In this document: one piece after another, positions 1-64,000 of the stretch
Layout: every line of letters starts with the position of its first letter
Position numbering within the stretch: the first letter of the stretch is position 1
Origin: Eubacteriaceae bacterium
GTDB lineage: Bacteria > Bacillota > Clostridia > Oscillospirales > Acutalibacteraceae
Direction of reading: 5' to 3'
Length of the DNA: 64,000 nt
Assembly (NCBI GenBank): GCA_021770095.1
Contig: JAETRQ010000001.1
Coordinates: 1 to 64,000 of the forward strand
Notes under the pieces: model-generated
What the model was told of the DNA's origin: nothing
Databases searched by the model: none
What the model saw: only the letters and a program-made list of their open reading frames with translations
Translations under genes and position numbers: made by a program

Positions 1-85
1 TTTTTCTTATCGTTGTTTAATTTTCAAGGTCCTTTTGCTCTCGTTTGAGCCGTTCTTTTCTTCCGTCTCTCTCGAGTGCTTTGCA

Positions 86-114
86 ATATTATCACATATT
101 TTTTCAATTGTCAA
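86..114 (-). promoter_or_regulatory. Probable rRNA operon promoter reading out of the left edge
   Basis: Read on the minus strand, TTGACA (109-114) is followed by a 17-bp spacer and TAATAT (86-91), with a TG one base before the -10 (extended -10). Downstream, minus-strand bases about 1-60 contain a segment reading CTTGAAAATTAAACAA, the kind of leader/processing sequence found before rRNA genes in Bacillota. No rRNA is inside the window, so the rRNA identity is inferred from this leader and from promoter strength. The near-perfect promoter is directly visible. Confidence 0.6.
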
Positions 115-176
115 CAAGTTTGTGCAATTTTTTTAAAAAAAATTTTATCTTTAGCAAAATAGACAAAATATTTCAG

Positions 177-205
177 TTGAAATTCATATTTTTATTTGAT
201 ATAAT
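177..205 (+). promoter_or_regulatory. metA promoter
   Basis: TTGAAA (177-182), 17-bp spacer and TATAAT (200-205) with a TG extended -10. The transcript would start near 212, leaving a leader of about 60 bases, too short for a SAM riboswitch or T-box. It is arranged back to back with the outward promoter at 86-114. Confidence 0.7.
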
Positions 206-274
206 CATATAACTATCAAATAGATATTAGTATAATATAAATATACATTATAGTGTTGGAAGGAGGTTTATGTT

Positions 275-1189
275 ATGCCAATCAGAATTGACGACACATT
301 GCCGGCAAAACAAAACCTTGAAATCGAAAATATATTCATTATGAGCAATCAGCGTGCAGATATGCAGGACATCAGACCGCTTAAAATTATCATATTAAAT
401 CTGATGCCGACAAAACTTGAAACCGAAACACAATTATTAAGATTATTAAGTAACTCGCCATTACAGATTGATATTGATTTCTTACAAATGAAAAGTCATC
501 AATCAAAGAATGTTTCAAAAAACCATATGGACAAGTTTTATCAGACATTTGATGAAATTGAAAATAATAAATATGATGGAATGATTATTACAGGTGCACC
601 TGTTGAACTGCTTGATTTTACGGAAGTGGATTATTGGGATGAACTTTGTAAAATAATGGAATGGAGTAAAAAGAACGTATACAGTACATTCCACATCTGT
701 TGGGGAGCGCAGGCAGGATTATACTACCATTATGGAATTCCAAAAAGAAAACTGGATAAAAAAATGTTTGGCGTATTCCCCCACCGAAGTCTTGATGTTA
801 CTCATCCATTAATGAGAGGTATGGATGATGAATATTTTGTTCCGCACTCAAGACATACTGAAGTGAGCAGACAGGACATCGCTCAGGTCAAGCAGTTGCA
901 GATATTATCATACAGTGAGATAGCAGGCGTCCATATCGTTGCTGATATGGACTGCAAACAATTCTTTGTAACAGGACACAGCGAATACGACCGTGACACG
1001 CTTGCAAAAGAATATTTCAGAGATAAAAACAGAGGGCTTGATATTGATATTCCTTTTAACTACTTCCCTAACGATGACGATAAACTGGTTCCTATTATGA
1101 ACTGGAAAAGCAGCGCAAGCCTGATATTCTCAAACTGGCTGAATTATTTCGTATACCAAAAAACCCCGTATGATTTGAGCCAATTATAA
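275..1189 (+). CDS. metA: Homoserine O-acyltransferase, predicted acetyl-CoA type
   Basis: MetA activates the hydroxyl of L-homoserine by acylation, the first committed step from homoserine to methionine in the cytoplasm. The 304-residue protein aligns throughout with the MetA family and keeps the family's numbering: Cys142 in HICWGAQA is the acyl-enzyme nucleophile, with His235 and Glu237 in TGHSEYD completing the site. Residue 111 is Glu (TGAPVELL). In characterised MetA proteins Glu here goes with acetyl-CoA and Gly (as in E. coli) with succinyl-CoA, so I predict homoserine O-acetyltransferase despite the family's succinyltransferase name. A strong GGAAGGAGG ribosome site (258-266) selects this start. 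The gene stands alone between its own promoter and a terminator. Family call is firm; substrate call is inference from one residue. Confidence 0.95.
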
Positions 1190-1206
1190 ACTTTGATGAT
1201 ACAAAC

Positions 1207-1237
1207 AAAAACCTATGCTGAAAGCAGCATAGGTTTT
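1207..1237. terminator. Bidirectional terminator between metA and the convergent repeat-protein gene
   Basis: A perfect inverted repeat ACCTATGCTG / CAGCATAGGT with a four-base loop, flanked by A residues on one side and T residues on the other, so it can terminate transcription from both directions. It sits between two convergent genes. Confidence 0.85.
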
Positions 1238-1253
1238 TTCATATATATTACAA

Positions 1254-2201
1254 TTAGATTTCAACTTCTTCGCATGCATCCCAGAAAGTTTTGAACTCAT
1301 TCATATCGATGTTATACATTATACCATCATAGAACAAGGCATTTTCATCTGCAAAAACCATAAGACCCTCAAAATCATAATCAGGCTCACCGTCTACGAT
1401 TCCATAATCGTAACACAACATAGCAGCGTAGAGATTTCTTACATTTTCTTCATCAATAGCTCTTGTAGTTACCTCAAGAGTAGAAAGATAGTCAACAAAT
1501 GAGCTTACAAGTTTTGGATCAAGTGAAGCTTTGGCAATCATTTCACTCTCATCAGTCATCTGATCATTGGCATAAGCAATTATCAAGCCAAAGAAATCTT
1601 CATCAAAGTGAATACTTGGATCTTCTCTCCACATTCCGTAATAGTCAACATAATCGTCACCTATCCACTGGTTGTAGCACATTGCACCTGAAGTACCGAA
1701 ATAAGACCACCAATCCTCATCAATCTTGCACCACTTTGTAGCCATTACACCATTGCTCTTCAAATAATATTCATTATCTTTCCAAGAAATAAATGTATCT
1801 TCAAGCATATATCCGTCATCAAGATCAAGGAAATACCAGTCGCCTTTATACTGTTTCCAGCCGGTTGCCATGGCACCATTGGAATTGAGATAGTACCAGT
1901 CACCTCTTACCTTTTTCCAACCGGTTGCCATATCTCCGCTTGGATTGAGATAATACCATTGACCTCTTACCTTTATCCAGCCTGTCTGCATCCAGCCTTT
2001 GCTGTCAAAATGATACCATTTATTATTGATTTTTTCCCAACCATTTGTTGTATACGATGAATCACTGTGTCTGTACCACCAACGATTACCGGACTTAATC
2101 CACTTACCTGATGCACCAAATGCAGTTATTGTACTGGTTGCAATGATTGTCAATACCAAAATAAATGATAATAAACTGCTGAATTTCTTTTTACTGCTCA
2201 T
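1254..2201 (-). CDS. Secreted choline-binding-type repeat protein, copy 1
   Basis: A 315-residue secreted protein. Residues 1-30 form a signal peptide (lysine-rich start, hydrophobic core, cleavage near AFGAS). Residues about 30-195 hold some seven tandem repeats of about 20 residues, with signatures such as GWxKxxxxWYYLNxxGxMATGW. These are typical of the choline/cell-wall-binding repeat family that docks proteins on wall polymers. The last 110 residues are a separate, acidic domain I cannot assign. It ends in the pattern FYDGIMYNIDMNEFKTFW, shared in form with its two neighbours. No catalytic domain is recognisable, so the role is probably surface display or adhesion. It has its own promoter (2250-2278) and ends at the shared terminator with metA. 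Of the three copies this has the most diverged tail. Confidence 0.8.
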   Translation of the reverse strand: MSSKKKFSSLLSFILVLTIIATSTITAFGASGKWIKSGNRWWYRHSDSSYTTNGWEKINNKWYHFDSKGWMQTGWIKVRGQWYYLNPSGDMATGWKKVRGDWYYLNSNGAMATGWKQYKGDWYFLDLDDGYMLEDTFISWKDNEYYLKSNGVMATKWCKIDEDWWSYFGTSGAMCYNQWIGDDYVDYYGMWREDPSIHFDEDFFGLIIAYANDQMTDESEMIAKASLDPKLVSSFVDYLSTLEVTTRAIDEENVRNLYAAMLCYDYGIVDGEPDYDFEGLMVFADENALFYDGIMYNIDMNEFKTFWDACEEVEI

Positions 2202-2249
2202 AAAATTCTCCTTATTTATAATAATTTAACTACGAGTAGTTACAATTTG

Positions 2250-2278
2250 ATTATATATTATTTAATATAAGAATGCAA
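2250..2278 (-). promoter_or_regulatory. Promoter of repeat protein copy 1
   Basis: Minus strand TTGCAT (2273-2278), 17-bp spacer, TATAAT (2250-2255). The transcript would begin about 50 bases before the GGAG ribosome site of the gene starting at 2201. Confidence 0.65.
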
Positions 2279-2281
2279 TAT

Positions 2282-2316
2282 AAAAGTGATAAAAATGACA
2301 AATTCATATCACTTTT
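2282..2316 (-). terminator. Possible terminator of repeat protein copy 2
   Basis: AAAAGTGATA and TATCACTTTT are perfectly complementary around a 15-base loop, just past the stop of the gene at 2332. The loop is long and the T-tract weak, so this is a modest prediction. Confidence 0.45.
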
Positions 2317-2331
2317 ATTGAAAAATTATAT

Positions 2332-3231
2332 TTATTTTTCATAAATTGTATTGAACATATTTTCAATTTGTTCATCATCAATATCGTATATTAAATCATT
2401 ATAAAATAATGCATCAGCAACAACATTCATCTCTAACTTTTTACCATTGGCACAGTGTAAAACTATTCTGTAAGATGTTGCACCGTAAATCGGAAGTTCG
2501 TATGTTTTTCTTTCAGTTAATTCTAACTGAGAAAGGGATGAAACAAATGTATTGATAATATCTGCATCAGTTGTTGAAGCATACTTTTCTTTAATTCCGT
2601 AGTGCGAACTTATGATTTCCAAATATTTAACATTACTGTCAATTTTAACATCAAGGTCTTCTCTCCAAACACCATATGAGTCGAGATAATAGCCATCAAC
2701 CCATGTGTTATAACTCATTGCTCCTGACGAATCAAAGTGGAACCACTCATCATAGATTTTATACCAGCCTACAGCCATAGCGCCATTACTTTTCAAATAA
2801 TATTCATTGAAATTCCAGTAGATAAATTCATCGTAAATCATTGCACCATCTTCATCAAGATAGTACCAAGTACCATTTACATTTTTCCATGCTACTGCCA
2901 TGGAACCGTCTGAATTGAGATAATACCATTCTCCGTTTACCTTTTTCCAACCGGTTGCCATATCTCCGTTTAGATTAAGGTAATACCATTGACCTTTAAT
3001 TTTCAACCAGCCTGTCTGCATCCAGCCCTTATTGTCAAAATGATACCATTTATTATTGATTTTTTCCCAGTCATTTGTTGTATAAGATGAGTCACTGTGT
3101 CTGTACCACCAGCGGTCCCCTGACTTTATCCATCTGCCTGTATCTGCAAATACAGAAATTGAACCTGTTATTAAAATTGTAAATGCTAAAACAATTGCAA
3201 TGATACCTGTAATTCTTTTTTGATTTTTCAT
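2332..3231 (-). CDS. Secreted choline-binding-type repeat protein, copy 2
   Basis: A 299-residue paralogue of the genes on either side. An N-terminal signal peptide (about 1-29, ending SVFAD) is followed by about seven aromatic/glycine wall-binding repeats (about 32-190). The C-terminal domain of about 100 residues contains FVSSLSQLELTERKTY and ends FYNDLIYDIDDEQIENMF. The repeat half is close to identical in DNA to copies 1 and 3, for example around 3010-3070, while the tail is clearly different. This fits duplication followed by tail divergence or gene conversion. It is transcribed alone from a promoter at 3285-3313. A surface-anchored role is inferred from the repeats; the tail's ligand is unknown. 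Confidence 0.8.
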   Translation of the reverse strand: MKNQKRITGIIAIVLAFTILITGSISVFADTGRWIKSGDRWWYRHSDSSYTTNDWEKINNKWYHFDNKGWMQTGWLKIKGQWYYLNLNGDMATGWKKVNGEWYYLNSDGSMAVAWKNVNGTWYYLDEDGAMIYDEFIYWNFNEYYLKSNGAMAVGWYKIYDEWFHFDSSGAMSYNTWVDGYYLDSYGVWREDLDVKIDSNVKYLEIISSHYGIKEKYASTTDADIINTFVSSLSQLELTERKTYELPIYGATSYRIVLHCANGKKLEMNVVADALFYNDLIYDIDDEQIENMFNTIYEK

Positions 3232-3284
3232 ATGACGCTCTCCCTTATAATAATTAATAACAAAATAATTGTTATCATATTTTA

Positions 3285-3313
3285 AGTATACAATATATGG
3301 AAAAGTGTTGCAA
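3285..3313 (-). promoter_or_regulatory. Promoter of repeat protein copy 2
   Basis: Minus strand TTGCAA (3308-3313), 17-bp spacer, TATACT (3285-3290). The segment from the -35 onward (GCAACACTTT) recurs upstream of copy 3, where the -35 is CTGCAA (4372-4377) but the -10 is poor. Confidence 0.6.
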
Positions 3314-3321
3314 CAAAATTA

Positions 3322-3353
3322 TAAAAACCTATACCAAATGAATCGGTATAGGC
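3322..3353 (-). terminator. Terminator of repeat protein copy 3
   Basis: On the minus strand CCTATACC and GGTATAGG pair around a nine-base loop and are followed by a run of T residues. It lies just past the stop of the gene ending at 3377. Confidence 0.75.
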
Positions 3354-3376
3354 TTTCTGTGGAATATCACTATAAA

Positions 3377-4279
3377 TTATGCTTCAAGCAGGGTGTTAAA
3401 AAGATTTTCAATTTGTGTACCGTCAATATCATACATGATATAATTTTTAGTCAACACGTTCTCATCCATGAGAACACTGAAGGATGCGTTCGTACCGTCT
3501 GTATAATTAAATGTAATAATATAGACAGAACCGCCGGCAGTAGAATAGATGCGTCTTTCTGTCAATTTTGCTTCTGAAACATAAGATGCCAACTGCCTGA
3601 TTGTTTCAGGGTTATCTGTTGAAACAGTTGTATTTTCAGTTGGAAGACAATCAAAATGCTTTATATCAACATTTTTAACATTATATTTGATTACAATTTC
3701 CGTATCTGTAACCCATTTACCATTACTGTTAACATAATAATTATCTACCCACTGATTGAATGCCATTGCACCGGAATGATCAAAATAGTACCAGTCACCG
3801 TTTATTTTATACCAATCAATAGCCATAGCACCATTGTTCTTGAGATAGTAACAATCTTCTTTCCAGAAAATGAAACCGGTTTGCATTTCCCCACTTTTAC
3901 GCATAAAGTACCACTCATTATTAACTTTTTTCCATCCTGTCTGCATAGAGCCATCGGAATTAAGATAGTACCATTCACCTTTTACCTTTTTCCAACCGGT
4001 TGCCATATCTCCATTTGGATTGAGATAATACCATTGATTTTTTATTTTTAACCAGCCTGTCTGCATCCAGCCCTTATTGTCAAAATGATACCATTTGTTA
4101 TTGATTTTTTCCCAGTCATTTGTGGTATAAGAAGTATCAGTATGTCTGTACCACCATTTTCCATTACCTGCTTTTATCCATTTTCCTGATGCACCAAACG
4201 CAGCCATTGTGCTTGACAGTATAATTGTAAACACCAGAACAAACATCATTATACCTGTTAATTTCTTTTTACTATTCAT
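3377..4279 (-). CDS. Secreted choline-binding-type repeat protein, copy 3
   Basis: A 300-residue member of the tandem family. The signal peptide is residues 1-30 (cleavage near AFGAS). About seven wall-binding repeats follow (about 33-190), including WYYLNPNGDMATGWKKVKG. The C-terminal domain of about 105 residues is predicted to be mainly beta strands plus a final helix and ends YIMYDIDGTQIENLF. This tail resembles copy 2 more than copy 1 (shared LTERxxY and DIDxxQIENxFNT). It has its own ribosome site (GGAGAGAG) and terminator, so it appears monocistronic. It lies just downstream of sigF on the same strand with only a weak five-base-pair hairpin (about 4369-4387) between them. Some read-through from the sporulation operon is therefore possible. 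Confidence 0.8.
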   Translation of the reverse strand: MNSKKKLTGIMMFVLVFTIILSSTMAAFGASGKWIKAGNGKWWYRHTDTSYTTNDWEKINNKWYHFDNKGWMQTGWLKIKNQWYYLNPNGDMATGWKKVKGEWYYLNSDGSMQTGWKKVNNEWYFMRKSGEMQTGFIFWKEDCYYLKNNGAMAIDWYKINGDWYYFDHSGAMAFNQWVDNYYVNSNGKWVTDTEIVIKYNVKNVDIKHFDCLPTENTTVSTDNPETIRQLASYVSEAKLTERRIYSTAGGSVYIITFNYTDGTNASFSVLMDENVLTKNYIMYDIDGTQIENLFNTLLEA

Positions 4280-4404
4280 AAATCTCTCTCCTTTTCATTA
4301 CTATAAATACTCAATATAAATAGCAATTATATTTGTTTTCATATACTAAGTACTAAAAAAAGAAGAAAGTGTTGCAGTAAAAGCAACTAAAATTTATAAA
4401 TTTT

Positions 4405-5061
4405 TTATTCAAGGAGTTTTCTTAATTTAATGAGAATACTTTTCTCTTTACGTGAGACCTGAACCTGTGATATACCAAGAACAGAAGCCGTTTTTGCTTG
4501 CGTGTAACCTTTATAATAGCGCATATCAACAATTGACTTTTCAGTATCTGAAAGATACTTCATCAGCTGGAGTATGGACAATCTGTCAAAAAGATTGTCA
4601 CTCTCATCAATCGGAATATCAATTGTACTTTCTCCGTCTTCGCCGAAAGAATTGAGTGAAATCATAGGCGTGATTACATTCAGGACCTCTACTGTTTCCT
4701 CAGCAGTGCAATCAAGCATTTCAGACAGTTCGGAAACCGTTGGTTCTCTGAGTTCTTTTTTCACGAATTTTTCTCTGAAAGACTGGGCTTTAATTGCTTT
4801 TTCCTTTAGTGAACGGCTCACCTTTATTGCACCGCCGTCTCTGAAAATCCGCCGTATTTCTCCCATTATTACAGGAACAGCATAAGTTGAAAAAGCAAAA
4901 CCTTTTGATTCATCAAAATTATCTGCTGCTTTGATAAGCCCAACACAACCGCTCTGGAATAAATCATCATACTCAGCCCCTCGGCCGCGAAAGCGGTTTG
5001 CTACGGAATGAACAAGTCCGATATTGTTTGTAATCATTTCATCTCTGGAAGTTGTTACCAT
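4405..5061 (-). CDS. sigF: Forespore sigma factor F
   Basis: Sigma-F directs the first compartment-specific transcription in the forespore after asymmetric division. The 218-residue protein has the sigma-70 layout: region 2 with LVHSVANRFRGRGAEYDDLFQ and GFAFSTYAVPVIMGEIRR, region 3 around residues 85-130, and region 4 with YKGYTQAKTASVLGISQVQVSR as the -35-reading helix-turn-helix. VQVSR is characteristic of the SigF/SigG group. The preceding anti-sigma and anti-anti-sigma genes identify it as SigF rather than SigG. Its start overlaps the spoIIAB stop by seven bases, so the two are translationally coupled. Activity should be held in check by SpoIIAB until SpoIIAA is dephosphorylated. Confidence 0.95.
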   Translation of the reverse strand: MVTTSRDEMITNNIGLVHSVANRFRGRGAEYDDLFQSGCVGLIKAADNFDESKGFAFSTYAVPVIMGEIRRIFRDGGAIKVSRSLKEKAIKAQSFREKFVKKELREPTVSELSEMLDCTAEETVEVLNVITPMISLNSFGEDGESTIDIPIDESDNLFDRLSILQLMKYLSDTEKSIVDMRYYKGYTQAKTASVLGISQVQVSRKEKSILIKLRKLLE

Positions 5062-5492
5062 TTAACCTTACCTTCAATTTTTTTGGAAAGTGTTACGGTA
5101 GTACCTTTATCCTGCTTGGATCTGACTTTGATTTTATCACAAAAACTCTCCATAACAGTAAATCCAAGTCCTGCACGATCTCCTTCACCGGTAGTAAATA
5201 AGGGGGTCATTGCTTTATCAATATCACTGATTCCGCAGCCTTTGTCACGGATAACTATTTTTACAATATGGTTGTCATCAATTGAGCCTGATATAAATAT
5301 TTTACCGTATGTATTCTTATAAGCATGTACAATGCAATTGGTAACTGCTTCACTGACAGCGGTTTTTAAATCTGCAATCTCTTCCAATGTAGGGTCAAGC
5401 GGCGAAACAAAAGCGGAAACAACCACCCTTGCAAATGCTTCATTCACACTTTTACTGTCAACCGTCAATCTAAATTCATTCATTTTCATCAT
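5055..5492 (-). CDS. spoIIAB: Anti-sigma F factor and SpoIIAA kinase
   Basis: SpoIIAB binds and inhibits sigma-F and phosphorylates SpoIIAA. This 145-residue protein has the GHKL ATPase fold of the family: an N-box helix with TAVSEAVTNCIVHAYKN, the ATP-lid region DKGCGISDIDKA, and a G-rich segment LFTTGEGDRAGLGFTVMESF. It is full length relative to B. subtilis SpoIIAB. The AGGAG ribosome site lies inside the end of spoIIAA and favours the ATG at 5492. The frame overlaps spoIIAA by 17 bases and sigF by seven, the usual tightly coupled spoIIA arrangement. This keeps the stoichiometry of the three switch proteins fixed. Confidence 0.95.
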   Translation of the reverse strand: MMKMNEFRLTVDSKSVNEAFARVVVSAFVSPLDPTLEEIADLKTAVSEAVTNCIVHAYKNTYGKIFISGSIDDNHIVKIVIRDKGCGISDIDKAMTPLFTTGEGDRAGLGFTVMESFCDKIKVRSKQDKGTTVTLSKKIEGKVKW

Positions 5493-5811
5493 TATTTGTC
5501 TCCTTAATTATTGCAATCCTGCCAAGGCCGGCGAGCTCCATAATTTTTTTGGTCTGCCGGGTTACATTCTTTATTTCAAGTGTTGATGCAGATGATATAC
5601 TCTTAATAAGTCTGTATCTTCCCATAACAAGTCCTATGCCTGATGAATCCATAAAAGTAACATTTCTGAAATCAATTATCAAATGACCGGGCTTTTTAAA
5701 TTTAATTACACTGTCAATTTTATCCCTAACCTGTGTTGCTGTGTGATGATCAATCTCTCCAATAAGATATGCAATCACCAGATTGCCGCTTGACTCTATT
5801 GTAACATTCAT
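5476..5811 (-). CDS. spoIIAA: Anti-anti-sigma F factor
   Basis: SpoIIAA is a STAS-domain protein. Unphosphorylated, it displaces sigma-F from SpoIIAB. The phosphorylated serine is in FMDSSGIGLVMGRY, Ser56 with the start used here, matching Ser58 of B. subtilis. GEIDHHTA near the N-terminus is also a family hallmark. A longer frame opens with TTG at 5826, but GGGAGTG lies seven bases before the ATG at 5811, so I use that (111 residues). It is the first gene of the spoIIA operon. A sigma-H promoter would be expected upstream, yet only about 35 bases separate this start from the folC terminator and I find no good sigma-H or sigma-A site there. Confidence 0.93.
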   Translation of the reverse strand: MNVTIESSGNLVIAYLIGEIDHHTATQVRDKIDSVIKFKKPGHLIIDFRNVTFMDSSGIGLVMGRYRLIKSISSASTLEIKNVTRQTKKIMELAGLGRIAIIKETNNDENE

Positions 5812-5847
5812 TATTTTCACTCCCAATTAAATAAGCAATAATACCTA

Positions 5848-5898
5848 TTTAAAAATAAAAAATACCAATCTGTTTCACAATAATAACAGATTGGTATT
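5848..5898 (-). terminator. Terminator of the valS-folC operon
   Basis: AATACCAATCTGTT (5861-5874) and AACAGATTGGTATT (5885-5898) form a 14-bp perfect stem around a ten-base loop. On the minus strand it is followed by a T-rich tract. It directly follows folC and precedes spoIIAA. Confidence 0.85.
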
Positions 5899-5920
5899 AA
5901 ATATTTTATCATAATTTGTA

Positions 5921-7021
5921 TTATACAAATTCTTTTCTGATTTCTCTTATCAAAAAGAATGAACCGCAAACAAGTGACAAACCTTGCTCCATAGCAAAAT
6001 CAAGTGCTTCGATTGGATTTTCTATTGCAACAACATCGGAGCAATATTTTTCAGCAATTGTTTTTAATTTATCAGCAGGTAATGAACGCGGATTATCAGG
6101 TTGTGTTGTTATAATAAACTTACACTGGGGGGCAACAATGGCTAAGTAAGAATCAACATCTTTATCAGCCATCATACCGATAAGAGCAACTTCGTTTCTG
6201 ATGCATGTATTATCAACAAGGGCTCTGGCAGCACCAACATTGTGTCCCCCGTCAAAAAGAATACCATTAATGAATTCCTGTCTGCCGGGAATATGTGATA
6301 AATGCACATCAGCATTGATACCAAGTTCATTTAAAGTTTCAGCAGCAGTAGATACATTTTTTTCTGAAAATGAGGACTCGTCAGAGATATGTACCTTAAC
6401 CAACCTTGCATTTTTCCTTTTACATTCATTTTCAAAAACATACTCGCAATCCGGATTAGGATAAAGTACACATGTGCAGTTTTCTTTTATAATTCCCGCC
6501 TTTTGCAAAGCAATTTCTTCAATTGTATTGCCAAGGAAATTTGTATGGTCAAACGATATGGATGTTATGACGGATATATTTTGTTTCTCAACATTAGTAG
6601 CATCTTCAAGTCCGCCCAGACCACATTCAATGACCGCATAATCCACTTTTTCGTCAGCAAAATATTTGTACATAATTGCAGTCAGGAATTCAAACTCACT
6701 GCAATCATTATCCTTATACTCTTCAATATAAAATGCTAACTTTTTTTCGGGAATAAAATGATTATTAATTTGTATCTGCTCTCTGTAATCCACAACCCAA
6801 GGAGAAGTAAACAGGCCTGTTTTGTAACCATTATCCATCAAAATATCTGCAATCGTTGCGGCAACAGTACCTTTTCCGTTCGTGCCTGCAATATGAATAA
6901 TCTTAATTTTATTCTGAGGATTTCCCATTATCTCCAATAAATTAAGAATACGAACAAGTCCCGGCATAATGCCGAGACTTTGCTTATTTATTAAAACATC
7001 AATTGAATCTGAATATTTCAT
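5921..7021 (-). CDS. folC: Folylpolyglutamate synthase / dihydrofolate synthase, short form
   Basis: FolC adds glutamate to folates (and often to dihydropteroate) with ATP. The Mur-ligase fold is clear: P-loop HIAGTNGKGTVAA near residues 43-55, FTSPWVVDYREQI, ECGLGGLEDATN and SFDHTNFLG in the central domain, then IPGRQEF and LFDGGHN at the start of the C-terminal domain. At 366 residues it is about 60 shorter than usual. The missing part lies between SDESSFSEK and TAAETLNELG, where other members carry a strand-loop segment ending in a GxHQxxN motif. The reading frame is intact, so this looks like a natural short form. The start abuts the valS stop (TAAATG), and the pair is a common Bacillota operon. 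Confidence 0.88.
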   Translation of the reverse strand: MKYSDSIDVLINKQSLGIMPGLVRILNLLEIMGNPQNKIKIIHIAGTNGKGTVAATIADILMDNGYKTGLFTSPWVVDYREQIQINNHFIPEKKLAFYIEEYKDNDCSEFEFLTAIMYKYFADEKVDYAVIECGLGGLEDATNVEKQNISVITSISFDHTNFLGNTIEEIALQKAGIIKENCTCVLYPNPDCEYVFENECKRKNARLVKVHISDESSFSEKNVSTAAETLNELGINADVHLSHIPGRQEFINGILFDGGHNVGAARALVDNTCIRNEVALIGMMADKDVDSYLAIVAPQCKFIITTQPDNPRSLPADKLKTIAEKYCSDVVAIENPIEALDFAMEQGLSLVCGSFFLIREIRKEFV

Positions 7022-9652
7022 TTACTTACCAAGAGTTTCAATAGAATTTTTGATATTTGCAATTCTTTCTTCCAGTTTTGCAGCATCTTCTCTATTCTGG
7101 TTAACTACTTTTTCAGGTGCTTTATTTACAAATCCCGGATTTGAAAGTTTTTTATTAATAAAATCAAATTTATCCTGACATTGAGCAAGTTCTTTTTCAA
7201 GTCTTTTTCTCTCCGCATCAAAATCAACAAGGTCGCCCATAGGAATATAAATTTTTGCATCATCGGTAATTATGGTTACTGTATTGCCGAGATTATCAAA
7301 ACTGCTGCTGATATTAACTTCATTAGCAGATGCAAGACGTTTGATAAATTCTGTTCCGTCAGCAAAAGTTTGGTCAAAGGTTGTTTCAACATAAACAGTT
7401 GCTTTTCTGCTTGGCGGAATATTCATTTCCGAACGGCGATTTCTTATAGCACGGATAGCATTCATTATTCTTTCCATCTCAGTTTCATCAGATGTAAAAG
7501 CAAGTGACTCATCATATTCAACCCATTTGGAAATCATAATTGACTCATCCTTATGCGGAATAGCCTGATAAATTTCTTCCGTAATAAACGGCATAAACGG
7601 ATGAAGCAATTTAAGAATATCCGTAAGAACATAAACAAGCACAGATGTTGCGGTATTTTTAGCATCTGCATCATCACCCTGAAGTCTTATTTTTGCAATT
7701 TCAATGTACCAATCGCAGAAAACATCCCAGATAAAATCGTAAAGTTTTTGGATAGCGATACCAAGTTCAAACTTTTCAAGGTTATCGGTAACTTCTCTTG
7801 CAAGTGTGTTCACTTTTGAAACAATCCACTTATCCTCAACTGCAAGTTCAGTCGGGAGACCGTCATACTTAAAATCATCTGTGAGATACATCAGTACAAA
7901 ACGCGCTGCATTCCAAAGTTTGTTCGCAAAATTTCTGGATGCTTTAACCTTATCATCAGAAAAACGCATATCATTGCCGGGTGAATTACCGGTAGCAAGA
8001 GTAAATCTAAGTGCATCTGCACCATACTGTTCGATAATTTCAAGAGGATCAATACCATTACCAAGTGATTTACTCATCTTCCTTCCCTGTGCATCACGAA
8101 CCAGACCGTGAATAAGAACAGTGTCAAAAGGAACATTATCTGTATGCTCAACAGCAGAGAAAATCATTCTTGCAACCCAGAAGAAAATAATATCATAGCC
8201 TGTAACCAAAGTATTGGTAGGATAAAAATATTTGAGTTCTTCGGTATTTTCAGGAAAACCAAGTGTAGAAAACGGCCATAGTGCGGATGAGAACCACGTA
8301 TCAAGCGTATCGGGATCCTGATGAATATGTTCACTGCCACAATGCGAACAGCATTTTGCATCTTCTTTTGAAACGGTAACCTCACCGCAGTCATCACAAT
8401 ACCATGCAGGGATACGGTGCCCCCACCAAAGCTGACGGGATATACACCAATCCTTGATATTTTCCATCCAATGATAATAGATTTTATCAAATCTTTCAGG
8501 TACAAATTTTACTTTACCGTTTTTAACAACATCCACAGCAGGTTTTGCAAGTGGCTCCATCTTAACAAACCATTGCTTTGAAAGTCGGGGTTCTATGGAT
8601 GTGTGGCAACGGTAGCATGTGCCGACATTATGGCTGTAATCCTCAATCTTGAACAAAGCACCTTCTGCTTCAAGGTCTTTAACAATCTCTTTACGGCACT
8701 CGTATCTGTCCATACCGGAGTATTTACCCCATCCTTCTGCAATATGACCATCATCCGTCATAACATCAATAACTTCAAGATTATGACGCAAGCCAACTTC
8801 ATAGTCATTCGGGTCATGTGCAGGGGTAATTTTTACAACACCGGTACCGAATTCAATATCAACATAATCATCTGCGACAACAGGGATCTCTCTGTGAACA
8901 ATCGGGAGAATCAATGTTTTGCCGATAATATCCTTATATCTTTCATCATTGGGATTAACTGCAACTGCAGTATCGCCAAGAAGAGTTTCAGGTCTGGTTG
9001 TGGCAAGTTCAACATAACCGCTTCCATCCTTGAACGGATAACGCAAATGCCAGAAATGACCTGCCTGATCCTCATATTCAACCTCTGCATCAGAAATGGT
9101 AGTGCAGCAATGAGGACACCAGTTAACCATACGCTTACCCTGATAGATAAGACCTTTTTCATAAAGATTAACAAATACTTCCTTTACTGCCTTTGAACAG
9201 CCTTCATCAAGTGTAAAGCGTTCTCTGTCCCAGTCACAGGAAGAACCCATCTTTTTAAGTTGTTCAATAATTCTTGAACCGTATTTATCTTTCCAGTCCC
9301 ATGCTCTTTCAAGAAAACCATCTCTGCCTATATCATCCTTGGTAACCCCTTCATTGCGCATTGCTTCAACAATTTTTGCCTCAGTTGCAATGGAAGCATG
9401 GTCCGTTCCCGGAAGCCAAAGTGCTTCATAGCCCTGCATTCTTCTGAATCGAATCAAAATGTCCTGCAAGGTGTTATCCAGTGCATGCCCCATATGGAGC
9501 TGGCCTGTAATATTTGGAGGCGGAATGACGATAGTATAAGGTTTTTTATCCGGATTAACTTCGGCATGAAAATACTTGTTATCACACCAGAATTTGTAAG
9601 TTCGGTCTTCAACATCGCTTGGATTATACTGCTTTGCAAGTTCTTTTGCCAT
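7022..9652 (-). CDS. valS: Valyl-tRNA synthetase
   Basis: Charges tRNA-Val with valine in the cytoplasm. The 876-residue class I synthetase has the HIGH-type motif HMGH (53-56) within [17 protein letters not shown] and KMSKS in [14 protein letters not shown]. It also has the editing-domain segment ([17 protein letters not shown]), zinc-like cysteine pairs (CYRCH, CDDCGEV, CSHCG), the anticodon-binding domain and a C-terminal coiled coil ([17 protein letters not shown] onward) typical of ValRS. Length is normal. Its AAGGAG ribosome site lies directly after the T-box terminator. Expression should respond to uncharged tRNA-Val through that leader, and folC is co-transcribed. Confidence 0.97.
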
Positions 9653-9915
9653 ATAATAACAACTCCTTAAAATAAAAAAACTTTCATCTCATATGAGACG
9701 AAAGTAATAATTCCGTGGTACCACTCAAATTGCATTATCAAAAAATAATGCCACTCCTATCTTTAACGCAGAAATACGGATTGAACTACTTGATTTCACC
9801 CAATCGGCTCGAAAACTACCTTCATTTGCAATTCATATACCTTTACACCAAACAGGTACTCTCTGAAAAGAAATAACAAACTACTCCTTTTTGTCACAGC
9901 CATTAACATATTACA
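9653..9915 (-). promoter_or_regulatory. T-box leader of valS
   Basis: This is a tRNA-sensing leader RNA. Visible on the minus strand are AGAGAG and GGTG stem-I landmarks (about 9850-9880), the T-box sequence GAGTGGTACCACGG (9713-9726) and a terminator hairpin ACTTTCGTCTC / GAGATGAAAGT followed by T7 (9673-9705). The UGGU of the antiterminator bulge would pair with a tRNA ending ACCA, fitting an A discriminator. Candidate specifier codons are GTA (9817-9819) or the adjacent GTT (9814-9816), both valine. Which of the two is used cannot be settled by eye. Confidence 0.92.
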
Positions 9916-9918
9916 GTT

Positions 9919-9947
9919 ATCATATCAAAAATGAAATTTCTTGTCAA
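9919..9947 (-). promoter_or_regulatory. Promoter of the valS-folC operon
   Basis: Minus strand TTGACA (9942-9947), 17-bp spacer, TATGAT (9919-9924) with TG extended -10. Transcription would begin near 9912, at the start of the T-box leader. Confidence 0.8.
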
Positions 9948-9978
9948 GGCAATAAATATTCAAAAATGCAAATGAATA

Positions 9979-10008
9979 AAATAAAAAACTCCCGACATAA
10001 GTCAGGAG
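9979..10008 (-). terminator. Terminator of the structured RNA
   Basis: On the minus strand CTCCTGAC and GTCGGGAG pair (one G-T pair) around TTAT and are followed by TTTTTTATTTT. It lies upstream of the valS promoter, so it closes the RNA transcript rather than belonging to valS. Confidence 0.85.
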
Positions 10009-10468
10009 CCCATTTATTATTTAATTTTAAATTTTAATTAGTGCATTGGACTAACCTCTCACAATTATTTTCTTAATACAATGAATTCCCTTAACATGGA
10101 ACCACCTCGAAAATTAAATGTTATGATAAAAATAAGTTAGTACATTGGATTTCACCTATAATTTTATTTTGTTATGGTTTAACCACAAATTATCTGCAGG
10201 TCGATAATCAATTGAATAATCTATATAAAAGTTATTAAGTTGTTACCGCACTCGCTGTAATTTCCAATCCTGCTCATAACTAATTTATTACTTTTAAAGT
10301 TTGTACCCGTCAATAATTCCGTTTTACTGCTGCCGGTACATATTCCGTTATATTATTGGTTTACAGTACGAGCGCTTGTCTGACCTGGTTCAAGATCCAT
10401 TGGACAAGCCTCCTTTCATATACTCGAACAAATCCTTTAACTGCTTCCTAAAGGTATCTCCTTTGTTC
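9979..10468 (-). ncRNA. Candidate structured non-coding RNA of unknown class
   Basis: About 490 bases with no ORF above 80 codons on either strand that looks coding, yet with a near-consensus promoter at one end and a strong terminator at the other. Hairpins begin exactly where transcription should start. P1 pairs 10462-10468 with 10426-10432, enclosing 10449-10454/10434-10439. P2 pairs 10403-10408 with 10375-10380, enclosing 10393-10397/10382-10386. P3 is long: 10369-10374/10249-10254, 10361-10366/10255-10260 and 10355-10359/10264-10268, broken only by small bulges. P2 and P3 abut, which would allow coaxial stacking. The first 220 bases carry nine GGA triplets. The AT-rich remainder (10010-10248) has several Shine-Dalgarno-like sites before very short frames. 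Possible identities include a raiA-motif-like RNA or a protein-sequestering RNA; I cannot assign a class by eye. Confidence 0.65.
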
Positions 10469-10474
10469 ATCTAT

Positions 10475-10503
10475 ATAATAGCACAGGATTTATCTTTTGT
10501 CAA
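10475..10503 (-). promoter_or_regulatory. Promoter of the structured RNA
   Basis: Minus strand TTGACA (10498-10503), 17-bp spacer, TATTAT (10475-10480), with TG extended -10. The predicted start near 10468 coincides with the first base of hairpin P1. Confidence 0.8.
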
Positions 10504-10573
10504 TAGTTTTTTTGCACATTTTATTACTAATTTTGTATAATTTTAACAACCAATAATTTACATACAAATACTA

Positions 10574-10602
10574 TTGACGAAAGCAACACAAAAATATATA
10601 AT
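10574..10602 (+). promoter_or_regulatory. Promoter of the DUF1292 gene
   Basis: TTGACG (10574-10579), 17-bp spacer, TATAAT (10597-10602). It lies about 35 bases before the DUF1292 start and is back to back with the structured-RNA promoter. Confidence 0.7.
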
Positions 10603-10635
10603 AATATCACCGAGTTAGAAAGGGGTGTGAATAAG

Positions 10636-10953
10636 ATGGCTGATCATGAAGAATACTATGAACCGGATATCCTCAGTGTTTCTGACGAAAACGGTAATGA
10701 AATTCTCTTTGAACTTCTTGAAAGATATGAAACTGATGAAGATGTTTATGTAGCAATCACCCGTTATTATGAAACTGATGAAGAAATTATTGACGGTGAT
10801 TATGAAGTAATCATCCTTAAAGTTGAAAACGATAATGGTGAAGAATACCTTGCTGAAATTGAAGATGAATTGGAATATGAGCAAGTATCTGATATATTGA
10901 TGGCAAAGGTTGAAGAAAAGTTTGAAGTGGAATACTTTGAACCTGAACAATAA
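10636..10953 (+). CDS. DUF1292 family protein (YrzB-like)
   Basis: A small acidic cytoplasmic protein of 105 residues. It has the DUF1292 pattern: ILSVSDENGNEILFELLERYE near the start, a central beta-rich YYETDEEIIDGDYEVIILKVEND and a C-terminal helix EQVSDILMAKVEEKFEVEYFEPE. The biochemical function of the family is unknown. In many Bacillota it accompanies ruvX and an RNA-polymerase-associated small gene, neither of which is adjacent here. The AAAGGGGTG ribosome site favours the ATG at 10636 over the GTG nine bases upstream. The gene is followed immediately by the probable 6S RNA, which may be cut from the same transcript because I see no convincing promoter between them. Confidence 0.85.
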   Translation: MADHEEYYEPDILSVSDENGNEILFELLERYETDEDVYVAITRYYETDEEIIDGDYEVIILKVENDNGEEYLAEIEDELEYEQVSDILMAKVEEKFEVEYFEPEQ

Positions 10954-10964
10954 AACAAAATAAG

Positions 10965-11160
10965 TTTATCATCTGCCCTTCTCGATAATCTTAGGCTTAA
11001 GTAACCCGAACAAGATTTTTAAGGGATTCATCTTCCATGAAACAGGAATGCAGACCTCCCTGTTCAGGACGTTGGGAGCACAAAGTGATTGGAGTGAAAC
11101 CCACCTGCCAATGAAGCAGGTTATTCTCAGTCTGAGACGGCTGGGCGGATATAATAGATA
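10965..11160 (+). ncRNA. ssrS: Probable 6S RNA
   Basis: 6S RNA binds the vegetative RNA polymerase holoenzyme by mimicking an open promoter. The fold can be drawn as the expected rod. The closing stem is ATCTGCCC (10971-10978) with GGGCGGAT (11143-11150), then UCUC/GAGA (10980-10983/11134-11137). A large central bubble follows. Its 3' side holds the small hairpin ACCTGC-CAATGAA-GCAGGT (11103-11121). Beyond it lies an apical rod from GGG/CCC and UUCA/UGAA pairs up to CTCCC/GGGAG around 11056-11078. Size, bubble position and the bubble hairpin all fit 6S. No ORF is present and a terminator follows. Ends are approximate. Confidence 0.75.
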
Positions 11161-11190
11161 AAAGAGCAGTTAAAACTGCTCTTTTTTATT
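11161..11190. terminator. Bidirectional terminator after the 6S RNA
   Basis: AAAGAGCAGTT / AACTGCTCTTT inverted repeat (11161-11184) followed by T residues on the plus strand and preceded by A residues. It can serve both the RNA gene and the convergent gene ending at 11197. Confidence 0.85.
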
Positions 11191-11196
11191 ATGTTA

Positions 11197-12633
11197 TTAA
11201 CTTGCACTTCTCTTTATCATTGCATAATCTTTTGCATTTACATAACCGTCATAATCAATATCGGGATAATTATTATAAGAATTTCCGTTGGGCTTTGACA
11301 TATAGTTGTTAAAATATTCAAGTTTGCTGTATGTAACAGGAGTTGCAAGATTTTGATAGTACTGAACTGTCAGTTCATTGTTGGTCGTAGTCATACCGAT
11401 GATATAATCATTTGAACCGCTGTCAATAACGCAAATATCGCCATTAAAGGCAACAGAACAAATCTTCCCTGTCGCACTTGTCAGATAAAATCTGTTATCC
11501 AGAAAGTCAAGTCTGCCCATATAATCTGTATTACTGATTTGATGTTCTGTTCCTGCTGAGTCAACTGCTGATGACGTTATCGTCAGTTTAGGAAGATTAA
11601 AAGCGGATTTGGACAAATTACTTTCATTTCCCTTTAAATCTCTTTTGATTAAATAACTGCGTGATGCCGGCTGAACATAATAGTAATCACCATTATGTAC
11701 AATAATCTGAGAGAAAACTTTATTCCAAAAATAATTATCATATGATGTAGAGTTAAAAGTCGGATTTCCATATGTCTCTCCGCCGAAATGATACATCCCT
11801 GCTTCGGAAGAAAAATAACTGTCACTCTTAAGGAAATTCGTATGACCGTAATTACCGTAAATATTAACATTATCATACTTTATATCATCATATGTTAAAT
11901 CAGCATTATACCATTTATCATCAATTTTTACACTGTTCCACGCATGAGCCATATCTTTTGAACTGACAAAACCGGATTCTATCCCAGCCTGTTTAAGGAG
12001 ATAGGAATATGCAAGTGTATATCCTGCACAAACGACTCTGCCATTATAGAAAAAGCCGTAAGCACTATGTGAGATTTCACCGTCTTCACTATATGTTGCA
12101 GCATTGCATATGTAGTCATGCAGAACAAGAGCTTTCTGCTCATCTGTCATTGAATCATCAACTTTTGCCAGTGCTTTGTCTGCACCTTTATTGAATATGT
12201 CTCTCGCCTGTGTCAAATCATCTTTGCTGACAGTATATCTTGGACGAGCATATGCAGTAGTCCCGTCATTATAGTAAGCATAGGAGACACTGCTTGATAC
12301 AAAAAACAAATCAGGGTTATCATTGATTACTTTTGAAAAAGCAGAAGAGAATTCACTAACAGGAATATTGAAATTATCAACCCAAATTTCTTCTTCCTGA
12401 TTCAGTAAAGCATTATACATATACTGGCTGAAGCTCTGGTAATTATCAATTGAAAAAAGACTGATTAAACTCTTTTTATAATATTCCTTATCATTATATT
12501 CAATGTCATAATTACCATCCTGCAAAAGTGCAACAGTTGTACTCTTAACATTAAGCATTCCGCCATATACAAACATCGGAATAACCATCAATATCAGGGA
12601 CATAATCAAGGCTACCAGTCTTTTGCTTTTCAT
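11197..12633 (-). CDS. Secreted transglutaminase-like protein with a dockerin-like tail
   Basis: A 478-residue exported protein. An N-terminal hydrophobic signal segment (residues about 5-24) is followed by an uncharacterised region. A transglutaminase-like (papain-fold) core follows at about 160-260 with the triad Cys202 (RVVCAGYT), His230 (MAHAWNSV) and Asp245 (YNADLTYDD). Such proteins usually act as cysteine peptidases or amidases outside the cell rather than as cross-linkers. Residues about 280-450 look like a beta-propeller or substrate-binding part. The end, DIDYDGYVNAKDYAMIKR, matches one half of a type I dockerin (calcium loop plus helix). GGTGAG before the ATG at 12633 selects this start over one 51 bases upstream. 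Activity and target are not deducible. Confidence 0.8.
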   Translation of the reverse strand: MKSKRLVALIMSLILMVIPMFVYGGMLNVKSTTVALLQDGNYDIEYNDKEYYKKSLISLFSIDNYQSFSQYMYNALLNQEEEIWVDNFNIPVSEFSSAFSKVINDNPDLFFVSSSVSYAYYNDGTTAYARPRYTVSKDDLTQARDIFNKGADKALAKVDDSMTDEQKALVLHDYICNAATYSEDGEISHSAYGFFYNGRVVCAGYTLAYSYLLKQAGIESGFVSSKDMAHAWNSVKIDDKWYNADLTYDDIKYDNVNIYGNYGHTNFLKSDSYFSSEAGMYHFGGETYGNPTFNSTSYDNYFWNKVFSQIIVHNGDYYYVQPASRSYLIKRDLKGNESNLSKSAFNLPKLTITSSAVDSAGTEHQISNTDYMGRLDFLDNRFYLTSATGKICSVAFNGDICVIDSGSNDYIIGMTTTNNELTVQYYQNLATPVTYSKLEYFNNYMSKPNGNSYNNYPDIDYDGYVNAKDYAMIKRSAS

Positions 12634-12749
12634 AAAATACTCACCACCTAATTCTATTATAATCAGGAATATAAAAAATTTCAATACCCCAACTTACAAT
12701 TAAAAGGACAACATAAAAAGCCACTGAAATCAGTGGCTTTTTATAATCA

Positions 12750-14147
12750 TTATACCGGATGAACCTTTGTCTCGATATTATCGTGTTTTCCGTCAAGTCC
12801 GTATTTCTCGTCTCTTCTTTTTTCAAAAAACTTAACAGCAACCTGACCAAACTGAGCATAGGAAAGTATATCCTCATCCTGTTCATAGAACTCTTTGATT
12901 TCATCTTTAAATGAATCAAGGGTATCTGTAATTAAATCTGCAGGACGGCAATCAATAATATCGTCATCACCAACAATCTTTTTTCTGAATTCAGGATCAA
13001 TATCGCAAGGTGTTTTACCGTATTTTCCTGCAACCATATCCTTGAATTCCTTGGTTACCATTTTATATCTTTCACCAAGGATAACATTAAATACAGCCTG
13101 CGTACCGACAATCTGAGAGGTAGGCGTTACAAGCGGAGGGTAACCGGAATCCTCACGCACTCTCGGAACTTCATTAAGAACTTCTTCAAGTTTATCTGCC
13201 TTACCTGCCTGCTTAAGTTGTGATACAAGATTTGAAAGCATTCCTCCGGGAACCTGATACAGCAATGTGTTTGCATCTACACCAAGCATCTTAGGATCAA
13301 GTAGACCGGATTCAAGATACTTTTCACGCAGAGGAGTGAAATAATCACGAATTTCTGAAAGGGCTTTAATATCCAGACCTGTATCGTATTCTGTACCCTG
13401 AAAAGCGGCAACCATAGATTCTGTTGCCGGATGAGAAGTTCCCATAGCAAGAGGGCTGATTGCAGTATCAATAACATCAACACCCGCTTCAACACCCTTT
13501 AAATGTACCATGGAAGCAAGTCCTGAAGTGTAATGGGAATGAAGCTGAATAGGAACTTTAACGGTTTCTTTAAGTGCTTTAACAAGATTGTATGTTCCAT
13601 AAGGAGTCAAAAGACCTGCCATATCTTTGATACAGATTGAATCGGCACCGGCATCTTCAAGTTGCTTTGCATAATTACAGTAATAATCAATATCAAAAAC
13701 AGGACCGGTTGTATATGAAATTGCAGCCTGAACGTGACCGCCGTATTTTTTTGCTGCATTAATTGCAGTCTGTAAATTTCTCACATCATTCAATGCATCA
13801 AATATTCTTAAAATATCAATACCGTTATCAATACTTTTCTTAACAAAATAGTCAACAATTTCATCTGAATAATGGCGGTAGCCAAGCATATTCTGACCGC
13901 GGAAAAGCATCTGAAGTTTTGTATTCGGACATTTTTCACGGATAAGACGCAATCTTTGCCAAGGGTCCTCACCAAGAAATCTGAGGCATGAATCGAAAGT
14001 AGCACCGCCCCAGCACTCAAGTGAATGATAACCAATCTTATCCATTTTTTCAAGAATATCTGAAAATTCTTCTGTTGTCATACGTGTTGCAATCAAGGAC
14101 TGATGCGCATCACGCAGAACAGTTTCAGTAATACCAATTTTTGCCAT
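12750..14147 (-). CDS. Biotin-dependent carboxyltransferase, OadA / transcarboxylase 5S-type subunit
   Basis: This subunit moves carboxyl groups between oxaloacetate/pyruvate and carrier-bound biotin. The 465-residue protein has the DRE-TIM barrel of the pyruvate carboxylase/oxaloacetate decarboxylase alpha family. The family landmarks are TVLRDAHQSL, LFRGQNMLGYRHY, CIKDMAGLLTP with the carbamylated-lysine region, and the metal-binding LHSHYTSG. The C-terminal part matches the PycB/OadA cap domain. Unlike many OadA proteins it lacks its own biotinyl domain; that is the separate next gene upstream. AGGAGCGG selects the ATG at 14147. It is the last gene of a three-gene operon with no membrane beta subunit, which points to a transcarboxylase 5S role. 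Confidence 0.88.
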   Translation of the reverse strand: MAKIGITETVLRDAHQSLIATRMTTEEFSDILEKMDKIGYHSLECWGGATFDSCLRFLGEDPWQRLRLIREKCPNTKLQMLFRGQNMLGYRHYSDEIVDYFVKKSIDNGIDILRIFDALNDVRNLQTAINAAKKYGGHVQAAISYTTGPVFDIDYYCNYAKQLEDAGADSICIKDMAGLLTPYGTYNLVKALKETVKVPIQLHSHYTSGLASMVHLKGVEAGVDVIDTAISPLAMGTSHPATESMVAAFQGTEYDTGLDIKALSEIRDYFTPLREKYLESGLLDPKMLGVDANTLLYQVPGGMLSNLVSQLKQAGKADKLEEVLNEVPRVREDSGYPPLVTPTSQIVGTQAVFNVILGERYKMVTKEFKDMVAGKYGKTPCDIDPEFRKKIVGDDDIIDCRPADLITDTLDSFKDEIKEFYEQDEDILSYAQFGQVAVKFFEKRRDEKYGLDGKHDNIETKVHPV

Positions 14148-14159
14148 CAATACCGCTCC

Positions 14160-14537
14160 TTAGTTCAATGTGATGATAACCTGACCTGCCTCAACACTGT
14201 CACCTTTATTGACAGAAATTGATGCGACAGTTCCTGCCTTAGGAGCAACAATATCATTTTCCATCTTCATTGCTTCAAGAATACAAAGAACCTGTCCATT
14301 TTCAACAGAAGCACCTACAGTTGTTTTTACATCAAGAATTGTACCGGGCATAGGAGCCTCAACTTTAATACTGCCTTCACTGCCTGCGGATGCAGGAGTT
14401 GGAGCAGGAGCAGCAGCCGGTGCAGAAGGAGCAACGGGAGCAGCAGTTGCTGCCTGAACAGCAGGAGCAGCAGTTGTGCCTTCTTCAACAGTTACGTTAT
14501 ATGGTGTACCATTAACTGTAATCGTATAGTTTTTCAT
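14160..14537 (-). CDS. Biotin carboxyl carrier protein
   Basis: The carrier subunit shuttles CO2 as carboxybiotin between the two carboxyltransferase subunits. The 125-residue protein starts with a short beta segment (KNYTITVNGTPYNVTVEEG). A flexible alanine/proline linker follows (about 22-55), and then a classic biotinyl domain with EAMKMEND, where Lys91 is biotinylated. The linker is the swinging arm expected of transcarboxylase 1.3S and decarboxylase gamma-type carriers. It lies between the two carboxyltransferase genes with gaps of 12 and 15 bases. The chromosome presumably has a separate fatty-acid-type BCCP, but none is in the window. Confidence 0.92.
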   Translation of the reverse strand: MKNYTITVNGTPYNVTVEEGTTAAPAVQAATAAPVAPSAPAAAPAPTPASAGSEGSIKVEAPMPGTILDVKTTVGASVENGQVLCILEAMKMENDIVAPKAGTVASISVNKGDSVEAGQVIITLN

Positions 14538-14552
14538 TATATTAATCCTCCA

Positions 14553-15869
14553 TTATTTTACAGAATGTTTTCTCGGCAAAGTATTTTCTCTTTTACCTGC
14601 AAGCATATCAAGTGCAGTAATAATTCTTGCTCTTGTATCAGCAGGCGTACAAATATCATCAACCGCTCCACATGCAGCTGCTGTAAACGGAGATGCAATT
14701 GTATTCATATACTCATTCTTCAGTTGAGCACGGTCTTCCCCATTTGCAAGTCTGTCATTAAAGAGGAATGCAACCGCACTGTCAGCATCAAGCGGGGAGA
14801 TTACACTGCTGTCCCACGCAATAGTGAAGTCAGCATTTGCACCTTTACCGGCAAGAGTGATATAAGCACAGCCAATTGCCTTACCTGTGATAAGAGAAAT
14901 CTTAGGGCAGGTCGCTGTTGCATATGCAGAAGTAAGTTTTGTCAATGCAACTAAAGTCTGATTTTCTTTTTCTTTAATAATACCATCTGCATTAGCAATA
15001 GTAATAACAGGAATTGAATAAGCATCACAGAACTTAATCAATGATTCTGCTTTATAAGAACAAGCAGGGCAAAGTGCATTGCCTTCAAATCCGATAAAAC
15101 CTACTGTACTTCCCATAACAGTTGCAAGTGCAGTCTTACAATTTGAAGACGCATAACCGCCTTTAAGTTCAACAACTGATGCATCATCCGCAATAGATGC
15201 AATAGTTGAAAGTACATCTGCACCCTCCTGGGCAAGTCCCTGAGGAGCAGAAAAATCGAAAACAGGAAGTGATGCAAGATTGTTGGACGGAAGAAGAGAA
15301 ATAATATCTCTGACACTCTGTACAGCATTCTCAAAATCATCACAAATTACATCGACTGTTCCTGCTTCATATGATTGCTGAACAGTGACATCACTTGGTG
15401 CAGAAACATAGAAATCTGCATCTTTAACAGCAATAACCACATCAGCCATATTGGCAATTAAAGCAGAAGTTCCCAAACAAGAACCTGCAATAACAGAAAT
15501 CTGAGGGCACACACCGCTTATGGAAGTTGACGCCTTAACGAGTTCACCGTAAGCACTGAGAACTTCAAATCCTTCATCAATTTTAACACCGTTTGAATCA
15601 AAAACGCTGATTACAGGACAACCGGTCTTGGATGCCAAATCGTAAATTTTTTTAATTTTATCACACTGTGCAACACTTACAGCACCGTCGTTAACTGCAA
15701 TATCCTGTGAATAAGCATATACAGGACACTCATTAACCGTACCGAAACCTGCAACTACTTCGACTTCTCCATTTACAGATTTTGCAAAAGCATCAATCTG
15801 CGTAAATGAGCCATCGTCGAAGAGAGTTTCAAGTCTTTTGAGTGCGACTGAGTTTTTAACTTCACTCAC
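14553..15869 (-). CDS. Divergent acyl-CoA carboxyltransferase (12S / MmdA-like) subunit
   Basis: The 438-residue protein belongs to the crotonase-like carboxyl transferase family (MmdA, PccB, transcarboxylase 12S). These exchange CO2 between carboxybiotin and an acyl-CoA. The N-terminal KRLETLFDDGSFTQID and the two-domain repeat are recognisable. It is about 70-80 residues shorter than usual and several family motifs are altered. The usual DSGGARIQEG reads DSNGVKIDEG, and the C-terminal oxyanion segment reads GCAYITLAGKGANADFTIAW. Many cysteines and alanines occur. The GTG start is set by AGGAGG eight bases before. It is first in the operon, behind a promoter at 15931-15959. The acyl-CoA substrate cannot be deduced. 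Confidence 0.78.
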   Translation of the reverse strand: MSEVKNSVALKRLETLFDDGSFTQIDAFAKSVNGEVEVVAGFGTVNECPVYAYSQDIAVNDGAVSVAQCDKIKKIYDLASKTGCPVISVFDSNGVKIDEGFEVLSAYGELVKASTSISGVCPQISVIAGSCLGTSALIANMADVVIAVKDADFYVSAPSDVTVQQSYEAGTVDVICDDFENAVQSVRDIISLLPSNNLASLPVFDFSAPQGLAQEGADVLSTIASIADDASVVELKGGYASSNCKTALATVMGSTVGFIGFEGNALCPACSYKAESLIKFCDAYSIPVITIANADGIIKEKENQTLVALTKLTSAYATATCPKISLITGKAIGCAYITLAGKGANADFTIAWDSSVISPLDADSAVAFLFNDRLANGEDRAQLKNEYMNTIASPFTAAACGAVDDICTPADTRARIITALDMLAGKRENTLPRKHSVK

Positions 15870-15930
15870 TTTTTTATCCTCCTTATTAATTGAAACAGAA
15901 AGGCAAATCTAAAATATTCCAAATTTACCT

Positions 15931-15959
15931 ATTGTAATTTTAACACTTTGTTAAATCAA
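15931..15959 (-). promoter_or_regulatory. Promoter of the carboxyltransferase operon
   Basis: Minus strand TTGATT (15954-15959), 17-bp spacer, TACAAT (15931-15936), about 60 bases before the GTG start. Confidence 0.5.
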
Positions 15960-15990
15960 TATCAATATCTTAATTGATTATTTTTTAAAA

Positions 15991-16734
15991 TTATTCTTCT
16001 TTTTCTGAAGGATTTGATGAACGAAGAAGTTTTCGTACTTCATTATCCGTCAGCATTCTTGACTTTCCTGTCTGCAGCATACCGAGTTTGACTGGACCGA
16101 TAGAAATTCGTTTCAGTCTTGCTACCTGCAAACCTACTGCTTCACACATTTTTCTGATCTGACGATTTCTTCCCTCACGCAAAATGAATTCAAGAACCAC
16201 TCTTCCCTCTTCTTCTGTTATTATATTAACATCACAAGGGGCTGTTTTTCTTCCGTCAATTTCAATACCGTTTCTTAACTTTTCAAGGACCTCATCATTC
16301 ACGGAAGGGCGGACGGTTACGCGGTAAACCTTGGCATAATTATGTTTCGGATGAGTCAATGCATTCGCAAAAGAACCATCATTGGTAAGAATCAGCAGTC
16401 CTTCAGAGTCTTTATCCAGTCTGCCGACAGGATAAATTCTTGCATCAATGTCTACCAAATCCAAAACAGTTTTTCTGCCGAGCTCATCTGAAACCGTAGT
16501 TACATATCCTCTGGGTTTATTGAGCATAACATAATACATTTTATCAACTTTGTTGATACGTTTTCCGCGTACGGTAACAATATCTTTTTTAGGATTAACT
16601 TTGTCACCTATATGTGCAACATGGCCGTTCACTTTCACCTTCCCCATATCGATCAGTTCTTCTGATTTTCTGCGTGAGGCAACACCGCATTCAGCCATGA
16701 ATTTCTGCAGTCGTACTTCGTTCTTGTTCGGCAT
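15991..16734 (-). CDS. rluB: Ribosomal large subunit pseudouridine synthase, RluB type
   Basis: Converts a uridine of 23S rRNA to pseudouridine. The 247-residue protein has an S4 RNA-binding domain (about 6-65, RLQKFMAECGVASRRKSEEL) and the RsuA/RluB catalytic domain with GRLDKDSEGLL (104-114), where Asp107 is the nucleophile. KVYRVTV and LREGRNRQIRKM are further family motifs. RsuA family members are hard to separate by eye. The scpA-scpB-associated position is usual for RluB in Bacillota. Its start lies 44 bases inside dacF. I kept it because no later methionine preserves the S4 domain. It is the last gene of the long operon. Confidence 0.9.
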   Translation of the reverse strand: MPNKNEVRLQKFMAECGVASRRKSEELIDMGKVKVNGHVAHIGDKVNPKKDIVTVRGKRINKVDKMYYVMLNKPRGYVTTVSDELGRKTVLDLVDIDARIYPVGRLDKDSEGLLILTNDGSFANALTHPKHNYAKVYRVTVRPSVNDEVLEKLRNGIEIDGRKTAPCDVNIITEEEGRVVLEFILREGRNRQIRKMCEAVGLQVARLKRISIGPVKLGMLQTGKSRMLTDNEVRKLLRSSNPSEKEE

Positions 16735-17755
16735 AATATTTTACATCCTCGTCTGCCTCAATCGGCAGTCTTTCCAATAATTTTTTATTATAATAAACAT
16801 AAACATCCCCTACTTTGCTGCCTTTGCTCACAGGAGCATAGTCAAAGGGCTTTATGTAAATTTTCAATTCAATACTATCAAGCAGATAATATGTTTTTGA
16901 AAAGGAACATTTAATTGTATCTTTATCTCCGCCAACAACATTAAGCTGAAGACTCTCTTTAACTTCTACTTTGTTATACCTTTTTTCACATTCTTTATAA
17001 AGGGAAATATGGTCATTCCAGTCATCGGGTGCATTCAGAGTAACGCAAATCAACTTGTTACCATTATACTTTTTGGCTGAGACAAGACATCTCCCCGCCA
17101 TTTGTGTATAACCTGTTTTGATTCCAAAATAATTCTCATCAATATTGAGCAGTTTGTTATGATTATAAACAGTAAGTTCTTCATCATTGATTTTAATCAC
17201 AGCACTTTTTTTTGAAACAATATCACAGAAGGTATCGACCATGACCGCCTGTGCAGCAAGTAATGCCATATCATATGCTGTGGAATGATGCTCTCCCTCA
17301 TCAAGACCTGACGGTGTTACAAACACAGTACTTTTCATTCCGATTTGAGAGGCACGTGTGTTCATCAATTGTGCAAAATCTTCAATACTTCCGCTCAAAT
17401 AAAATGCCACAGCATTTGCGGAATCATTGCCGGAGGTCAACATCATACCGGTTATAAGGTCAATTAGGGTTATTGTATCACCGGCACGCAATCCCAGTGA
17501 AGAACCTTCCGTCTGAAGCATTTCTTTTGTAATCTTAACTTTTTTATCAAGTTTGCCGCTTTCAATCGCAAGAAGACAGGTCATTATCTTTGTGGTTGAT
17601 GCCATTGACCTGTTTTCATATGCATTTTTTTCATACAGAATGATTCCTGTATCCGCATCAAGAACAACTGCACTTGATGCACTGTTATCTGCTCCATACA
17701 CAGTAAAAGGAAAGATAAATAATAAAGATAAAAATAAAGCAATTTTCCTGAACAA
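16691..17755 (-). CDS. dacF: D-alanyl-D-alanine carboxypeptidase (DacF/DacB-type PBP)
   Basis: Trims the terminal D-alanine from peptidoglycan stem peptides outside the membrane. A signal peptide (about 1-22) precedes the penicillin-binding fold with S53-T-T-K56 (active serine), SGN at 108-110 and KTG at 213-215. A C-terminal beta domain (about 270-354) follows. I start at TTG 17755, which has AGGTGA five to six bases upstream. A GTG at 17764 is possible but has no ribosome site. Neighbouring spore gene ytfJ and the ScpAB genes fit the DacF sporulation subgroup, though a vegetative DacA/DacC role is not excluded. It lacks an obvious C-terminal amphipathic membrane helix, possibly because the end overlaps rluB. 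Confidence 0.88.
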   Translation of the reverse strand: MFRKIALFLSLLFIFPFTVYGADNSASSAVVLDADTGIILYEKNAYENRSMASTTKIMTCLLAIESGKLDKKVKITKEMLQTEGSSLGLRAGDTITLIDLITGMMLTSGNDSANAVAFYLSGSIEDFAQLMNTRASQIGMKSTVFVTPSGLDEGEHHSTAYDMALLAAQAVMVDTFCDIVSKKSAVIKINDEELTVYNHNKLLNIDENYFGIKTGYTQMAGRCLVSAKKYNGNKLICVTLNAPDDWNDHISLYKECEKRYNKVEVKESLQLNVVGGDKDTIKCSFSKTYYLLDSIELKIYIKPFDYAPVSKGSKVGDVYVYYNKKLLERLPIEADEDVKYYAEQERSTTAEIHG

Positions 17756-17761
17756 AATAAT

Positions 17762-17786
17762 CACCTACATAAAATATATGCAGGTG
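17762..17786 (-). promoter_or_regulatory. Hairpin covering the dacF ribosome site
   Basis: On the minus strand CACCTGCATA pairs with TATGTAGGTG (one G-T pair) around a five-base loop. The 3' arm contains the AGGTG that serves as dacF Shine-Dalgarno. There is no T-tract, so it is unlikely to be a simple terminator. Confidence 0.5.
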
Positions 17787-17802
17787 ATTGACGTTTATTA
17801 TA

Positions 17803-18204
17803 TTACTCATTAGGAGTTTCTTCGCTTTCTGCATCATTTGACTTGTCTGACTTAAGAAGTTCTGTTACTTTGTCAACAAGTTCAGGAATCATTGCGATTG
17901 CACGGTCAGCAGATGAAGTATAGTTGTTAATCTGCATCATTCTGCTCTTGCCGTTTTCAATAACAATAAATGCAACAGGTGTGATTGTGATACCACCGCC
18001 GCCACCGCCGCCGAAGAGTTCGGCGTTATTCTTTGACGGAAGGTCTGTACCGCCTGAAGTAAATCCGTAAGATACCTTTGATACAGGAATAAGAGTTGTG
18101 TTGCCTGTTACCATCGGCTCACCGATTATTGTTGAAACATCAACCATCTGGCGCATTTTTTCAAGTGTGTTTTCCATTATTTTGTTTACCGGAGTTTCTT
18201 TCAT
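17803..18204 (-). CDS. ytfJ: GerW/YtfJ family spore protein
   Basis: YtfJ (GerW) is a small forespore-made protein needed for normal germination in B. subtilis. The protein here (133 residues from ATG 18204) has the family pattern: MENTLEKMRQMVDVSTIIGEPM, VSKVSYGFTSGG, a run of seven glycines in LFGGGGGGGIT, then a hydrophobic ITPVAFIVIENGKSRMMQI. A TTG at 18210, five bases after GGGG and overlapping the DUF2953 stop, is an equally possible start. Its place next to dacF and downstream of scpAB in one operon is common in Clostridia. Close homologues also occur in non-spore-formers, so the germination role is inferred from family and context. Confidence 0.88.
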   Translation of the reverse strand: MKETPVNKIMENTLEKMRQMVDVSTIIGEPMVTGNTTLIPVSKVSYGFTSGGTDLPSKNNAELFGGGGGGGITITPVAFIVIENGKSRMMQINNYTSSADRAIAMIPELVDKVTELLKSDKSNDAESEETPNE

Positions 18205-18206
18205 AA

Positions 18207-19007
18207 TCAATTGTTCCCCTTCTTATTTTTTATTAAATTCTTTAAGAAAATAAATCCTGCTTTTAAAGCAACTTTCAGTATTAATCCAACATTAATGCTT
18301 GCAATAAGTTGGAATTCACACTCAGTTGAAGGCGCGATAAAATCCGGCTGTATGTAATCGTCATAATTATCAACTTTCATACCGTTTAATATCATACCTT
18401 TGACCGGGTAGTAATACTTACAAAGTGTTCCGTATGAACGGGCAATCATATCTGCATCTGATCCGCCTACGAGTATCATAACATAAAGAGAATAAATATG
18501 CAAACCTTTAAATAAAGTTATTACGGCAGAATTTGCAGTTTCCATAATATTTGAAATAAGGGAGAGTATGCCGACTATACCTTCATCGTCCCAAAGTTTC
18601 TTAATAGGATTGGTTTTTTTCTTCTGAGGCGGTTGTTTCTTTTCTTCTTCAACCGCTTTCTTTTTATCATCTTCAACCTTAAAAACAGCGGTAGGTCCAT
18701 CTTCACCTTCTATAACTTTCACTGTTTCGGCTTTATCAAATGCGTCAGCCGTTTTTTCGGGTTCTTTTGTTTTCTTTGCTTTTTTATTTTTCTTCTTTTT
18801 ATCTTTGTCAGCAACATCTCTTGCCTTTTTCTCAGGAAAAAGAATAAAGGACAAAATTTCCGAAAGAACAATATCCTTTTCAAAAAACAGAACTTTAACT
18901 TTTGTATTCCAACCTTTGTCATAAACCAAAGTCAATGTTGCAGAAAGAGAGAGTATCGCAATAACGATTACTGCCAATACAGCAAGAATAATCAGGAAAG
19001 TTACCAT
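18207..19007 (-). CDS. DUF2953 membrane-anchored protein
   Basis: A 266-residue protein of the DUF2953 family, usually found beside ytfJ in spore-formers. One transmembrane helix at residues about 3-27 is followed by a short conserved segment (TLTLVYDKGWNTKVKVLF). A highly charged lysine/glutamate linker follows at about 60-135, then a conserved C-terminal domain with GGSDADMIARSYGTLCKYYYP and EFQLIASINVGLILKVALKAGFIFLKNL, which probably lies on the membrane. The linker length varies in the family. Function is unknown; a spore-envelope or YtfJ-partner role is only suggested by gene order. It overlaps scpB by one base. Confidence 0.82.
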   Translation of the reverse strand: MVTFLIILAVLAVIVIAILSLSATLTLVYDKGWNTKVKVLFFEKDIVLSEILSFILFPEKKARDVADKDKKKKNKKAKKTKEPEKTADAFDKAETVKVIEGEDGPTAVFKVEDDKKKAVEEEKKQPPQKKKTNPIKKLWDDEGIVGILSLISNIMETANSAVITLFKGLHIYSLYVMILVGGSDADMIARSYGTLCKYYYPVKGMILNGMKVDNYDDYIQPDFIAPSTECEFQLIASINVGLILKVALKAGFIFLKNLIKNKKGNN

Positions 19008-19597
19008 TATTCATCCTCCTTCTTCTCAGTATCATTGTCAGGATTATCATCTTCAAACAGCGATGTTTGGCTGTCATCTTTCTTTTCTTCTTCAGGCAAA
19101 TCTGGTAAGTCCTCAAGACTGTTGAGTGAAAAACATCTCAAAAACCTGTCAGTCGTTCCATATACAAGAGGTCTGCCGGGTAAATCCAGCCTGCCTTTTT
19201 CTTCAATAAGACCTTTCTGAACCAGACTTGAAACAGGACCGCTGCAATCTACGCCGCGTATCTGCTCAATAAATGAACGCGTCACTGTCTTGTTATATGC
19301 AACAATTGCAAGCACTTCAAATGCTGCCTGACTTAACGGTGTATTCTTTTTTATTTCAAGAAGACTGCGGACATCATCACTATATTCCTCACGAGTACAG
19401 AGTTGATATTTTCCGTCAACGCGAATCAGTCTGAGTCCGCCGCCGCGCTCGTCATACATTGCCTCAAGATGACCAAGTATTTTTATTACATTTTCTACAT
19501 CAATGTCAAGCACTTCTGCAAGTTTTGCAGGATCAACAGGGTCACCCGCAGCAAACAGCATTGCTTCAAGAGAAGCCATAACATTATTACTGTTCAA
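19007..19597 (-). CDS. scpB: Segregation and condensation protein B
   Basis: ScpB is a kleisin-associated winged-helix dimer that works with SMC and ScpA to condense and segregate chromosomes. The 196-residue protein shows the two winged-helix units: LEAMLFAAGDPVDPAKLAEVLDI near the start, then ALSQAAFEVLAIVAYNKTVTRSFIEQIRG-type sequence with the invariant AYNKT, and VSSLVQKGLIEEKGRLDLPGRPLVYGTTDRFL. The tail (about 165-196) is acidic and probably unstructured. The start lies 11 bases inside scpA and its end overlaps DUF2953, so it is translationally coupled on both sides. smc itself is not in the window. Confidence 0.95.
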   Translation of the reverse strand: MNSNNVMASLEAMLFAAGDPVDPAKLAEVLDIDVENVIKILGHLEAMYDERGGGLRLIRVDGKYQLCTREEYSDDVRSLLEIKKNTPLSQAAFEVLAIVAYNKTVTRSFIEQIRGVDCSGPVSSLVQKGLIEEKGRLDLPGRPLVYGTTDRFLRCFSLNSLEDLPDLPEEEKKDDSQTSLFEDDNPDNDTEKKEDE

Positions 19598-20309
19598 TAT
19601 CTTTTACCTCATCTATCATTTGAACAGATGGATTTTCCATCGTTCCTTCAATTGAAATTTTCTTTGTTTTAGCGAGTTCAAGAACGGCAAGAAAAGTTGC
19701 AACCATATCACTTTTGGTTTTTGCTCCTTCAAACAGTGATAAGAACTTTACCTTTTTTCCGCCCAATAGTCTATGCATAACCGTACTTACTTTAGACGCA
19801 ACAGCCACAAATTTTTTTGCAACAATCACTTTGAAACTGTCAAGCGGAGGAGGAAGACGTCTTTTCCCTCTTCCGGCTGCACTTATATAAGCATTGAGAA
19901 GTTCATCACCCTCATGGAAAAGTTCATAATCATAATTGACAAAACCCTCTTGCGCAGGACGGACAAAACGATTAAAGCCATCCGTCTGATGTGAAAGTTT
20001 TTCTGCCATTAACTTACAGTCGCGATATTCAATCAGTTCACCTGTCAGCTCTTTTTTCAATATCTCTGCTTCTTCATGCTTAGGCAGGAGCGAAACCGTT
20101 TTGATATATATCAGTCTTGCTGCCATTTCAAGGAATTCACCCGCAATATCAAAATCCTGTTCCTGCAGCTGTCTTACATAATCAACATACTGGTTAACAA
20201 GCTCAACAATAGGAATATCATTAATATTCAGTTTATGCTTCGAAATAAGATGGAGCAGAAGATCCATAGGGCCTTCAAACACATCAATCTTATAATTAAT
20301 TTGTTCCAT
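19587..20309 (-). CDS. scpA: Segregation and condensation protein A (kleisin)
   Basis: ScpA is the kleisin bridge of the SMC-ScpAB condensin. The 240-residue protein has the N-terminal YKIDVFEGPMDLLLHLISKHKLNI motif, which binds the SMC neck. The central helices follow (FLEMAARLIYIKTVSLLPK), then a C-terminal winged helix (VATFLAVLELAKTKKISI), which binds the SMC head. GGAG seven bases upstream selects the ATG at 20309; an in-frame TTG at 20321 is less likely. The start overlaps the M50 protease gene by 14 bases. The order M50 protease-scpA-scpB is common in Clostridia. Confidence 0.95.
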   Translation of the reverse strand: MEQINYKIDVFEGPMDLLLHLISKHKLNINDIPIVELVNQYVDYVRQLQEQDFDIAGEFLEMAARLIYIKTVSLLPKHEEAEILKKELTGELIEYRDCKLMAEKLSHQTDGFNRFVRPAQEGFVNYDYELFHEGDELLNAYISAAGRGKRRLPPPLDSFKVIVAKKFVAVASKVSTVMHRLLGGKKVKFLSLFEGAKTKSDMVATFLAVLELAKTKKISIEGTMENPSVQMIDEVKDIEQ

Positions 20310-20976
20310 TAAAAGCTCCAAAAATTAAACTAGGAATAAAATCAATAACTTCAAACAACTTTTCTGAAAGAAAAGAAATAGGTGTATTGAGAATTCCGGT
20401 AAAAAGAATAATCATAAGTCCTATCATAATATATCTGTCATACTTCATTAATTTGAAGTAAATTTTATCAGGCAGAATTGCTGAAAGAATTTTTGAACCG
20501 TCAAGCGGCGGAATAGGAATAAGATTAAATACAGCCAGCACCAAATTCATCTGCACCGCATATGAAAAGAAATTTACAATAAGAAAAGCGGTATTTGATT
20601 CAGGCAGCAATGCAACAATATGATAAATCACCACAAGCACACATGCCATCACAATGTTTGAAAGCGGACCTGCAAATGAAATAAGTGCAAAATTCTTTCT
20701 TGGATGCTTAAGCCGTGCAGGATTAACAGGCACCGGATTTGCATAACCAATGCCAAACAATAAAATCATTATTGCGCCGAAAGGGTCAAGATGTGCAAAT
20801 GGATTGATTGTCAGTCTGCCCTGCATCTGAGCGGTATCATCACCGCACTTTTTTGCTGCATAAGCGTGTGCACATTCGTGAATAGGCATACAGCATAACA
20901 GAACGAAAACCCTTGTTAAAAGAACATATGCAATTAAAAAAATATCTCCTGACCTTAAAATGTTCAAAATATTCAT
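20296..20976 (-). CDS. Site-2 protease family (M50) membrane metalloprotease
   Basis: An intramembrane zinc protease of the Rv-type/YwhC-like M50 group. The 226-residue protein has about six hydrophobic segments, the zinc motif HECAH (33-37) and the second metal motif FNLIPIPPLDGSKIL near residue 155. Substrates are unknown; related proteases cleave membrane-embedded regulators. GAAGGA lies before the ATG. It sits three bases after prmC and overlaps scpA, so it belongs to the long operon. The family is common immediately before scpA in Bacillota, but no functional link is established. Confidence 0.9.
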   Translation of the reverse strand: MNILNILRSGDIFLIAYVLLTRVFVLLCCMPIHECAHAYAAKKCGDDTAQMQGRLTINPFAHLDPFGAIMILLFGIGYANPVPVNPARLKHPRKNFALISFAGPLSNIVMACVLVVIYHIVALLPESNTAFLIVNFFSYAVQMNLVLAVFNLIPIPPLDGSKILSAILPDKIYFKLMKYDRYIMIGLMIILFTGILNTPISFLSEKLFEVIDFIPSLIFGAFNGTN

Positions 20977-20979
20977 AAA

Positions 20980-21801
20980 TTAATCCTTCTTTTGTGCAAC
21001 AACCATTCTTTCGTTGTTATACATATCTTTGATAACTTCAATATTTTTAAATTCTGTCAAAACAGAGTGAATATCGTTGCCCTGGCTTTCTCCGATTTCA
21101 AGAAAAAGCCTGCCGCTGTTTTTCAACTTTACAGACCAATTATCGTTGATAATCCGATAAAAGTCAAGACCGTCTTTTCCGCCGTCGAGTGCCATAACAG
21201 GTTCTTCAAGAACTTCTTTTTGCAAATTGGGTATATCGGCAGATTTGATATACGGCGGATTTGATATAATAACATCGGCACAGGGCAAATCAAAATCATC
21301 TGCTATATCACCGCAGATTACTTTTGCATTCTGAATTCCCTGTGCATTTTTCATTAGATAAAAAACAGCATCAGGACTTTTTTCAATCAGATAAACAATT
21401 GAATCAGGACATGCTTTTGCAATACTTAGTCCTATACACCCCGAACCGGCACATAAATCAAAAATAACGGGGGCAGACAGTGTTTGAATATATCTTATTG
21501 CATAATCAACAAGTTCTTCCGTCTCGGGTCTTGGAATCAGGACACCTTTGCCGACAAAGAACGTACTCTCATAAAAATCCCATTTGCCGATAACATATTG
21601 AAGCGGCTCTCCGATCTTTACACGCCAGAGCAAATCAGCAAATTTTTTCATAATAACATCATCCTGCTGATGTTGCGGGAACTGACTGTTTTTAATTCCC
21701 GCCAAATGACAAACCAAGCAGAGTGATTTAAAATCCGCTTCATCAATCCCATTACAAGAGAGAAAATAAACGCCGTAATTATACGCTTCTTTAAGGGTCA
21801 T
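20980..21801 (-). CDS. prmC: Peptide chain release factor N5-glutamine methyltransferase
   Basis: PrmC methylates the glutamine of the GGQ motif in release factors RF1 and RF2, raising termination efficiency. The 273-residue protein has an N-terminal helical domain that recognises the factor (about 1-80). The Rossmann methyltransferase domain carries FDLCAGSGCIG (114-124) for S-adenosylmethionine and the NPPY catalytic motif (181-184). Length is normal. The start overlaps the DUF1385 stop by four bases (ATGA). In many Clostridia the order is DUF1385-prmC-prfA. Here prfA is absent and the M50-scpAB block follows instead. Confidence 0.95.
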   Translation of the reverse strand: MTLKEAYNYGVYFLSCNGIDEADFKSLCLVCHLAGIKNSQFPQHQQDDVIMKKFADLLWRVKIGEPLQYVIGKWDFYESTFFVGKGVLIPRPETEELVDYAIRYIQTLSAPVIFDLCAGSGCIGLSIAKACPDSIVYLIEKSPDAVFYLMKNAQGIQNAKVICGDIADDFDLPCADVIISNPPYIKSADIPNLQKEVLEEPVMALDGGKDGLDFYRIINDNWSVKLKNSGRLFLEIGESQGNDIHSVLTEFKNIEVIKDMYNNERMVVAQKKD

Positions 21802-22769
21802 TTAATTTCATCATCCTCCGGATTTTCAGTGATAACAGCCTTTAAAGCCTCTATTCCGACCTCGATAATTTCATCATCAGGTTCTTTGGTTGTAAGTCTT
21901 TGCATCCAAAGACCGGGTGCAGACAATATTTTAACAAAAACATTGTCATGCCTGCCTGCATACTTAATGAACTCATAACCAAGTCCCATAACAAGCGGAA
22001 TGAATGCAAGCTTTAAAAACATCCACAGCACACGAACTGTAGCAATTGCAGGGAAAATTTTTGACAGCACTGTACTTAACACAATACTCAAAATAAGCAT
22101 AACAAATATAAAGGAAGTACCGCATCTTGGATGAAAACGTGTACATTTTTTTACATTTTCAACAGTCAAATCAAGTCCTGCCTCATAACAGGCTATGGAT
22201 TTATGCTCTGCACCGTGGTACATAAAAGTACGTTTAATATCCTTCATTCTGCTGACTGCGGCAATATATACAACAAAAATTATTATTTTCAGTACACCTT
22301 CAATTGTACCCTGCCAAGGTGTAAGCACACCATCTGTCCACACATTCAGCCTGTTAAAGACGAGCACAGGAAAATAAAAGAAAATCAAAAAAGCAAGTGC
22401 GAATCCGAGAATCGTTGCAAAAAACATGATGATTGACATAAACTTGTCTCCGAGTTTATCCGTCATCCATTTCTCAAACTTATTCATTTCAACATCTTCG
22501 ACATCTTCCATTCCTGATTTTTCAGCAGAATACATAAGCATTTTGTAACCAAGAACCATTGATTCAAAAAATCCTACGATACCACGAATAATCGGAAGTG
22601 CAAAAAACTTGCTTTTATCTCTCAGGTGTTTTACTTCATGATGTTCAACAATAATATTGCCATCAGTTTGTCTTACTGCGGTTGCAACGCCTTTTGGTCC
22701 CTGCATCATAACTCCTTCGATGAGAGCCTGACCGCCGACAGAAGTTTTGTGTATCTTTTTATCACTCAT
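21798..22769 (-). CDS. DUF1385 membrane protein
   Basis: A 323-residue DUF1385 protein, a widespread family of unknown function. The N-terminal VGGQALIEGVMMQGPKG is the family signature. Two hydrophobic stretches (about 110-140 and 145-180) are followed by the conserved FMYHGAEHKSIACYEAGLDL and KCTRFHPRCGTSFIF. These carry His, Glu and Cys residues that could bind a metal or a cofactor. Two more membrane helices and an acidic tail follow. It overlaps the histidine kinase gene by eight bases and prmC by four. Genomic pairing with prmC/prfA is general in Clostridia, hinting at a link to translation termination, but this is only association. Confidence 0.88.
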   Translation of the reverse strand: MSDKKIHKTSVGGQALIEGVMMQGPKGVATAVRQTDGNIIVEHHEVKHLRDKSKFFALPIIRGIVGFFESMVLGYKMLMYSAEKSGMEDVEDVEMNKFEKWMTDKLGDKFMSIIMFFATILGFALAFLIFFYFPVLVFNRLNVWTDGVLTPWQGTIEGVLKIIIFVVYIAAVSRMKDIKRTFMYHGAEHKSIACYEAGLDLTVENVKKCTRFHPRCGTSFIFVMLILSIVLSTVLSKIFPAIATVRVLWMFLKLAFIPLVMGLGYEFIKYAGRHDNVFVKILSAPGLWMQRLTTKEPDDEIIEVGIEALKAVITENPEDDEIK

Positions 22770-24312
22770 TATTACTTAACTCGCCTTTCATTTCAACGCC
22801 TTTATCAATTTCAATATCCTGTTCCTGCTGTGCCAAGTTCTGAAGCTCATTTTCAGTAGGCGCATTCTCAATCGGAAGATAGATGGTAACCAAAGTACCT
22901 TTGCCTTCCTCACTGTCAATTTCAAGCTTACCATGATGAAGATTAATAATTTCATTCGTGACGGCAAGCCCGATACCTGAACCGCGTACAGAAACATTTG
23001 CCTTATAAAATTTATCTTTAACATGCGGCAAATCTTCTTTGCTTATACCGCAGCCCTGATCGGCAATTGCTATCGAAATGAAATTGTTATTGTCCAATTT
23101 AATAAACTGTGCTTTAACGAAAATCTTACTCGGTGAACGTGAATACTTGAGTGCATTGTCAAGAATATTCATAAATACCTGTTTGAGCCTGTTCGCATCT
23201 GCATTAGCGATTGCCGGAACATCGGGAATACTGTATTTTACCTCAATACCCTCTCTCATAGCCCGTTCACGGAAAGTAAATACGGTCTCATCAAGTTCAG
23301 CAAAAACATCCGTTTTTGCAAGCCGTAAATTCATACGTCCGCTCTGAAGTCTTGAAAAATCAAGGAGTTCTTCAACAAAACCTTCAAGTCTGCCTGCTTC
23401 TTTTACAATGACCTGAAGTCCTTTTTTTGTTACCTCATCAACAGTATCATCAACACCGAATGTGAGTGTTTCACCCCAGCCTTTAATAGAGGTCAGCGGA
23501 GTTCTGAGTTCATGAGAAATGGTTGAAATAAAGTCGTTCTTCATCTTATCTGTGGTTGAAATTTCTTCAGCCATAGTATTTATCGAATCAGCAAGATTAC
23601 CGATTTCGTCATTGTACTTTTTCTCGATACGTACTGAATAATCACCCTGAGAAATTTTCTTTGTTGTCTCATTAATTTCCTGAACAGGGAAAATAATGGA
23701 GCGTATAAAGAAGAGATTTGAAAAAATAATGATTGCAAAAATAATTGCAAGAGCAACACAAATAAGAAATATAATTGTACCGATTTGATCATCTATCTGC
23801 TCAAGTGAGGACATAACTCTTACGGCTCCGACAATATCTCCGTCAGCATTTTTGATAACACGGCATACTGCCATGACCTTTTCACCTGAACTTATATCAC
23901 CGATAAAATTGCCCGTACCGTCTGAACTGATTAATGCCTGATTATAATCCGGCATATCCTGTTTATCAATAGCAAAACCGCTTGACGATAAAATCACCTG
24001 ACCGTCACTGCCGATAATCCATGTTGTTGTTTTTTCACGGTAACTGTAACTGTCAATAAAATCAGCTGCTGACTGTTCGAGTGAAATCCCCTGCTCTAAA
24101 TTTGAAGAAAAATAACTTGTTGCAGTAGCGGAAGTACCTGAGCTGAGAATACTTTCAACATTTGAATAATAACTTGACTTTATTGCAAAAGATGAAATTA
24201 TAAAAACTATGATAAAAAATAGGGCAATCACACCGATGATGTTAATAAGCCATCTCAGTGTAATACCTTTAAATTTATGGATATGTAATTTTTTTGACCA
24301 TAATTTTTCCAT
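22762..24312 (-). CDS. Membrane sensor histidine kinase (WalK/PhoR type)
   Basis: A 516-residue two-component sensor. Transmembrane helix 1 (about 24-46) and helix 2 (about 178-203) flank an extracellular domain of about 130 residues. That domain is rich in serine and aspartate and probably has a PAS/Cache fold (TWIIGSDGQVILSSSG). A HAMP domain follows (about 204-255), then HisKA with His267 in STISHELRTPLTSIKGWGETL. The HATPase domain has N, G1 and G2 boxes (NILDNALKYS, ADQGCGISKEDLPHVKDKFYK, GSGIGLAVTNEI). A tail of about 40 acidic residues ends the protein. It is co-transcribed with its regulator and a lipoprotein. The stimulus is unknown; context suggests envelope stress or growth control. 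Confidence 0.92.
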   Translation of the reverse strand: MEKLWSKKLHIHKFKGITLRWLINIIGVIALFFIIVFIISSFAIKSSYYSNVESILSSGTSATATSYFSSNLEQGISLEQSAADFIDSYSYREKTTTWIIGSDGQVILSSSGFAIDKQDMPDYNQALISSDGTGNFIGDISSGEKVMAVCRVIKNADGDIVGAVRVMSSLEQIDDQIGTIIFLICVALAIIFAIIIFSNLFFIRSIIFPVQEINETTKKISQGDYSVRIEKKYNDEIGNLADSINTMAEEISTTDKMKNDFISTISHELRTPLTSIKGWGETLTFGVDDTVDEVTKKGLQVIVKEAGRLEGFVEELLDFSRLQSGRMNLRLAKTDVFAELDETVFTFRERAMREGIEVKYSIPDVPAIANADANRLKQVFMNILDNALKYSRSPSKIFVKAQFIKLDNNNFISIAIADQGCGISKEDLPHVKDKFYKANVSVRGSGIGLAVTNEIINLHHGKLEIDSEEGKGTLVTIYLPIENAPTENELQNLAQQEQDIEIDKGVEMKGELSNNE

Positions 24313-24334
24313 TACTTATCCTGCCAAATAAAAA

Positions 24335-25048
24335 TTATTGTTTTTCTGTAATCCACTTATAACCAAGTCCCCAAATCGTAACAAGTCTGGTGGGATTTGA
24401 CGGGTTTTCTTCTATCTTAATTCTGAGACGACGGATATTAACATCCACAATTTTTTCATCTCCGAAATAATTTGCACCCCATACCGTTTTGAGTATATCT
24501 GTTCTTGAGAGAGCCGCATTCGGATTTTTAAAGAAATACTCGATTATCTGGAATTCAACCTGAGTAAGTTCAATGAGCTCACCGTTTTTAGCAAGAGTCC
24601 TGTTGCGAAGATTCAGTTCAAACTCATCAAGCACAATACTGTCACCTGTTGTGTCATTCTTTCTGAAACCGCGTGTCATCTCAACTCTTCTGTAAACAGC
24701 ATCAACACGTGCCATAAGTTCACTGGGTGAAAACGGCTTTGTAACATAATCATCAGCACCGAAAAGAAGTCCTGTAACTTTATCCATTTCCTGTGTCTTT
24801 GCACTGAGCATAATAATGCCCAAGTCTGAAGAACGCTTGCGCAGTTCTTTGCATACAGCCAAACCGTCAATTTCCGGCATCATAATATCAAGAATGGCAA
24901 CATCGAAATTATTTGCTTCCTTAGAAAATTTTTCAAGAGCAACAGCACCATTCTCTGCCTGCTCTACTTCATACCCGCTTCTTGTAAGATTAATTACAAT
25001 AAACTCGCGGATTGACTCTTCATCTTCTGCAACTAAAACTTTTTTCAT
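24335..25048 (-). CDS. OmpR/PhoB-family response regulator
   Basis: A 237-residue DNA-binding regulator paired with the kinase just downstream. The receiver domain (1-120) has the acidic pocket (AEDEES), the phosphoacceptor Asp54 in VAILDIMMPEIDG, the conserved Lys near KPFSPSEL, and a typical alpha4-beta5 face. The C-terminal winged helix (about 137-237) includes LTQVEFQIIEYFFKNPNAALSR and VDVNIRRLRIKIEENPSNPTRLVTIWGLGYKW. Spacing to the kinase is 22 bases and to the upstream lipoprotein 14. It resembles WalR/PhoP regulators in sequence style, but the WalH/WalI genes are absent, so I do not name it. Confidence 0.93.
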   Translation of the reverse strand: MKKVLVAEDEESIREFIVINLTRSGYEVEQAENGAVALEKFSKEANNFDVAILDIMMPEIDGLAVCKELRKRSSDLGIIMLSAKTQEMDKVTGLLFGADDYVTKPFSPSELMARVDAVYRRVEMTRGFRKNDTTGDSIVLDEFELNLRNRTLAKNGELIELTQVEFQIIEYFFKNPNAALSRTDILKTVWGANYFGDEKIVDVNIRRLRIKIEENPSNPTRLVTIWGLGYKWITEKQ

Positions 25049-25062
25049 AATTATTCTCCTGT

Positions 25063-26364
25063 CTAATAAGATTTAATCATATTTTTAAGGTCTTGCGTTG
25101 TAACTTTAATGGATGATTTGTCATTGATTTCTGCCAGATAGACAAATCCTGAATTGCTGTATATCTCAGTATAATTTTTATATTTTTCATCACTTGAATT
25201 GTAAGCGGATTTTATTATCGTAATAATATTAAAACATTCCTGATTACCTGACAAAACAGTCATCATTCTGTTTTCATTATCATATTTAACATTTATATCT
25301 GAAAAATCATCGTCACCGACTACCAAAGAATACCCATCCCTTTTGCAGGAAAGAGAATAACATTTATGCTTCAGTACTGTATTGCTGTACTCCATCCAAT
25401 TCTGAGCAGTTATCTGTTCAGGCAGTTTGGTGACACTTTTATCAATCGGAATTTCGACAATACCATCAGAATCAATATCCTTTGAGTTAATAATACTCTT
25501 TCTTGTTGTTTCGGATGTTTTTCCTGTGGAATAACTGTAAAACGGAGAAACAATTGAATCATAATAATCTGACCAATATATAAATTCCGTTACCATTGAA
25601 TCGCCGTTTGACCTTACAGCATCTGCATAAATGCTGACACCTTCATCACTTTCACCAATTGTTATATTTGAAAAAGAAATGATTGAACTGTCAAGTTTCG
25701 TCTGACCAAGCAGCACCTTTTTATTACGCTCAAAAGAATAGAGTTGTGCAACCGGAGATTCAGAACCGGAACCGATAGTAAATACCAGCAAATCTGTTGA
25801 ATGATCACCGTTTACATCTGCACAGATAAATTCTGCTGCAGTTATTGAGTCATCCATTTTTTCAAGTTTATAGGTATCATCGGTTTTATTCTGTCTGTAA
25901 ATTTCAAGATTAAGATTTGTTGACTTTGTAATAACACTCCAACAGACAATTATTTCTGTGACTCCATCATTATTGACGTCACAAAAATCAACAGAATTGA
26001 TGTCAGTACCGTCACCGACAATATTCTCAACTACATTCCACTTGTCATTCACTTTATTAAGAACCGCCATATTAACGGTTGCAAGAGAGTCTGACGGTTC
26101 ATAAAAAGCAATTGCTTCATCCTGCCCATCACCGTCAAGATCATAAAAAATAAAGGAAGTCCGATAGTCACCGGATGACGGAATTTTAATTAAATAACCC
26201 GATTTGCAATATTCATCAACAGCATTTTGTACGCCTGCATTATCGCCGCTTGGAGAAATAGGAGAAATTAAATCATCTATTGAACCCGCAAATCTGAAAT
26301 TTGAACATCCGCATAACAGAAGTGACAGTATGAGAAACAATAAAACAATTTTAAATTTTTTCAT
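25063..26364 (-). CDS. Lipoprotein with FG-GAP/VCBS-like calcium repeats
   Basis: A 433-residue surface lipoprotein. The signal peptide ends in the lipobox LLLCGCSN, so the mature protein begins at a lipidated cysteine near residue 20. The middle holds at least three aspartate-rich repeats of the calcium-loop type (YDLDGDGQDEAIAFY, DVNNDGVTEIIV, DVNGDHSTDLLVF), spaced about 55 residues as in FG-GAP beta-propellers. The C-terminal 120 residues are another unassigned domain. GAGGTGAC seven bases upstream selects ATG 26364 over an ATG 21 bases earlier. As first gene of an operon with a sensor kinase and regulator, it may modulate the kinase or its ligand sensing; this is inference from position. 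Confidence 0.78.
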   Translation of the reverse strand: MKKFKIVLLFLILSLLLCGCSNFRFAGSIDDLISPISPSGDNAGVQNAVDEYCKSGYLIKIPSSGDYRTSFIFYDLDGDGQDEAIAFYEPSDSLATVNMAVLNKVNDKWNVVENIVGDGTDINSVDFCDVNNDGVTEIIVCWSVITKSTNLNLEIYRQNKTDDTYKLEKMDDSITAAEFICADVNGDHSTDLLVFTIGSGSESPVAQLYSFERNKKVLLGQTKLDSSIISFSNITIGESDEGVSIYADAVRSNGDSMVTEFIYWSDYYDSIVSPFYSYSTGKTSETTRKSIINSKDIDSDGIVEIPIDKSVTKLPEQITAQNWMEYSNTVLKHKCYSLSCKRDGYSLVVGDDDFSDINVKYDNENRMMTVLSGNQECFNIITIIKSAYNSSDEKYKNYTEIYSNSGFVYLAEINDKSSIKVTTQDLKNMIKSY

Positions 26365-26466
26365 TTTGTCACCTCTTACACACATATTTATTGTATTGTA
26401 ACATAAATATAAAATAAAATAAATATAAAATTAAAATTATTTACACAAAAATTACATAAATCACAA

Positions 26467-26495
26467 AATCGGGACAGCAATACACCGTCCCGATT
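26467..26495 (-). terminator. Terminator of the hydrolase gene
   Basis: AATCGGGAC (26467-26475) and GTCCCGATT (26487-26495) pair perfectly around an 11-base loop, just past the stop at 26511. The downstream T content is moderate. Confidence 0.65.
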
Positions 26496-26510
26496 CAATA
26501 TTTTTACAAT

Positions 26511-28007
26511 TTATTTATATTGAGCCATAAAACGCTCTGCATAATACATCACAAGCTGATTGAATCTGCCTGTCATCAGACTGTCACTGCCATGTCCGCC
26601 ATAACTGATTTCAAGTGCAAAACAGTTTGGATTACCGGCATTGTGATAAGCATCTTGTGTTTCTTCAACCGTCTCGGTTCTGACAATACAATCACTTGTA
26701 CCCATAACAATCATAGCAGGCACGCTGTCAGAATCAACATAGTTCAGATAATTATCAATTCCTTCATCATCAGGACTATAACCGGGATAAACAGGTATTA
26801 TCGCTTTCAGTTCAATACCGTATTCATCAAGATTATTATCATAGGAATACGCATATTTGCTTGCAAGAGTACCTCCCATTGACACACCGGTGATGAATAC
26901 AGATGATAAATCCGCATTCATATCATTATTCAGTGAAAGATATTCAAAGAATTTGTCAATATGGAAAAGCATATTTTCAGCGGTACGCATATCCGCTTGG
27001 AATCCTGTATTCTTTTCATTCCAGTCACCGATTTGCAAATCGAATACAATATAACCTCTGCTTGCAAAATACTTATTACGGTGAGCATAATTGCCAATAT
27101 CTTTATCTCCGCCGCTGCCGTGGATATTCACAAGTACTGAACTGCTGCCGTTTTGATTTTCAGGCAGATACATATCATAACGCAATGTTAATCCGTTATC
27201 CAGACCTTCGTCGGACGAATAATAAACAACGTCCCTTTTGATTTCAAAACCCGCCGTTTCAATTCCTACAAATTCATCTGCTAAAGAGTATGGTATTTTT
27301 CTCATATTATCTTCGGAGATAATATCAATATCGTGAAATTCAGCATTCGCATACAGAATATCGTCCTTAACACCTGACTGCAAAACACACAAAGACACAA
27401 TTGCAAAAATGAACATACCGCATGCAAAATCTTTTGTAAGATTGGAATGAAAACCGCCTGTCAGAACACATATCAATGCATACACAGCAGAACACAATAC
27501 TATTAACAGCAGAGACAAGTTAACCGTATTTGAATTAATAGGTGTTTCAGCAAGAAGTGATATGAAAGCGACAATAACGATGCTGAGCAAAAACAGTATT
27601 CCCGCTGCGGATAGGATAAGTGCCGCAGTTTTATTTATTTCTATCTGCTTTTCTGCTTTTTTACAATAAGAAATAAAAAACAGTGCATTCATCACAAACA
27701 ACAAAATTATACTGATAATTCCAATGTAATTTTTATCTAAAGTATATACCGAAATCCCAGCAAGATAATTGGATGCAAAATTAATTATAAATAAAAATGC
27801 ATTGAGAATTATCTGAACAATACTGCTTTTCGTTTTAAAATGAGCAGCATAAATAAAATTACCGATAATCAGAAGAAAAGTTATTGCCGAGGCAATGTTG
27901 GATACATTCCCCTGAATGTCCGCAAATGCATATACCGCATAAAAAAGTGCAGAAAAAATATTCAAAATAATCATCATTACTGATATGTATTTTTTATTTT
28001 TTATCAT
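26511..28007 (-). CDS. Membrane protein with C-terminal alpha/beta hydrolase domain
   Basis: A 498-residue fusion of about six transmembrane helices (residues 8-215) to an alpha/beta hydrolase (about 258-498). The hydrolase has the oxyanion-hole motif VNIHGSGGD, the nucleophile elbow GVSMGG with Ser376, an acid Asp439 (MGTSDCIV) and His472 (YGGHGSD). This is a complete esterase/peptidase-like triad. The arrangement places the enzyme on one face of the membrane, probably outside, though topology is uncertain. The domain resembles acetyl-esterase/prolyl-oligopeptidase-like families; substrate unknown. Only 45 bases separate it from the upstream DUF2804 gene, so the two may be co-transcribed. 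Confidence 0.8.
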   Translation of the reverse strand: MIKNKKYISVMMIILNIFSALFYAVYAFADIQGNVSNIASAITFLLIIGNFIYAAHFKTKSSIVQIILNAFLFIINFASNYLAGISVYTLDKNYIGIISIILLFVMNALFFISYCKKAEKQIEINKTAALILSAAGILFLLSIVIVAFISLLAETPINSNTVNLSLLLIVLCSAVYALICVLTGGFHSNLTKDFACGMFIFAIVSLCVLQSGVKDDILYANAEFHDIDIISEDNMRKIPYSLADEFVGIETAGFEIKRDVVYYSSDEGLDNGLTLRYDMYLPENQNGSSSVLVNIHGSGGDKDIGNYAHRNKYFASRGYIVFDLQIGDWNEKNTGFQADMRTAENMLFHIDKFFEYLSLNNDMNADLSSVFITGVSMGGTLASKYAYSYDNNLDEYGIELKAIIPVYPGYSPDDEGIDNYLNYVDSDSVPAMIVMGTSDCIVRTETVEETQDAYHNAGNPNCFALEISYGGHGSDSLMTGRFNQLVMYYAERFMAQYK

Positions 28008-28052
28008 GACATTCCTCCTGTCTTACTAAAAATACTTTAATGTAAAACTGTT

Positions 28053-29081
28053 TTAATATTTATTATGAACTTTCTCCGCAAAGCACAGGAAATCTTTGAT
28101 ATAAATTTCCGTACCGTCATCCAGTACTGCTTTGCCTGTCATTCTGCCGAACACCTGATGCTGGTCCGTCACAATAATATTTGCTGCACTGGTGTAATCA
28201 TTTCTGTCAATAATCGGAGAAAATTCCATTTCAAATCTGCCGTCCGATGATTTAAAAGTCCAGTCATCAGTAAAATTATCACTGATATTGAAAACAACAT
28301 CATCAAACTTATGAGCAACGCCGTCGTAGAAAATTACATTTTCAGACGCAGCGCTTGTGTCACCAAAGCCATATCCGATATTGAAACCAAACCTATGACC
28401 ATCTACCATACCTGAGCCTGAGCCCCAGTACCATACATTATCATATGTCCAGACGCCTCTGCCCCAATCAAGGCCGCCGAAATCTGTATCAGGACAGAAT
28501 TCATATTCTCTGTCACCATACTTAACTTTACCGCTTGCTCGCATACAATTGATTTTTTGATTATAATAAAAAGCTTTTTTATCCTCTGCCCAAGGTGTAG
28601 CAATAACCATTGTATCTTCATCCGGATTATCAAGAACAATATTCACCTTCAGCCCTTTTCCATCATCAAATGACGGAAAATCACATCGGATATAACGCTT
28701 ATTATCCTTCACAATAAATTCGAGTGCAAGTTTTTTGTTCTTAACATACACATTGCCTTCTTTCGAAGTAGAAGGCATATTGAGTTTGCCCATAGGAAAA
28801 GGTGCCATATTGCCCTGTGTATGCTCAGTTGCAGTATTGAAATCCAAAAAGGAAACACTCTCTAGTTCAAGATAGCCAAGGTCGGAAACCGTGAAGCAAA
28901 CAGCAATATTATGCTTGTTTGAAATCACGGAGTAATAGTCCCATTCTTTTATTCTTGTTTTTCTTTTTTTGATTTTTTCTCTGTCATAAATTTGTACAAG
29001 TTGTCTGCTCCAGCCCGGTTCTCTGAGAGTACCGTCAGAATTGAGTAAAGGATTTCGCTGTGTTACTTCATGATTTCTCAC
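28053..29081 (-). CDS. DUF2804 family protein
   Basis: A cytoplasmic-looking protein of 342 residues from the DUF2804 family, which is predicted to be beta-rich and lipocalin-like. Visible family features are NPLLNSDGTLREPGWSRQ at the start, KIKEWDYYSVI, a central beta-rich part, and FGGLDWGRGVWTYDNVWYWGSGSG, the most conserved stretch. GGGG seven bases before GTG 29081 sets the start. A TTG at 29099 would add six residues. No catalytic residues are recognised and no signal peptide is present. A promoter lies at 29113-29141. Function is unknown; a lipid- or glycan-related role has only been guessed for the family. Confidence 0.82.
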   Translation of the reverse strand: MRNHEVTQRNPLLNSDGTLREPGWSRQLVQIYDREKIKKRKTRIKEWDYYSVISNKHNIAVCFTVSDLGYLELESVSFLDFNTATEHTQGNMAPFPMGKLNMPSTSKEGNVYVKNKKLALEFIVKDNKRYIRCDFPSFDDGKGLKVNIVLDNPDEDTMVIATPWAEDKKAFYYNQKINCMRASGKVKYGDREYEFCPDTDFGGLDWGRGVWTYDNVWYWGSGSGMVDGHRFGFNIGYGFGDTSAASENVIFYDGVAHKFDDVVFNISDNFTDDWTFKSSDGRFEMEFSPIIDRNDYTSAANIIVTDQHQVFGRMTGKAVLDDGTEIYIKDFLCFAEKVHNKY

Positions 29082-29112
29082 AAAAATACCCCATTTCAAA
29101 TTTTATAATATA

Positions 29113-29141
29113 ATTCTATCATACAGCCAAACGTATTGCAA
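29113..29141 (-). promoter_or_regulatory. Promoter of the DUF2804 gene
   Basis: Minus strand TTGCAA (29136-29141), 17-bp spacer, TAGAAT (29113-29118), with TG extended -10. It partly overlaps the tail of the uracil permease terminator. Confidence 0.6.
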
Positions 29142-29176
29142 TAAAAAAGATGGACAGCAGTCTATACCGTCCATCT
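29140..29176 (-). terminator. Terminator of the upp-uracil permease operon
   Basis: On the minus strand AGATGGACGG (29167-29176) pairs with CTGTCCATCT (29149-29158), followed by a run of T residues. Confidence 0.8.
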
Positions 29177-29185
29177 GAAATCATA

Positions 29186-30574
29186 TTATTCTTTTTCTAT
29201 ATTTACCTGTGCTGTTTTGGAATCCGCCTGAAAGGCTGTTTCGGGATCAAAATCTTTTTCAGGGAAAATCAGATTAAGAACAATGCCGACAATTGAAGCA
29301 CAAGCAAGTGCAGTAAGAGTGACAGCAGTTGAACCGATATTAAATGTAATACCATTGCCAAGACCAAGTGCCACTACAAGAATGACTGCTGCAATGATTG
29401 TATTACGTGCTTTTGAGAAATCAACCCTTGCCTCAACAACGTTTCTTACACCGATTGCAGAAATCATACCATAAAGCACAAACGAAATACCGCCGACAAT
29501 TGCAACAGGTATGGATTCAATAATCGCCGCAAACTTAGGACAGAAAGAAAAAACAAGTGCAAAGTATGCTGCAATTCTTACCACTCTCGCGTCATAGACT
29601 TTTGAAAGAGCAAGAACGCCTGTATTTTCACCATAAGTTGTATTTGCAGGTGCACCGAACAGAGATGCAAGCGTGGTTGCAAGTCCGTCACCGAGAAGTG
29701 TTCTGTGGAGACCGGGATCTGAAATATAATTTTTACCGACTGTGGCTGAAATAGCAGATATATCACCAATATGCTCCATCATGGTAGCAATTGCAATAGG
29801 AACAATAGCGATAATAGCAGATACGGCAATTGACTTATCATGTACACCGCCGAAAACAGTTGAAGACCATTCAATCGGATTACCGATCCAAGGAGCTTCT
29901 TTTACTGCCGTAAAGTCAATGGCAAAACTTTCAACTCCGCCGACATTACCAACCAGCACGGCAACAAGATATGTGCCGATTATACCAAGAAGGATAGGTA
30001 CAATTTTAACCATACCTTTACCGAAAATATTGAATACAATAACAAGTACAAGTGCAATAACCGCCAGCCACCAGTTATTCGAACAGTTTGTAACTGCACT
30101 TGGAGCAAGGCCGAGACCGATTGCCATAATAATCGGACCTGTTACTACAGGCGGGAAAAGTTTCATAATCTTGTTAACACCGACGATTTTAACCAGTGCT
30201 GCAACTACAAGATAAAGAAGACCCGCACATGCGACACCCAGACAGGCATATGGGAGTAATTCCTTATTGGCTGTTTTAGTACCGTCCGGATTTTCAATCC
30301 AAGGTGCAATTGCAAGATAACCTGCGATAAAAGCAAAGGATGAACCGAGAAATGCAGGAACTTTGAACTTTGTGAGGCAGTGGAACAGAAGAGTTCCCAA
30401 ACCTGCAAACAACAAAGTTGTTGAAATGCTGAGTCCTGTTAAGAGCGGAACAGTAACCGTTGCGCCGAACATAGCAAACATATGCTGAAAACCGAGGACA
30501 GTCATCCTGCCGCCGCCGAGTTTACGAGCATCATAGATTGCTTCCTGACCGACTTTAATTTTTTCTTTAGCCAT
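29186..30574 (-). CDS. uraA: Uracil/xanthine permease (NCS2 family)
   Basis: A 462-residue membrane transporter of the nucleobase:cation symporter-2 family with about 12-14 hydrophobic segments. Family motifs include the N-terminal LGFQHMFAMFGATVTVPLLTGL, the substrate-site region AIVPIAIATMMEHIGDISAISA with the conserved Glu, and TTYGENTGVLALSK. This last motif, with the preceding FGAPANTTYGEN, is typical of UraA/PyrP uracil permeases rather than xanthine carriers. It lies 34 bases after upp with no promoter between. Import of uracil is thus coupled to its conversion to UMP. No attenuator leader is seen. Confidence 0.9.
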   Translation of the reverse strand: MAKEKIKVGQEAIYDARKLGGGRMTVLGFQHMFAMFGATVTVPLLTGLSISTTLLFAGLGTLLFHCLTKFKVPAFLGSSFAFIAGYLAIAPWIENPDGTKTANKELLPYACLGVACAGLLYLVVAALVKIVGVNKIMKLFPPVVTGPIIMAIGLGLAPSAVTNCSNNWWLAVIALVLVIVFNIFGKGMVKIVPILLGIIGTYLVAVLVGNVGGVESFAIDFTAVKEAPWIGNPIEWSSTVFGGVHDKSIAVSAIIAIVPIAIATMMEHIGDISAISATVGKNYISDPGLHRTLLGDGLATTLASLFGAPANTTYGENTGVLALSKVYDARVVRIAAYFALVFSFCPKFAAIIESIPVAIVGGISFVLYGMISAIGVRNVVEARVDFSKARNTIIAAVILVVALGLGNGITFNIGSTAVTLTALACASIVGIVLNLIFPEKDFDPETAFQADSKTAQVNIEKE

Positions 30575-30608
30575 GAGTTTCTCCTTTTCAATTCAATATA
30601 TTACAAAA

Positions 30609-31241
30609 TTATTTTGTACCGAATATTCTGTCGCCTGCATCGCCAAGTCCGGGAATAATGTAGCAATCTTCATTAAGTTTTTCATCAAGTGCAGCACAGT
30701 AAATATCAACATCAGGATGTGCAGTTTTCAGTGCTTCAAGCCCTTCAGGTGCAGCAATGATACACATAAAAACAATCTTTCTTGGATTTCTTAACTTAAT
30801 CTGGCTTATTGCATCAATGGCGGAACCGCCTGTTGCAAGCATAGGGTCAACAACATATACATCTCTTTTTTCAATATCTTTTGGCAATTTGCAGTAATAT
30901 TCAACAGGTGTATGTGTTTCTTCATCTCTGTAAAGACCGATATGACCGACTCTTGCTGCAGGAACTAACTGCAAACATCCGTCAACCATACCGAGACCTG
31001 CTCTGAGAATAGGAACAAAAGCAAGTTTTCTGCCGGCAATATGGTTGCAATTTGCGATTCCGCAAGGTGTCTCGACCTGAATTTCTTCAGTAGGCAAAGA
31101 CCTTGTAGCCTCAAATGTCATAAGCATTGCTATCTCATTTACAAGCTGACGAAAATCTTTTGTACTTGTATTTACTGAGCGAAGAATACTGAGCTTGTGT
31201 TGAATAAGCGGATGGTCAAAAATTACAACTTTTCTGTCCAT
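30609..31241 (-). CDS. upp: Uracil phosphoribosyltransferase
   Basis: Converts uracil and PRPP to UMP in pyrimidine salvage. The 210-residue protein is full length. It has [11 protein letters not shown], the PRPP-binding loop [18 protein letters not shown], and the uracil-recognition segment [13 protein letters not shown] at the C-terminus. Ribosome site AAGGAG precedes the ATG. A promoter with extended -10 is at 31281-31309. It forms an operon with the uracil permease, complementing the de novo pyr operon about 14 kb away. A small frameshift-free leader of about 35 bases gives no sign of PyrR-type control. Confidence 0.97.
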
Positions 31242-31280
31242 AGTTCCAAATCTCCTTAAAAATAGTCATTATCTATAAAA

Positions 31281-31309
31281 ATCATATCACAACAGACAAA
31301 TTTAGACAA
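31281..31309 (-). promoter_or_regulatory. Promoter of upp
   Basis: Minus strand TTGTCT (31304-31309), 17-bp spacer, TATGAT (31281-31286) with TG extended -10. Confidence 0.7.
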
Positions 31310-31326
31310 GAGAGGTTACACTATTG

Positions 31327-31373
31327 TAATAAAAAAGTAGGAAACTGCAACAATATGGCATTGCAGTTTCCTA
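31327..31373 (-). terminator. Terminator of the uvrB-MATE-uvrA operon
   Basis: TAGGAAACTGCAA (31338-31350) and TTGCAGTTTCCTA (31361-31373) form a 13-bp perfect stem with a ten-base loop. On the minus strand it is followed by a T-rich run. Confidence 0.9.
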
Positions 31374-31384
31374 TAAAATAAAAA

Positions 31385-34201
31385 TCAAAGATATTTTTTC
31401 AAATACTGACCTGTATATGATTTTTTACACTTTGCAACTTCTTCCGGAGTACCTGTAGCAACAATCTTTCCCCCGCCTTTGCCGCCTTCAGGACCCAGAT
31501 CTATAATATGGTCTGCATTTTTGATTATATCAAGATTATGCTCGATAACAACAACAGTATTACCTGAATCCACAAGCATATTCAGCACATTAACAAGACG
31601 ATGAACATCTGCTGTATGGAGACCTGTTGTCGGCTCATCAAGAATATAAATGGTCTTACCGGTACTTCTTTTTGCAAGTTCTGTTGCAAGTTTAACACGT
31701 TGTGCCTCGCCGCCTGAGAGTGTTGTTGCACTTTGTCCAATTTTAATATATCCTAATCCGACCTCGGAAAGTGTTTTTAATTTATTATATATTTTCGGCT
31801 GCTGAGCAAAAAATTCAACACCTTCATCCACCGTCATTTCAAGCACATCAAAAATGGATTTGCCCTTAAATTTAACTTCCAGTGTCTCACGGTTGTATCG
31901 TCTGCCTGCACACACTTCACAAGGAACATAGACATCTGCAAGAAAATGCATTTCTATCTTGACAATACCGTCACCTTGACATGCCTCACATCTTCCGCCC
32001 TTAACATTAAAAGAAAACCGATTGGCCTTGTATCCCCTTTGTTTTGCATCAGGCGTTTGGGCATACAGTTCACGAATATCATTGAATACACCTGTATAAG
32101 TTGCAGGATTGGAACGCGGTGTTCTGCCTATAGGAGACTGGTCGATATTAATTACTTTATCAAGATTGTCAGCACCGGTTATTTTTTCAAACTTTCCCGG
32201 TCGCTTTTTAGCTCCGTTAAGTACATTGGACAAATATTTATTCAGAATCTCATTAACAAGGCTTGATTTTCCTGAACCCGAAACACCTGTTACTGCAACA
32301 AATTTACCAAGCGGGATTTCGACATCAATATTTTTAAGATTATTTTCGGCAGCACCGTAAACAGTGAGTTTTTTACCTGTTCCGCTCCTGCGTTTTTCCG
32401 GAACAGGAATCGAACGCTTACCTGAAAGATACATACCTGTAATCGAATTTTCGCAATTGATAATATCGTCAACCGTACCTGCTGCTATAAGCTCACCACC
32501 GTGAACACCTGCCCCCGGTCCGATGTCAACAATATAATCTGCATTGCGCATAGTATCCTCATCATGCTCAACAACAATCAATGTATTTCCAAGGTCACGC
32601 AAATGTTTGAGTGTACCAAGTAGTTTGTCATTATCCCTTTGATGCAGTCCGATTGACGGCTCATCAAGGATATAGAGCACACCCATAAGGGATGAACCGA
32701 TTTGTGTGGCAAGACGAATTCTCTGTGCTTCACCGCCTGAGAGTGTTGCAGCCTCACGTGAGAGAGAAAGGTATTCAAGTCCGACTGAGTTAAGGAATTC
32801 AAGTCGTTCTTTTATTTCGGCAATTACTAATGAACCTATGACTTTTTCTCTTTCCGTCAATTCCAGATTATAGATAAACTCTAATTCTTCACCAATAGGC
32901 AGTTTACAAAATTCATGGATATTCAGTCCGCCAACCGTAACACTCATAATTTCAGGTGTAAGACGTGAGCCTTTACAATCAGGGCAGACACAGGTGGTCA
33001 TAACCGACTCTATATCATTTCTTGCCCAGTCAGATGTAGTTTCGTTATACCTTCTTTGAAGATTTGATATTACACCTTCAAAATCATTTTTATATGTCCC
33101 TGTGCCGTATGATGTAACACGTTTCATTGAAATCTTTTTGCCGTTTGTACCATAAAGAATTGCATGAATGCCTTCTTTGCTTATCATTTCAACAGGAACA
33201 TCGAGTGAAAAGTTATACGCTTTTGCCAGTCCTTCATAATACATTTTGGCTATTGAGCCGTCGTTGATATTCCATCCGGATGCCTTAATAGCGCCCTGAT
33301 TGATAGAAAGTTTTTTGTTTGGAATAATCAAATCAGGATCAATTTCTTTATAAGCACCAAGACCTCCGCATTTTTTACATGCACCGAACGGATTATTAAA
33401 AGAGAACATCCTCGGACTCATTTCTTCAATAACCGCACCATGTTCAGGGCAGGCATAATTGAGAGAAAAAAGTTCTTCCCTGTCACCCACTATATCAATT
33501 ATAACAATACCATCCGTAAGATGTGTTGCCGTTTCAATAGAATCCGTAAGACGTGACTTTATATCATCATTAATAACAAGTCTGTCAACAACTACTTCTA
33601 TATTATGCTTTTTATTTTTATCAATCTTAATATCTTCTGACAAGTCATAAACCGAACCATCAATACGAACACGAACAAAACCCGATTTACGGATATTATC
33701 GAGTTCTTTTGTGTACTCTCCTTTTCTGCCGCGCACAATCGGTGCAAAAATCTGAATACGGGTCTTTGGTTCCAATTTCATTATTTTATCAACAATCTGA
33801 TCAACTGTCTGCTGCGTAATTTCTCTTCCGCACTTCGTACAATGCGGTATACCGATGCGGGCATAAAGAAGCCTCAGATAATCATATATCTCTGTCACAG
33901 TACCGACGGTTGAACGAGGATTACGGCTGGTTGTTTTCTGATCAATTGAAATTGCCGGAGAAAGACCATCAATATAATCAACATCGGGTTTTTCCATCTG
34001 ACCGAGAAACTGTCTTGCATAAGACGATAAGGATTCAACGTATCTTCGCTGACCTTCAGCATAAATTGTATCAAATGCAAGACTTGACTTTCCTGAACCG
34101 GACAAACCTGTAAAAACCACCAGTTTATCTCTCGGAATTTCTATATCAATATTTTTAAGATTATGCTCTCTGGCACCTTTTATAACAATATTTTTATTCA
34201 T
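31385..34201 (-). CDS. uvrA: Excinuclease ABC subunit A
   Basis: UvrA is the damage-recognition ATPase of nucleotide excision repair, loading UvrB at lesions. The 938-residue protein has two ABC ATPase modules. The first Walker A is [15 protein letters not shown] (32-46) and the second is [15 protein letters not shown]. Each has an LSGGEAQR signature ([34 protein letters not shown]), and zinc modules use [19 protein letters not shown] and CEACQGDG. Length is normal. It is third in an operon with uvrB and a MATE transporter, starting three bases after the transporter's stop, and ends at a strong terminator. Confidence 0.98.
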
Positions 34202-34204
34202 TTT

Positions 34205-35611
34205 CTACCTCTGATTCAAAAACTTTTCAAGAGCCGTTTTACCTTGCTCTGTGACAGGTTTAAGCCATTTCAATGATTTATAAAATTTTAAACAGAATAT
34301 GATTTTCGGTGTGTCTTCAAAAATATACATAATAGCATATGCCGCTGTAAACGGTACTTTAAAAAGATAAACCGAAATAATTGTTGCAGGAACAGAAATC
34401 AGCCACAAGCAAAGCAATTCATATTTTGCACCTGTAACTGTATCACCGCCGGCCCTGAATATGGAAGCAATCTGAAGATATTGGAACATTCTGAACGGGA
34501 AAGATATTGCATAAATAAGCATAAGTACACCGGCAGTATCAATTGCAAGCTGCGTTATATTATTTCCCATATTGAAGATACTTACAAGTTGGTGTCTGAA
34601 AATTATAATTAAAACCGAAATGAAAACGGCTATTACCGGAACAAGAATGGCAAAGCGCTTTGAATCCTGAACACCTCTTTCAATTTTACCCTGACCGATT
34701 GACTTGCCTATCATTACAGAAGATGCACTGCATATACCGATAAACAGCACGAAACTGATATTCTCAAAACTTCTGACAATGGTTAATGCTGAAAAATATT
34801 CATATCCCATATTGCCGAAGATAATATTGTAGACAAAAGTACCTAATCCCCACATACCTTCATTGATAACAACAGGAGTTGCTTTTTTTACATAGTCTTT
34901 TACTTCATTCTTTTTGAACTTAAAAAATTCAATCGAATCTTTGACAAGTATATTCTTTTGAAACAATGAAATAAGAATAATCAGCACCACACCAAGCCAT
35001 GCCGCAACAGAAGTGGCAAGTGCTGCACCTCTGACACCCATTTTCGGAAATCCGAACTTACCGAATATCATTGCATAATCAAGGAATATATTCAACACTG
35101 TTGTAAATGCAGATACATACATCGGAAGATTAACATTTTCAACTGCTCTTAATATTGCCGCTAAAATATTGGTCAGTGCAATCGGTATGTATGAAAACAG
35201 AACGATTCTTAAATATTCTGTACCTGCACTTATTACATTTGCATCAGAATTAAACATTTTGATAACAATATGAGGACAGGCAAGACTGAATACGGTAAAT
35301 GCAACCGAAACAAATAGCGCAAATAATATAGATATACCTGAAATATGTCTTATTTTTTTCAAATCCTTTATTCCCCAATATTGAGAAATAAACACTGTTG
35401 TACCTGAACAAAAGCCAACCAAAATCATATTCATCAGCCAAGCCCACTGCCCAACCATACCAACAGCAGAGAGAGCAACTGTACCAAGACTGCTCACAAG
35501 CAACGTATCAGCAAGAGTAAATGAACTTGTTAATAAATTTTGTAATGCAACTGGAAAAGTTAATTTTACAGCCGTCTTCCAAAAATTTTTATCATTAAAT
35601 AATTTAGTCAT
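34205..35611 (-). CDS. MATE family efflux transporter
   Basis: A 468-residue multidrug and toxin extrusion transporter with about 12 transmembrane helices in two related halves. The N-terminal half contains [25 protein letters not shown] and the second half [16 protein letters not shown]. These proteins export cationic compounds with sodium or protons. The notable feature is its position between uvrB and uvrA, with gaps of nine and three bases and no internal promoter. It would therefore be induced together with the repair genes. Substrate cannot be deduced. It is most like the DinF/NorM-type group in general layout, but I do not assign a subfamily. Confidence 0.93.
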
Positions 35612-35620
35612 ATTTTATCC

Positions 35621-37573
35621 TTATTTTTCTAATTCTGCAATTTGGTCACGCAGGAATGCTGCATGCTCAAATTCAAGCATGCGTGCAGCCTCTTTCATCT
35701 CTTTTGTAAGTTGTGTAATAAGAAGAACTTTTTCTTTCTTAGTAAGATGCTTACGCTTACCTTCAAGTTTATCCTTAGAGGTAATTTCAATAATCTGATG
35801 GACATCTTTTTTGATTGTTTTTGGTGTTATTCCGTGTTCCTCATTATATTTTTGCTGAATACCTCTACGTCTGACTGTTTCCGTAATAGCACGTTCCATT
35901 GAAGGAGTTACACTGTCAGCATACATAATTACCTCACCGTTTTCATTACGCGCTGCACGGCCGATAATCTGAACCAGTGAAGTTTCCGAACGAAGAAAGC
36001 CTTCTTTGTCCGCATCAAGAATTGCTACAAGAGAAACTTCGGGAATATCAAGTCCTTCACGCAAAAGATTAATACCGACAAGAACATCGAATTCACCAAG
36101 ACGCAAATCACGAATGATTTCCATTCGTTCAATCGTATCAATATCATGGTGCATATAACGCACTTTAACACCGAAATCTTCGAGATATTTCGTCAAATCC
36201 TCCGCCATTGCTTTGGTAAGAGTTGTTACAAGTACACGCTCTTTTCCGGCGGACCTGATATTAATTTCAGATAACAAATCATCCATCTGGTCCTCAGTAG
36301 GTTTAACTGTGATAATTGGATCAAGCAAACCTGTAGGTCTGATAACCTGCTCAACAATCTGAGTACTTTTTTCTTTTTCAAATACTCCAGGCGTTGCAGA
36401 TGTGAAAACTACCTGATTAATTTTATTGTAAAACTCTTCAAACTGAAGCGGCCTATTATCCAAAGCAGACGGAAGCCTGAAACCGTATTCAATCAGACTC
36501 TCTTTTCTTGCTCTGTCACCTGCATACATACCGCGTACCTGCGGCAGCATAACATGGCTTTCATCACAAAAAAGAAGGAAATCATCAGGAAAATAATCCA
36601 ACAGGGTAAACGGAGCCTCGCCCGGTTTTCTTCCGCTCATAACAGCAGAATAATTCTCAATACCCTTGCAGAAACCTGTTTCTCTGAGCATTTCAATGTC
36701 ATTCATCGTGCGTTCTTTGATACGCTGAGCCTCAAGAAGTTTTCCTCTTTCTTCAAAATCAGCAACACGTTCAACCATCTCATTATAGATTTTCTCAATA
36801 GCAATTTTCATTTTCTCCTGACCGACAACATAATGAGAGGCAGGATATAAACACACATGTGAAAGTACACCTTCTACCTTACCGGTCAAAGGATGAATTT
36901 CACAAATCCTGTCAATTTCATCACCAAAGAATTCAATTCTGATTGCAGTTCCTGATGAACCTGCCGGAAAAACTTCAAGTGTATCGCCGCGAACTCTGAA
37001 CTTGTTACGAACAAAATTAATATCATTTCTTTCATATTGGATAGAAACCAATTTATTTATAAGTTCATCACGTCCGTATTCCATTCCTGTCCTCAATGAA
37101 ATAACCATACTCTTATAATCAATCGGGTCACCGATTGAATAGATACAAGAAACGGACGCAACGATGATAACATCTCTTCTTTCAAAAAGTGCTGCTGTTG
37201 CAGAATGACGCAATTTATCAATTTCATCGTTGATAGATGAATCCTTTTCAATATAAGTATCCGTAGTAGGAACATATGCCTCAGGCTGATAATAATCATA
37301 ATAAGAGACAAAATATTCAACTGCATTTTCCGGGAAAAATTCTTTGAATTCACTGCAAAGCTGTGCAGCAAGCGTTTTATTATGAGCAAGCACCAGTGTT
37401 GGCTTATTAACTTTTTCAATAATATTTGCCATGGTGAATGTTTTACCGGAGCCGGTAACGCCCATCAAAGTCTGTTCTTTATCACCATTAATAATACCTT
37501 TAACAAGAGCATCAATAGCCTGTGGCTGGTCACCTGTGGGTTTATATTTACTTACTAATTTAAACTTGTCCAT
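35621..37573 (-). CDS. uvrB: Excinuclease ABC subunit B
   Basis: UvrB is the damage-verification helicase of nucleotide excision repair and recruits UvrC. The 650-residue protein has Walker A GVTGSGKT (38-45), the beta-hairpin region with [21 protein letters not shown], helicase motifs ([39 protein letters not shown]) and a C-terminal UVR domain ([24 protein letters not shown]) that contacts UvrA and UvrC. Length is normal. It is first in the uvrB-MATE-uvrA operon. A sigma-A promoter (37619-37647) with a nearby candidate SOS box suggests DNA-damage induction. Confidence 0.98.
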
Positions 37574-37618
37574 ACTATACCCCCTGCTCTATTTTGCTAA
37601 AATCTCAATATCTCGCCT

Positions 37619-37647
37619 ATTATAATACATTTATTCGACAATGGCAA
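37619..37647 (-). promoter_or_regulatory. Promoter of uvrB
   Basis: Minus strand TTGCCA (37642-37647), 17-bp spacer, TATAAT (37619-37624), about 45 bases before the uvrB start. Confidence 0.65.
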
Positions 37648-37666
37648 TACTTTCAGTGAATTTTTA

Positions 37667-37680
37667 CGAACAAAAGTTCT
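37667..37680. promoter_or_regulatory. Candidate LexA (SOS) box
   Basis: CGAACAAAAGTTCT fits the Gram-positive SOS box CGAAC-N4-GTTCG except for the last base. It lies 20 bases upstream of the uvrB -35, where LexA could block transcription. It is also about 100 bases upstream of the divergent sigK. Confidence 0.6.
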
Positions 37681-37782
37681 GTTGATTAAATATAATAACA
37701 AATCAAAAATCTACAATGGTAAAATTAGTTTGTCAAGGTATATGGTAAATCATTCGGGAATATGATTTTTTAGGTGATGAAA

Positions 37783-38466
37783 ATGTTTAGTGCTTTATTA
37801 TCCGCAATCAGTGCAAATTTAATCTATTTTATTCTGCATATCCAAAATACATCAAGTTTTCCAAAACCGCTGTCACCAAAAGAGGAAAGAGAAATGCTTG
37901 ATAAAATGGCAAACGGAGACAAGAATGCACGCGGAATACTCATTGAGAGAAATCTCCGTCTTGTAAGCCATATTGTAAAGAAATACTATTCCAAAACAAA
38001 TGATACCGATGACTTGATAAGCATCGGAACAATCGGATTAATCAAAGCTATAGATTCATTCAAAGGCGACAAAGGCACCCGCCTCGCAACATATGCCAGC
38101 AGATGTATAGAAAATGAAATACTTATGCACTTCAGAGCGGGTAAAAAATTGGCCAATGATATTTATTTGAATGATACACTTGAAGTTGACAAGGACGGAA
38201 ATCCTTTAACAATTGAAGATACAATCAGCAGCGATGACGACTTAGCAGAAGACCTTGAAGTAAAAATAAGATGGGAAAAAGTTGCAAAAATAATTAAAAA
38301 TCTTGAAGATGAACGAGAAAAGGAAATTATCATTTTGAGATACGGATTAAATAATAAAAAACCTTTGACACAACGGGAAGTTGCGCAAAGGTTAAATATA
38401 AGCCGAAGTTATGTATCAAGAATTGAAAAGAAAGTTCTCAAAGATATAAAAAATCAAGTTGATTAA
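37783..38466 (+). CDS. sigK: Late mother-cell sigma factor K, uninterrupted
   Basis: Sigma-K drives the last stage of mother-cell gene expression in sporulation. The 227-residue protein aligns with B. subtilis pro-sigma-K along its length. It has a hydrophobic N-terminal pro-sequence (MFSALLSAISANLIYFILHI) and then the SFPKPLSPKEE junction where SpoIVFB-type cleavage would occur. Region 2 is NLRLVSHIVKKYY, DLISIGTIGLIKAIDSF and ATYASRCIENEILMHFR. Region 4 has TQREVAQRLNISRSYVSRIEK. AGGTGA five bases before ATG 37783 sets the start; a GTG nine bases upstream is less likely. No skin-type element interrupts it. It is transcribed divergently from uvrB. A sigma-E promoter is expected but not evident. 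Confidence 0.95.
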   Translation: MFSALLSAISANLIYFILHIQNTSSFPKPLSPKEEREMLDKMANGDKNARGILIERNLRLVSHIVKKYYSKTNDTDDLISIGTIGLIKAIDSFKGDKGTRLATYASRCIENEILMHFRAGKKLANDIYLNDTLEVDKDGNPLTIEDTISSDDDLAEDLEVKIRWEKVAKIIKNLEDEREKEIIILRYGLNNKKPLTQREVAQRLNISRSYVSRIEKKVLKDIKNQVD

Positions 38467-38473
38467 AATATAT

Positions 38474-39001
38474 TTATCTTTCAAATATATTGCCGCTGGA
38501 GCAATCAATAGCAACAGTTAACGGGAAACTGTCAAAATTGAGTTTTTTGACAGACTCACATCCCAAATCTTCATATGCAATAACTTCACAGGAAGTTATA
38601 CACTTTGATGCAAGAGCACCGGCACCGCCGATAGCACAAAGGTACACTGCTTTATTTCGAACAATAGCATCACATACCGCTTTATTACGTTCGCCTTTGC
38701 CAATCATTGCAACAATACCACGGTCCAAAAAATCAGGAGCATAAACATCCATACGGCTGGATGTAGTTGGACCACAGGCACCGACAGCAAGATTTTCAGG
38801 AGCAGGAGTTGGACCTGCATAATAAATAACGGCGTTATTCAAATCATAAGGTAATGACTCATTATTTTGAATTTGCTGCGTAATACGCTTATGAGCAGCA
38901 TCACGGGAAGTAAAAACAGTACCTGACAATATAACTCTGTCACCGGCTTTTAACTTAGATGCATATTCACGGAGTTGGTTTGTATTCAGAACATATTCCA
39001 T
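38474..39001 (-). CDS. Class I fumarase / tartrate dehydratase beta subunit
   Basis: A 175-residue protein matching the beta (C-terminal, swivel) domain of iron-sulfur class I fumarate hydratases and L-tartrate dehydratases. Signature segments are KLKAGDRVILSGTVFTSRDAAHKR, YYAGPTPAP, GACGPTTSSRMD, IGKGERN and CAIGGAGALASKCI. The beta subunit supplies part of the substrate pocket; the [4Fe-4S] cluster is in the alpha subunit. No alpha subunit is next to it: its upstream neighbour is a small coiled-coil gene, with a TAATG junction. The alpha gene must be elsewhere or the protein works differently. Fumarase is more likely than tartrate dehydratase by prevalence only. Confidence 0.85.
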   Translation of the reverse strand: MEYVLNTNQLREYASKLKAGDRVILSGTVFTSRDAAHKRITQQIQNNESLPYDLNNAVIYYAGPTPAPENLAVGACGPTTSSRMDVYAPDFLDRGIVAMIGKGERNKAVCDAIVRNKAVYLCAIGGAGALASKCITSCEVIAYEDLGCESVKKLNFDSFPLTVAIDCSSGNIFER

Positions 39002-39222
39002 TACTTTTTTCCTAACTGTTCTTTCAATTTTTTATTTTCTTCTTCCAAAGTTTCAAGCATAGCAATATTCTGCTTTAATTCACGGCTGATTGATTTCAAC
39101 TGAAAATCAAGGTTAACATTAATAATTTCAAGCCTTTGGCACTCAAAATTAACATCTTCCAGAGCAGCCATAAGACGTGAGATTTCATCCGTAAGTGCTT
39201 TAATATCTGATTTTTTTGACAT
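39001..39222 (-). CDS. Small coiled-coil protein of unknown function
   Basis: A 73-residue, almost entirely helical, charged protein. Residues about 5-70 show heptad-like spacing of leucine, isoleucine and valine (ISRLMAALEDVNFECQRLEI, then LKQNIAMLETLEEENKKLKEQ), so it probably forms a coiled-coil dimer. It has no signal peptide or membrane segment. It vaguely recalls ZapA/TlyA-associated or cell-division initiation helpers, but I do not see a specific family motif. It overlaps the fumarase beta gene by one base and is presumably translated with it. Real gene status rests on that coupling and on a clean composition. Confidence 0.55.
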   Translation of the reverse strand: MSKKSDIKALTDEISRLMAALEDVNFECQRLEIINVNLDFQLKSISRELKQNIAMLETLEEENKKLKEQLGKK

Positions 39223-39249
39223 ACAAGCCGCCCTTTCTGATTAATACAC

Positions 39250-39281
39250 AAATAGGTTGCCAACTATGGCAACCTATTTTT
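39250..39281. terminator. Hairpin between the foldase gene and the coiled-coil gene
   Basis: AAATAGGTTGCCA (39250-39262) and TGGCAACCTATTT (39267-39279) form a perfect 13-bp stem with a four-base loop. The T-run is on the plus-strand side. For the minus-strand foldase transcript the following bases are only moderately T-rich. Presumably it ends the foldase transcript. Confidence 0.7.
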
Positions 39282-39286
39282 ACTTA

Positions 39287-41002
39287 TTAAGCGTCAATAT
39301 CGACATCTTTTTCAAAATATCGTGAGCCAAACCAATTTTCTTTAATAGTATATGCTTCTTCAAGTTTTTCACCAGCCGATTGACTGTCTTCTGTTGCAAG
39401 TGCTTGCTGTGCTGTATACTGCCATACTGACTGGTCATTTTCGCCTACAAAATACATAATATGATAACCATAATCAGATTTTACAATAGCAGTGTCACCT
39501 GCTTTTCTGCCATTTTCAAAACACCAATATGAGAATGAATTCACCATTTGTCCCGGTACAACATTTTCATAAAGACCGCCATTTTCGGCAGAACCTGTAT
39601 CTGTTGAGTTATCAGCAACGAGAGCGGTGAAACTATCTTCTGTTCTGTCGCCTGCATTGAACTTATCAAGAACTTCTTTTGCCTGATTATATGCAGTATT
39701 CCACTGTTCTGTTGTTGCATCTGTAGCAGCAGTGTTTTCGTCATCTGTTACAGGAGCAATAAGAATATGACGAACATTGATTGTTTTTCTTTCAGAAATT
39801 GTTGCAGGTGAAATTACATAAACAACTGAAGTACTGTACTGCTTAATATCGCCTGCCTTTCTGTCTGAACTAAAGAGCCAGTCAAGACCTGAATATACAA
39901 GTTCTTCATCATCAGAATGTTCTTCACCTTCTTCATGAGTATGCTCGTCTGCTGCAGCGATAGCATATCCTTTGTTCTGAAGAGTGGATCTGGTTACACC
40001 GAGTTCTGTTGTATATCCTTCATCTTCATATGCGGTTTTATAGAAATCAGATGAAGCGTATTTTACTGCAAGGTCAGCAAAATTTGAGCCATCAGCTTTG
40101 AGTTCATCTGCAAAAGCTTTTGCATCGTCCTCATTTGAACACTCAAAGAATTTTGCATCAACTGTCATTAAATCGCTTTCATGCTCTGATTTATAATTAT
40201 TTAAATCCTCAGCAGTATATTCCTTTTCTGCATTTGATTCAGAAATACTGTTTTTGTAATTCTGTGCAATATACTGGCGTGTTGTTTCCGTTCTGAATAC
40301 AGATTCTGTTACACCTTTACCCATTGCTTTAACAAGATAACCGCTGAGAGTGTAGCCGTAACCGTTTGCTGTTTCTCTGTACTGACTGATAGTATCTTCA
40401 AGTTCTGCTTTTTGCTCATCGGTGATTTCAGGTTCTTCACCATTATTTTCAGCAACAGCAGCAAGATAATAAGTATATGTGTTCTCTATTGAGTCAACAA
40501 CCATATTATGAAGATGCTCAGCCCATGTCATTTCTTCTTTGGTTTCAGAATCAGTATAAGTCTGCTTTGACAGAGGCTGATCAAAATCAACATCCAGTCC
40601 CATCTGAGCCGGATCTATATTATACTGAGAATACTGCTGTTTTTGAGACTGCATAGTGTTGTATGTTGTTGCAAAGTAGAAGTTATATGTGCTGACTTTA
40701 ATTTTCGCTTTGCTGTCTTCACCGTTTGAAACAGTCAATCCTGTAAAGTACTGAGCAGGAATGCTGAGTGAAGCAATAAATCCTTTTCTGACAGCACCTG
40801 TTGCAACATAAGTTACAAGCAGTGCAACAACAATTACAACTGCAACAGTTGACTGAATAATCTTCTTCGTCTTTGGTGCAATACTTACAGAACTTTTTTG
40901 ATTATTCTTTGATTTTTTCTGTGATGCCTTTGCATTCTTATCTTTACCGGAACTTAAATTACCACCGGTAAGCAAATCTTCATCTAATTCTTTTTTTGCC
41001 AT
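39287..41002 (-). CDS. Membrane-anchored parvulin-type peptidyl-prolyl isomerase, copy 1
   Basis: An extracytoplasmic folding factor of the PrsA/SurA kind. The 571-residue protein has a basic cytoplasmic N-terminus (1-47, lysine-rich) and one transmembrane helix (about 49-69). A helical SurA-like N-domain follows (about 100-280), then a PpiC rotamase domain at about 410-530 (TINVRHILIAPVTDDE ... GGLYENVVPGQMVNSFSYWCFENGRKAGDTAIVKSDYGYHIMYF). There is no lipobox, so anchoring is by the uncleaved helix. An acidic histidine-rich loop occurs at residues 353-367. It is a diverged paralogue of the next gene upstream, 90 bases away. Substrates are probably secreted or wall proteins. Confidence 0.87.
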   Translation of the reverse strand: MAKKELDEDLLTGGNLSSGKDKNAKASQKKSKNNQKSSVSIAPKTKKIIQSTVAVVIVVALLVTYVATGAVRKGFIASLSIPAQYFTGLTVSNGEDSKAKIKVSTYNFYFATTYNTMQSQKQQYSQYNIDPAQMGLDVDFDQPLSKQTYTDSETKEEMTWAEHLHNMVVDSIENTYTYYLAAVAENNGEEPEITDEQKAELEDTISQYRETANGYGYTLSGYLVKAMGKGVTESVFRTETTRQYIAQNYKNSISESNAEKEYTAEDLNNYKSEHESDLMTVDAKFFECSNEDDAKAFADELKADGSNFADLAVKYASSDFYKTAYEDEGYTTELGVTRSTLQNKGYAIAAADEHTHEEGEEHSDDEELVYSGLDWLFSSDRKAGDIKQYSTSVVYVISPATISERKTINVRHILIAPVTDDENTAATDATTEQWNTAYNQAKEVLDKFNAGDRTEDSFTALVADNSTDTGSAENGGLYENVVPGQMVNSFSYWCFENGRKAGDTAIVKSDYGYHIMYFVGENDQSVWQYTAQQALATEDSQSAGEKLEEAYTIKENWFGSRYFEKDVDIDA

Positions 41003-41092
41003 CTTTTTTCTTCCTTTGATAGTAATATTATACTTTATTCAAGTGTTATAGAAGTATTTTACACTATTGTGCAAAATTTTACAAGTACTATT

Positions 41093-43006
41093 TTATTCTT
41101 GTGTTGCTGTGCCGGCAGTTGAGCCGGAAGCCTGTGACTGCATTTGCTCAGTCTGTGCTTTTTTGCTTGCAAAGAAATCATTGATTGCTTTGGTTCTTAT
41201 ACGGTCATGAATTTTAACCTCGGCACTGTCAACAATGTTATCAATATTATTATCTCTGATGTCTTTGATAACTCTTGCCTGATATTCCGGCTTATCATTA
41301 ACAAAGAACATAATATGATAACCATAGTCAGATTTTACAATTCCTGTATCACCATATTTACGGGACTCATCTGTTGCCCAACTTTCAAATTCAGGAACCA
41401 TTGCACCCAACGCAGTAGCCTCATAAAGACCGCCGAAATATTCTGTTGAAGAAGATGAAGTTGATGCATAGTCTGTACTGTTTTCTTCAGCAAGAAGAGC
41501 AAAAGAATATTCACTCTTGTCTGATTCATTGAACTTATCAAGAATTTCCTGTGCTTTCTTCTCTGCTGCTGCCCAGTCTTCTTCGGTTGGCTCTTTTGCT
41601 GCCTCTTCTGCTTCCTGTGCAACATTTTCGTCAGTCTGTGTTGTAGGCGTAATCAGAATATGTCTTACTGTATATGTTTCATCTTCAAGCAACTGAGGTT
41701 CTTCTGTTTTCACGAGGATATAAGCATATCCGGTTTGTGTATCAATATAACGATTTGTATCCCCGATTTTTGTATTTTCACTGAATAACCATTCATTAAT
41801 TTCTTTGCCGAAAGGTTCTTCACTGCCAAGCATATATGCATCAACATTTGATTCATATACTTCAATTGCATTTTTTCTTGCTTCTTCTTCTGTTAATGAA
41901 GAATCATTCTGCATACTGGTTGCAATATCCTGTTCAATATAATCAGCATACAATGTCGGAACAAGTTTTATGATTGAATCTCTGTCGGTAATCTGGTCTT
42001 CATACTTTTTAATTGCTTCGTTAGACGCAGTCTTGGCCTCCTCTGATGATTCATCATAAGGCAATGCCGCAAAGCAATAATTTATTTTATAATAATCATT
42101 TTTATGTTCTTCAAAATAATTATTTATATCATCATCTGTATAATCTCTTTGTGTTCCCAACTGACCTTTATAATTCAAGGTAACATAATATTGCTCAAGC
42201 ATAAGACGGATGGTATCCTCGGTGCAGTATTCACCAAAATTCTTGCTGAGATATTCATTGAGAGATATATTCGATGCTGACGCAGTACTCTTTAACGACT
42301 CAATCTGACTGTCAATTGTCTCCTGCTGAGATTCACTGACTGTAATACCGGCTTCACGTCCTTTATTGTAAAGAGCTGTTGTATATTCAATTTCCTGCAT
42401 TGCTTCTTCTGTCATGCGTTCAAGCCAAGTAACTCTTTCGCCGTCTTTATTTTCTGTATACTGAGTTGAATAATCAGCAGAAGTATCAAGGTCAAAATAT
42501 CCATAAGCAGCATACTGTTCATAATAATTGACAACGCTTGAAAAATAATAATTAAACATACCGATGCTTACTTTGTCGCCATCTATGGTAGCAGCAACAG
42601 AGGCAGGATTCATTTTATCCCCTTCATAGCCGTTTGGTACTGTATAATAACGCACACCAAGCACAACAAGAACTGCAATAACAATAAGTGTTATCAATGC
42701 GAGCGGTATAAATTTGAGAGGTTCTTTTTTGATAACAAAGCTGTCAGAATTATTTTCAATATTTGCATTGACAATTTTACTCTGAACTTTCTCGGGCTTA
42801 ACATCATCTTCAACCACAAATTTATCATTTTTTAAAAAATAATCATTGCTGAGTGTAGGTGCCTGTGCCTCAAACTCCCAATTATCATTTTCTTCATACT
42901 TTACATCCGCAGCATCATTTTCTTTAACAAAATCATCATTGTGCAAATCTTCGTTATTTGTTTCACTAAGATTTTCAGTGTTCAAATCTTTCTCTTTATC
43001 GTCCAT
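41093..43006 (-). CDS. Membrane-anchored parvulin-type peptidyl-prolyl isomerase, copy 2
   Basis: A 637-residue homologue of the preceding foldase. An acidic cytoplasmic tail (1-100) leads to one transmembrane helix (about 102-124). A SurA-like helical domain follows (FNYYFSSVVNYYEQYAAYG onward), and then a PpiC domain near the C-terminus (TYTVRHILITPTTQ ... FGGLYEATALGAMVPEFESWATDESRKYGDTGIVKSDYGYHIMFF). The end is rich in Gln/Ser/Thr. The charge of the cytoplasmic tails differs sharply between the two copies: acidic here, basic in copy 1. They may therefore interact with each other or with different partners. A good promoter precedes it at 43042-43070, and both genes probably share a transcript. 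Confidence 0.87.
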   Translation of the reverse strand: MDDKEKDLNTENLSETNNEDLHNDDFVKENDAADVKYEENDNWEFEAQAPTLSNDYFLKNDKFVVEDDVKPEKVQSKIVNANIENNSDSFVIKKEPLKFIPLALITLIVIAVLVVLGVRYYTVPNGYEGDKMNPASVAATIDGDKVSIGMFNYYFSSVVNYYEQYAAYGYFDLDTSADYSTQYTENKDGERVTWLERMTEEAMQEIEYTTALYNKGREAGITVSESQQETIDSQIESLKSTASASNISLNEYLSKNFGEYCTEDTIRLMLEQYYVTLNYKGQLGTQRDYTDDDINNYFEEHKNDYYKINYCFAALPYDESSEEAKTASNEAIKKYEDQITDRDSIIKLVPTLYADYIEQDIATSMQNDSSLTEEEARKNAIEVYESNVDAYMLGSEEPFGKEINEWLFSENTKIGDTNRYIDTQTGYAYILVKTEEPQLLEDETYTVRHILITPTTQTDENVAQEAEEAAKEPTEEDWAAAEKKAQEILDKFNESDKSEYSFALLAEENSTDYASTSSSSTEYFGGLYEATALGAMVPEFESWATDESRKYGDTGIVKSDYGYHIMFFVNDKPEYQARVIKDIRDNNIDNIVDSAEVKIHDRIRTKAINDFFASKKAQTEQMQSQASGSTAGTATQE

Positions 43007-43041
43007 ACAAACACTCCTAAGTAATATATAATACTTATTTT

Positions 43042-43070
43042 AGTATACAATAAGTTAAAGCGCATTGCAA
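43042..43070 (-). promoter_or_regulatory. Promoter of the foldase genes
   Basis: Minus strand TTGCAA (43065-43070), 17-bp spacer, TATACT (43042-43047), identical hexamers to the promoter of repeat protein copy 2. Confidence 0.65.
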
Positions 43071-43152
43071 CTAATTTTATGAATTGTTGTGTAAAAAAAA
43101 TGTAAACTGAATATGAATATGCATTGCACAAAATCAGCAAAAATAGTTTTAC

Positions 43153-43181
43153 TTGAAAAATAGTATTATATGTAGTATTAT
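43153..43181 (+). promoter_or_regulatory. Promoter of the polysaccharide ligase gene
   Basis: TTGAAA (43153-43158), 17-bp spacer, TATTAT (43176-43181), about 75 bases before the start codon at 43258. Confidence 0.6.
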
Positions 43182-43257
43182 ACTGTTAAGATTTTGAGAC
43201 AAATTAGAATATATTACAATAAAATATATCTTTGATTTATTATAACTGAGGTTAATT

Positions 43258-44676
43258 ATGAAAGAAAAAATACTTTGTCTGAAAGAAAAGTATCAGACCA
43301 ATCCCGGCTGGTACTGGCTTTTGGCAACAATATTTCTTTTTCCTATTCTGCCTGAATATATAAGTCCGTTCATTTTATTTGCCGGTTTTATTGTATTTAA
43401 AAGGCAATGGACACATGAAGGCAGAAAGGCAAAAGTCGGAACACTCGGAAAAATGATGATGGTCTTTATGTCACTGTCACTGATAAGTGTTTTTTGGTCT
43501 GACACTAAGTTTTCAACATTTTCGACCGCAATGCTATGGTGGGGAATGTTTCTGATTGAAGTAATGATTTATAACCTTGCAAGAACCAGACAGAAAATTG
43601 ATAAAATACTTTATGCAATGGTTATATCAGGGGCACTGAACGGTCTCGTCGGTGCAATACAAATATGCACATATACACTTTATAAATTCGGGCATATAAG
43701 CAATAAATTTGTACTTACTACTCCGTTTTACAGACATCTGGATGAAACGATTTATTCCATACTTCCTTTTGAAATCAATACTTCAGCATGGGTAACAAGA
43801 GCAAGTGGTTTTTTCTCCAACCCTAACCTTCTTGCTACATATATGATTATTGTTTATCCAATATCCATTTATCTATTCTTAAATGCAACCGATAAAAAAA
43901 AGAGAATCACATTATTTGTTTTCAATATACTGATAAGTGCAGGAATAAGTTCTACTATGACACGTGCAGGGTGTTTTATAGCGATTGTAGGATGGCTGTT
44001 TATGTTTATTATTCTGGTAAAACGCCACTGGAAACCGCTTATTGAAATCTTTATTCCTACAATAATTGTTATCATACCATCCATGCTGACAAGATATGGT
44101 TTAATATTCAAAACTGTCGGCAAATATACCGGCAGCGGCAGCGGTGGTGCCGAGGCAAAAAAATCATCCATTGCGCATTTTCAGATTTGGGAAAGTTTGA
44201 TTGACTATCTTTCTACTCATATCAAAGCATTTTTGTTTGGTATAGGTTTCGGCGTAGAGCAAACAGGACAAGTACTTGCCAATGACTATAATCTTAACAA
44301 ACCGCACGCACACAATTTTGTCCTTGAAACATGGATGGAATTGGGTATCATAGGCGTAATACTTTTATTTGTTATAATTATGTGTGCATTCGGTAAACTG
44401 CTTGAAATTAATGCAAACAACGGAAAAAAGTTTACACTTGTATTTTGTGTATTTACTTCAACAATAACCTATTTATTATTTGGATTAACAGATTATATCT
44501 TTAACTCACCAAAGCAAATCATACTTTTGTTCATAATGTTAGGTCTAACACAGGCAATGAGTTATTGTTATGAAAAAACGATTATACATAATCCCGAAAC
44601 ATTGAGGGAAGCAGCAGCAAAAGAAATTGACAATGCTATTCATCAAAAACCTATTCCTGTTAAAAAGAATAAGTAA
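43258..44676 (+). CDS. O-antigen ligase / Wzy-like polysaccharide polymerase
   Basis: A 472-residue membrane protein with about 11-12 transmembrane helices. It belongs to the O-antigen ligase/polymerase (Wzy_C, WaaL-like) family. The large extracytoplasmic loop and the flanking conserved part are visible: ASGFFSNPNLLATYMIIVYP, SSTMTRAGCFIAIVGW and KPHAHNFVLETWMELGIIGV, where the HAHN(xx)E motif is typical. Such enzymes join or transfer lipid-linked glycans outside the membrane. In Gram-positives they build capsule or wall polysaccharides. No glycosyltransferases are near; only an acetyltransferase follows 18 bases later. The two form a short plus-strand unit between minus-strand operons. The glycan is unknown. 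Confidence 0.85.
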   Translation: MKEKILCLKEKYQTNPGWYWLLATIFLFPILPEYISPFILFAGFIVFKRQWTHEGRKAKVGTLGKMMMVFMSLSLISVFWSDTKFSTFSTAMLWWGMFLIEVMIYNLARTRQKIDKILYAMVISGALNGLVGAIQICTYTLYKFGHISNKFVLTTPFYRHLDETIYSILPFEINTSAWVTRASGFFSNPNLLATYMIIVYPISIYLFLNATDKKKRITLFVFNILISAGISSTMTRAGCFIAIVGWLFMFIILVKRHWKPLIEIFIPTIIVIIPSMLTRYGLIFKTVGKYTGSGSGGAEAKKSSIAHFQIWESLIDYLSTHIKAFLFGIGFGVEQTGQVLANDYNLNKPHAHNFVLETWMELGIIGVILLFVIIMCAFGKLLEINANNGKKFTLVFCVFTSTITYLLFGLTDYIFNSPKQIILLFIMLGLTQAMSYCYEKTIIHNPETLREAAAKEIDNAIHQKPIPVKKNK

Positions 44677-44694
44677 CCAATGAAAGGAATAACA

Positions 44695-45291
44695 ATGGAC
44701 AACAAGCCAATCGTTCCGACAAATTGCTTTTTCCAAGGATGTTACAATCCTGAATTTGAAGCAGAAATAAAAAAGGGCAAAGATAAGTGTTATAAATATA
44801 ACCAACTCAATCCTAATGACAGAGATGAACAGAACAAAATATTATCTGACTTACTGGGAAAGATGGGCGAAAATGTAATCATCACTCCCCCATTCTGGTG
44901 TGATTATGGTTACAATATATCTGTGGGTGATTATTTTTATTCAAACCATAACCTTGTAATTACAGACGGAGCAAAGGTTACGTTTGGCAGCAATGTTTTT
45001 ATTGCACCGAATTGTTGTTTTACCACTGCTGAACATTCTATTGACCCTGAGCAGAGAAAAGCAGGAATAGAAATTGCAAAACCTATCACAATCGGAAATA
45101 ATGTATGGATTGGTGCAGGGTCTACCATCCTTGCAGGTGTTGAAATCGGTGACAATACCGTAATCGGAGCAGGAAGTGTTGTCACAAAATCAATCCCATC
45201 AAATGTTGTGGCAGTCGGCGTCCCGTGCAAAGTTAAAAGGAAAATTACTGAAGAAGACAAATATCGTTACCCGATGTATAATGCTGAATAA
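44695..45291 (+). CDS. Maltose/galactoside O-acetyltransferase family (hexapeptide repeat)
   Basis: A 198-residue acetyl-CoA-dependent sugar O-acetyltransferase. The N-terminal Maa domain (about 10-60: GCYNPEFEAEIKKGKDKCYKYNQLNP) is followed by a left-handed beta-helix of hexapeptide repeats with the catalytic His in FTTAEHSIDPEQR. The ending ITIGNNVWIGAGSTILAGVEIGDNTVIGAGSVVTKSIP matches LacA/Maa/NodL proteins. The functional unit is a trimer in the cytoplasm. AAAGGA lies seven bases before ATG 44695; an upstream in-frame ATG at 44680 would bury that site. Being coupled to the polysaccharide ligase, it could decorate the same glycan; otherwise it may detoxify sugars. Confidence 0.9.
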   Translation: MDNKPIVPTNCFFQGCYNPEFEAEIKKGKDKCYKYNQLNPNDRDEQNKILSDLLGKMGENVIITPPFWCDYGYNISVGDYFYSNHNLVITDGAKVTFGSNVFIAPNCCFTTAEHSIDPEQRKAGIEIAKPITIGNNVWIGAGSTILAGVEIGDNTVIGAGSVVTKSIPSNVVAVGVPCKVKRKITEEDKYRYPMYNAE

Positions 45292-45305
45292 AATATTCTA
45301 AAGTA

Positions 45306-45335
45306 AAAAGCCTTGCAATTCATTGCAAGGCTTTT
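45306..45335. terminator. Bidirectional terminator between the acetyltransferase and pyrI
   Basis: AAAAGCCTTGCAA and TTGCAAGGCTTTT form a 13-bp perfect stem around TTCA, with T-runs usable in both directions, between two convergent genes. Confidence 0.9.
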
Positions 45336-45352
45336 GTTCTTTTTTTATATTA

Positions 45353-45763
45353 TTATTTTGCTTTCGTTTCACAATAAAGACAGCGATATGTTCCTTTTTC
45401 ATCAACCAGAGTGAACACATGGTCAATATCTTCATTGTTGCATATACAGCGCGGATTTGAACATCTGATAACATTGGTCATTGTTTTGGGAAGAGAAAGT
45501 GACTTTTTTTCAACAGAAACGCCGTTTTTAATAATATTAACAGTTATATTTTTGTCTATATAGCAAAGAACATCAAGATTAATATCAATCAAGGCATTAA
45601 TTTTGATAATATCCTTTGCAATCATTTTTTCACTTTTCGCATTCTGAATAATTGCAACCTGACAATCGAGTTTATCAAGACGGAGTGCATTGTAAACCGA
45701 CATACCTTTGCCTGCAGTAATATGGTCAAAAACAATGCCGTTTTCAATTTCATCAATTTTCAT
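45353..45763 (-). CDS. pyrI: Aspartate transcarbamoylase regulatory chain
   Basis: PyrI binds nucleotides (CTP, UTP, ATP) and assembles with PyrB trimers into the allosteric holoenzyme. The 136-residue protein has an N-terminal nucleotide-binding domain (about 1-95) and a C-terminal zinc domain with Cys101, Cys106, Cys128 and Cys131 (CSNPRC, CLYC). It is slightly shorter than the E. coli chain. It shares a TAATG junction with pyrB, so the two chains are made in step. It is the last gene of the nine-gene pyr operon. Feedback inhibition at enzyme level may compensate for the lack of an obvious leader attenuator. Confidence 0.95.
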   Translation of the reverse strand: MKIDEIENGIVFDHITAGKGMSVYNALRLDKLDCQVAIIQNAKSEKMIAKDIIKINALIDINLDVLCYIDKNITVNIIKNGVSVEKKSLSLPKTMTNVIRCSNPRCICNNEDIDHVFTLVDEKGTYRCLYCETKAK

Positions 45764-46686
45764 TACAGTCTACCTCCCCACTCAAGCAGAGTTTTGATAA
45801 GTGCCATACGGATATATTTTCCGTTAAGCGCCTGTACAAAATATTTTGCTCTCGGGTCATTATCAACTTCGGTTGCTATTTCATTGACTCTTGGGAGCGG
45901 ATGCATAATTGTCAAATCAGACTTAGCATTGTCCAGTTTAGCGAGGTCAAGAACAAATGCATCCTTGTGCTTAAGATATTCATCCTCAGAAAAGAATCGT
46001 TCACGCTGGATACGAGTCATATAGAGAATATCAAGCTGCGGCATAACATCCTCCATATTTTCAACCTCAATATATTCATTACCGCTTTTATCAAGAACAT
46101 CACTCTTGATATAATCCGGAACAGACAACTCCTTCGGTGAAATGAGGATAAACTTTACATTCTTATATCTGCACATTGCCTTAATCAAAGAATGAACGGT
46201 TCTGCCGAATTTTAAATCCCCGCAAAGGCCAACTGTCAGATTGTCAAAAGTACCCTTTTCCCGATATATAGTCAAAAGGTCGGTTAACGTCTGAGTAGGA
46301 TGAGAATGACCACCGTCACCGGCATTGATTATAGGAACACTGCTCCTGAAACTTGCAACTCTCGGCGCACCCTCAAGCGGATGACGCATTGCAATAATGT
46401 CGGCATAGCAGGAGACCATAGTGACAGTATCTTCAACGCTCTCACCTTTTGATGCCGATGATGAACCGGCCTCTGAAAATCCAAGAACATTTCCGCCGAG
46501 TTCCATCATTGCTGCTTCAAAAGAAAGTCTTGTCCTTGTCGATGGTTCAAAAAATAGTGTTGCGAGTTTCATACCATCACAGATATGAGCATATTTATCT
46601 TTATGATTGATGATGTCAATTGCTGCTTTAATCATATCATCAATCTCGTTTAAAGAAAGATCCGTTGTATCAAGCAAATGTCTCAT
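45763..46686 (-). CDS. pyrB: Aspartate transcarbamoylase catalytic chain
   Basis: Condenses carbamoyl phosphate with aspartate, the second step of UMP synthesis. The 307-residue chain has the carbamoyl-phosphate site [13 protein letters not shown], the 80s-loop segment [14 protein letters not shown], and the aspartate site HPTQTLTDL. Size matches the E. coli-type catalytic chain that pairs with PyrI. GAGAGG eight bases upstream sets ATG 46686. The longest frame begins at 46728 but would run back into pyrE. The gap to pyrE is 16 bases. Confidence 0.97.
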
Positions 46687-46702
46687 TATAGATTCCTCTC
46701 TC

Positions 46703-47359
46703 TTAATCTTTTGCACCGTTAACTTCAAGATACTTCTTTATACGTTCAACATTTTCACGATTCTTTTCGTCTTCTTCAAGATATGCAATAACATCATAAA
46801 CATCAACAACAGAATATACAGGGAATCCGAATTCATCTCCGACTTCTGCCATTGCAGATTTTTCTGTCTGTCCTTTTTCTTTACGGTCAACCATAACGAA
46901 AGTTGCAGCAACTTTAACGCCCTCCAACTTTGACAGGATTGACATACTCTCTCTTATTGCGGTACCGGCTGTGATAACATCCTCAACGATAACCACTTCT
47001 TCTCCCTGTGTTGGGGTATAGCCGACAAAAACGCCGCCTTCACCGTGGTCTTTTTCTTCTTTCCTGTTGAAAAAGAAAGGAACATCAAGTCCTTGTTTTG
47101 CAAGTGCTGATGCAACGGAAACCGCAATAGGAATTCCTTTGTACGCAGGACCGAAAAGCACAGTTCTTTTATTTCCGATTTTTTCAAAATAAGCCTTAGC
47201 ATAAAACTCACCGAGTTTCTGTATTTGCTCGCCTGTTTTAATTTCACCTGCATTAATAAAATAAGGTATCTTTCTTCCGCTTTTTGCAGTAAAATCACCG
47301 AATTTTAAAACACCGGCACTCTCTAAAAATTCGATAAATTCTCTTTTATAACTTTCCAT
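46703..47359 (-). CDS. pyrE: Orotate phosphoribosyltransferase
   Basis: Makes orotidine monophosphate from orotate and PRPP. The 218-residue protein has [16 protein letters not shown] (orotate loop), [31 protein letters not shown] (flexible active-site loop) and the PRPP motif [17 protein letters not shown]. Length is normal. It lies 24 bases after pyrF in the operon. The only oddity is a slightly acidic C-terminal helix, within family range. Confidence 0.96.
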
Positions 47360-47383
47360 TACACTTCTCCTTAACTATTCTTA

Positions 47384-48082
47384 TCAGTCTACAAATTCTG
47401 CAACACAGCGTCTATATGCTGCAACAGGGTCTTCAGCAGCAGTAATCGGTCTGCCAACTACAATATAATCACTGCCGATTTCTTTTGCCTTTGCAGGGGT
47501 TGTCACTCTTACCTGATCACCAATATCACCATCAGCAAAACGCACACCCGGTGTAACCGTCATAAATGCCTTGCCGCAATTTTCTTTAACCATACCGGCC
47601 TCAAGCGGAGAGCAAACGACACCGTCAAGACCTGCCTCTTTCGCATTTGATGCGTATTTAACAATCGTATCGTTGATTGATGAGTTGATAAGAAGTTCAT
47701 TCTGCATTCTTTCTTCGCTTGTTGAAGTAAGCTGGGTTACAGCAATGAGGAGCGGTCTTGTGCCGTCTTCTCTTGTAAGACCTTCAAGCGCTGCTTTCAT
47801 CATATCAATGGTTCCGGCAGCATGAAGATTGGTCATATCAACATCGAGTTTTGAAAGAACAGCCATAGATTTTTTTACTGTATTCGGAATATCATGAAGT
47901 TTTAAATCAAGGAAAATTTTGTGTCCCCTTTTCTTAATCTCTTTAACGATTGACGGACCTTCAGCATAAAAGAGTTCCATACCGATTTTAACAAAAGGTT
48001 TTTCTTCAGTAAACTTATCAAGAAAATCAAATGTTGCCTGTGCTGAAGAAAAATCGCAGGCAATGATAACGTCCTTACCCAT
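47384..48082 (-). CDS. pyrF: Orotidine 5'-phosphate decarboxylase
   Basis: Decarboxylates OMP to UMP, the last step of the pathway. The 232-residue TIM barrel has VIIACDFSSAQATFDFLDKF, the catalytic Asp-Lys-x-x-Asp box in FLDLKLHDIPNT and the phosphate-binding end VTPGVRFADGDIGDQ / IVVGRPITAA. This matches the short, bacterial group I enzymes. The start codon overlaps the pyrD stop (TAATG), so expression of the two is coupled. All residues of the active-site array are present. Confidence 0.97.
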   Translation of the reverse strand: MGKDVIIACDFSSAQATFDFLDKFTEEKPFVKIGMELFYAEGPSIVKEIKKRGHKIFLDLKLHDIPNTVKKSMAVLSKLDVDMTNLHAAGTIDMMKAALEGLTREDGTRPLLIAVTQLTSTSEERMQNELLINSSINDTIVKYASNAKEAGLDGVVCSPLEAGMVKENCGKAFMTVTPGVRFADGDIGDQVRVTTPAKAKEIGSDYIVVGRPITAAEDPVAAYRRCVAEFVD

Positions 48083-48993
48083 TAATCAATCACTCCTATA
48101 ATATCACTAATTTTATTTATACCGAGTTTCTCACACTCAATCGGGAGAGCCTCGATTATATTCTTGCACACATACGGGTCGACAAGATTTGCAGCACCAA
48201 CCTGAACTGCGGTCGCACCTGCCATCATCATCTCAATAACATCTTTGGCTGATGATACACCGCCGCATCCCATAACAGGAATGTTACAAGCCTTTGCCAC
48301 CTGATATACCATTCTTACTGCAACAGGGAAAATCGCACTTCCGCTGAACCCGCCCATAGTATTCGCAATGACAGGTTTGCGGCGTTTTATATCAACACGC
48401 ATACCAAGCATTGTATTAATAAGACAGATACCATCTGCTCCTGCATCTTCACACGCTTTAGCAATGGACACTATATCCGTTACATTCGGTGAAAGTTTGA
48501 TGAATACAGGTTTAGTGGTTACTGCCTTGACTGCCCGTGTAACTTCAGCAGCACATTCAGGAGAGGTGCCGAAACTCATTCCGCCTCCGTGAACATTCGG
48601 ACAGGAAACATTAACCTCAAGTATACCGACCTGTTCTTCTTTATCAAGAATCCGGCAGGTATAAGCATAATCTTCAACACTGAATCCTGATACATTGGCA
48701 ATCACTTTTTTATTGAAATATTCCTTCATTTCAGGCAATTCATATTTAACAACATGCTCAACACCGGGGTTCTGCAATCCAACAGCATTTATCATACCGG
48801 AAGAGCATTCTGCAATTCGCGGAGTAGGATTACCGAATCTTGCATCCTTGGTTGTTCCTTTGAAAGAAAATGAACCCAAAATATTTATATCATAAAAATC
48901 TTTAAATTCCTTACCGAAACCGAAAGTTCCCGAAGCTGGGACAATGGGATTATCCATTTCCATTCCTGCAAGGTTTACAGACAAATCTACCAT
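48082..48993 (-). CDS. pyrD: Dihydroorotate dehydrogenase, class 1B catalytic subunit
   Basis: Oxidises dihydroorotate to orotate. The 303-residue FMN barrel is class 1B: active-site cysteine in EVNVSCPNVHGGG, substrate motif NAVGLQNPG, and the C-terminal MGCGGVSSAKDVIEMMMAGATAVQVGAA. In this class electrons pass from FMN through the PyrK subunit to NAD, fitting an anaerobe. The start lies seven bases inside pyrK and the stop overlaps pyrF, so three genes are coupled. Length is normal. Confidence 0.97.
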   Translation of the reverse strand: MVDLSVNLAGMEMDNPIVPASGTFGFGKEFKDFYDINILGSFSFKGTTKDARFGNPTPRIAECSSGMINAVGLQNPGVEHVVKYELPEMKEYFNKKVIANVSGFSVEDYAYTCRILDKEEQVGILEVNVSCPNVHGGGMSFGTSPECAAEVTRAVKAVTTKPVFIKLSPNVTDIVSIAKACEDAGADGICLINTMLGMRVDIKRRKPVIANTMGGFSGSAIFPVAVRMVYQVAKACNIPVMGCGGVSSAKDVIEMMMAGATAVQVGAANLVDPYVCKNIIEALPIECEKLGINKISDIIGVID

Positions 48994-49715
48994 ATTATCT
49001 CCTCCCTCACAAGAACAGGACCGTCCTTACAAATTCGCTTGCTGCCATACTTTGTTTTACAGCTACATCCCATACAGGCACCGAATCCGCAGCCCATTCT
49101 CTCTTCAAAAGAATACTGACCGGAAGTAACGGCCTTTGCCTCAATTGCTCTGAACATCGGCATTGGTCCGCAAGTATAAAAATAGTCATATTCATCAGGA
49201 AAAGCATCCGTAACAAATCCCTTAGTACCATAAGAACCGTCAACAGTGGTTACTCTTACATCCGCACCGAGAAGACGGAATTCTTCTTCATAAAAGATTT
49301 CATCCTCAGTATTAAAACCTAAAATAACAGTAGGATTCTGTCCGTTTTCAACAAGTTTTTTGCATAAAAGGTACATTGGCGGAACCCCGACACCGCCGCC
49401 GATGAGGAGCGGTTTTTTTGATTTCGTAATATCATACCCATTGCCGAGACCTGTAAGAATATCAAGTGTGCTTCCGGTTTCAACGGCAGACATCTGCTCT
49501 GTTCCTTCACCGACAACCTTATAAATTATGGTTAATTTATCGTCCTCACAATCACAGACAGATATAGGACGGCGCAGAAACTTTCCGTCAAGTTTGATAT
49601 TAACAAACTGGCCGGGAGCGGTAATATACTGTGTATCACCTTTTAGAACCATTTTAAAAACATCTTTCGCAATTTTATCATTGGATAAGACTTCAAATAA
49701 ACCTTGTTTATACAT
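48987..49715 (-). CDS. pyrK: Dihydroorotate dehydrogenase electron transfer subunit
   Basis: PyrK carries FAD and a [2Fe-2S] cluster that link PyrD to NAD. The 242-residue protein shows an FAD-binding barrel (LRRPISVCDCEDDKLTIIYKVVGEGT), an NAD-binding part (LLIGGGVGVPPMYLLCKKL) and the iron-sulfur ligands in MGCGFGACMGCSCKT and CKDGPVL near the C-terminus. GGAG eight bases upstream points to ATG 49715; ATG 49730 is also in frame but lies inside carB. It is the partner of the next gene, pyrD, with which it overlaps by seven bases. Confidence 0.96.
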   Translation of the reverse strand: MYKQGLFEVLSNDKIAKDVFKMVLKGDTQYITAPGQFVNIKLDGKFLRRPISVCDCEDDKLTIIYKVVGEGTEQMSAVETGSTLDILTGLGNGYDITKSKKPLLIGGGVGVPPMYLLCKKLVENGQNPTVILGFNTEDEIFYEEEFRLLGADVRVTTVDGSYGTKGFVTDAFPDEYDYFYTCGPMPMFRAIEAKAVTSGQYSFEERMGCGFGACMGCSCKTKYGSKRICKDGPVLVREEIIW

Positions 49716-49719
49716 AAAT

Positions 49720-52700
49720 TTACTCCGCATCTATTGTTGACACACCAAGTGTTATTTCTTCAAGTACATCAAGAAGAACTTTTACCGTGTCAAGTGAAGT
49801 GAACATTGTTACATTATTTTCAACTGCTGCACGTCTGATTTCAGAGCCGTCTGAATGAGAATCACCTGCACTGATGTCGATTGTATTGATAACATATGCA
49901 ATATGGCCCTGACGGAGTGCAAGCAAAATTTCATCACTGTCATCAAGTGTAAGTTTTTGTCTTACTCTTGTACGAATTCCATGTGACTTAAGATATTCAG
50001 CAGTACCCTCGGTTGCCTCAATATTAAAGCCGAGTTCGTAAAAACGCTTTATCAAAGGCAATGCAGTCGGCTTGTCCTGATCAGCAATTGTTACAAGCAC
50101 AGTTCCGTAATTGGCAACATTAAGACCTGATGCCTGAATTGCTTTGTAAAGTGCTCTGGTCAAAGACTTATCATAACCGATTGCCTCACCTGTTGATTTC
50201 ATTTCAGGAGAAAGATAAGTATCCATACCCTTGAGCTTAGAGAATGAGAAAGCAGGTGCTTTTACATACCAACGCTTTTTTTCTTTTGGATAAACTTCTG
50301 TAATTCCCTGTTCCTTCAATGAATGACCAAGAATTACCTGGGTAGCGATATGAGCCATAGGCACTGAAGTTGCCTTTGAAAGGAAAGGCACGGTTCTGGA
50401 AGACCTTGGATTAACTTCAATTACATAAACATCATCATTATCATCAGCAATAAACTGAATATTGTAAAGTCCGATAATTCCGATAGCCTTGCCGAGGCGT
50501 ACTGTATAGTCAAGTATTTTTTCTTTCACAGTCTGTGAAGCTGAGAAAGTCGGATAAATAGAAATTGAGTCACCCGAATGAACACCGGTACGTTCAACAT
50601 GTTCCATTATACCCGGAATAAAGACATCCTCACCATCGCAGATTGCATCAACCTCAAGTTCCCTGCCCATAATATATTTATCAACCAGAACAGGCTGTTC
50701 CGTATTAATTTCAACAGCAGTCTGAAGATAATGGCGAAGTGACTCTTCATTCGCAACAATCTGCATTGCTCTGCCGCCAAGAACGAAAGACGGTCGTACA
50801 AGAACAGGATAACCAATGCTTGCAGCAACTCTTACACCCTCTTCAATATCTGTCACGGCAAGACCTTTTGGCTGAGGAATTCCGAGCCCCTCCATAACCT
50901 TTTCAAAACTGTCTCTGTTTTCTGCTCGGTCTATTGCAGCAACATCAGTACCGATAATATTAACACCGAGTGCATCAAGAGGCGGTGCAAGGTTGATAGC
51001 AGTCTGACCACCGAGTGATACAACTATACCAAGCGGATTTTCAAGCGTAATTATATTCATTACATCTTCCACTGTAAGCGGTTCAAAATACAGTTTATCG
51101 GATGTTGTATAATCGGTTGATACAGTTTCAGGGTTATTGTTGATAATAATAGCTTCATATCCTGCATCACGTATTGACCATATAGCGTGAACAGTTGAAT
51201 AGTCAAATTCCACACCCTGTCCGATACGGATAGGACCTGAACCAAGAACGATAATCTTTTTCTTATCAGAAACAATTGACTCGTTCTCTTCTTCATAAGT
51301 TGAGTAGAAATAAGGTACATAAGAATCAAATTCAGAGGCACAGGTATCAATCATTTTGTATACAGGCATAATGCCGTTCTCTTTCCTAAGATGGAAAACG
51401 TCAGCCTGAGACATGCCCCACAACTTGCCGATATATTCATCAGACACACCAAGTTTCTTTGCGTCTTTAAGGATTTCAATACTGCCTGTGCTTGATTTTA
51501 ACACAGATTCAAAATCGACAATGTTCTTGAATTTTTCAAGGAAGAACATATCAATCTTTGTTGCATTATAAATTCTGATTAAATCCACGCCGAGACGGAT
51601 TAACTGAGCAATTGCAAACAGTCTGTCATCCGTACCGACTCTGATATATTTAAGAAGTTCCTCTTCTGAATAGGAATCAAATTTCTTATCATAAAGATGG
51701 CAGACACCTATTTCAAGTGAACGAACAGCCTTGAGCAGACTTTCTTCCATAGTCCTGCCGATAGCCATGACTTCACCTGTTGCTTTCATCTGTGTGTTCA
51801 GCGTATTATTGGCATCTGCAAATTTGTCAAATGGGAAACGTGCAATCTTTGTTACCACATAGTCAAGTGTAGGTTCAAAAGACGCAGGTGTATTGGCAAT
51901 CGGAATTTCATCAAGGTGCATACCGACTGAAATTTTTGCAGAAACACGGGCAATAGGATAACCCGATGCTTTTGATGCAAGTGCAGATGAACGTGATACT
52001 CTGGGATTGACTTCAATAAGGTAATATTGAAAAGAGTGCGGATCAAGTGCAAACTGAACATTGCATCCGCCTTCAATCTTGAGTTCTCTGATAATTCGCA
52101 AAGCAGAATCACGGAGCATATGATACTCTTTATTTGTAAGAGTCTGTGATGGTGCAACAACCACAGAATCACCTGTATGGACACCGACAGGGTCAATATT
52201 TTCCATATTACAGATTGTGATTGCAGTGTCATTGGCATCACGCATTACTTCGTATTCAATTTCCTTATAACCCTTTATGCTCTTTTCAACAAGAACCTGA
52301 TGAACAGGTGAAAGTGCAAGAGCATTTTTCATCATAATGACAAATTCTTCTTCATCATCGGCAAATCCGCCGCCTGTGCCGCCGAGGGTAAAGGCGGGAC
52401 GAAGAACAACAGGGAAACCGATTCTTTTTGCAGCAGCAAGTCCGTCTTCAAGATTTTCAGCAATTTCTGACGGGAGAACTGGTTCACCGAGGCTTTCACA
52501 GAGTTCTTTAAAAAGTTCTCTGTCTTCTGCTCTTTCAATTGCTTCAAAATTAGTACCGAGGATTTCAACATCACATTCCTTGAGTACACCTTTTTTTGCT
52601 AACTGCACTGCAAGGTTAAGACCTGTCTGTCCGCCGAGTGACGGTAAAATTGCATCAGGTCTTTCATGACGGATAATACGTGCAACATATTCAAGATTAA

Positions 52701-52905
52701 GAGGTTCCATATATACCTTATCGGCAATATCGGTATCGGTCATAATGGTGGCAGGGTTTGAATTGATAAGTACAACTTCATAACCTTCTTCGCGCAATGC
52801 AAGACAGGCCTGTGTACCTGAATAGTCAAATTCTGCAGCCTGACCGATTACAATCGGACCTGAGCCGATAACAAGGATTTTATGTATGTCAGTTCTTTTA
52901 GGCAT
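49720..52905 (-). CDS. carB: Carbamoyl-phosphate synthase large subunit
   Basis: Makes carbamoyl phosphate from bicarbonate, ammonia (from CarA) and two ATP, feeding both pyrimidine and arginine synthesis. The 1061-residue protein has two homologous ATP-grasp halves. The first starts [22 protein letters not shown] and the second [24 protein letters not shown]-terminal methylglyoxal-synthase-like regulatory domain (about 930-1061) would bind UMP. Length is normal. AGGAGG nine bases upstream selects ATG 52905 over TTG 52914. The gap to carA is one base. Confidence 0.98.
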
Positions 52906-52906
52906 A

Positions 52907-53995
52907 TTATTCAACCTCCTTTTCCATCAAAGCAATAAATTCATCAAAAAGATATGCACTGTCCTGCGGACCCGGTGCACTCTCAGGATGATACTGAACT
53001 GAGAATAATTTATTTTCTGCTGATTTAACACCTTCTGCGGTATCATCAAGCAAATTTTTATGTGTAAGTGTCAACGGAGTATCAACAAGTGATTTTACAT
53101 CAACAGCATAGGAATGATTCTGTGAAGTAATCTCAATCTTACCTGTTGACAAGTTCATAACAGGATGATTGCCGCCTCTGTGACCGAATTTCATCTTAAA
53201 GGTCTGTGCACCGAGTGCAAGAGAAATCATCTGATGACCAAGGCAGATACCGAAAATCGGAAGTTTGCCCTTTAATTCCCGTACAACATTAATAACCGTT
53301 TGTACATCTTCAGGATTGCCGGGACCGTTGGAAAGGAACAGTCCGTCCGGTTTCATATTAAGGATTTCCTGTGCAGTAATGTCATAAGGAACAACGGTAA
53401 CATTACAACCTTTTTCGTTAAGTTTTCTGATAATATTGAGTTTTATTCCGCAGTCGATAGCAACAACATCATATTTGTGGTTCGGTGTTCTTGAGTACCA
53501 GCGTTTTTTACAGCTTACTCTTGACACCATATCGGTCGGAATAACATATTCGCGGACTTTCTTAACTGCTTCCTCATATGGAACATCGGCATCACAAATC
53601 ATTACTTTCTGTGAACCTTCGTCACGGATAATTCTTGTAATCATACGGGTATCAACACCGCTGATTCCCGGAATATTATACTCATCAAGCACTTCTGACA
53701 GCGTTTTTGTATAACGGAAGTTTGACGGAAGGTCGTTATATTCCCTTACAATCAGTCCGCCCATCGTAGGAATTCGGGTTTCATAATCTTCATCCGTAAT
53801 ACCGTAGTTACCGATAAGCGGATACGTCATACAAACCATCTGGTCGGTATAACTCGGATCGGAAATAATTTCCTGATAACCTACCATTGAAGTATTAAAA
53901 ACAATTTCATTGATTGCTTCTTTGTCGGCACCGAATCCATATCCATAGAATTCGCGACCATTTTCAAGAACAATTTTTTTATTAAATGGTTTCAT
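52907..53995 (-). CDS. carA: Carbamoyl-phosphate synthase small subunit
   Basis: The glutaminase subunit that passes ammonia to CarB. The 362-residue protein has the CPSase-specific N-terminal domain ([32 protein letters not shown]). The class I amidotransferase domain has [12 protein letters not shown], the nucleophilic Cys in FGICLGHQM and the His-Glu pair in [18 protein letters not shown] seven bases upstream sets ATG 53995. The start overlaps the pyrC stop by 14 bases. Its location inside the pyr operon makes this the pyrimidine-linked synthase. Confidence 0.97.
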
Positions 53996-55256
53996 ATACA
54001 ATCTCTCCCCTAAGTATAGTTAAAAGGTTTTCACCTTGCAGTTCCCAGTTTTCAAAAGGTGTTGCTCTGCCCATTGTTACAAATTCATCAGGATGAACCA
54101 CCCATTTTTTATCAGGGTCGATAAGACAAAGATTGGCAGGAGCACCTTCCTTTATCTCCCCGCCTTCAATACCAAAAATCTCACGCGGTCTGACAGACAT
54201 TAATTCAACAAGTTTTTCGATTGTAATTATGCCTGTTTTTACAAGTTTTGTATTCAGAACTGCAAACGCAGTTTCAAGACCGACAACACCCATTGCGGAT
54301 TTTGCAAGTCCTTTCGACTTTTCATCGGCACTGTGCGGTGCATGGTCAGTTGCAATAACATCAATTGTACCGTCAATTATTCCGTCAATCAGTGCTTGCT
54401 TGTCCGCTTCGGACCTCAACGGCGGATTCATTTTGAACCGTCCGTCTTCCTGCAGGTCCATATCACACATCGTGAGATAATGCGGACCTGTCTCACAGGT
54501 GACATGCACACCCCGTGCTTTCGCCTGACGGATAATATCAACACTTTCTTTTGTTGAAATATGGCAGACATGATAACGGCAGCCTGTTTGCTCGGCCAGT
54601 TTGCAATCACGTTCAATCTGTACCCATTCGGATTCTGAGCAGATACCTTTGTGATTATGCATTCTGCAATATGCACCATCGTGAATATACCCGCCCCTAA
54701 GCAAATCATTCACTTCACAGTGAGCAGAAATAATTTTACCGAGTTTGGCACATTCAGTCATAGCCTGCAGCATCAATTCATCAGTCTGTACACCCGTACC
54801 GTCATCAGAAAAGCCAACAACCTTATCAGCCATTGACTTAAAATTAATGATTTCACCAATACCTTTTCTGCCTTTGGTAATTGTACCAAACGGAAGAATA
54901 TCAATTACGGCATCACGGTCAATTATCTCTGTCTGAACCTTAAGATTTTCTACTGAATCAGGAGCAGGATTGAGGTTTGGCATTGTACAGAGAGCATTAT
55001 ATCCTGCCTTTGCACCTGCCATGGAACCTGACTTGATTGTTTCTTTATAAGAAAAACCGGGCTCACGAAGATGTGTATGAACATCAACGAAACCCGGAAT
55101 TAATAAATACTTATCCTGTGCATCAACAACACGGTCAACGCATTCTGATGAAATAGAAATACCAAGGCTGTGAATTCTGCCGTCTTTAATAAGAATATCT
55201 GACTTTTTGAATGTTTTATCAATATATGTCAAAGCATTTTTTATCAGCAAAGTCAT
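53982..55256 (-). CDS. pyrC: Dihydroorotase
   Basis: Cyclises carbamoyl aspartate to dihydroorotate. The 424-residue amidohydrolase is the class I (longer) bacterial type. Metal ligands are in DVHTHLREPGFSYKETI, HCEVND, HVCHISTKES and ATDHAPHS, and the catalytic Asp lies in the last. The bridging carboxylate is probably Asp in FSDDGTGV, as in class I enzymes. It is the first gene of the operon, with a leader of only about 20-25 bases. The longest frame and the ribosome site (AAAGGGA, ten bases away) agree on this start. Confidence 0.96.
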   Translation of the reverse strand: MTLLIKNALTYIDKTFKKSDILIKDGRIHSLGISISSECVDRVVDAQDKYLLIPGFVDVHTHLREPGFSYKETIKSGSMAGAKAGYNALCTMPNLNPAPDSVENLKVQTEIIDRDAVIDILPFGTITKGRKGIGEIINFKSMADKVVGFSDDGTGVQTDELMLQAMTECAKLGKIISAHCEVNDLLRGGYIHDGAYCRMHNHKGICSESEWVQIERDCKLAEQTGCRYHVCHISTKESVDIIRQAKARGVHVTCETGPHYLTMCDMDLQEDGRFKMNPPLRSEADKQALIDGIIDGTIDVIATDHAPHSADEKSKGLAKSAMGVVGLETAFAVLNTKLVKTGIITIEKLVELMSVRPREIFGIEGGEIKEGAPANLCLIDPDKKWVVHPDEFVTMGRATPFENWELQGENLLTILRGEIVYETI

Positions 55257-55283
55257 AAACCACAGTCCCTTTCATTTTCAAAT

Positions 55284-55312
55284 ATTATAATATTTTTCGC
55301 CCTTTAAGTCAA
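55284..55312 (-). promoter_or_regulatory. Promoter of the pyr operon
   Basis: Minus strand TTGACT (55307-55312), 17-bp spacer, TATAAT (55284-55289). The -10 sits in a perfect 16-bp palindrome AAATATTATAATATTT (55280-55295), which might be an operator or may be just AT-rich chance. Leader to pyrC is too short for a PyrR attenuator. Confidence 0.8.
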
Positions 55313-55393
55313 CATAAAAATATATAATATATCTATTTACTTTTTTCTGTTTTTATTATATAATAAATTTGATTTTTTCACTGAACAGTATCC

Positions 55394-55425
55394 AAAAAAG
55401 CTCCTTGGGCAACAAGGAGTTTTTT
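55394..55425 (-). terminator. Terminator of cca
   Basis: On the minus strand CTCCTTG and CAAGGAG pair (55413-55419 with 55401-55407) around a five-base loop, then a T-run. It overlaps the last codons of cca and isolates the pyr operon from upstream transcription. Confidence 0.8.
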
Positions 55426-56746
55426 ATTTTTGCAAATAGGAAAGAATCACTTCTTTGTTATTATCAAGTTCTCCGCTTATAACCTTATCCAGAATAAGCA
55501 TAAGTATATCACCAATCTCCTTGCCTGTGTAACCAAGTGAAATCAAATCATAACCATTTATCGCAAGATCTTTAACAGTAAAAGGTTCGCCGTCATTTAT
55601 AATCGAATCAAGTTCTTTTTCTGTCACAAGCAGATTCTCAAGTTCCTGTGCAGTCATTTCCGGATTTTGTGCAAGTTTATCAGACCGCTTGACAGCAATC
55701 AAATCACGCAAAGTATCTTCACCAAGTTTTGAAAGCCATTTTTTTATCTTTTTCCTATCCGTACCGATATGCATATCGTGAATAGGAACGACTGCCATAA
55801 CTCGGTTGAAGATTTCGTTAGGTGTTTTCAATCGTTTCAATGCAATATCAGAATAATCCGCACTTACTTTCTGATGACCTTTAAAATGGTCTGTGCCGTT
55901 TTCATCCGTTGTTTTTGTATATGCCTTTCCTATATCATGAAGAAGCATGGCATAACGAAGTGCTAAATCCTTCGGTGACTGTTCAACTGCTTTGGCAGTG
56001 TGTTCCCAGACATTATAGATATGCCACTTTGTGTTTTGGGGGATATTGAATATCGGTTTCAGTTCAGGAATAACCACACCAAGTATTTCTTTATACTCAC
56101 AAAGAACATTAAAAACATTATCCCCCAAAAGAAGTTTGGATAACTCTGTATATATCCGCTCGGCAGAAATATTTTTCAGCAAATCCTTATTATCAAACAA
56201 AGCCTTTTTTGTTATCGGCTCAATATCAAAAGAAAGTACAGATGCAAATCGGATGGCGCGCATAATCCTGAGGGCATCTTCTTTAAATCGTTTATCCGGA
56301 TTGCCGACTGCACGGATTATTTTTTTATCAATATCATCTCTGCCGCCGAACAAATCAACAAATCCTGTATCGGAATTATATGCAAGAGCATTTATTGTGA
56401 AATCCCGTCTTGACAAATCCTCCTTAATATCTGATACAAACGCAACATTTTCAGGATGACGGCTATCATTATAAGTTCCGTCAGTTCTGTAAGTTGTAAC
56501 CTCAAAAGAATCATTGTCAAACAGAACAGTTACCGTGCCGTGTTTAAGTCCTGTTTCTATAAACCTAATTTGATTATCAATCAATACTTTTTCAACTTCA
56601 TATGGTTTTGCAGATGTTGTTATGTCAATATCATCGCATGGTCTGTGCATAATAAAATCACGCACACAGCCGCCGACTGCAAAAGCTTCATAACCTGCAT
56701 CTTCAATTATATTAATAAGGGTTTTTGCTTTTTTTGGAATTATCAT
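55424..56746 (-). CDS. cca: CCA tRNA nucleotidyltransferase
   Basis: Adds or repairs the CCA end of tRNAs. The 440-residue protein has the class II nucleotidyltransferase head: FAVGGCVRDFIM, the metal site DDIDITTSAK, and SRRDFTINALAYN. The nucleotide-selecting helices (EDALRIMRAIRFASVLSF) follow, then an HD phosphohydrolase domain with LLHDIGKAYTK and VPIHDMHIG. The HD domain suggests the multifunctional form. It is divergently placed from a small membrane gene and has its own promoter (56769-56797) and terminator. Whether it adds all three bases cannot be told from sequence here. Confidence 0.94.
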   Translation of the reverse strand: MIIPKKAKTLINIIEDAGYEAFAVGGCVRDFIMHRPCDDIDITTSAKPYEVEKVLIDNQIRFIETGLKHGTVTVLFDNDSFEVTTYRTDGTYNDSRHPENVAFVSDIKEDLSRRDFTINALAYNSDTGFVDLFGGRDDIDKKIIRAVGNPDKRFKEDALRIMRAIRFASVLSFDIEPITKKALFDNKDLLKNISAERIYTELSKLLLGDNVFNVLCEYKEILGVVIPELKPIFNIPQNTKWHIYNVWEHTAKAVEQSPKDLALRYAMLLHDIGKAYTKTTDENGTDHFKGHQKVSADYSDIALKRLKTPNEIFNRVMAVVPIHDMHIGTDRKKIKKWLSKLGEDTLRDLIAVKRSDKLAQNPEMTAQELENLLVTEKELDSIINDGEPFTVKDLAINGYDLISLGYTGKEIGDILMLILDKVISGELDNNKEVILSYLQK

Positions 56747-56768
56747 AACGCACCGCCTGAAATTACTG

Positions 56769-56797
56769 GTTATATTTTATCACAAATCTGCAGACAA
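56769..56797 (-). promoter_or_regulatory. Possible promoter of cca
   Basis: Minus strand TTGTCT (56792-56797), 17-bp spacer, TATAAC (56769-56774). A TAAAAT with TG extended -10 in the same segment is an alternative. Confidence 0.45.
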
Positions 56798-56804
56798 TAC
56801 AAAT

Positions 56805-57191
56805 ATGAGAATATTTTTTAATTATTTATTTGCTGCACTTATAGGCGGATTCGGATATTGCCTGACAGAAATCATATACAGAGGACGAACGCACTATTCC
56901 ATGTTTTTTGCAGGAGCAATTGTACTGACTTCCTTTTATTTTATCAGCACCAACTTTCAAATCCCTTTGTGGGGAAAATGCATAATAGGTATGCTGATTA
57001 TAACAGGTATTGAACTGATATTCGGTATTGTTTTCAATATTTTATTAAAAGAAAATGTATGGGATTATTCCAATGTACCATTCAACTTTCTTGGTCAGAT
57101 ATGTATTCCGTTCTCACTGATATGGTTTGTACTGTCAGGAGCAGTATTCAAAATAATGGAAAAAGTAACAGCAGGACTGTCAGTAAAATGA
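56805..57191 (+). CDS. CmpB-like small membrane protein (putative ABC transporter permease family)
   Basis: A 128-residue protein with four transmembrane helices (about 5-22, 30-50, 58-80, 95-118). It carries the pattern NVWDYSNVPFNFLGQICIPFSLIWF, the hallmark of the CmpB family annotated as putative ABC-transporter type IV. The family's function is not established; many members are in gut Clostridia. It stands alone on the plus strand between two minus-strand genes. I see no Shine-Dalgarno before the ATG, and the upstream 58 bases are shared with the cca promoter. It may be translated from a leaderless or weakly initiated message. Confidence 0.75.
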   Translation: MRIFFNYLFAALIGGFGYCLTEIIYRGRTHYSMFFAGAIVLTSFYFISTNFQIPLWGKCIIGMLIITGIELIFGIVFNILLKENVWDYSNVPFNFLGQICIPFSLIWFVLSGAVFKIMEKVTAGLSVK

Positions 57192-57223
57192 CAACCCTGC
57201 TGTTCTTCATATTAAAACCCAAA

Positions 57224-57859
57224 CTATACTTCTCTTTGCTTATAAAACCTTATAGACAACAACCATGAAACTGCATAGATTAATACACCTGCAAAGCATG
57301 AGATAATTGTAAATCTGACAGCAATATCATTATTGCTCATAATAAATTCTTCTGCCTTACCGCCGAAGTCACTGTTAAATCCATCAGCATAGAATACCAT
57401 CCCTGCAATTACTGCCATTAAAAGAACAACAATAATATAAGTTATTCTGCCTTTTTCCGCACCTAATTTAAAAAAGAAAGGCAAAGTAAATGCAGAAGGA
57501 ATAAATGACAGCAACATAAGAATACCGAGCATATACATTTTGCTGCTTCCATAATGAAACAAGGTAACCAATACCAAAATGACATCAACCGGAACAATCA
57601 TAAGCAAACCAAAAATGTATTTTGAAGAAACAAGGTGCGTTCTGGAATACGGCAGAGTTAAAGCATATTTATCCCAGCCGGATTTTTCATCATAAGAATA
57701 CAGACTCTGTACGATAGAACCGATACAGATAACAATATAAATGATAAAAAAATCATTCGGATAAAAAGCAAATATAATTGCGAACACGGCAACAAGCAGC
57801 AACATACTTTTGCTTGTTGAAGCAAACAGATAGAAATCTTTAATGATAAGACCTTTCAT
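57224..57859 (-). CDS. ABC-2 type transporter permease
   Basis: A 211-residue membrane protein with about six transmembrane helices, typical of ABC-2 permeases. It has a cytoplasmic amphipathic start (LIIKDFYLFASTSKSML), an early YSYDEKSGWDKYALTLPYSRTHLVSSKYIFG element (the coupling helix region of this family) and four later helices. It overlaps the ATPase gene (TGATG junction) and surely pairs with it. A GTG three bases earlier is another start. Such GntR-ATPase-permease units in Clostridia and Bacilli (YtrA-type) respond to cell-wall-active antibiotics. The exported substrate is unknown. Confidence 0.88.
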   Translation of the reverse strand: MKGLIIKDFYLFASTSKSMLLLVAVFAIIFAFYPNDFFIIYIVICIGSIVQSLYSYDEKSGWDKYALTLPYSRTHLVSSKYIFGLLMIVPVDVILVLVTLFHYGSSKMYMLGILMLLSFIPSAFTLPFFFKLGAEKGRITYIIVVLLMAVIAGMVFYADGFNSDFGGKAEEFIMSNNDIAVRFTIISCFAGVLIYAVSWLLSIRFYKQREV

Positions 57860-58701
57860 CACTGATCCCCCTTTACCATAAATACAAACAAATCCTCAAT
57901 ACTGATAGGTGAAACATCAAATCCCTGTGGTATTTCTTCACGTTTAACAACTGCCGTAACGTTATAATGATTATCCCGCACACCGACAATTGAGGTTGGA
58001 TTCAGCTCTCCAATCTGCTCTTTTGTACAAGTTACAAAGGCATAATCTTCTCTGAGTCTGTCCTTTTCTTCACAAAGCATAAGACTGCCGTTATGAAGAA
58101 AAGCAATATAGTCACAAATTTTTTCAAGGTCACTTACAATATGAGATGAGATGAGAATTGAATGATTCTCCTTCCTTGTGAATTCCAAAAACAAATCCGT
58201 TATCTCATCACGTACAACAGGATCAAGTCCGTTTGTTGCTTCATCCAGAATGAGCAGTTTTGCATCATGCGAAAGTGCAACTGCAATACCGAGTTTCATC
58301 TTCATCCCGCGTGAGAATTCTTTGAACTTTTTATTATCCGGAATAGACAGCTGTTTAAGATAATCTTCATAAGTATAATTACTCCAATTTTCAAATGTGT
58401 GAGACATTATCCTGCCAATCTGTTTGGCAGTAAAACAATCGTTAAAACCCACATCATCAAGAACAACACCAATATCCTCTTTGGTCAGTCTGAAATTATC
58501 CTGATTATCTCTGCCAAGAACGTGAATTGTCCCACTGTCCTTATGCACCATATCAAGTATTAATTTGATAGTAGTGCTTTTGCCTGCGCCATTTTCACCT
58601 ACCAATCCCAGAATATATCCGTTTGGCAAAGTTAAATTGAGATTTTCTATTTTAAAATCATTATAAGATTTACATACATCTTTCAGTTCAAGAGCGTTCA
58701 T
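57859..58701 (-). CDS. ABC transporter ATP-binding protein
   Basis: The motor subunit for the permease that follows. The 280-residue protein has Walker A GENGAGKS (35-42) and a Q-loop region near VLDDVGFND. The signature motif is FSRGMKMKLGIA, a variant of LSGGQ with S-R-G, typical of YtrB/BcrA-like exporters. Walker B is LLILDEATNGLD, and a D-loop and switch His are in ISSHIV. The C-terminal about 60 residues form an extra beta domain. GGAAGGAG seven bases before ATG 58701 selects this start. It overlaps the gntR stop, so the regulator, ATPase and permease are one coupled operon. Confidence 0.92.
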   Translation of the reverse strand: MNALELKDVCKSYNDFKIENLNLTLPNGYILGLVGENGAGKSTTIKLILDMVHKDSGTIHVLGRDNQDNFRLTKEDIGVVLDDVGFNDCFTAKQIGRIMSHTFENWSNYTYEDYLKQLSIPDNKKFKEFSRGMKMKLGIAVALSHDAKLLILDEATNGLDPVVRDEITDLFLEFTRKENHSILISSHIVSDLEKICDYIAFLHNGSLMLCEEKDRLREDYAFVTCTKEQIGELNPTSIVGVRDNHYNVTAVVKREEIPQGFDVSPISIEDLFVFMVKGDQ

Positions 58702-58703
58702 AA

Positions 58704-59075
58704 TCATTCTCCTTCCATAATATTAAACATATCAATAATATCCTGTTTTGTCAGATTACAGGATGCAGATAGCCTAATAATTTCATCGATATGACTCTCA
58801 ATCTTTTTGAGATTTTCTTCTCTTAAAAGTTCTGTATTCTTCTGTGCTACAAAGCAGCCTTTGCCTGCGATAGTGTATATAAACCCCTCACGCTCAAGTT
58901 CATCATAAGCACGCTTGGTAGTAATAACACTGATACGCAAATCTTTTGCAAGATTCCTGATGGATGGGAGCGGTTCATCCTGCGACAGAGTAGAATTGAT
59001 TATCTGCATTTTGATTTGACTGTATATCTGTTCATAAATCGGTTTTCCGCTTTTATTATCAATAAATATATTCAA
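58704..59075 (-). CDS. GntR-family repressor, YtrA type
   Basis: A 123-residue transcription factor of the short YtrA subgroup of GntR. The N-terminal winged helix-turn-helix (KPIYEQIYSQIKMQIINSTLSQDEPLPSIRNLAKDLRISVITTKRAYDELEREGFIYTIAGKGCFVA) is followed by a short helical dimerisation tail. Length fits the family. The start is TTG 59075 with AGAGGTGA upstream, because the ATG at 59080 opens a frame that stops at once. It should autorepress by binding the inverted repeat at 59092-59122 over its own -10 element, and be released by an envelope stress signal. Confidence 0.92.
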   Translation of the reverse strand: MNIFIDNKSGKPIYEQIYSQIKMQIINSTLSQDEPLPSIRNLAKDLRISVITTKRAYDELEREGFIYTIAGKGCFVAQKNTELLREENLKKIESHIDEIIRLSASCNLTKQDIIDMFNIMEGE

Positions 59076-59091
59076 GCCATCACCTCTGTTG

Positions 59092-59122
59092 TTAACTGTA
59101 TATTTACAGTATATACAGTTAA
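59092..59122 (-). promoter_or_regulatory. GntR operator overlapping its promoter
   Basis: TTAACTGTATAT (59092-59103) and ATATACAGTTAA (59111-59122) are perfect 12-base inverted arms with a seven-base centre. The promoter (minus strand TTGACA 59131-59136, 17-bp spacer, TATACT 59108-59113) has its -10 inside the repeat. A third TACAGTT half-site lies at 59124-59130. Position and symmetry are as expected for autorepression by the adjacent YtrA-type regulator. Confidence 0.8.
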
Positions 59123-59219
59123 TACAGTTTTGTCAATATAAAAATAAAAATTTAAAATAATTTTCAATCAGCGGGGTATATTAATAAAGTATTATATGTT
59201 AAAAGGATATGGTCGTTTT

Positions 59220-59375
59220 ATGAAATACTATTGTGAGATATGCGGATGGGAATATGATGAAGAAAAAGGATACCCTGAAGGCGGAATTGAACCGGGAACC
59301 AAATGGGAAGACGTACCCGAAGATTTCGTTTGTCCGCTATGTTTCGTTGGGAAAGATAATTTTTCAAAAGAATAG
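59220..59375 (+). CDS. Rubredoxin
   Basis: A 51-residue electron carrier with a single iron bound by four cysteines: Cys5 and Cys8 (YYCEICGWEY), Cys38 and Cys41 (FVCPLCFVG). GIEPGTKWEDVPEDF is the classic rubredoxin middle. In anaerobes it passes electrons to oxygen- or peroxide-reducing enzymes such as rubrerythrin or flavodiiron proteins, none of which is nearby. The ribosome site (AAAAGGA) lies about 12 bases upstream, a little far, but no other start is in frame. It is a single gene with a strong terminator after it. Confidence 0.95.
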   Translation: MKYYCEICGWEYDEEKGYPEGGIEPGTKWEDVPEDFVCPLCFVGKDNFSKE

Positions 59376-59377
59376 CA

Positions 59378-59413
59378 AAAGACCGCAGATGAAAGATGTC
59401 ATCTGCGGTCTTT
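59378..59413. terminator. Bidirectional terminator after rubredoxin
   Basis: AAAGACCGCAGATGA (59378-59392) and TCATCTGCGGTCTTT (59399-59413) form a perfect 15-bp stem with a six-base loop between two convergent genes. Confidence 0.9.
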
Positions 59414-59421
59414 AAGTTTAT

Positions 59422-59820
59422 TTATTCATCGGGAAATACAATTTTAACAGCACTTTTTTTGTTATAGTTTGCAATTTCTTCTTTGAGCATAACCAACTCA
59501 TCATCATTAATCGGCTGTTCTTCTTCAGGATAATCCCAATGGTCAAAAGGATTTTTTCGGGTACAAATCATTTGTCCGTCAGCAAGTATCCATGGGAAGT
59601 AAATAATCTTACGCTTATTTTTTATAAAATAGAGTATCCCTGTATTGCCGTTTGATACATTTTTAAAATGAGCAAGACTTTTTGCCCCTTTTATCAAAAT
59701 CCGTATCTTTTGGTCACGCGGAAGTTTGTTAAACATCCATCGGTTAAGCAACGGTAAAATAAACAAGCCCAAAATAAGAATTACAAAAATAATAATGAAT
59801 ATAATCTGTAATTTGCTCAT
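59422..59820 (-). CDS. Small membrane-anchored protein of unknown function
   Basis: I do not recognise a family. The 132-residue protein has one strongly hydrophobic helix (about 5-26) and then a basic segment (NRWMFNKLPRDQKIRILIKGAKS). The soluble remainder is rich in aromatic and charged residues (KRKIIYFPWILADGQMICTRKNPFDHWDYPEEEQ). It has no signal-peptidase site, so it is probably anchored with the soluble part inside. Its ATG overlaps the alpha-mannosidase stop by four bases, so it is translationally coupled to that enzyme. A linked role is possible, but nothing in the sequence shows it. Confidence 0.6.
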   Translation of the reverse strand: MSKLQIIFIIIFVILILGLFILPLLNRWMFNKLPRDQKIRILIKGAKSLAHFKNVSNGNTGILYFIKNKRKIIYFPWILADGQMICTRKNPFDHWDYPEEEQPINDDELVMLKEEIANYNKKSAVKIVFPDE

Positions 59821-62744
59821 ATTTCTACTCCGATAGTTATGATTTCAAACGGACTGAATTCTATTACATCTGTTTCTCCCTCAACTTCTTCAAGCATATT
59901 GAGGAGTTTAACCTTTTGTGAAAGTTGGATTTTACCGCGTCTGCCGTCCTGTTCACTGAGACGGATAACAGTCATTGATCCGTCCTCACTTTTCTTCATT
60001 GCCTGAAGATAGAGGGGTTCATAAGTGTCACCTGTATAAACAGCATCTGATTTGATAAGCGGAATATTATACTGATAGGCTGTTTTATTTATTCCTGCAT
60101 CTATGGCATTACCGCTGTGCGGCATAATCATATAGCAGAAATTGTGGTGACCGATGTCACTCGTCACATCAGGTCTGATTGTGGCTCGCAGGAGGGAAAG
60201 TGACATTGTATTATTATCAAACCCAATACCGTATTTTCCGTCATTTATCAAAGCAATACCGCCGTCAGTCTCAGCAATATCTGCCCACTTATGATGACAG
60301 GTCTCAAATCTTGCCTGCTGCCATGAAGTGTTTTTATGCGTATCTCTTTCAATAAATCCTGCTGAAGTATCACAAAGTGCTTTTCGGCTCAAAATATTAC
60401 AGCCAAACTCCGCTTTGGCGAGTTTGTGTTTTTCATTCCAGTCAACAATATTTTCAACTTCAATTCCCCTGCTTCTTCTGAAAAGTCTGACAAGCATTGT
60501 CCACTCGGAACTTTCGGTTGCAAGAATCGTTTTGAAAACTGCACATTCGCCGTCACTTTCTGCGAAAGCAAGCGGCTCTTTAACAATTATATCAATCTGC
60601 TTATCTTTGTAATTGGGAAGAATATCCCACGCATCATAATTTCCCGGGCAATCGGCATAGATTTTTAATTTATTAAAATCTCCGTTAACCCACTGGCGGT
60701 CAAGTTCTTTATCATACAAAGAGGCGATTGAACCATCATTGTTAAAGAGAATAGAATAATACGGCGTTTCAACTGTATCCGTAACTGTTATCCACTCTTT
60801 GCCGTACTTAGTTGCTCTGAGGTTAGAGGAGGAAAGAGCAGCAATATTAGGAACAATCCAGTTTCCCCTGACTCCATAACGGCTTGATGTACCCTTTTTG
60901 TTCGGTACAAAAGTTAATGCATCACGCTTAAAATTGAGCGTATTAAAATACTTTGAGCCGCTGCCGATGATTGAATCAACTTTTTCTTCAATTTCATTAT
61001 AATCTGCCATTGCATCTTCATAAACCGGATGAATATGTGAGCCGGGCAGAATATCATGAAACTGATTGATAAGAAGTTTTTTATAAATTTCTGTTATCGT
61101 TTCTGTATTATTCTCATTTCTTAATACAGAAAGAAGTTCTGCATCACGCAGTTTATATTCAAGACGTCTGTTTGCACGCTTCATATCTGACTTTGTAGTG
61201 AAAGTACCGCGATGCATCTCAAGATAAAGTTCGCCGTCCCATACTTCAAGATTTTTATTATCTTTCAAATTCTTTTCAAGAAATTCAGCACCGCCCATAT
61301 GTTGGCATTTAGGCATAATTGAAAGTTTATCAAACCTATGCATAAGTTCAATCATTTCTTCTGTACAGCCTGAACCGCCGTCACCATAACCAAACATATT
61401 CATAGTCTGGCCGCCGCTGTCTTTATCTATATAAGAATCCCAGTTTTCCTGAATTTGTGAAGGCATATTCCATGTAATAAAATGAGTCGGCGGAACACAG
61501 GCAAAAACCTGAGAACCGTCAATACCTTTCCATATAAAATTATTATGCGGAAATCTATTCGTATCGTTCCATGTTGACATTTTATTTGAAACAAAATATT
61601 CCACGCCGCTCTTTTTCAGTATCTGGGGAAGTATCCAACTGTTACCGAAAACATCAGGCAGCCACGCATTGTTAACCGTCCTGCCAAACATTCTTTTGTA
61701 AGTCTGCTGTCCGTAAAGACACTGACGAATTAAAGATTCTGCAGACGGAATATTACAGTCAGGTTCAACATACATAGCACCGACAGGTTCAAACTGTCCG
61801 TTAGCAACTTTTTCTTTGAGTTCAGAAAAAACTTCAGGATAATACTTTTCAAGTGTTTCATAAACATATGGCTGCGTATGCGTATACTTAAAATCAGGAT
61901 ATTTATCCATAAGACGGAGTTGGATAAGAACCGTTCTCAGATTTTTTTGCACACTGTGAATTCTGCGCCAGTAATATGCTATATCAAGATGAGAATGCGC
62001 AATAAGTGCAACATCACCGCTGCCCTTATAATTGTCATTTGAAAATACAACTTCATCAAGATATTTTTGACATTCATCAATACCTGTCAGTTCTTCACTG
62101 TCAAAATCAATAAAGTTCATCGCATTATTCAGTTCACGATTAAGGAATGCACGATAATCTTCATCAAAAGAATCACTCTTTGCAATATCAAGCAGAAGTT
62201 CAAAATCCCATACTAAGTCCTGAACCTTATGATTAACAGTACATATATAAGCACCTTCAAATATCTGACGGCAGCCTCGAACCGAAAGGGATTCAGGATT
62301 ACGCTCATCGTCAGGTTTGGAGCGATTATACCCCATCATTTCAAAATGAAGTGTCTTTGCAGCATCAACATAAGGTGAAATGAGCATTCTCTCCCTGTTA
62401 GGATCAACACCGCCGATATATTTACCGTTCACTTTAACACAAATTTCTGCCGCTGTTTTGAGAGAAAACCAGAGTTCCCTGCCCTGCAGTTCGTCAGGAA
62501 TATTGACATCAGCCTTGATAAATGCAGTTCCGTCAGGAGTGAAATACATATCACCTTTATTCAAAGGTCTGTAATCATCGGAATAATATTCAAACTCCAT
62601 TTCCGAAATCTGACGGGCATCACGGATAAGAAGATTTTCAATTTCCCACTTCGTGTCATAAATATGTCTTTTCAGCCAGCCAAACCTCAAATCAGTCCAT
62701 TCTTCGGGGCGCATGGAACGCCTGATAACTTTAACATGTGCCAT
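59817..62744 (-). CDS. Alpha-mannosidase, glycoside hydrolase family 38
   Basis: A 975-residue retaining alpha-mannosidase without a signal peptide, so probably cytoplasmic, acting on imported manno-oligosaccharides. The catalytic domain begins near residue 244 with IAHSHLDIAYYW (zinc ligands His252 and Asp254) and the nucleophile Asp364 in WLPDVFGNSW. A second zinc His is expected in INQFHDILPGSHIHPVYED. C-terminal beta-sandwich domains follow (about 640-975). The N-terminal 240 residues are a further beta domain typical of bacterial GH38. The neighbours, a phosphohexomutase and a NifU-like protein, fit use of released mannose after phosphorylation, though no transporter is seen. Linkage preference is unknown. 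Confidence 0.93.
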   Translation of the reverse strand: MAHVKVIRRSMRPEEWTDLRFGWLKRHIYDTKWEIENLLIRDARQISEMEFEYYSDDYRPLNKGDMYFTPDGTAFIKADVNIPDELQGRELWFSLKTAAEICVKVNGKYIGGVDPNRERMLISPYVDAAKTLHFEMMGYNRSKPDDERNPESLSVRGCRQIFEGAYICTVNHKVQDLVWDFELLLDIAKSDSFDEDYRAFLNRELNNAMNFIDFDSEELTGIDECQKYLDEVVFSNDNYKGSGDVALIAHSHLDIAYYWRRIHSVQKNLRTVLIQLRLMDKYPDFKYTHTQPYVYETLEKYYPEVFSELKEKVANGQFEPVGAMYVEPDCNIPSAESLIRQCLYGQQTYKRMFGRTVNNAWLPDVFGNSWILPQILKKSGVEYFVSNKMSTWNDTNRFPHNNFIWKGIDGSQVFACVPPTHFITWNMPSQIQENWDSYIDKDSGGQTMNMFGYGDGGSGCTEEMIELMHRFDKLSIMPKCQHMGGAEFLEKNLKDNKNLEVWDGELYLEMHRGTFTTKSDMKRANRRLEYKLRDAELLSVLRNENNTETITEIYKKLLINQFHDILPGSHIHPVYEDAMADYNEIEEKVDSIIGSGSKYFNTLNFKRDALTFVPNKKGTSSRYGVRGNWIVPNIAALSSSNLRATKYGKEWITVTDTVETPYYSILFNNDGSIASLYDKELDRQWVNGDFNKLKIYADCPGNYDAWDILPNYKDKQIDIIVKEPLAFAESDGECAVFKTILATESSEWTMLVRLFRRSRGIEVENIVDWNEKHKLAKAEFGCNILSRKALCDTSAGFIERDTHKNTSWQQARFETCHHKWADIAETDGGIALINDGKYGIGFDNNTMSLSLLRATIRPDVTSDIGHHNFCYMIMPHSGNAIDAGINKTAYQYNIPLIKSDAVYTGDTYEPLYLQAMKKSEDGSMTVIRLSEQDGRRGKIQLSQKVKLLNMLEEVEGETDVIEFSPFEIITIGVEI

Positions 62745-62759
62745 AAATTATCCTTCCCC

Positions 62760-63002
62760 TTACATATCCTGAAAATATGGTTTTTTGCGTATTGGATTAA
62801 CCTTAACCGTTTTGTTCAAATCTTTTTTAATCTGTTCTTCAATCCAGTCTGTACAGCGATTTAAAATCAGACATTTTGAACACTCGCCTCTGAATCTTAA
62901 TGTGAGTATATCCTCATCCAATGAAACGAATTCCACCCAACCGCCGTCACCTTGCAGTTTTGGCTGCAAAACAGATTCAACATAGTTTTGTACTTTATTC
63001 AT
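62760..63002 (-). CDS. NifU-like C-terminal domain protein
   Basis: An 80-residue protein of the NifU C-terminal/Nfu family, which transiently carries iron-sulfur clusters to target proteins. The conserved LQGDGGWVEFVSLDEDILTLRFRG leads into the Cys pair Cys41 and Cys44 (CSKC), the cluster ligands. Cys50 is an extra residue. Helices about 5-15 and 52-65 complete the fold. Some members of this small group work in redox sensing rather than assembly. It is 15 bases before the mannosidase start and downstream of the phosphohexomutase, so it is probably part of that transcript. The metabolic link to either neighbour is not evident. Confidence 0.85.
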   Translation of the reverse strand: MNKVQNYVESVLQPKLQGDGGWVEFVSLDEDILTLRFRGECSKCLILNRCTDWIEEQIKKDLNKTVKVNPIRKKPYFQDM

Positions 63003-63034
63003 ACTACTCTCCGAATTATCATTTTAATATTCAA

Positions 63035-64000
63035 TCATTGCCTAATGATACTGCTGATTTTTTCTCTTATATTTTTAAGTCTGCGCTGTGCATTGTTTTT
63101 ATCTTCATCAACAATTGAATAATAAATTTTAATTTTCGGCTCAGTGCCTGAAGGACGTATTGCCATCCACGAGCCATCATTCCATATATATTTCAGCACA
63201 TTTTCTTTTGGCAAATCACGGATACCTGTACTGAAATCAACTACTTCCTCAATACCGTCAAATAAGTCTTTGCCTGTATTTCTGAAATAAGTCATAAGGT
63301 TCTGTATTTTTTCTGCACCGTCTTTGCCTTTCAAAACAAAAGAGTCAAGATAATCAAGATAATATCCATATTCATCATAAATTTCATTCAGTCCGTCAAC
63401 AAGTGTTTTGCCCTGATTTTTGTACCAAGCAGCCATCTGACAGATAAGCATGGATGAAACAACTGCATCTTTATCTCTTGCGTGGGTACCGACAAGATAA
63501 CCATATGACTCCTCATAACCAATAACAAATTCCTGCTCATTGGTTGACTCATATTTATTAATTTTGTCACCTATGTATTTGAAGCCCGTAAGTGTTTCCT
63601 CAATAATCAGACCAAACTTTCTTGCAATATTTGCACCGAGTTCAGAGGTAACAATTGTTTTCACCAAAGTTGATTTTGGATTGAGCGTATTCTTTTTCAT
63701 AGTCAGAACAAATTTAACAAGCAATGCACCAGTCTGATTACCTGTCAGGAGTTTATAATCCAAACCGTCTTTCACGGCAATTCCGACTCTGTCACAATCA
63801 GGGTCTGTGCCGAGAACTAAGTCCGCGTCAATCTCCCTTGCTTTATCAATTGCAATGGTGAGCGCATCTTTTTCTTCAGGATTTGGAGAACGAACAGTTG
63901 AAAAATTGCCGTCAGGTAATTCCTGTTCCTTAACAACAGTAACATTGAAGTCAGCAAGCATTCTTCTGACAGGAATGTTACCTGTGCCGTGCAACGGTGT
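63035..64000 (-). CDS. Phosphoglucomutase/phosphomannomutase, C-terminal part (cut by window edge)
   Basis: The C-terminal 322 or so residues of an alpha-D-phosphohexomutase that interconverts hexose-1- and hexose-6-phosphates; the start lies beyond the right edge. Visible are TPLHGTGN at the edge, the metal loop GTDPDCDRVGIAV, the sugar-recognition loop GYEESYGYLVG, and the phosphate-binding loop RPSGTEPKIKIYY. The serine phosphate loop would be in the missing part. The sequence with LKYIWNDGSWMAIRPSGTEPK is nearest to PgcA-type phosphoglucomutases of Bacillota. Beside an alpha-mannosidase, phosphomannomutase activity is possible too. Confidence 0.9.
   Translation of the reverse strand, partial: TPLHGTGNIPVRRMLADFNVTVVKEQELPDGNFSTVRSPNPEEKDALTIAIDKAREIDADLVLGTDPDCDRVGIAVKDGLDYKLLTGNQTGALLVKFVLTMKKNTLNPKSTLVKTIVTSELGANIARKFGLIIEETLTGFKYIGDKINKYESTNEQEFVIGYEESYGYLVGTHARDKDAVVSSMLICQMAAWYKNQGKTLVDGLNEIYDEYGYYLDYLDSFVLKGKDGAEKIQNLMTYFRNTGKDLFDGIEEVVDFSTGIRDLPKENVLKYIWNDGSWMAIRPSGTEPKIKIYYSIVDEDKNNAQRRLKNIREKISSIIRQ

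Follow-up and report, generated by a model that had tools for sequence, protein, structure and literature searches.

About 490 bases enclosed by a strong promoter and a terminator, and holding no recognizable protein-coding gene, raise the question of what kind of RNA is made there and what it may do for the cell. The locus lies on the minus strand of the window, by which we mean the whole stretch analyzed here (64,000 nt; positions 1 to 64,000 of contig JAETRQ010000001.1, assembly GCA_021770095.1, a Eubacteriaceae bacterium of the family Acutalibacteraceae). A preliminary description had read it as a structured RNA without a coding gene, either new or belonging to a known large class such as the raiA motif. 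The structured nature of the RNA is upheld by covariation and conservation, whereas the absence of a coding gene holds only in part, given its very short open reading frames (ORFs) with conserved start signals.

The RNA locus and its fold

The promoter is near-consensus (11 of 12 matches) and the terminator has an 11-pair stem followed by a T-run, so that the bracketing first described holds; hairpin P1 likewise begins where transcription was said to start, 7 bases past the -10 box, where +1 is expected (Table 1). A promoter of the same form was found by script in 23 of 23 genus sequences, own included, with the A-tract judged by eye, and a terminator-like hairpin in 22 of the 23, that of L005 being doubtful. 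In its own genome the RNA is a single copy by blastn. Judged from sequence, it is a structured, pseudoknotted RNA that stands alone between a promoter and a terminator of its own.

Table 1. Features of the RNA locus and of the adjoining divergent genes, in window coordinates
Feature	Position	Strand	Description
Promoter	10475..10518	minus	A-tract, TTGACA (10503-10498), 17 nt, TG-extended TATTAT ending at 10475
Discrete RNA	10468-9983	minus	about 490 bases, between its own promoter and terminator
P1 hairpin, 5' end	10426..10468	minus	GAACAAA/UUUGUUC, 10468-10462 with 10432-10426
ORF1 with SD	10353..10416	minus	SD AAAGGAGG; ATG at 10400; ORF 10400-10353; start context GUCCAAUG; product MDLEPGQTSARTVNQ*
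P2 hairpin	10374..10409	minus	GCUUGUC/GACAAGC; ORF1 start codon in loop
Core closed by P3	10248..10375	minus	model R1
P3	10375-10369, 10366-10361 / 10260-10248	minus	GCGCUCG + CUGUAA with UUACAG + CGAGUGC
P4	10339-10335/10307-10303	minus	inside P3-closed core
P5	10329-10324/10316-10311	minus	inside P3-closed core
P6	10300-10297/10293-10290	minus	inside P3-closed core; ends counted by hand
P7	10351-10347/10280-10276	minus	inside P3-closed core
Kissing pseudoknot	10188..10273	minus	GCAGG 10273-10269 with CCUGC 10200-10196
P9 hairpin	10209-10188	minus	loop holds CCUGC of the pseudoknot
Minigene 1	10137..10157	minus	AGGUGAAAUCCA-AUG UAC UAA (MY*)
10-codon ORF	10065..10108	minus	MLREFIVLRK*; SD GAGGUGG-UUCC-AUG
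Minigene 2	10038..10058	minus	GAGGUUAGUCCA-AUG CAC UAA (MH*)
Terminator	9983..10011	minus	11-pair stem 10011-9986 and T-run
DUF1292 gene	10627..10953	plus	divergent from RNA; conserved neighbor; PF06949, 51.5 bits; tblastn
6S RNA	10967..11155	plus	directly after DUF1292; RF00013, 31.6 bits, E 7e-5, sub-threshold

Membership in a known class was not borne out. At gathering thresholds, cmscan of 9960-10640 against Rfam 15 gave no match to any family within the RNA, and at E <= 10 it gave four matches of at most 21 bits each, all far under their own gathering scores; no known family therefore names the RNA, raiA included, and OLE, ROOL, GOLLD, 6S and tmRNA equally gave no curated-threshold covariance-model match in it. 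That comFC and raiA do not adjoin the locus had been remarked before and agrees with Pfam assignments of six nearby genes (valS, DUF1292, transglutaminase-like, Mur-ligase-type, HATPase, and sigma factor). We know of no minigene array in a raiA motif RNA. The raiA motif RNA ModT (RF03072) is also a stand-alone pseudoknotted RNA of Bacillota, and PMC11706538 describes it as very abundant in growing cells and gives comFC and raiA as neighbors in 74% and 66% of cases, unlike the window RNA, which has neither a model match nor these neighbors.

The RNA was considered as a leader of valS and rejected, since valS owns a T-box and, within flanks of about 1.5 kb, was seen downstream of the RNA at 8 of 30 loci, in 6 of 23 genomes. 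The T-box leader (9691-9906, minus strand, 141.5 bits) is downstream of the RNA terminator. Nor does a cis-acting leader in general fit the locus, where the terminator ends the RNA and no conserved same-strand gene lies directly beyond. tmRNA resembles it in having an ORF beside a pseudoknot, and this reading too was dropped, because the RNA has no RF00023 match and the genome has a separate tmRNA (RF00023, 166.6 bits).

Of 60 related genomes searched by blastn, 23, among them its own, have the RNA, and all 23 belong to one genus; analyses of 23 sequences refer to these genomes, with second loci from the same genome omitted. From these 23 sequences a covariance model of the core, R1, was built (149 positions), and it matches 60 of 80 same-genus genomes, with one match each, and 44 of the 51 genus genomes with a completeness of 90% or more and a contamination of 5% or less. 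The 38 RNAs counted below are those of the 60 matching genomes whose loci were read, the other 22 genomes being outside the count.

Fold energy by itself is unimpressive (z -1.57), with 4 of 100 shuffles folding equally well; the structure is established by covariation in relatives. The long imperfect stem that had been described as closing the third domain is present as P3 (arms 10375-10361 and 10260-10248). When the 23 sequences were aligned with MAFFT, pairing held in 83.2% of cells, both sides had changed in 21 of 34 pairs, and the covariation score was 0.340 vs 0.166 when shuffled and at most 0.108 in slid versions. In 39 sequences (38 of the genus and L075), the core helices score 0.408 vs 0.180 shuffled and at most 0.087 slid, with 25 of 32 pairs doubly changed, in an alignment that was fitted to R1 and hence leans towards the model. 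The signal comes mostly from P3a, P4, P5, and P6; P7 hardly varies and therefore says little on covariation. P3b pairs in just 55% of cells and seems to change register from subgroup to subgroup.

Outside R1 lies the kissing interaction, whose five pairs are all present in 37 of 38 RNAs vs 34 of 760 shuffles, the remaining RNA keeping 4 of 5, and which covaries as ACAGG/CCUGU (twice), GCAGA/UCUGC (once), and GUCGG/CCGAC (once). P1 occurs in relatives with two arm types, with arms GAACUUAA/UUAAGUUC. P2, whose 3' arm overlaps P3 by 2 nt, can pair over 6 bp or more around the ORF1 start in 34 of 38 RNAs; because a helix of this size is also found in 42% of shuffles, its support is mainly the visible arm changes (GCUUGUC/GACAAGC, UUUGUC/GACAAA, GGUCAAAUU/AAUUUGGCC, GGCUGAA/UUCAGCC). 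In L013, L014, and L015 the stretch leading from the 5' end to the ORF1 SD exceeds its usual length by roughly 230-350 bases, with a shared inserted domain in the P1 region, for which no believable Rfam match was obtained. An antisense pairing of UCCAAU with UUGGA of the core was rejected, as by eye it is not conserved across the genus.

Short reading frames and their start signals

No feature of the RNA is shared more widely than ORF1 together with the start-stop minigenes. By sequence, the latter match the definition of a minigene (SD, start codon, 1-5 sense codons, and stop), and one to four SD-led units are present in all 38 genus RNAs; in the window RNA they sit in the 3' half, reaching the terminator. 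Between core and terminator the 38 RNAs hold 167 AUGs, 95 with an SD and 72 without, as counted for AUG only, with the SD recognized by a simple pattern and with neither of the filters given below. Two-codon ORFs begin at 59 of the 95 SD-led AUGs vs 5 of the 72 others; the remaining SD-led ORFs have 3 codons (17), 5 codons (5), 10 codons (10) or other lengths (4), whereas lengths at AUGs lacking an SD are widely spread. CC stands immediately 5' of the AUG in 87 of 95 vs 1 of 72, and CCRAUG occurs 81 times vs 1.33 in mononucleotide shuffles (maximum 5 in 200).

When only units of up to 7 codons with CC ahead of the start were retained, 60 of the 83 have exactly 2 codons, at an expected stop probability of 0.092 per codon. 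Stops are UAA (62), UAG (11), and UGA (4), with 6 not printed, and the second codon is mostly NNC (UAC 44, GGC 16, CAC 10), the residue varying among Y, G, H, F, D, E, C, N, Q, and R. GUG replaces AUG at CCA/CCG-GUG in L107 and L108, and a start codon is missing from two units in L091 and from one in the RNA of genome G034 (locus L023). A hairpin loop around every minigene start (UUAGU/ACUAA) was discarded, being visible by eye in some units and not in all.

The context of these starts is rare among genes, as UCCR precedes none and UCC one of 54 script-inferred gene starts in the window. Across the whole genome, GAGG-N(3-6)-WCCRAUG occurs 12 times vs once for the reversed pattern: two occurrences are in the RNA, one belongs to an EF-Tu gene and one to a GAPDH gene (Pfam), three open frames of 257-422 codons and one a frame of 36, and the rest look internal or due to chance; two of the remaining matches are isolated short ORFs elsewhere in the genome (MACI* and MC*). 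The minigene start context is, by this comparison of sequences, a normal but rare start signal. At L110 and L117, in the window's genome, the GAPDH and EF-Tu genes start in the rare context UUCCAAUG, common to the minigenes. Genes for EF-Tu and GAPDH are usually very highly expressed.

The stretch from SD to AUG of the minigenes is able to pair with 16S rRNA past CCUCC. For an assumed 16S tail sequence, no 16S having been found in the assemblies searched, the extension yields a mean gain of -4.36 kcal/mol in minigenes vs -1.16 at gene starts, and the total SD-to-AUG pairing is -11.20 vs -9.58 kcal/mol; in the genus, the core SD pairing alone is weaker in the minigenes than in ordinary genes (-6.84 vs -8.42 kcal/mol). 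Extended start-proximal SD pairing to 16S has been observed in S. aureus by cryo-EM, according to PMC13009471. That AUG and GUG swap, that stops swap, and that the bias to short ORFs is confined to SD-led AUGs together make it a strong inference that ribosomes use the start-stop sites.

ORF1, SD-led and 10-19 codons long, stands at P2 in 38 of 38 genus RNAs. Its pN/pS, counted with G029 excluded and indel codons removed first, is 0.56-0.70 in frame vs 0.67-0.80 in one other frame for the loop codons, and 0.81 in frame vs 0.61 in that same other frame for codons 2-11. A peptide function of ORF1 is weakly supported by these ratios. Codon-like conservation replacing stem covariation, which the preliminary description had said would count against its reading, is not what the relatives display, covariation being strong and peptide-level constraint weak. 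Besides ORF1, an ORF similar to the basic one of 10 codons in the window (10-12 codons, AUG or UUG start) is found in 15 of 38 RNAs; of the 10 copies in the filtered count, 7 fit M-[LIF]-R-x-F-I-V-x-x-K, and 5 further copies diverge more.

Distribution and genomic neighborhood

Under stricter filters R1 matches 4 of 394 genomes across the order, the window's own among them, and none of the 4 lies outside the genus; in 41 sampled genomes of the family it reaches one further genus (L075, 77 bits); a match of 22 bits in the same sample (L076) was doubtful and set aside. Similar arrays extend to two or more further families of this order. Exact scans gave L072 (record titled Oscillospiraceae), L074 (titled Ruminiclostridium), L069, L071, and L073 (titled Eubacteriales/Lachnospiraceae), L107 and L108 (both family f7), and L109 (family f26, the same region as L074), and a survey of 6S loci added L091 (another genus of f26) and L097 (another genus of the window's family, with an ORF1 start only). 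R1 does not match the DNA of these arrays, and a direct search of L091, L097, L107, L108, and L109 likewise found nothing.

Little besides the array is present in L107, where three units (MG*, MY*, and MF*, the last with GUG) and a terminator-like hairpin fit within about 350 bases with almost no core. Six units each occur in L108 (2-11 codons) and L072 (2-7 codons), and L091 has an ORF1 (MDSEKTARYHAGFSIVR*), three minigenes, and the two units that lack a start codon. The RNAs of L069, L071, and L073 bear MY* and MDGI[FV]* units, and L069 has in addition an SD-like GGAGGACGGACCACC with no start codon. The exact pattern is rarely matched: 3 of the 394 genomes from the order have it, and none of the 398 of a phylum sample; it misses even the window's own units. 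A unit at L089, inside an apparent glutamine synthetase gene, was dropped. A viral origin was rejected after a pattern scan of viral contigs gave 0 matches; a second pattern gave one match, in a phage-like contig, where the reading frame is longer and by eye unrelated.

The divergent neighbors of the RNA are a DUF1292 gene and 6S RNA, the latter scoring 31.6 bits vs a gathering score of 46.4, so that annotation by gathering score misses it. The order RNA, DUF1292, 6S recurs in L072 (a weak 6S match of 28.6 bits, E 0.044), L074/L109, L091, L075, L097, and the genus members L013-L015, to which the 6S scans of the genus beyond the window extended. Arrays with no R1 core diverge from DUF1292-6S at three loci, with DUF1292 of L091 confirmed by Pfam. 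DUF1292 lies near 6S in 26 of 30 6S loci sampled from the order (tblastn, E <= 0.01), and one of these 26 (L091) has an array by pattern; among 11 of the 26 that were read by eye, L097 alone has an ORF1-type start and the other 10 have different divergent content, for instance an rRNA operon start or an apparent infC. No 6S was found in the 3 kb of L107 and of L108, nor in the fetched DNA of L069, L071, and L073. On these genomic arrangements, the link between the RNA and 6S is recurrent and not universal. On the far side of 6S, a transglutaminase-like protein (11197-12684, minus strand) has a C-terminal dockerin match below threshold (20.8 bits, cut-off 22.9), which may hint at a system of the cellulosome or amylosome type.

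Possible modes of action

The reading that we prefer is that this strongly promoted, pseudoknotted RNA works by engaging ribosomes and that its array acts in trans, to which we would give not quite an even chance. Ribosomes would initiate at ORF1 and the minigenes, form one or few peptide bonds, and leave the minigenes by termination or peptidyl-tRNA drop-off; each RNA would thus hold or cycle several ribosomes in initiation. Translation of ORF1 would unfold P2 together with the 5' arm of P3, so that it and core folding should be mutually exclusive. Acting in trans, the array might then drain or sense free ribosomes and initiator tRNA, and the RNA might stand on the translation side of growth control, near a 6S RNA that acts on RNA polymerase. 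A pure ribosome sink would not need ORFs as long as ORF1 and the one of 10 codons, which counts against this reading.

The bar minigenes of lambda are one example of minigenes in leaders. SD-led ORFs of 2-6 codons that occupy ribosomes are further described for axe-txe, LEE4, and ycbK in PMC8708949, where minigenes supplied in trans had no effect and action was in cis. Such leaders have one or two minigenes ahead of a protein gene, whereas window-type RNAs have one to four units (six in L072 and L108), their own terminator, and no downstream cistron. Docking of ribosomes at minigenes and SDs could shield the AU-rich 3' part from nucleases while the core, as the working part, binds some protein or RNA. 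In PMC8708949, occupancy of the axe-txe minigene is proposed to guard the mRNA from nuclease, and protection is reported as shown for LEE4 and RNase E. Cis action is favored because the published minigenes act in cis and because some units lack a start codon, so that SD binding without initiation may suffice; the window's units, moreover, occupy the 3' half as far as the terminator. Trans action is favored because arrays persist as cores change to the point of not matching, L107 being nearly all array, and protection by SD binding alone would need no stop straight after codon 2. We regard protection in cis as possible but unlikely. Even if the minigenes work in cis only, this is a new structured RNA with good support.

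RNAIII and SgrS, dual-function small RNAs, have one ORF each. The window RNA is like them in being structured and also bearing short ORFs, and unlike them in having several, mostly of two codons. A polycistronic mRNA for regulatory or signal micro-peptides (ORF1, the basic ORF of 10-12 codons, and the dipeptides) would be in keeping with the presence of ORF1 in every RNA and with the consensus of the 10-codon ORF; codons 2-11 of ORF1, with a higher pN/pS in frame than in the other frame, and the variable second residue of the minigenes speak against such a peptide source, which appears improbable to us. At the other extreme, the start and stop signals might be by-products or target-pairing motifs of a plain structured regulatory RNA that makes no use of ribosomes. 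Strong covariation of the core suits this view, and UCCRAUG could pair with a CAUYGGA target; the view does not account for the interchange of stop codons, for swaps of AUG to GUG that keep a similar SD spacing, or for a short-ORF bias confined to SD-led AUGs, and we consider it very improbable.

Returning to ribosome engagement in trans, bacteria titrate RNA polymerase with 6S RNA, and an RNA doing likewise for ribosomes by means of two-codon ORF arrays is not known to us. The window RNA would resemble 6S RNA in its adjoining locus and as a stand-alone RNA possibly titrating a core machine, and differ in being a separate gene with no 6S match, whose target would be the ribosome. Among the titles and abstract openings returned by searches of open-access literature, no such minigene-array RNA is described; the main text of PMC8040213 names neither Ruminococcus, DUF1292, 6S RNA, pseudoknot, nor Oscillospir, and its supplementary motif lists may hold an unnamed entry. 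It is a tentative and rather doubtful proposal that the minigene-array RNA is a new kind of RNA, in which a conserved string of very strong start-stop sites sequesters or senses initiating ribosomes, and which in several lineages stands divergent from DUF1292-6S. If this is true, a polymerase-side and a ribosome-side regulator would be neighbors. If the sites are used, the RNA would offer a natural system for dipeptidyl-tRNA drop-off and for the counting of free ribosomes, and it would raise the question of why a start context of the EF-Tu and GAPDH type is spent on ORFs with almost no product.
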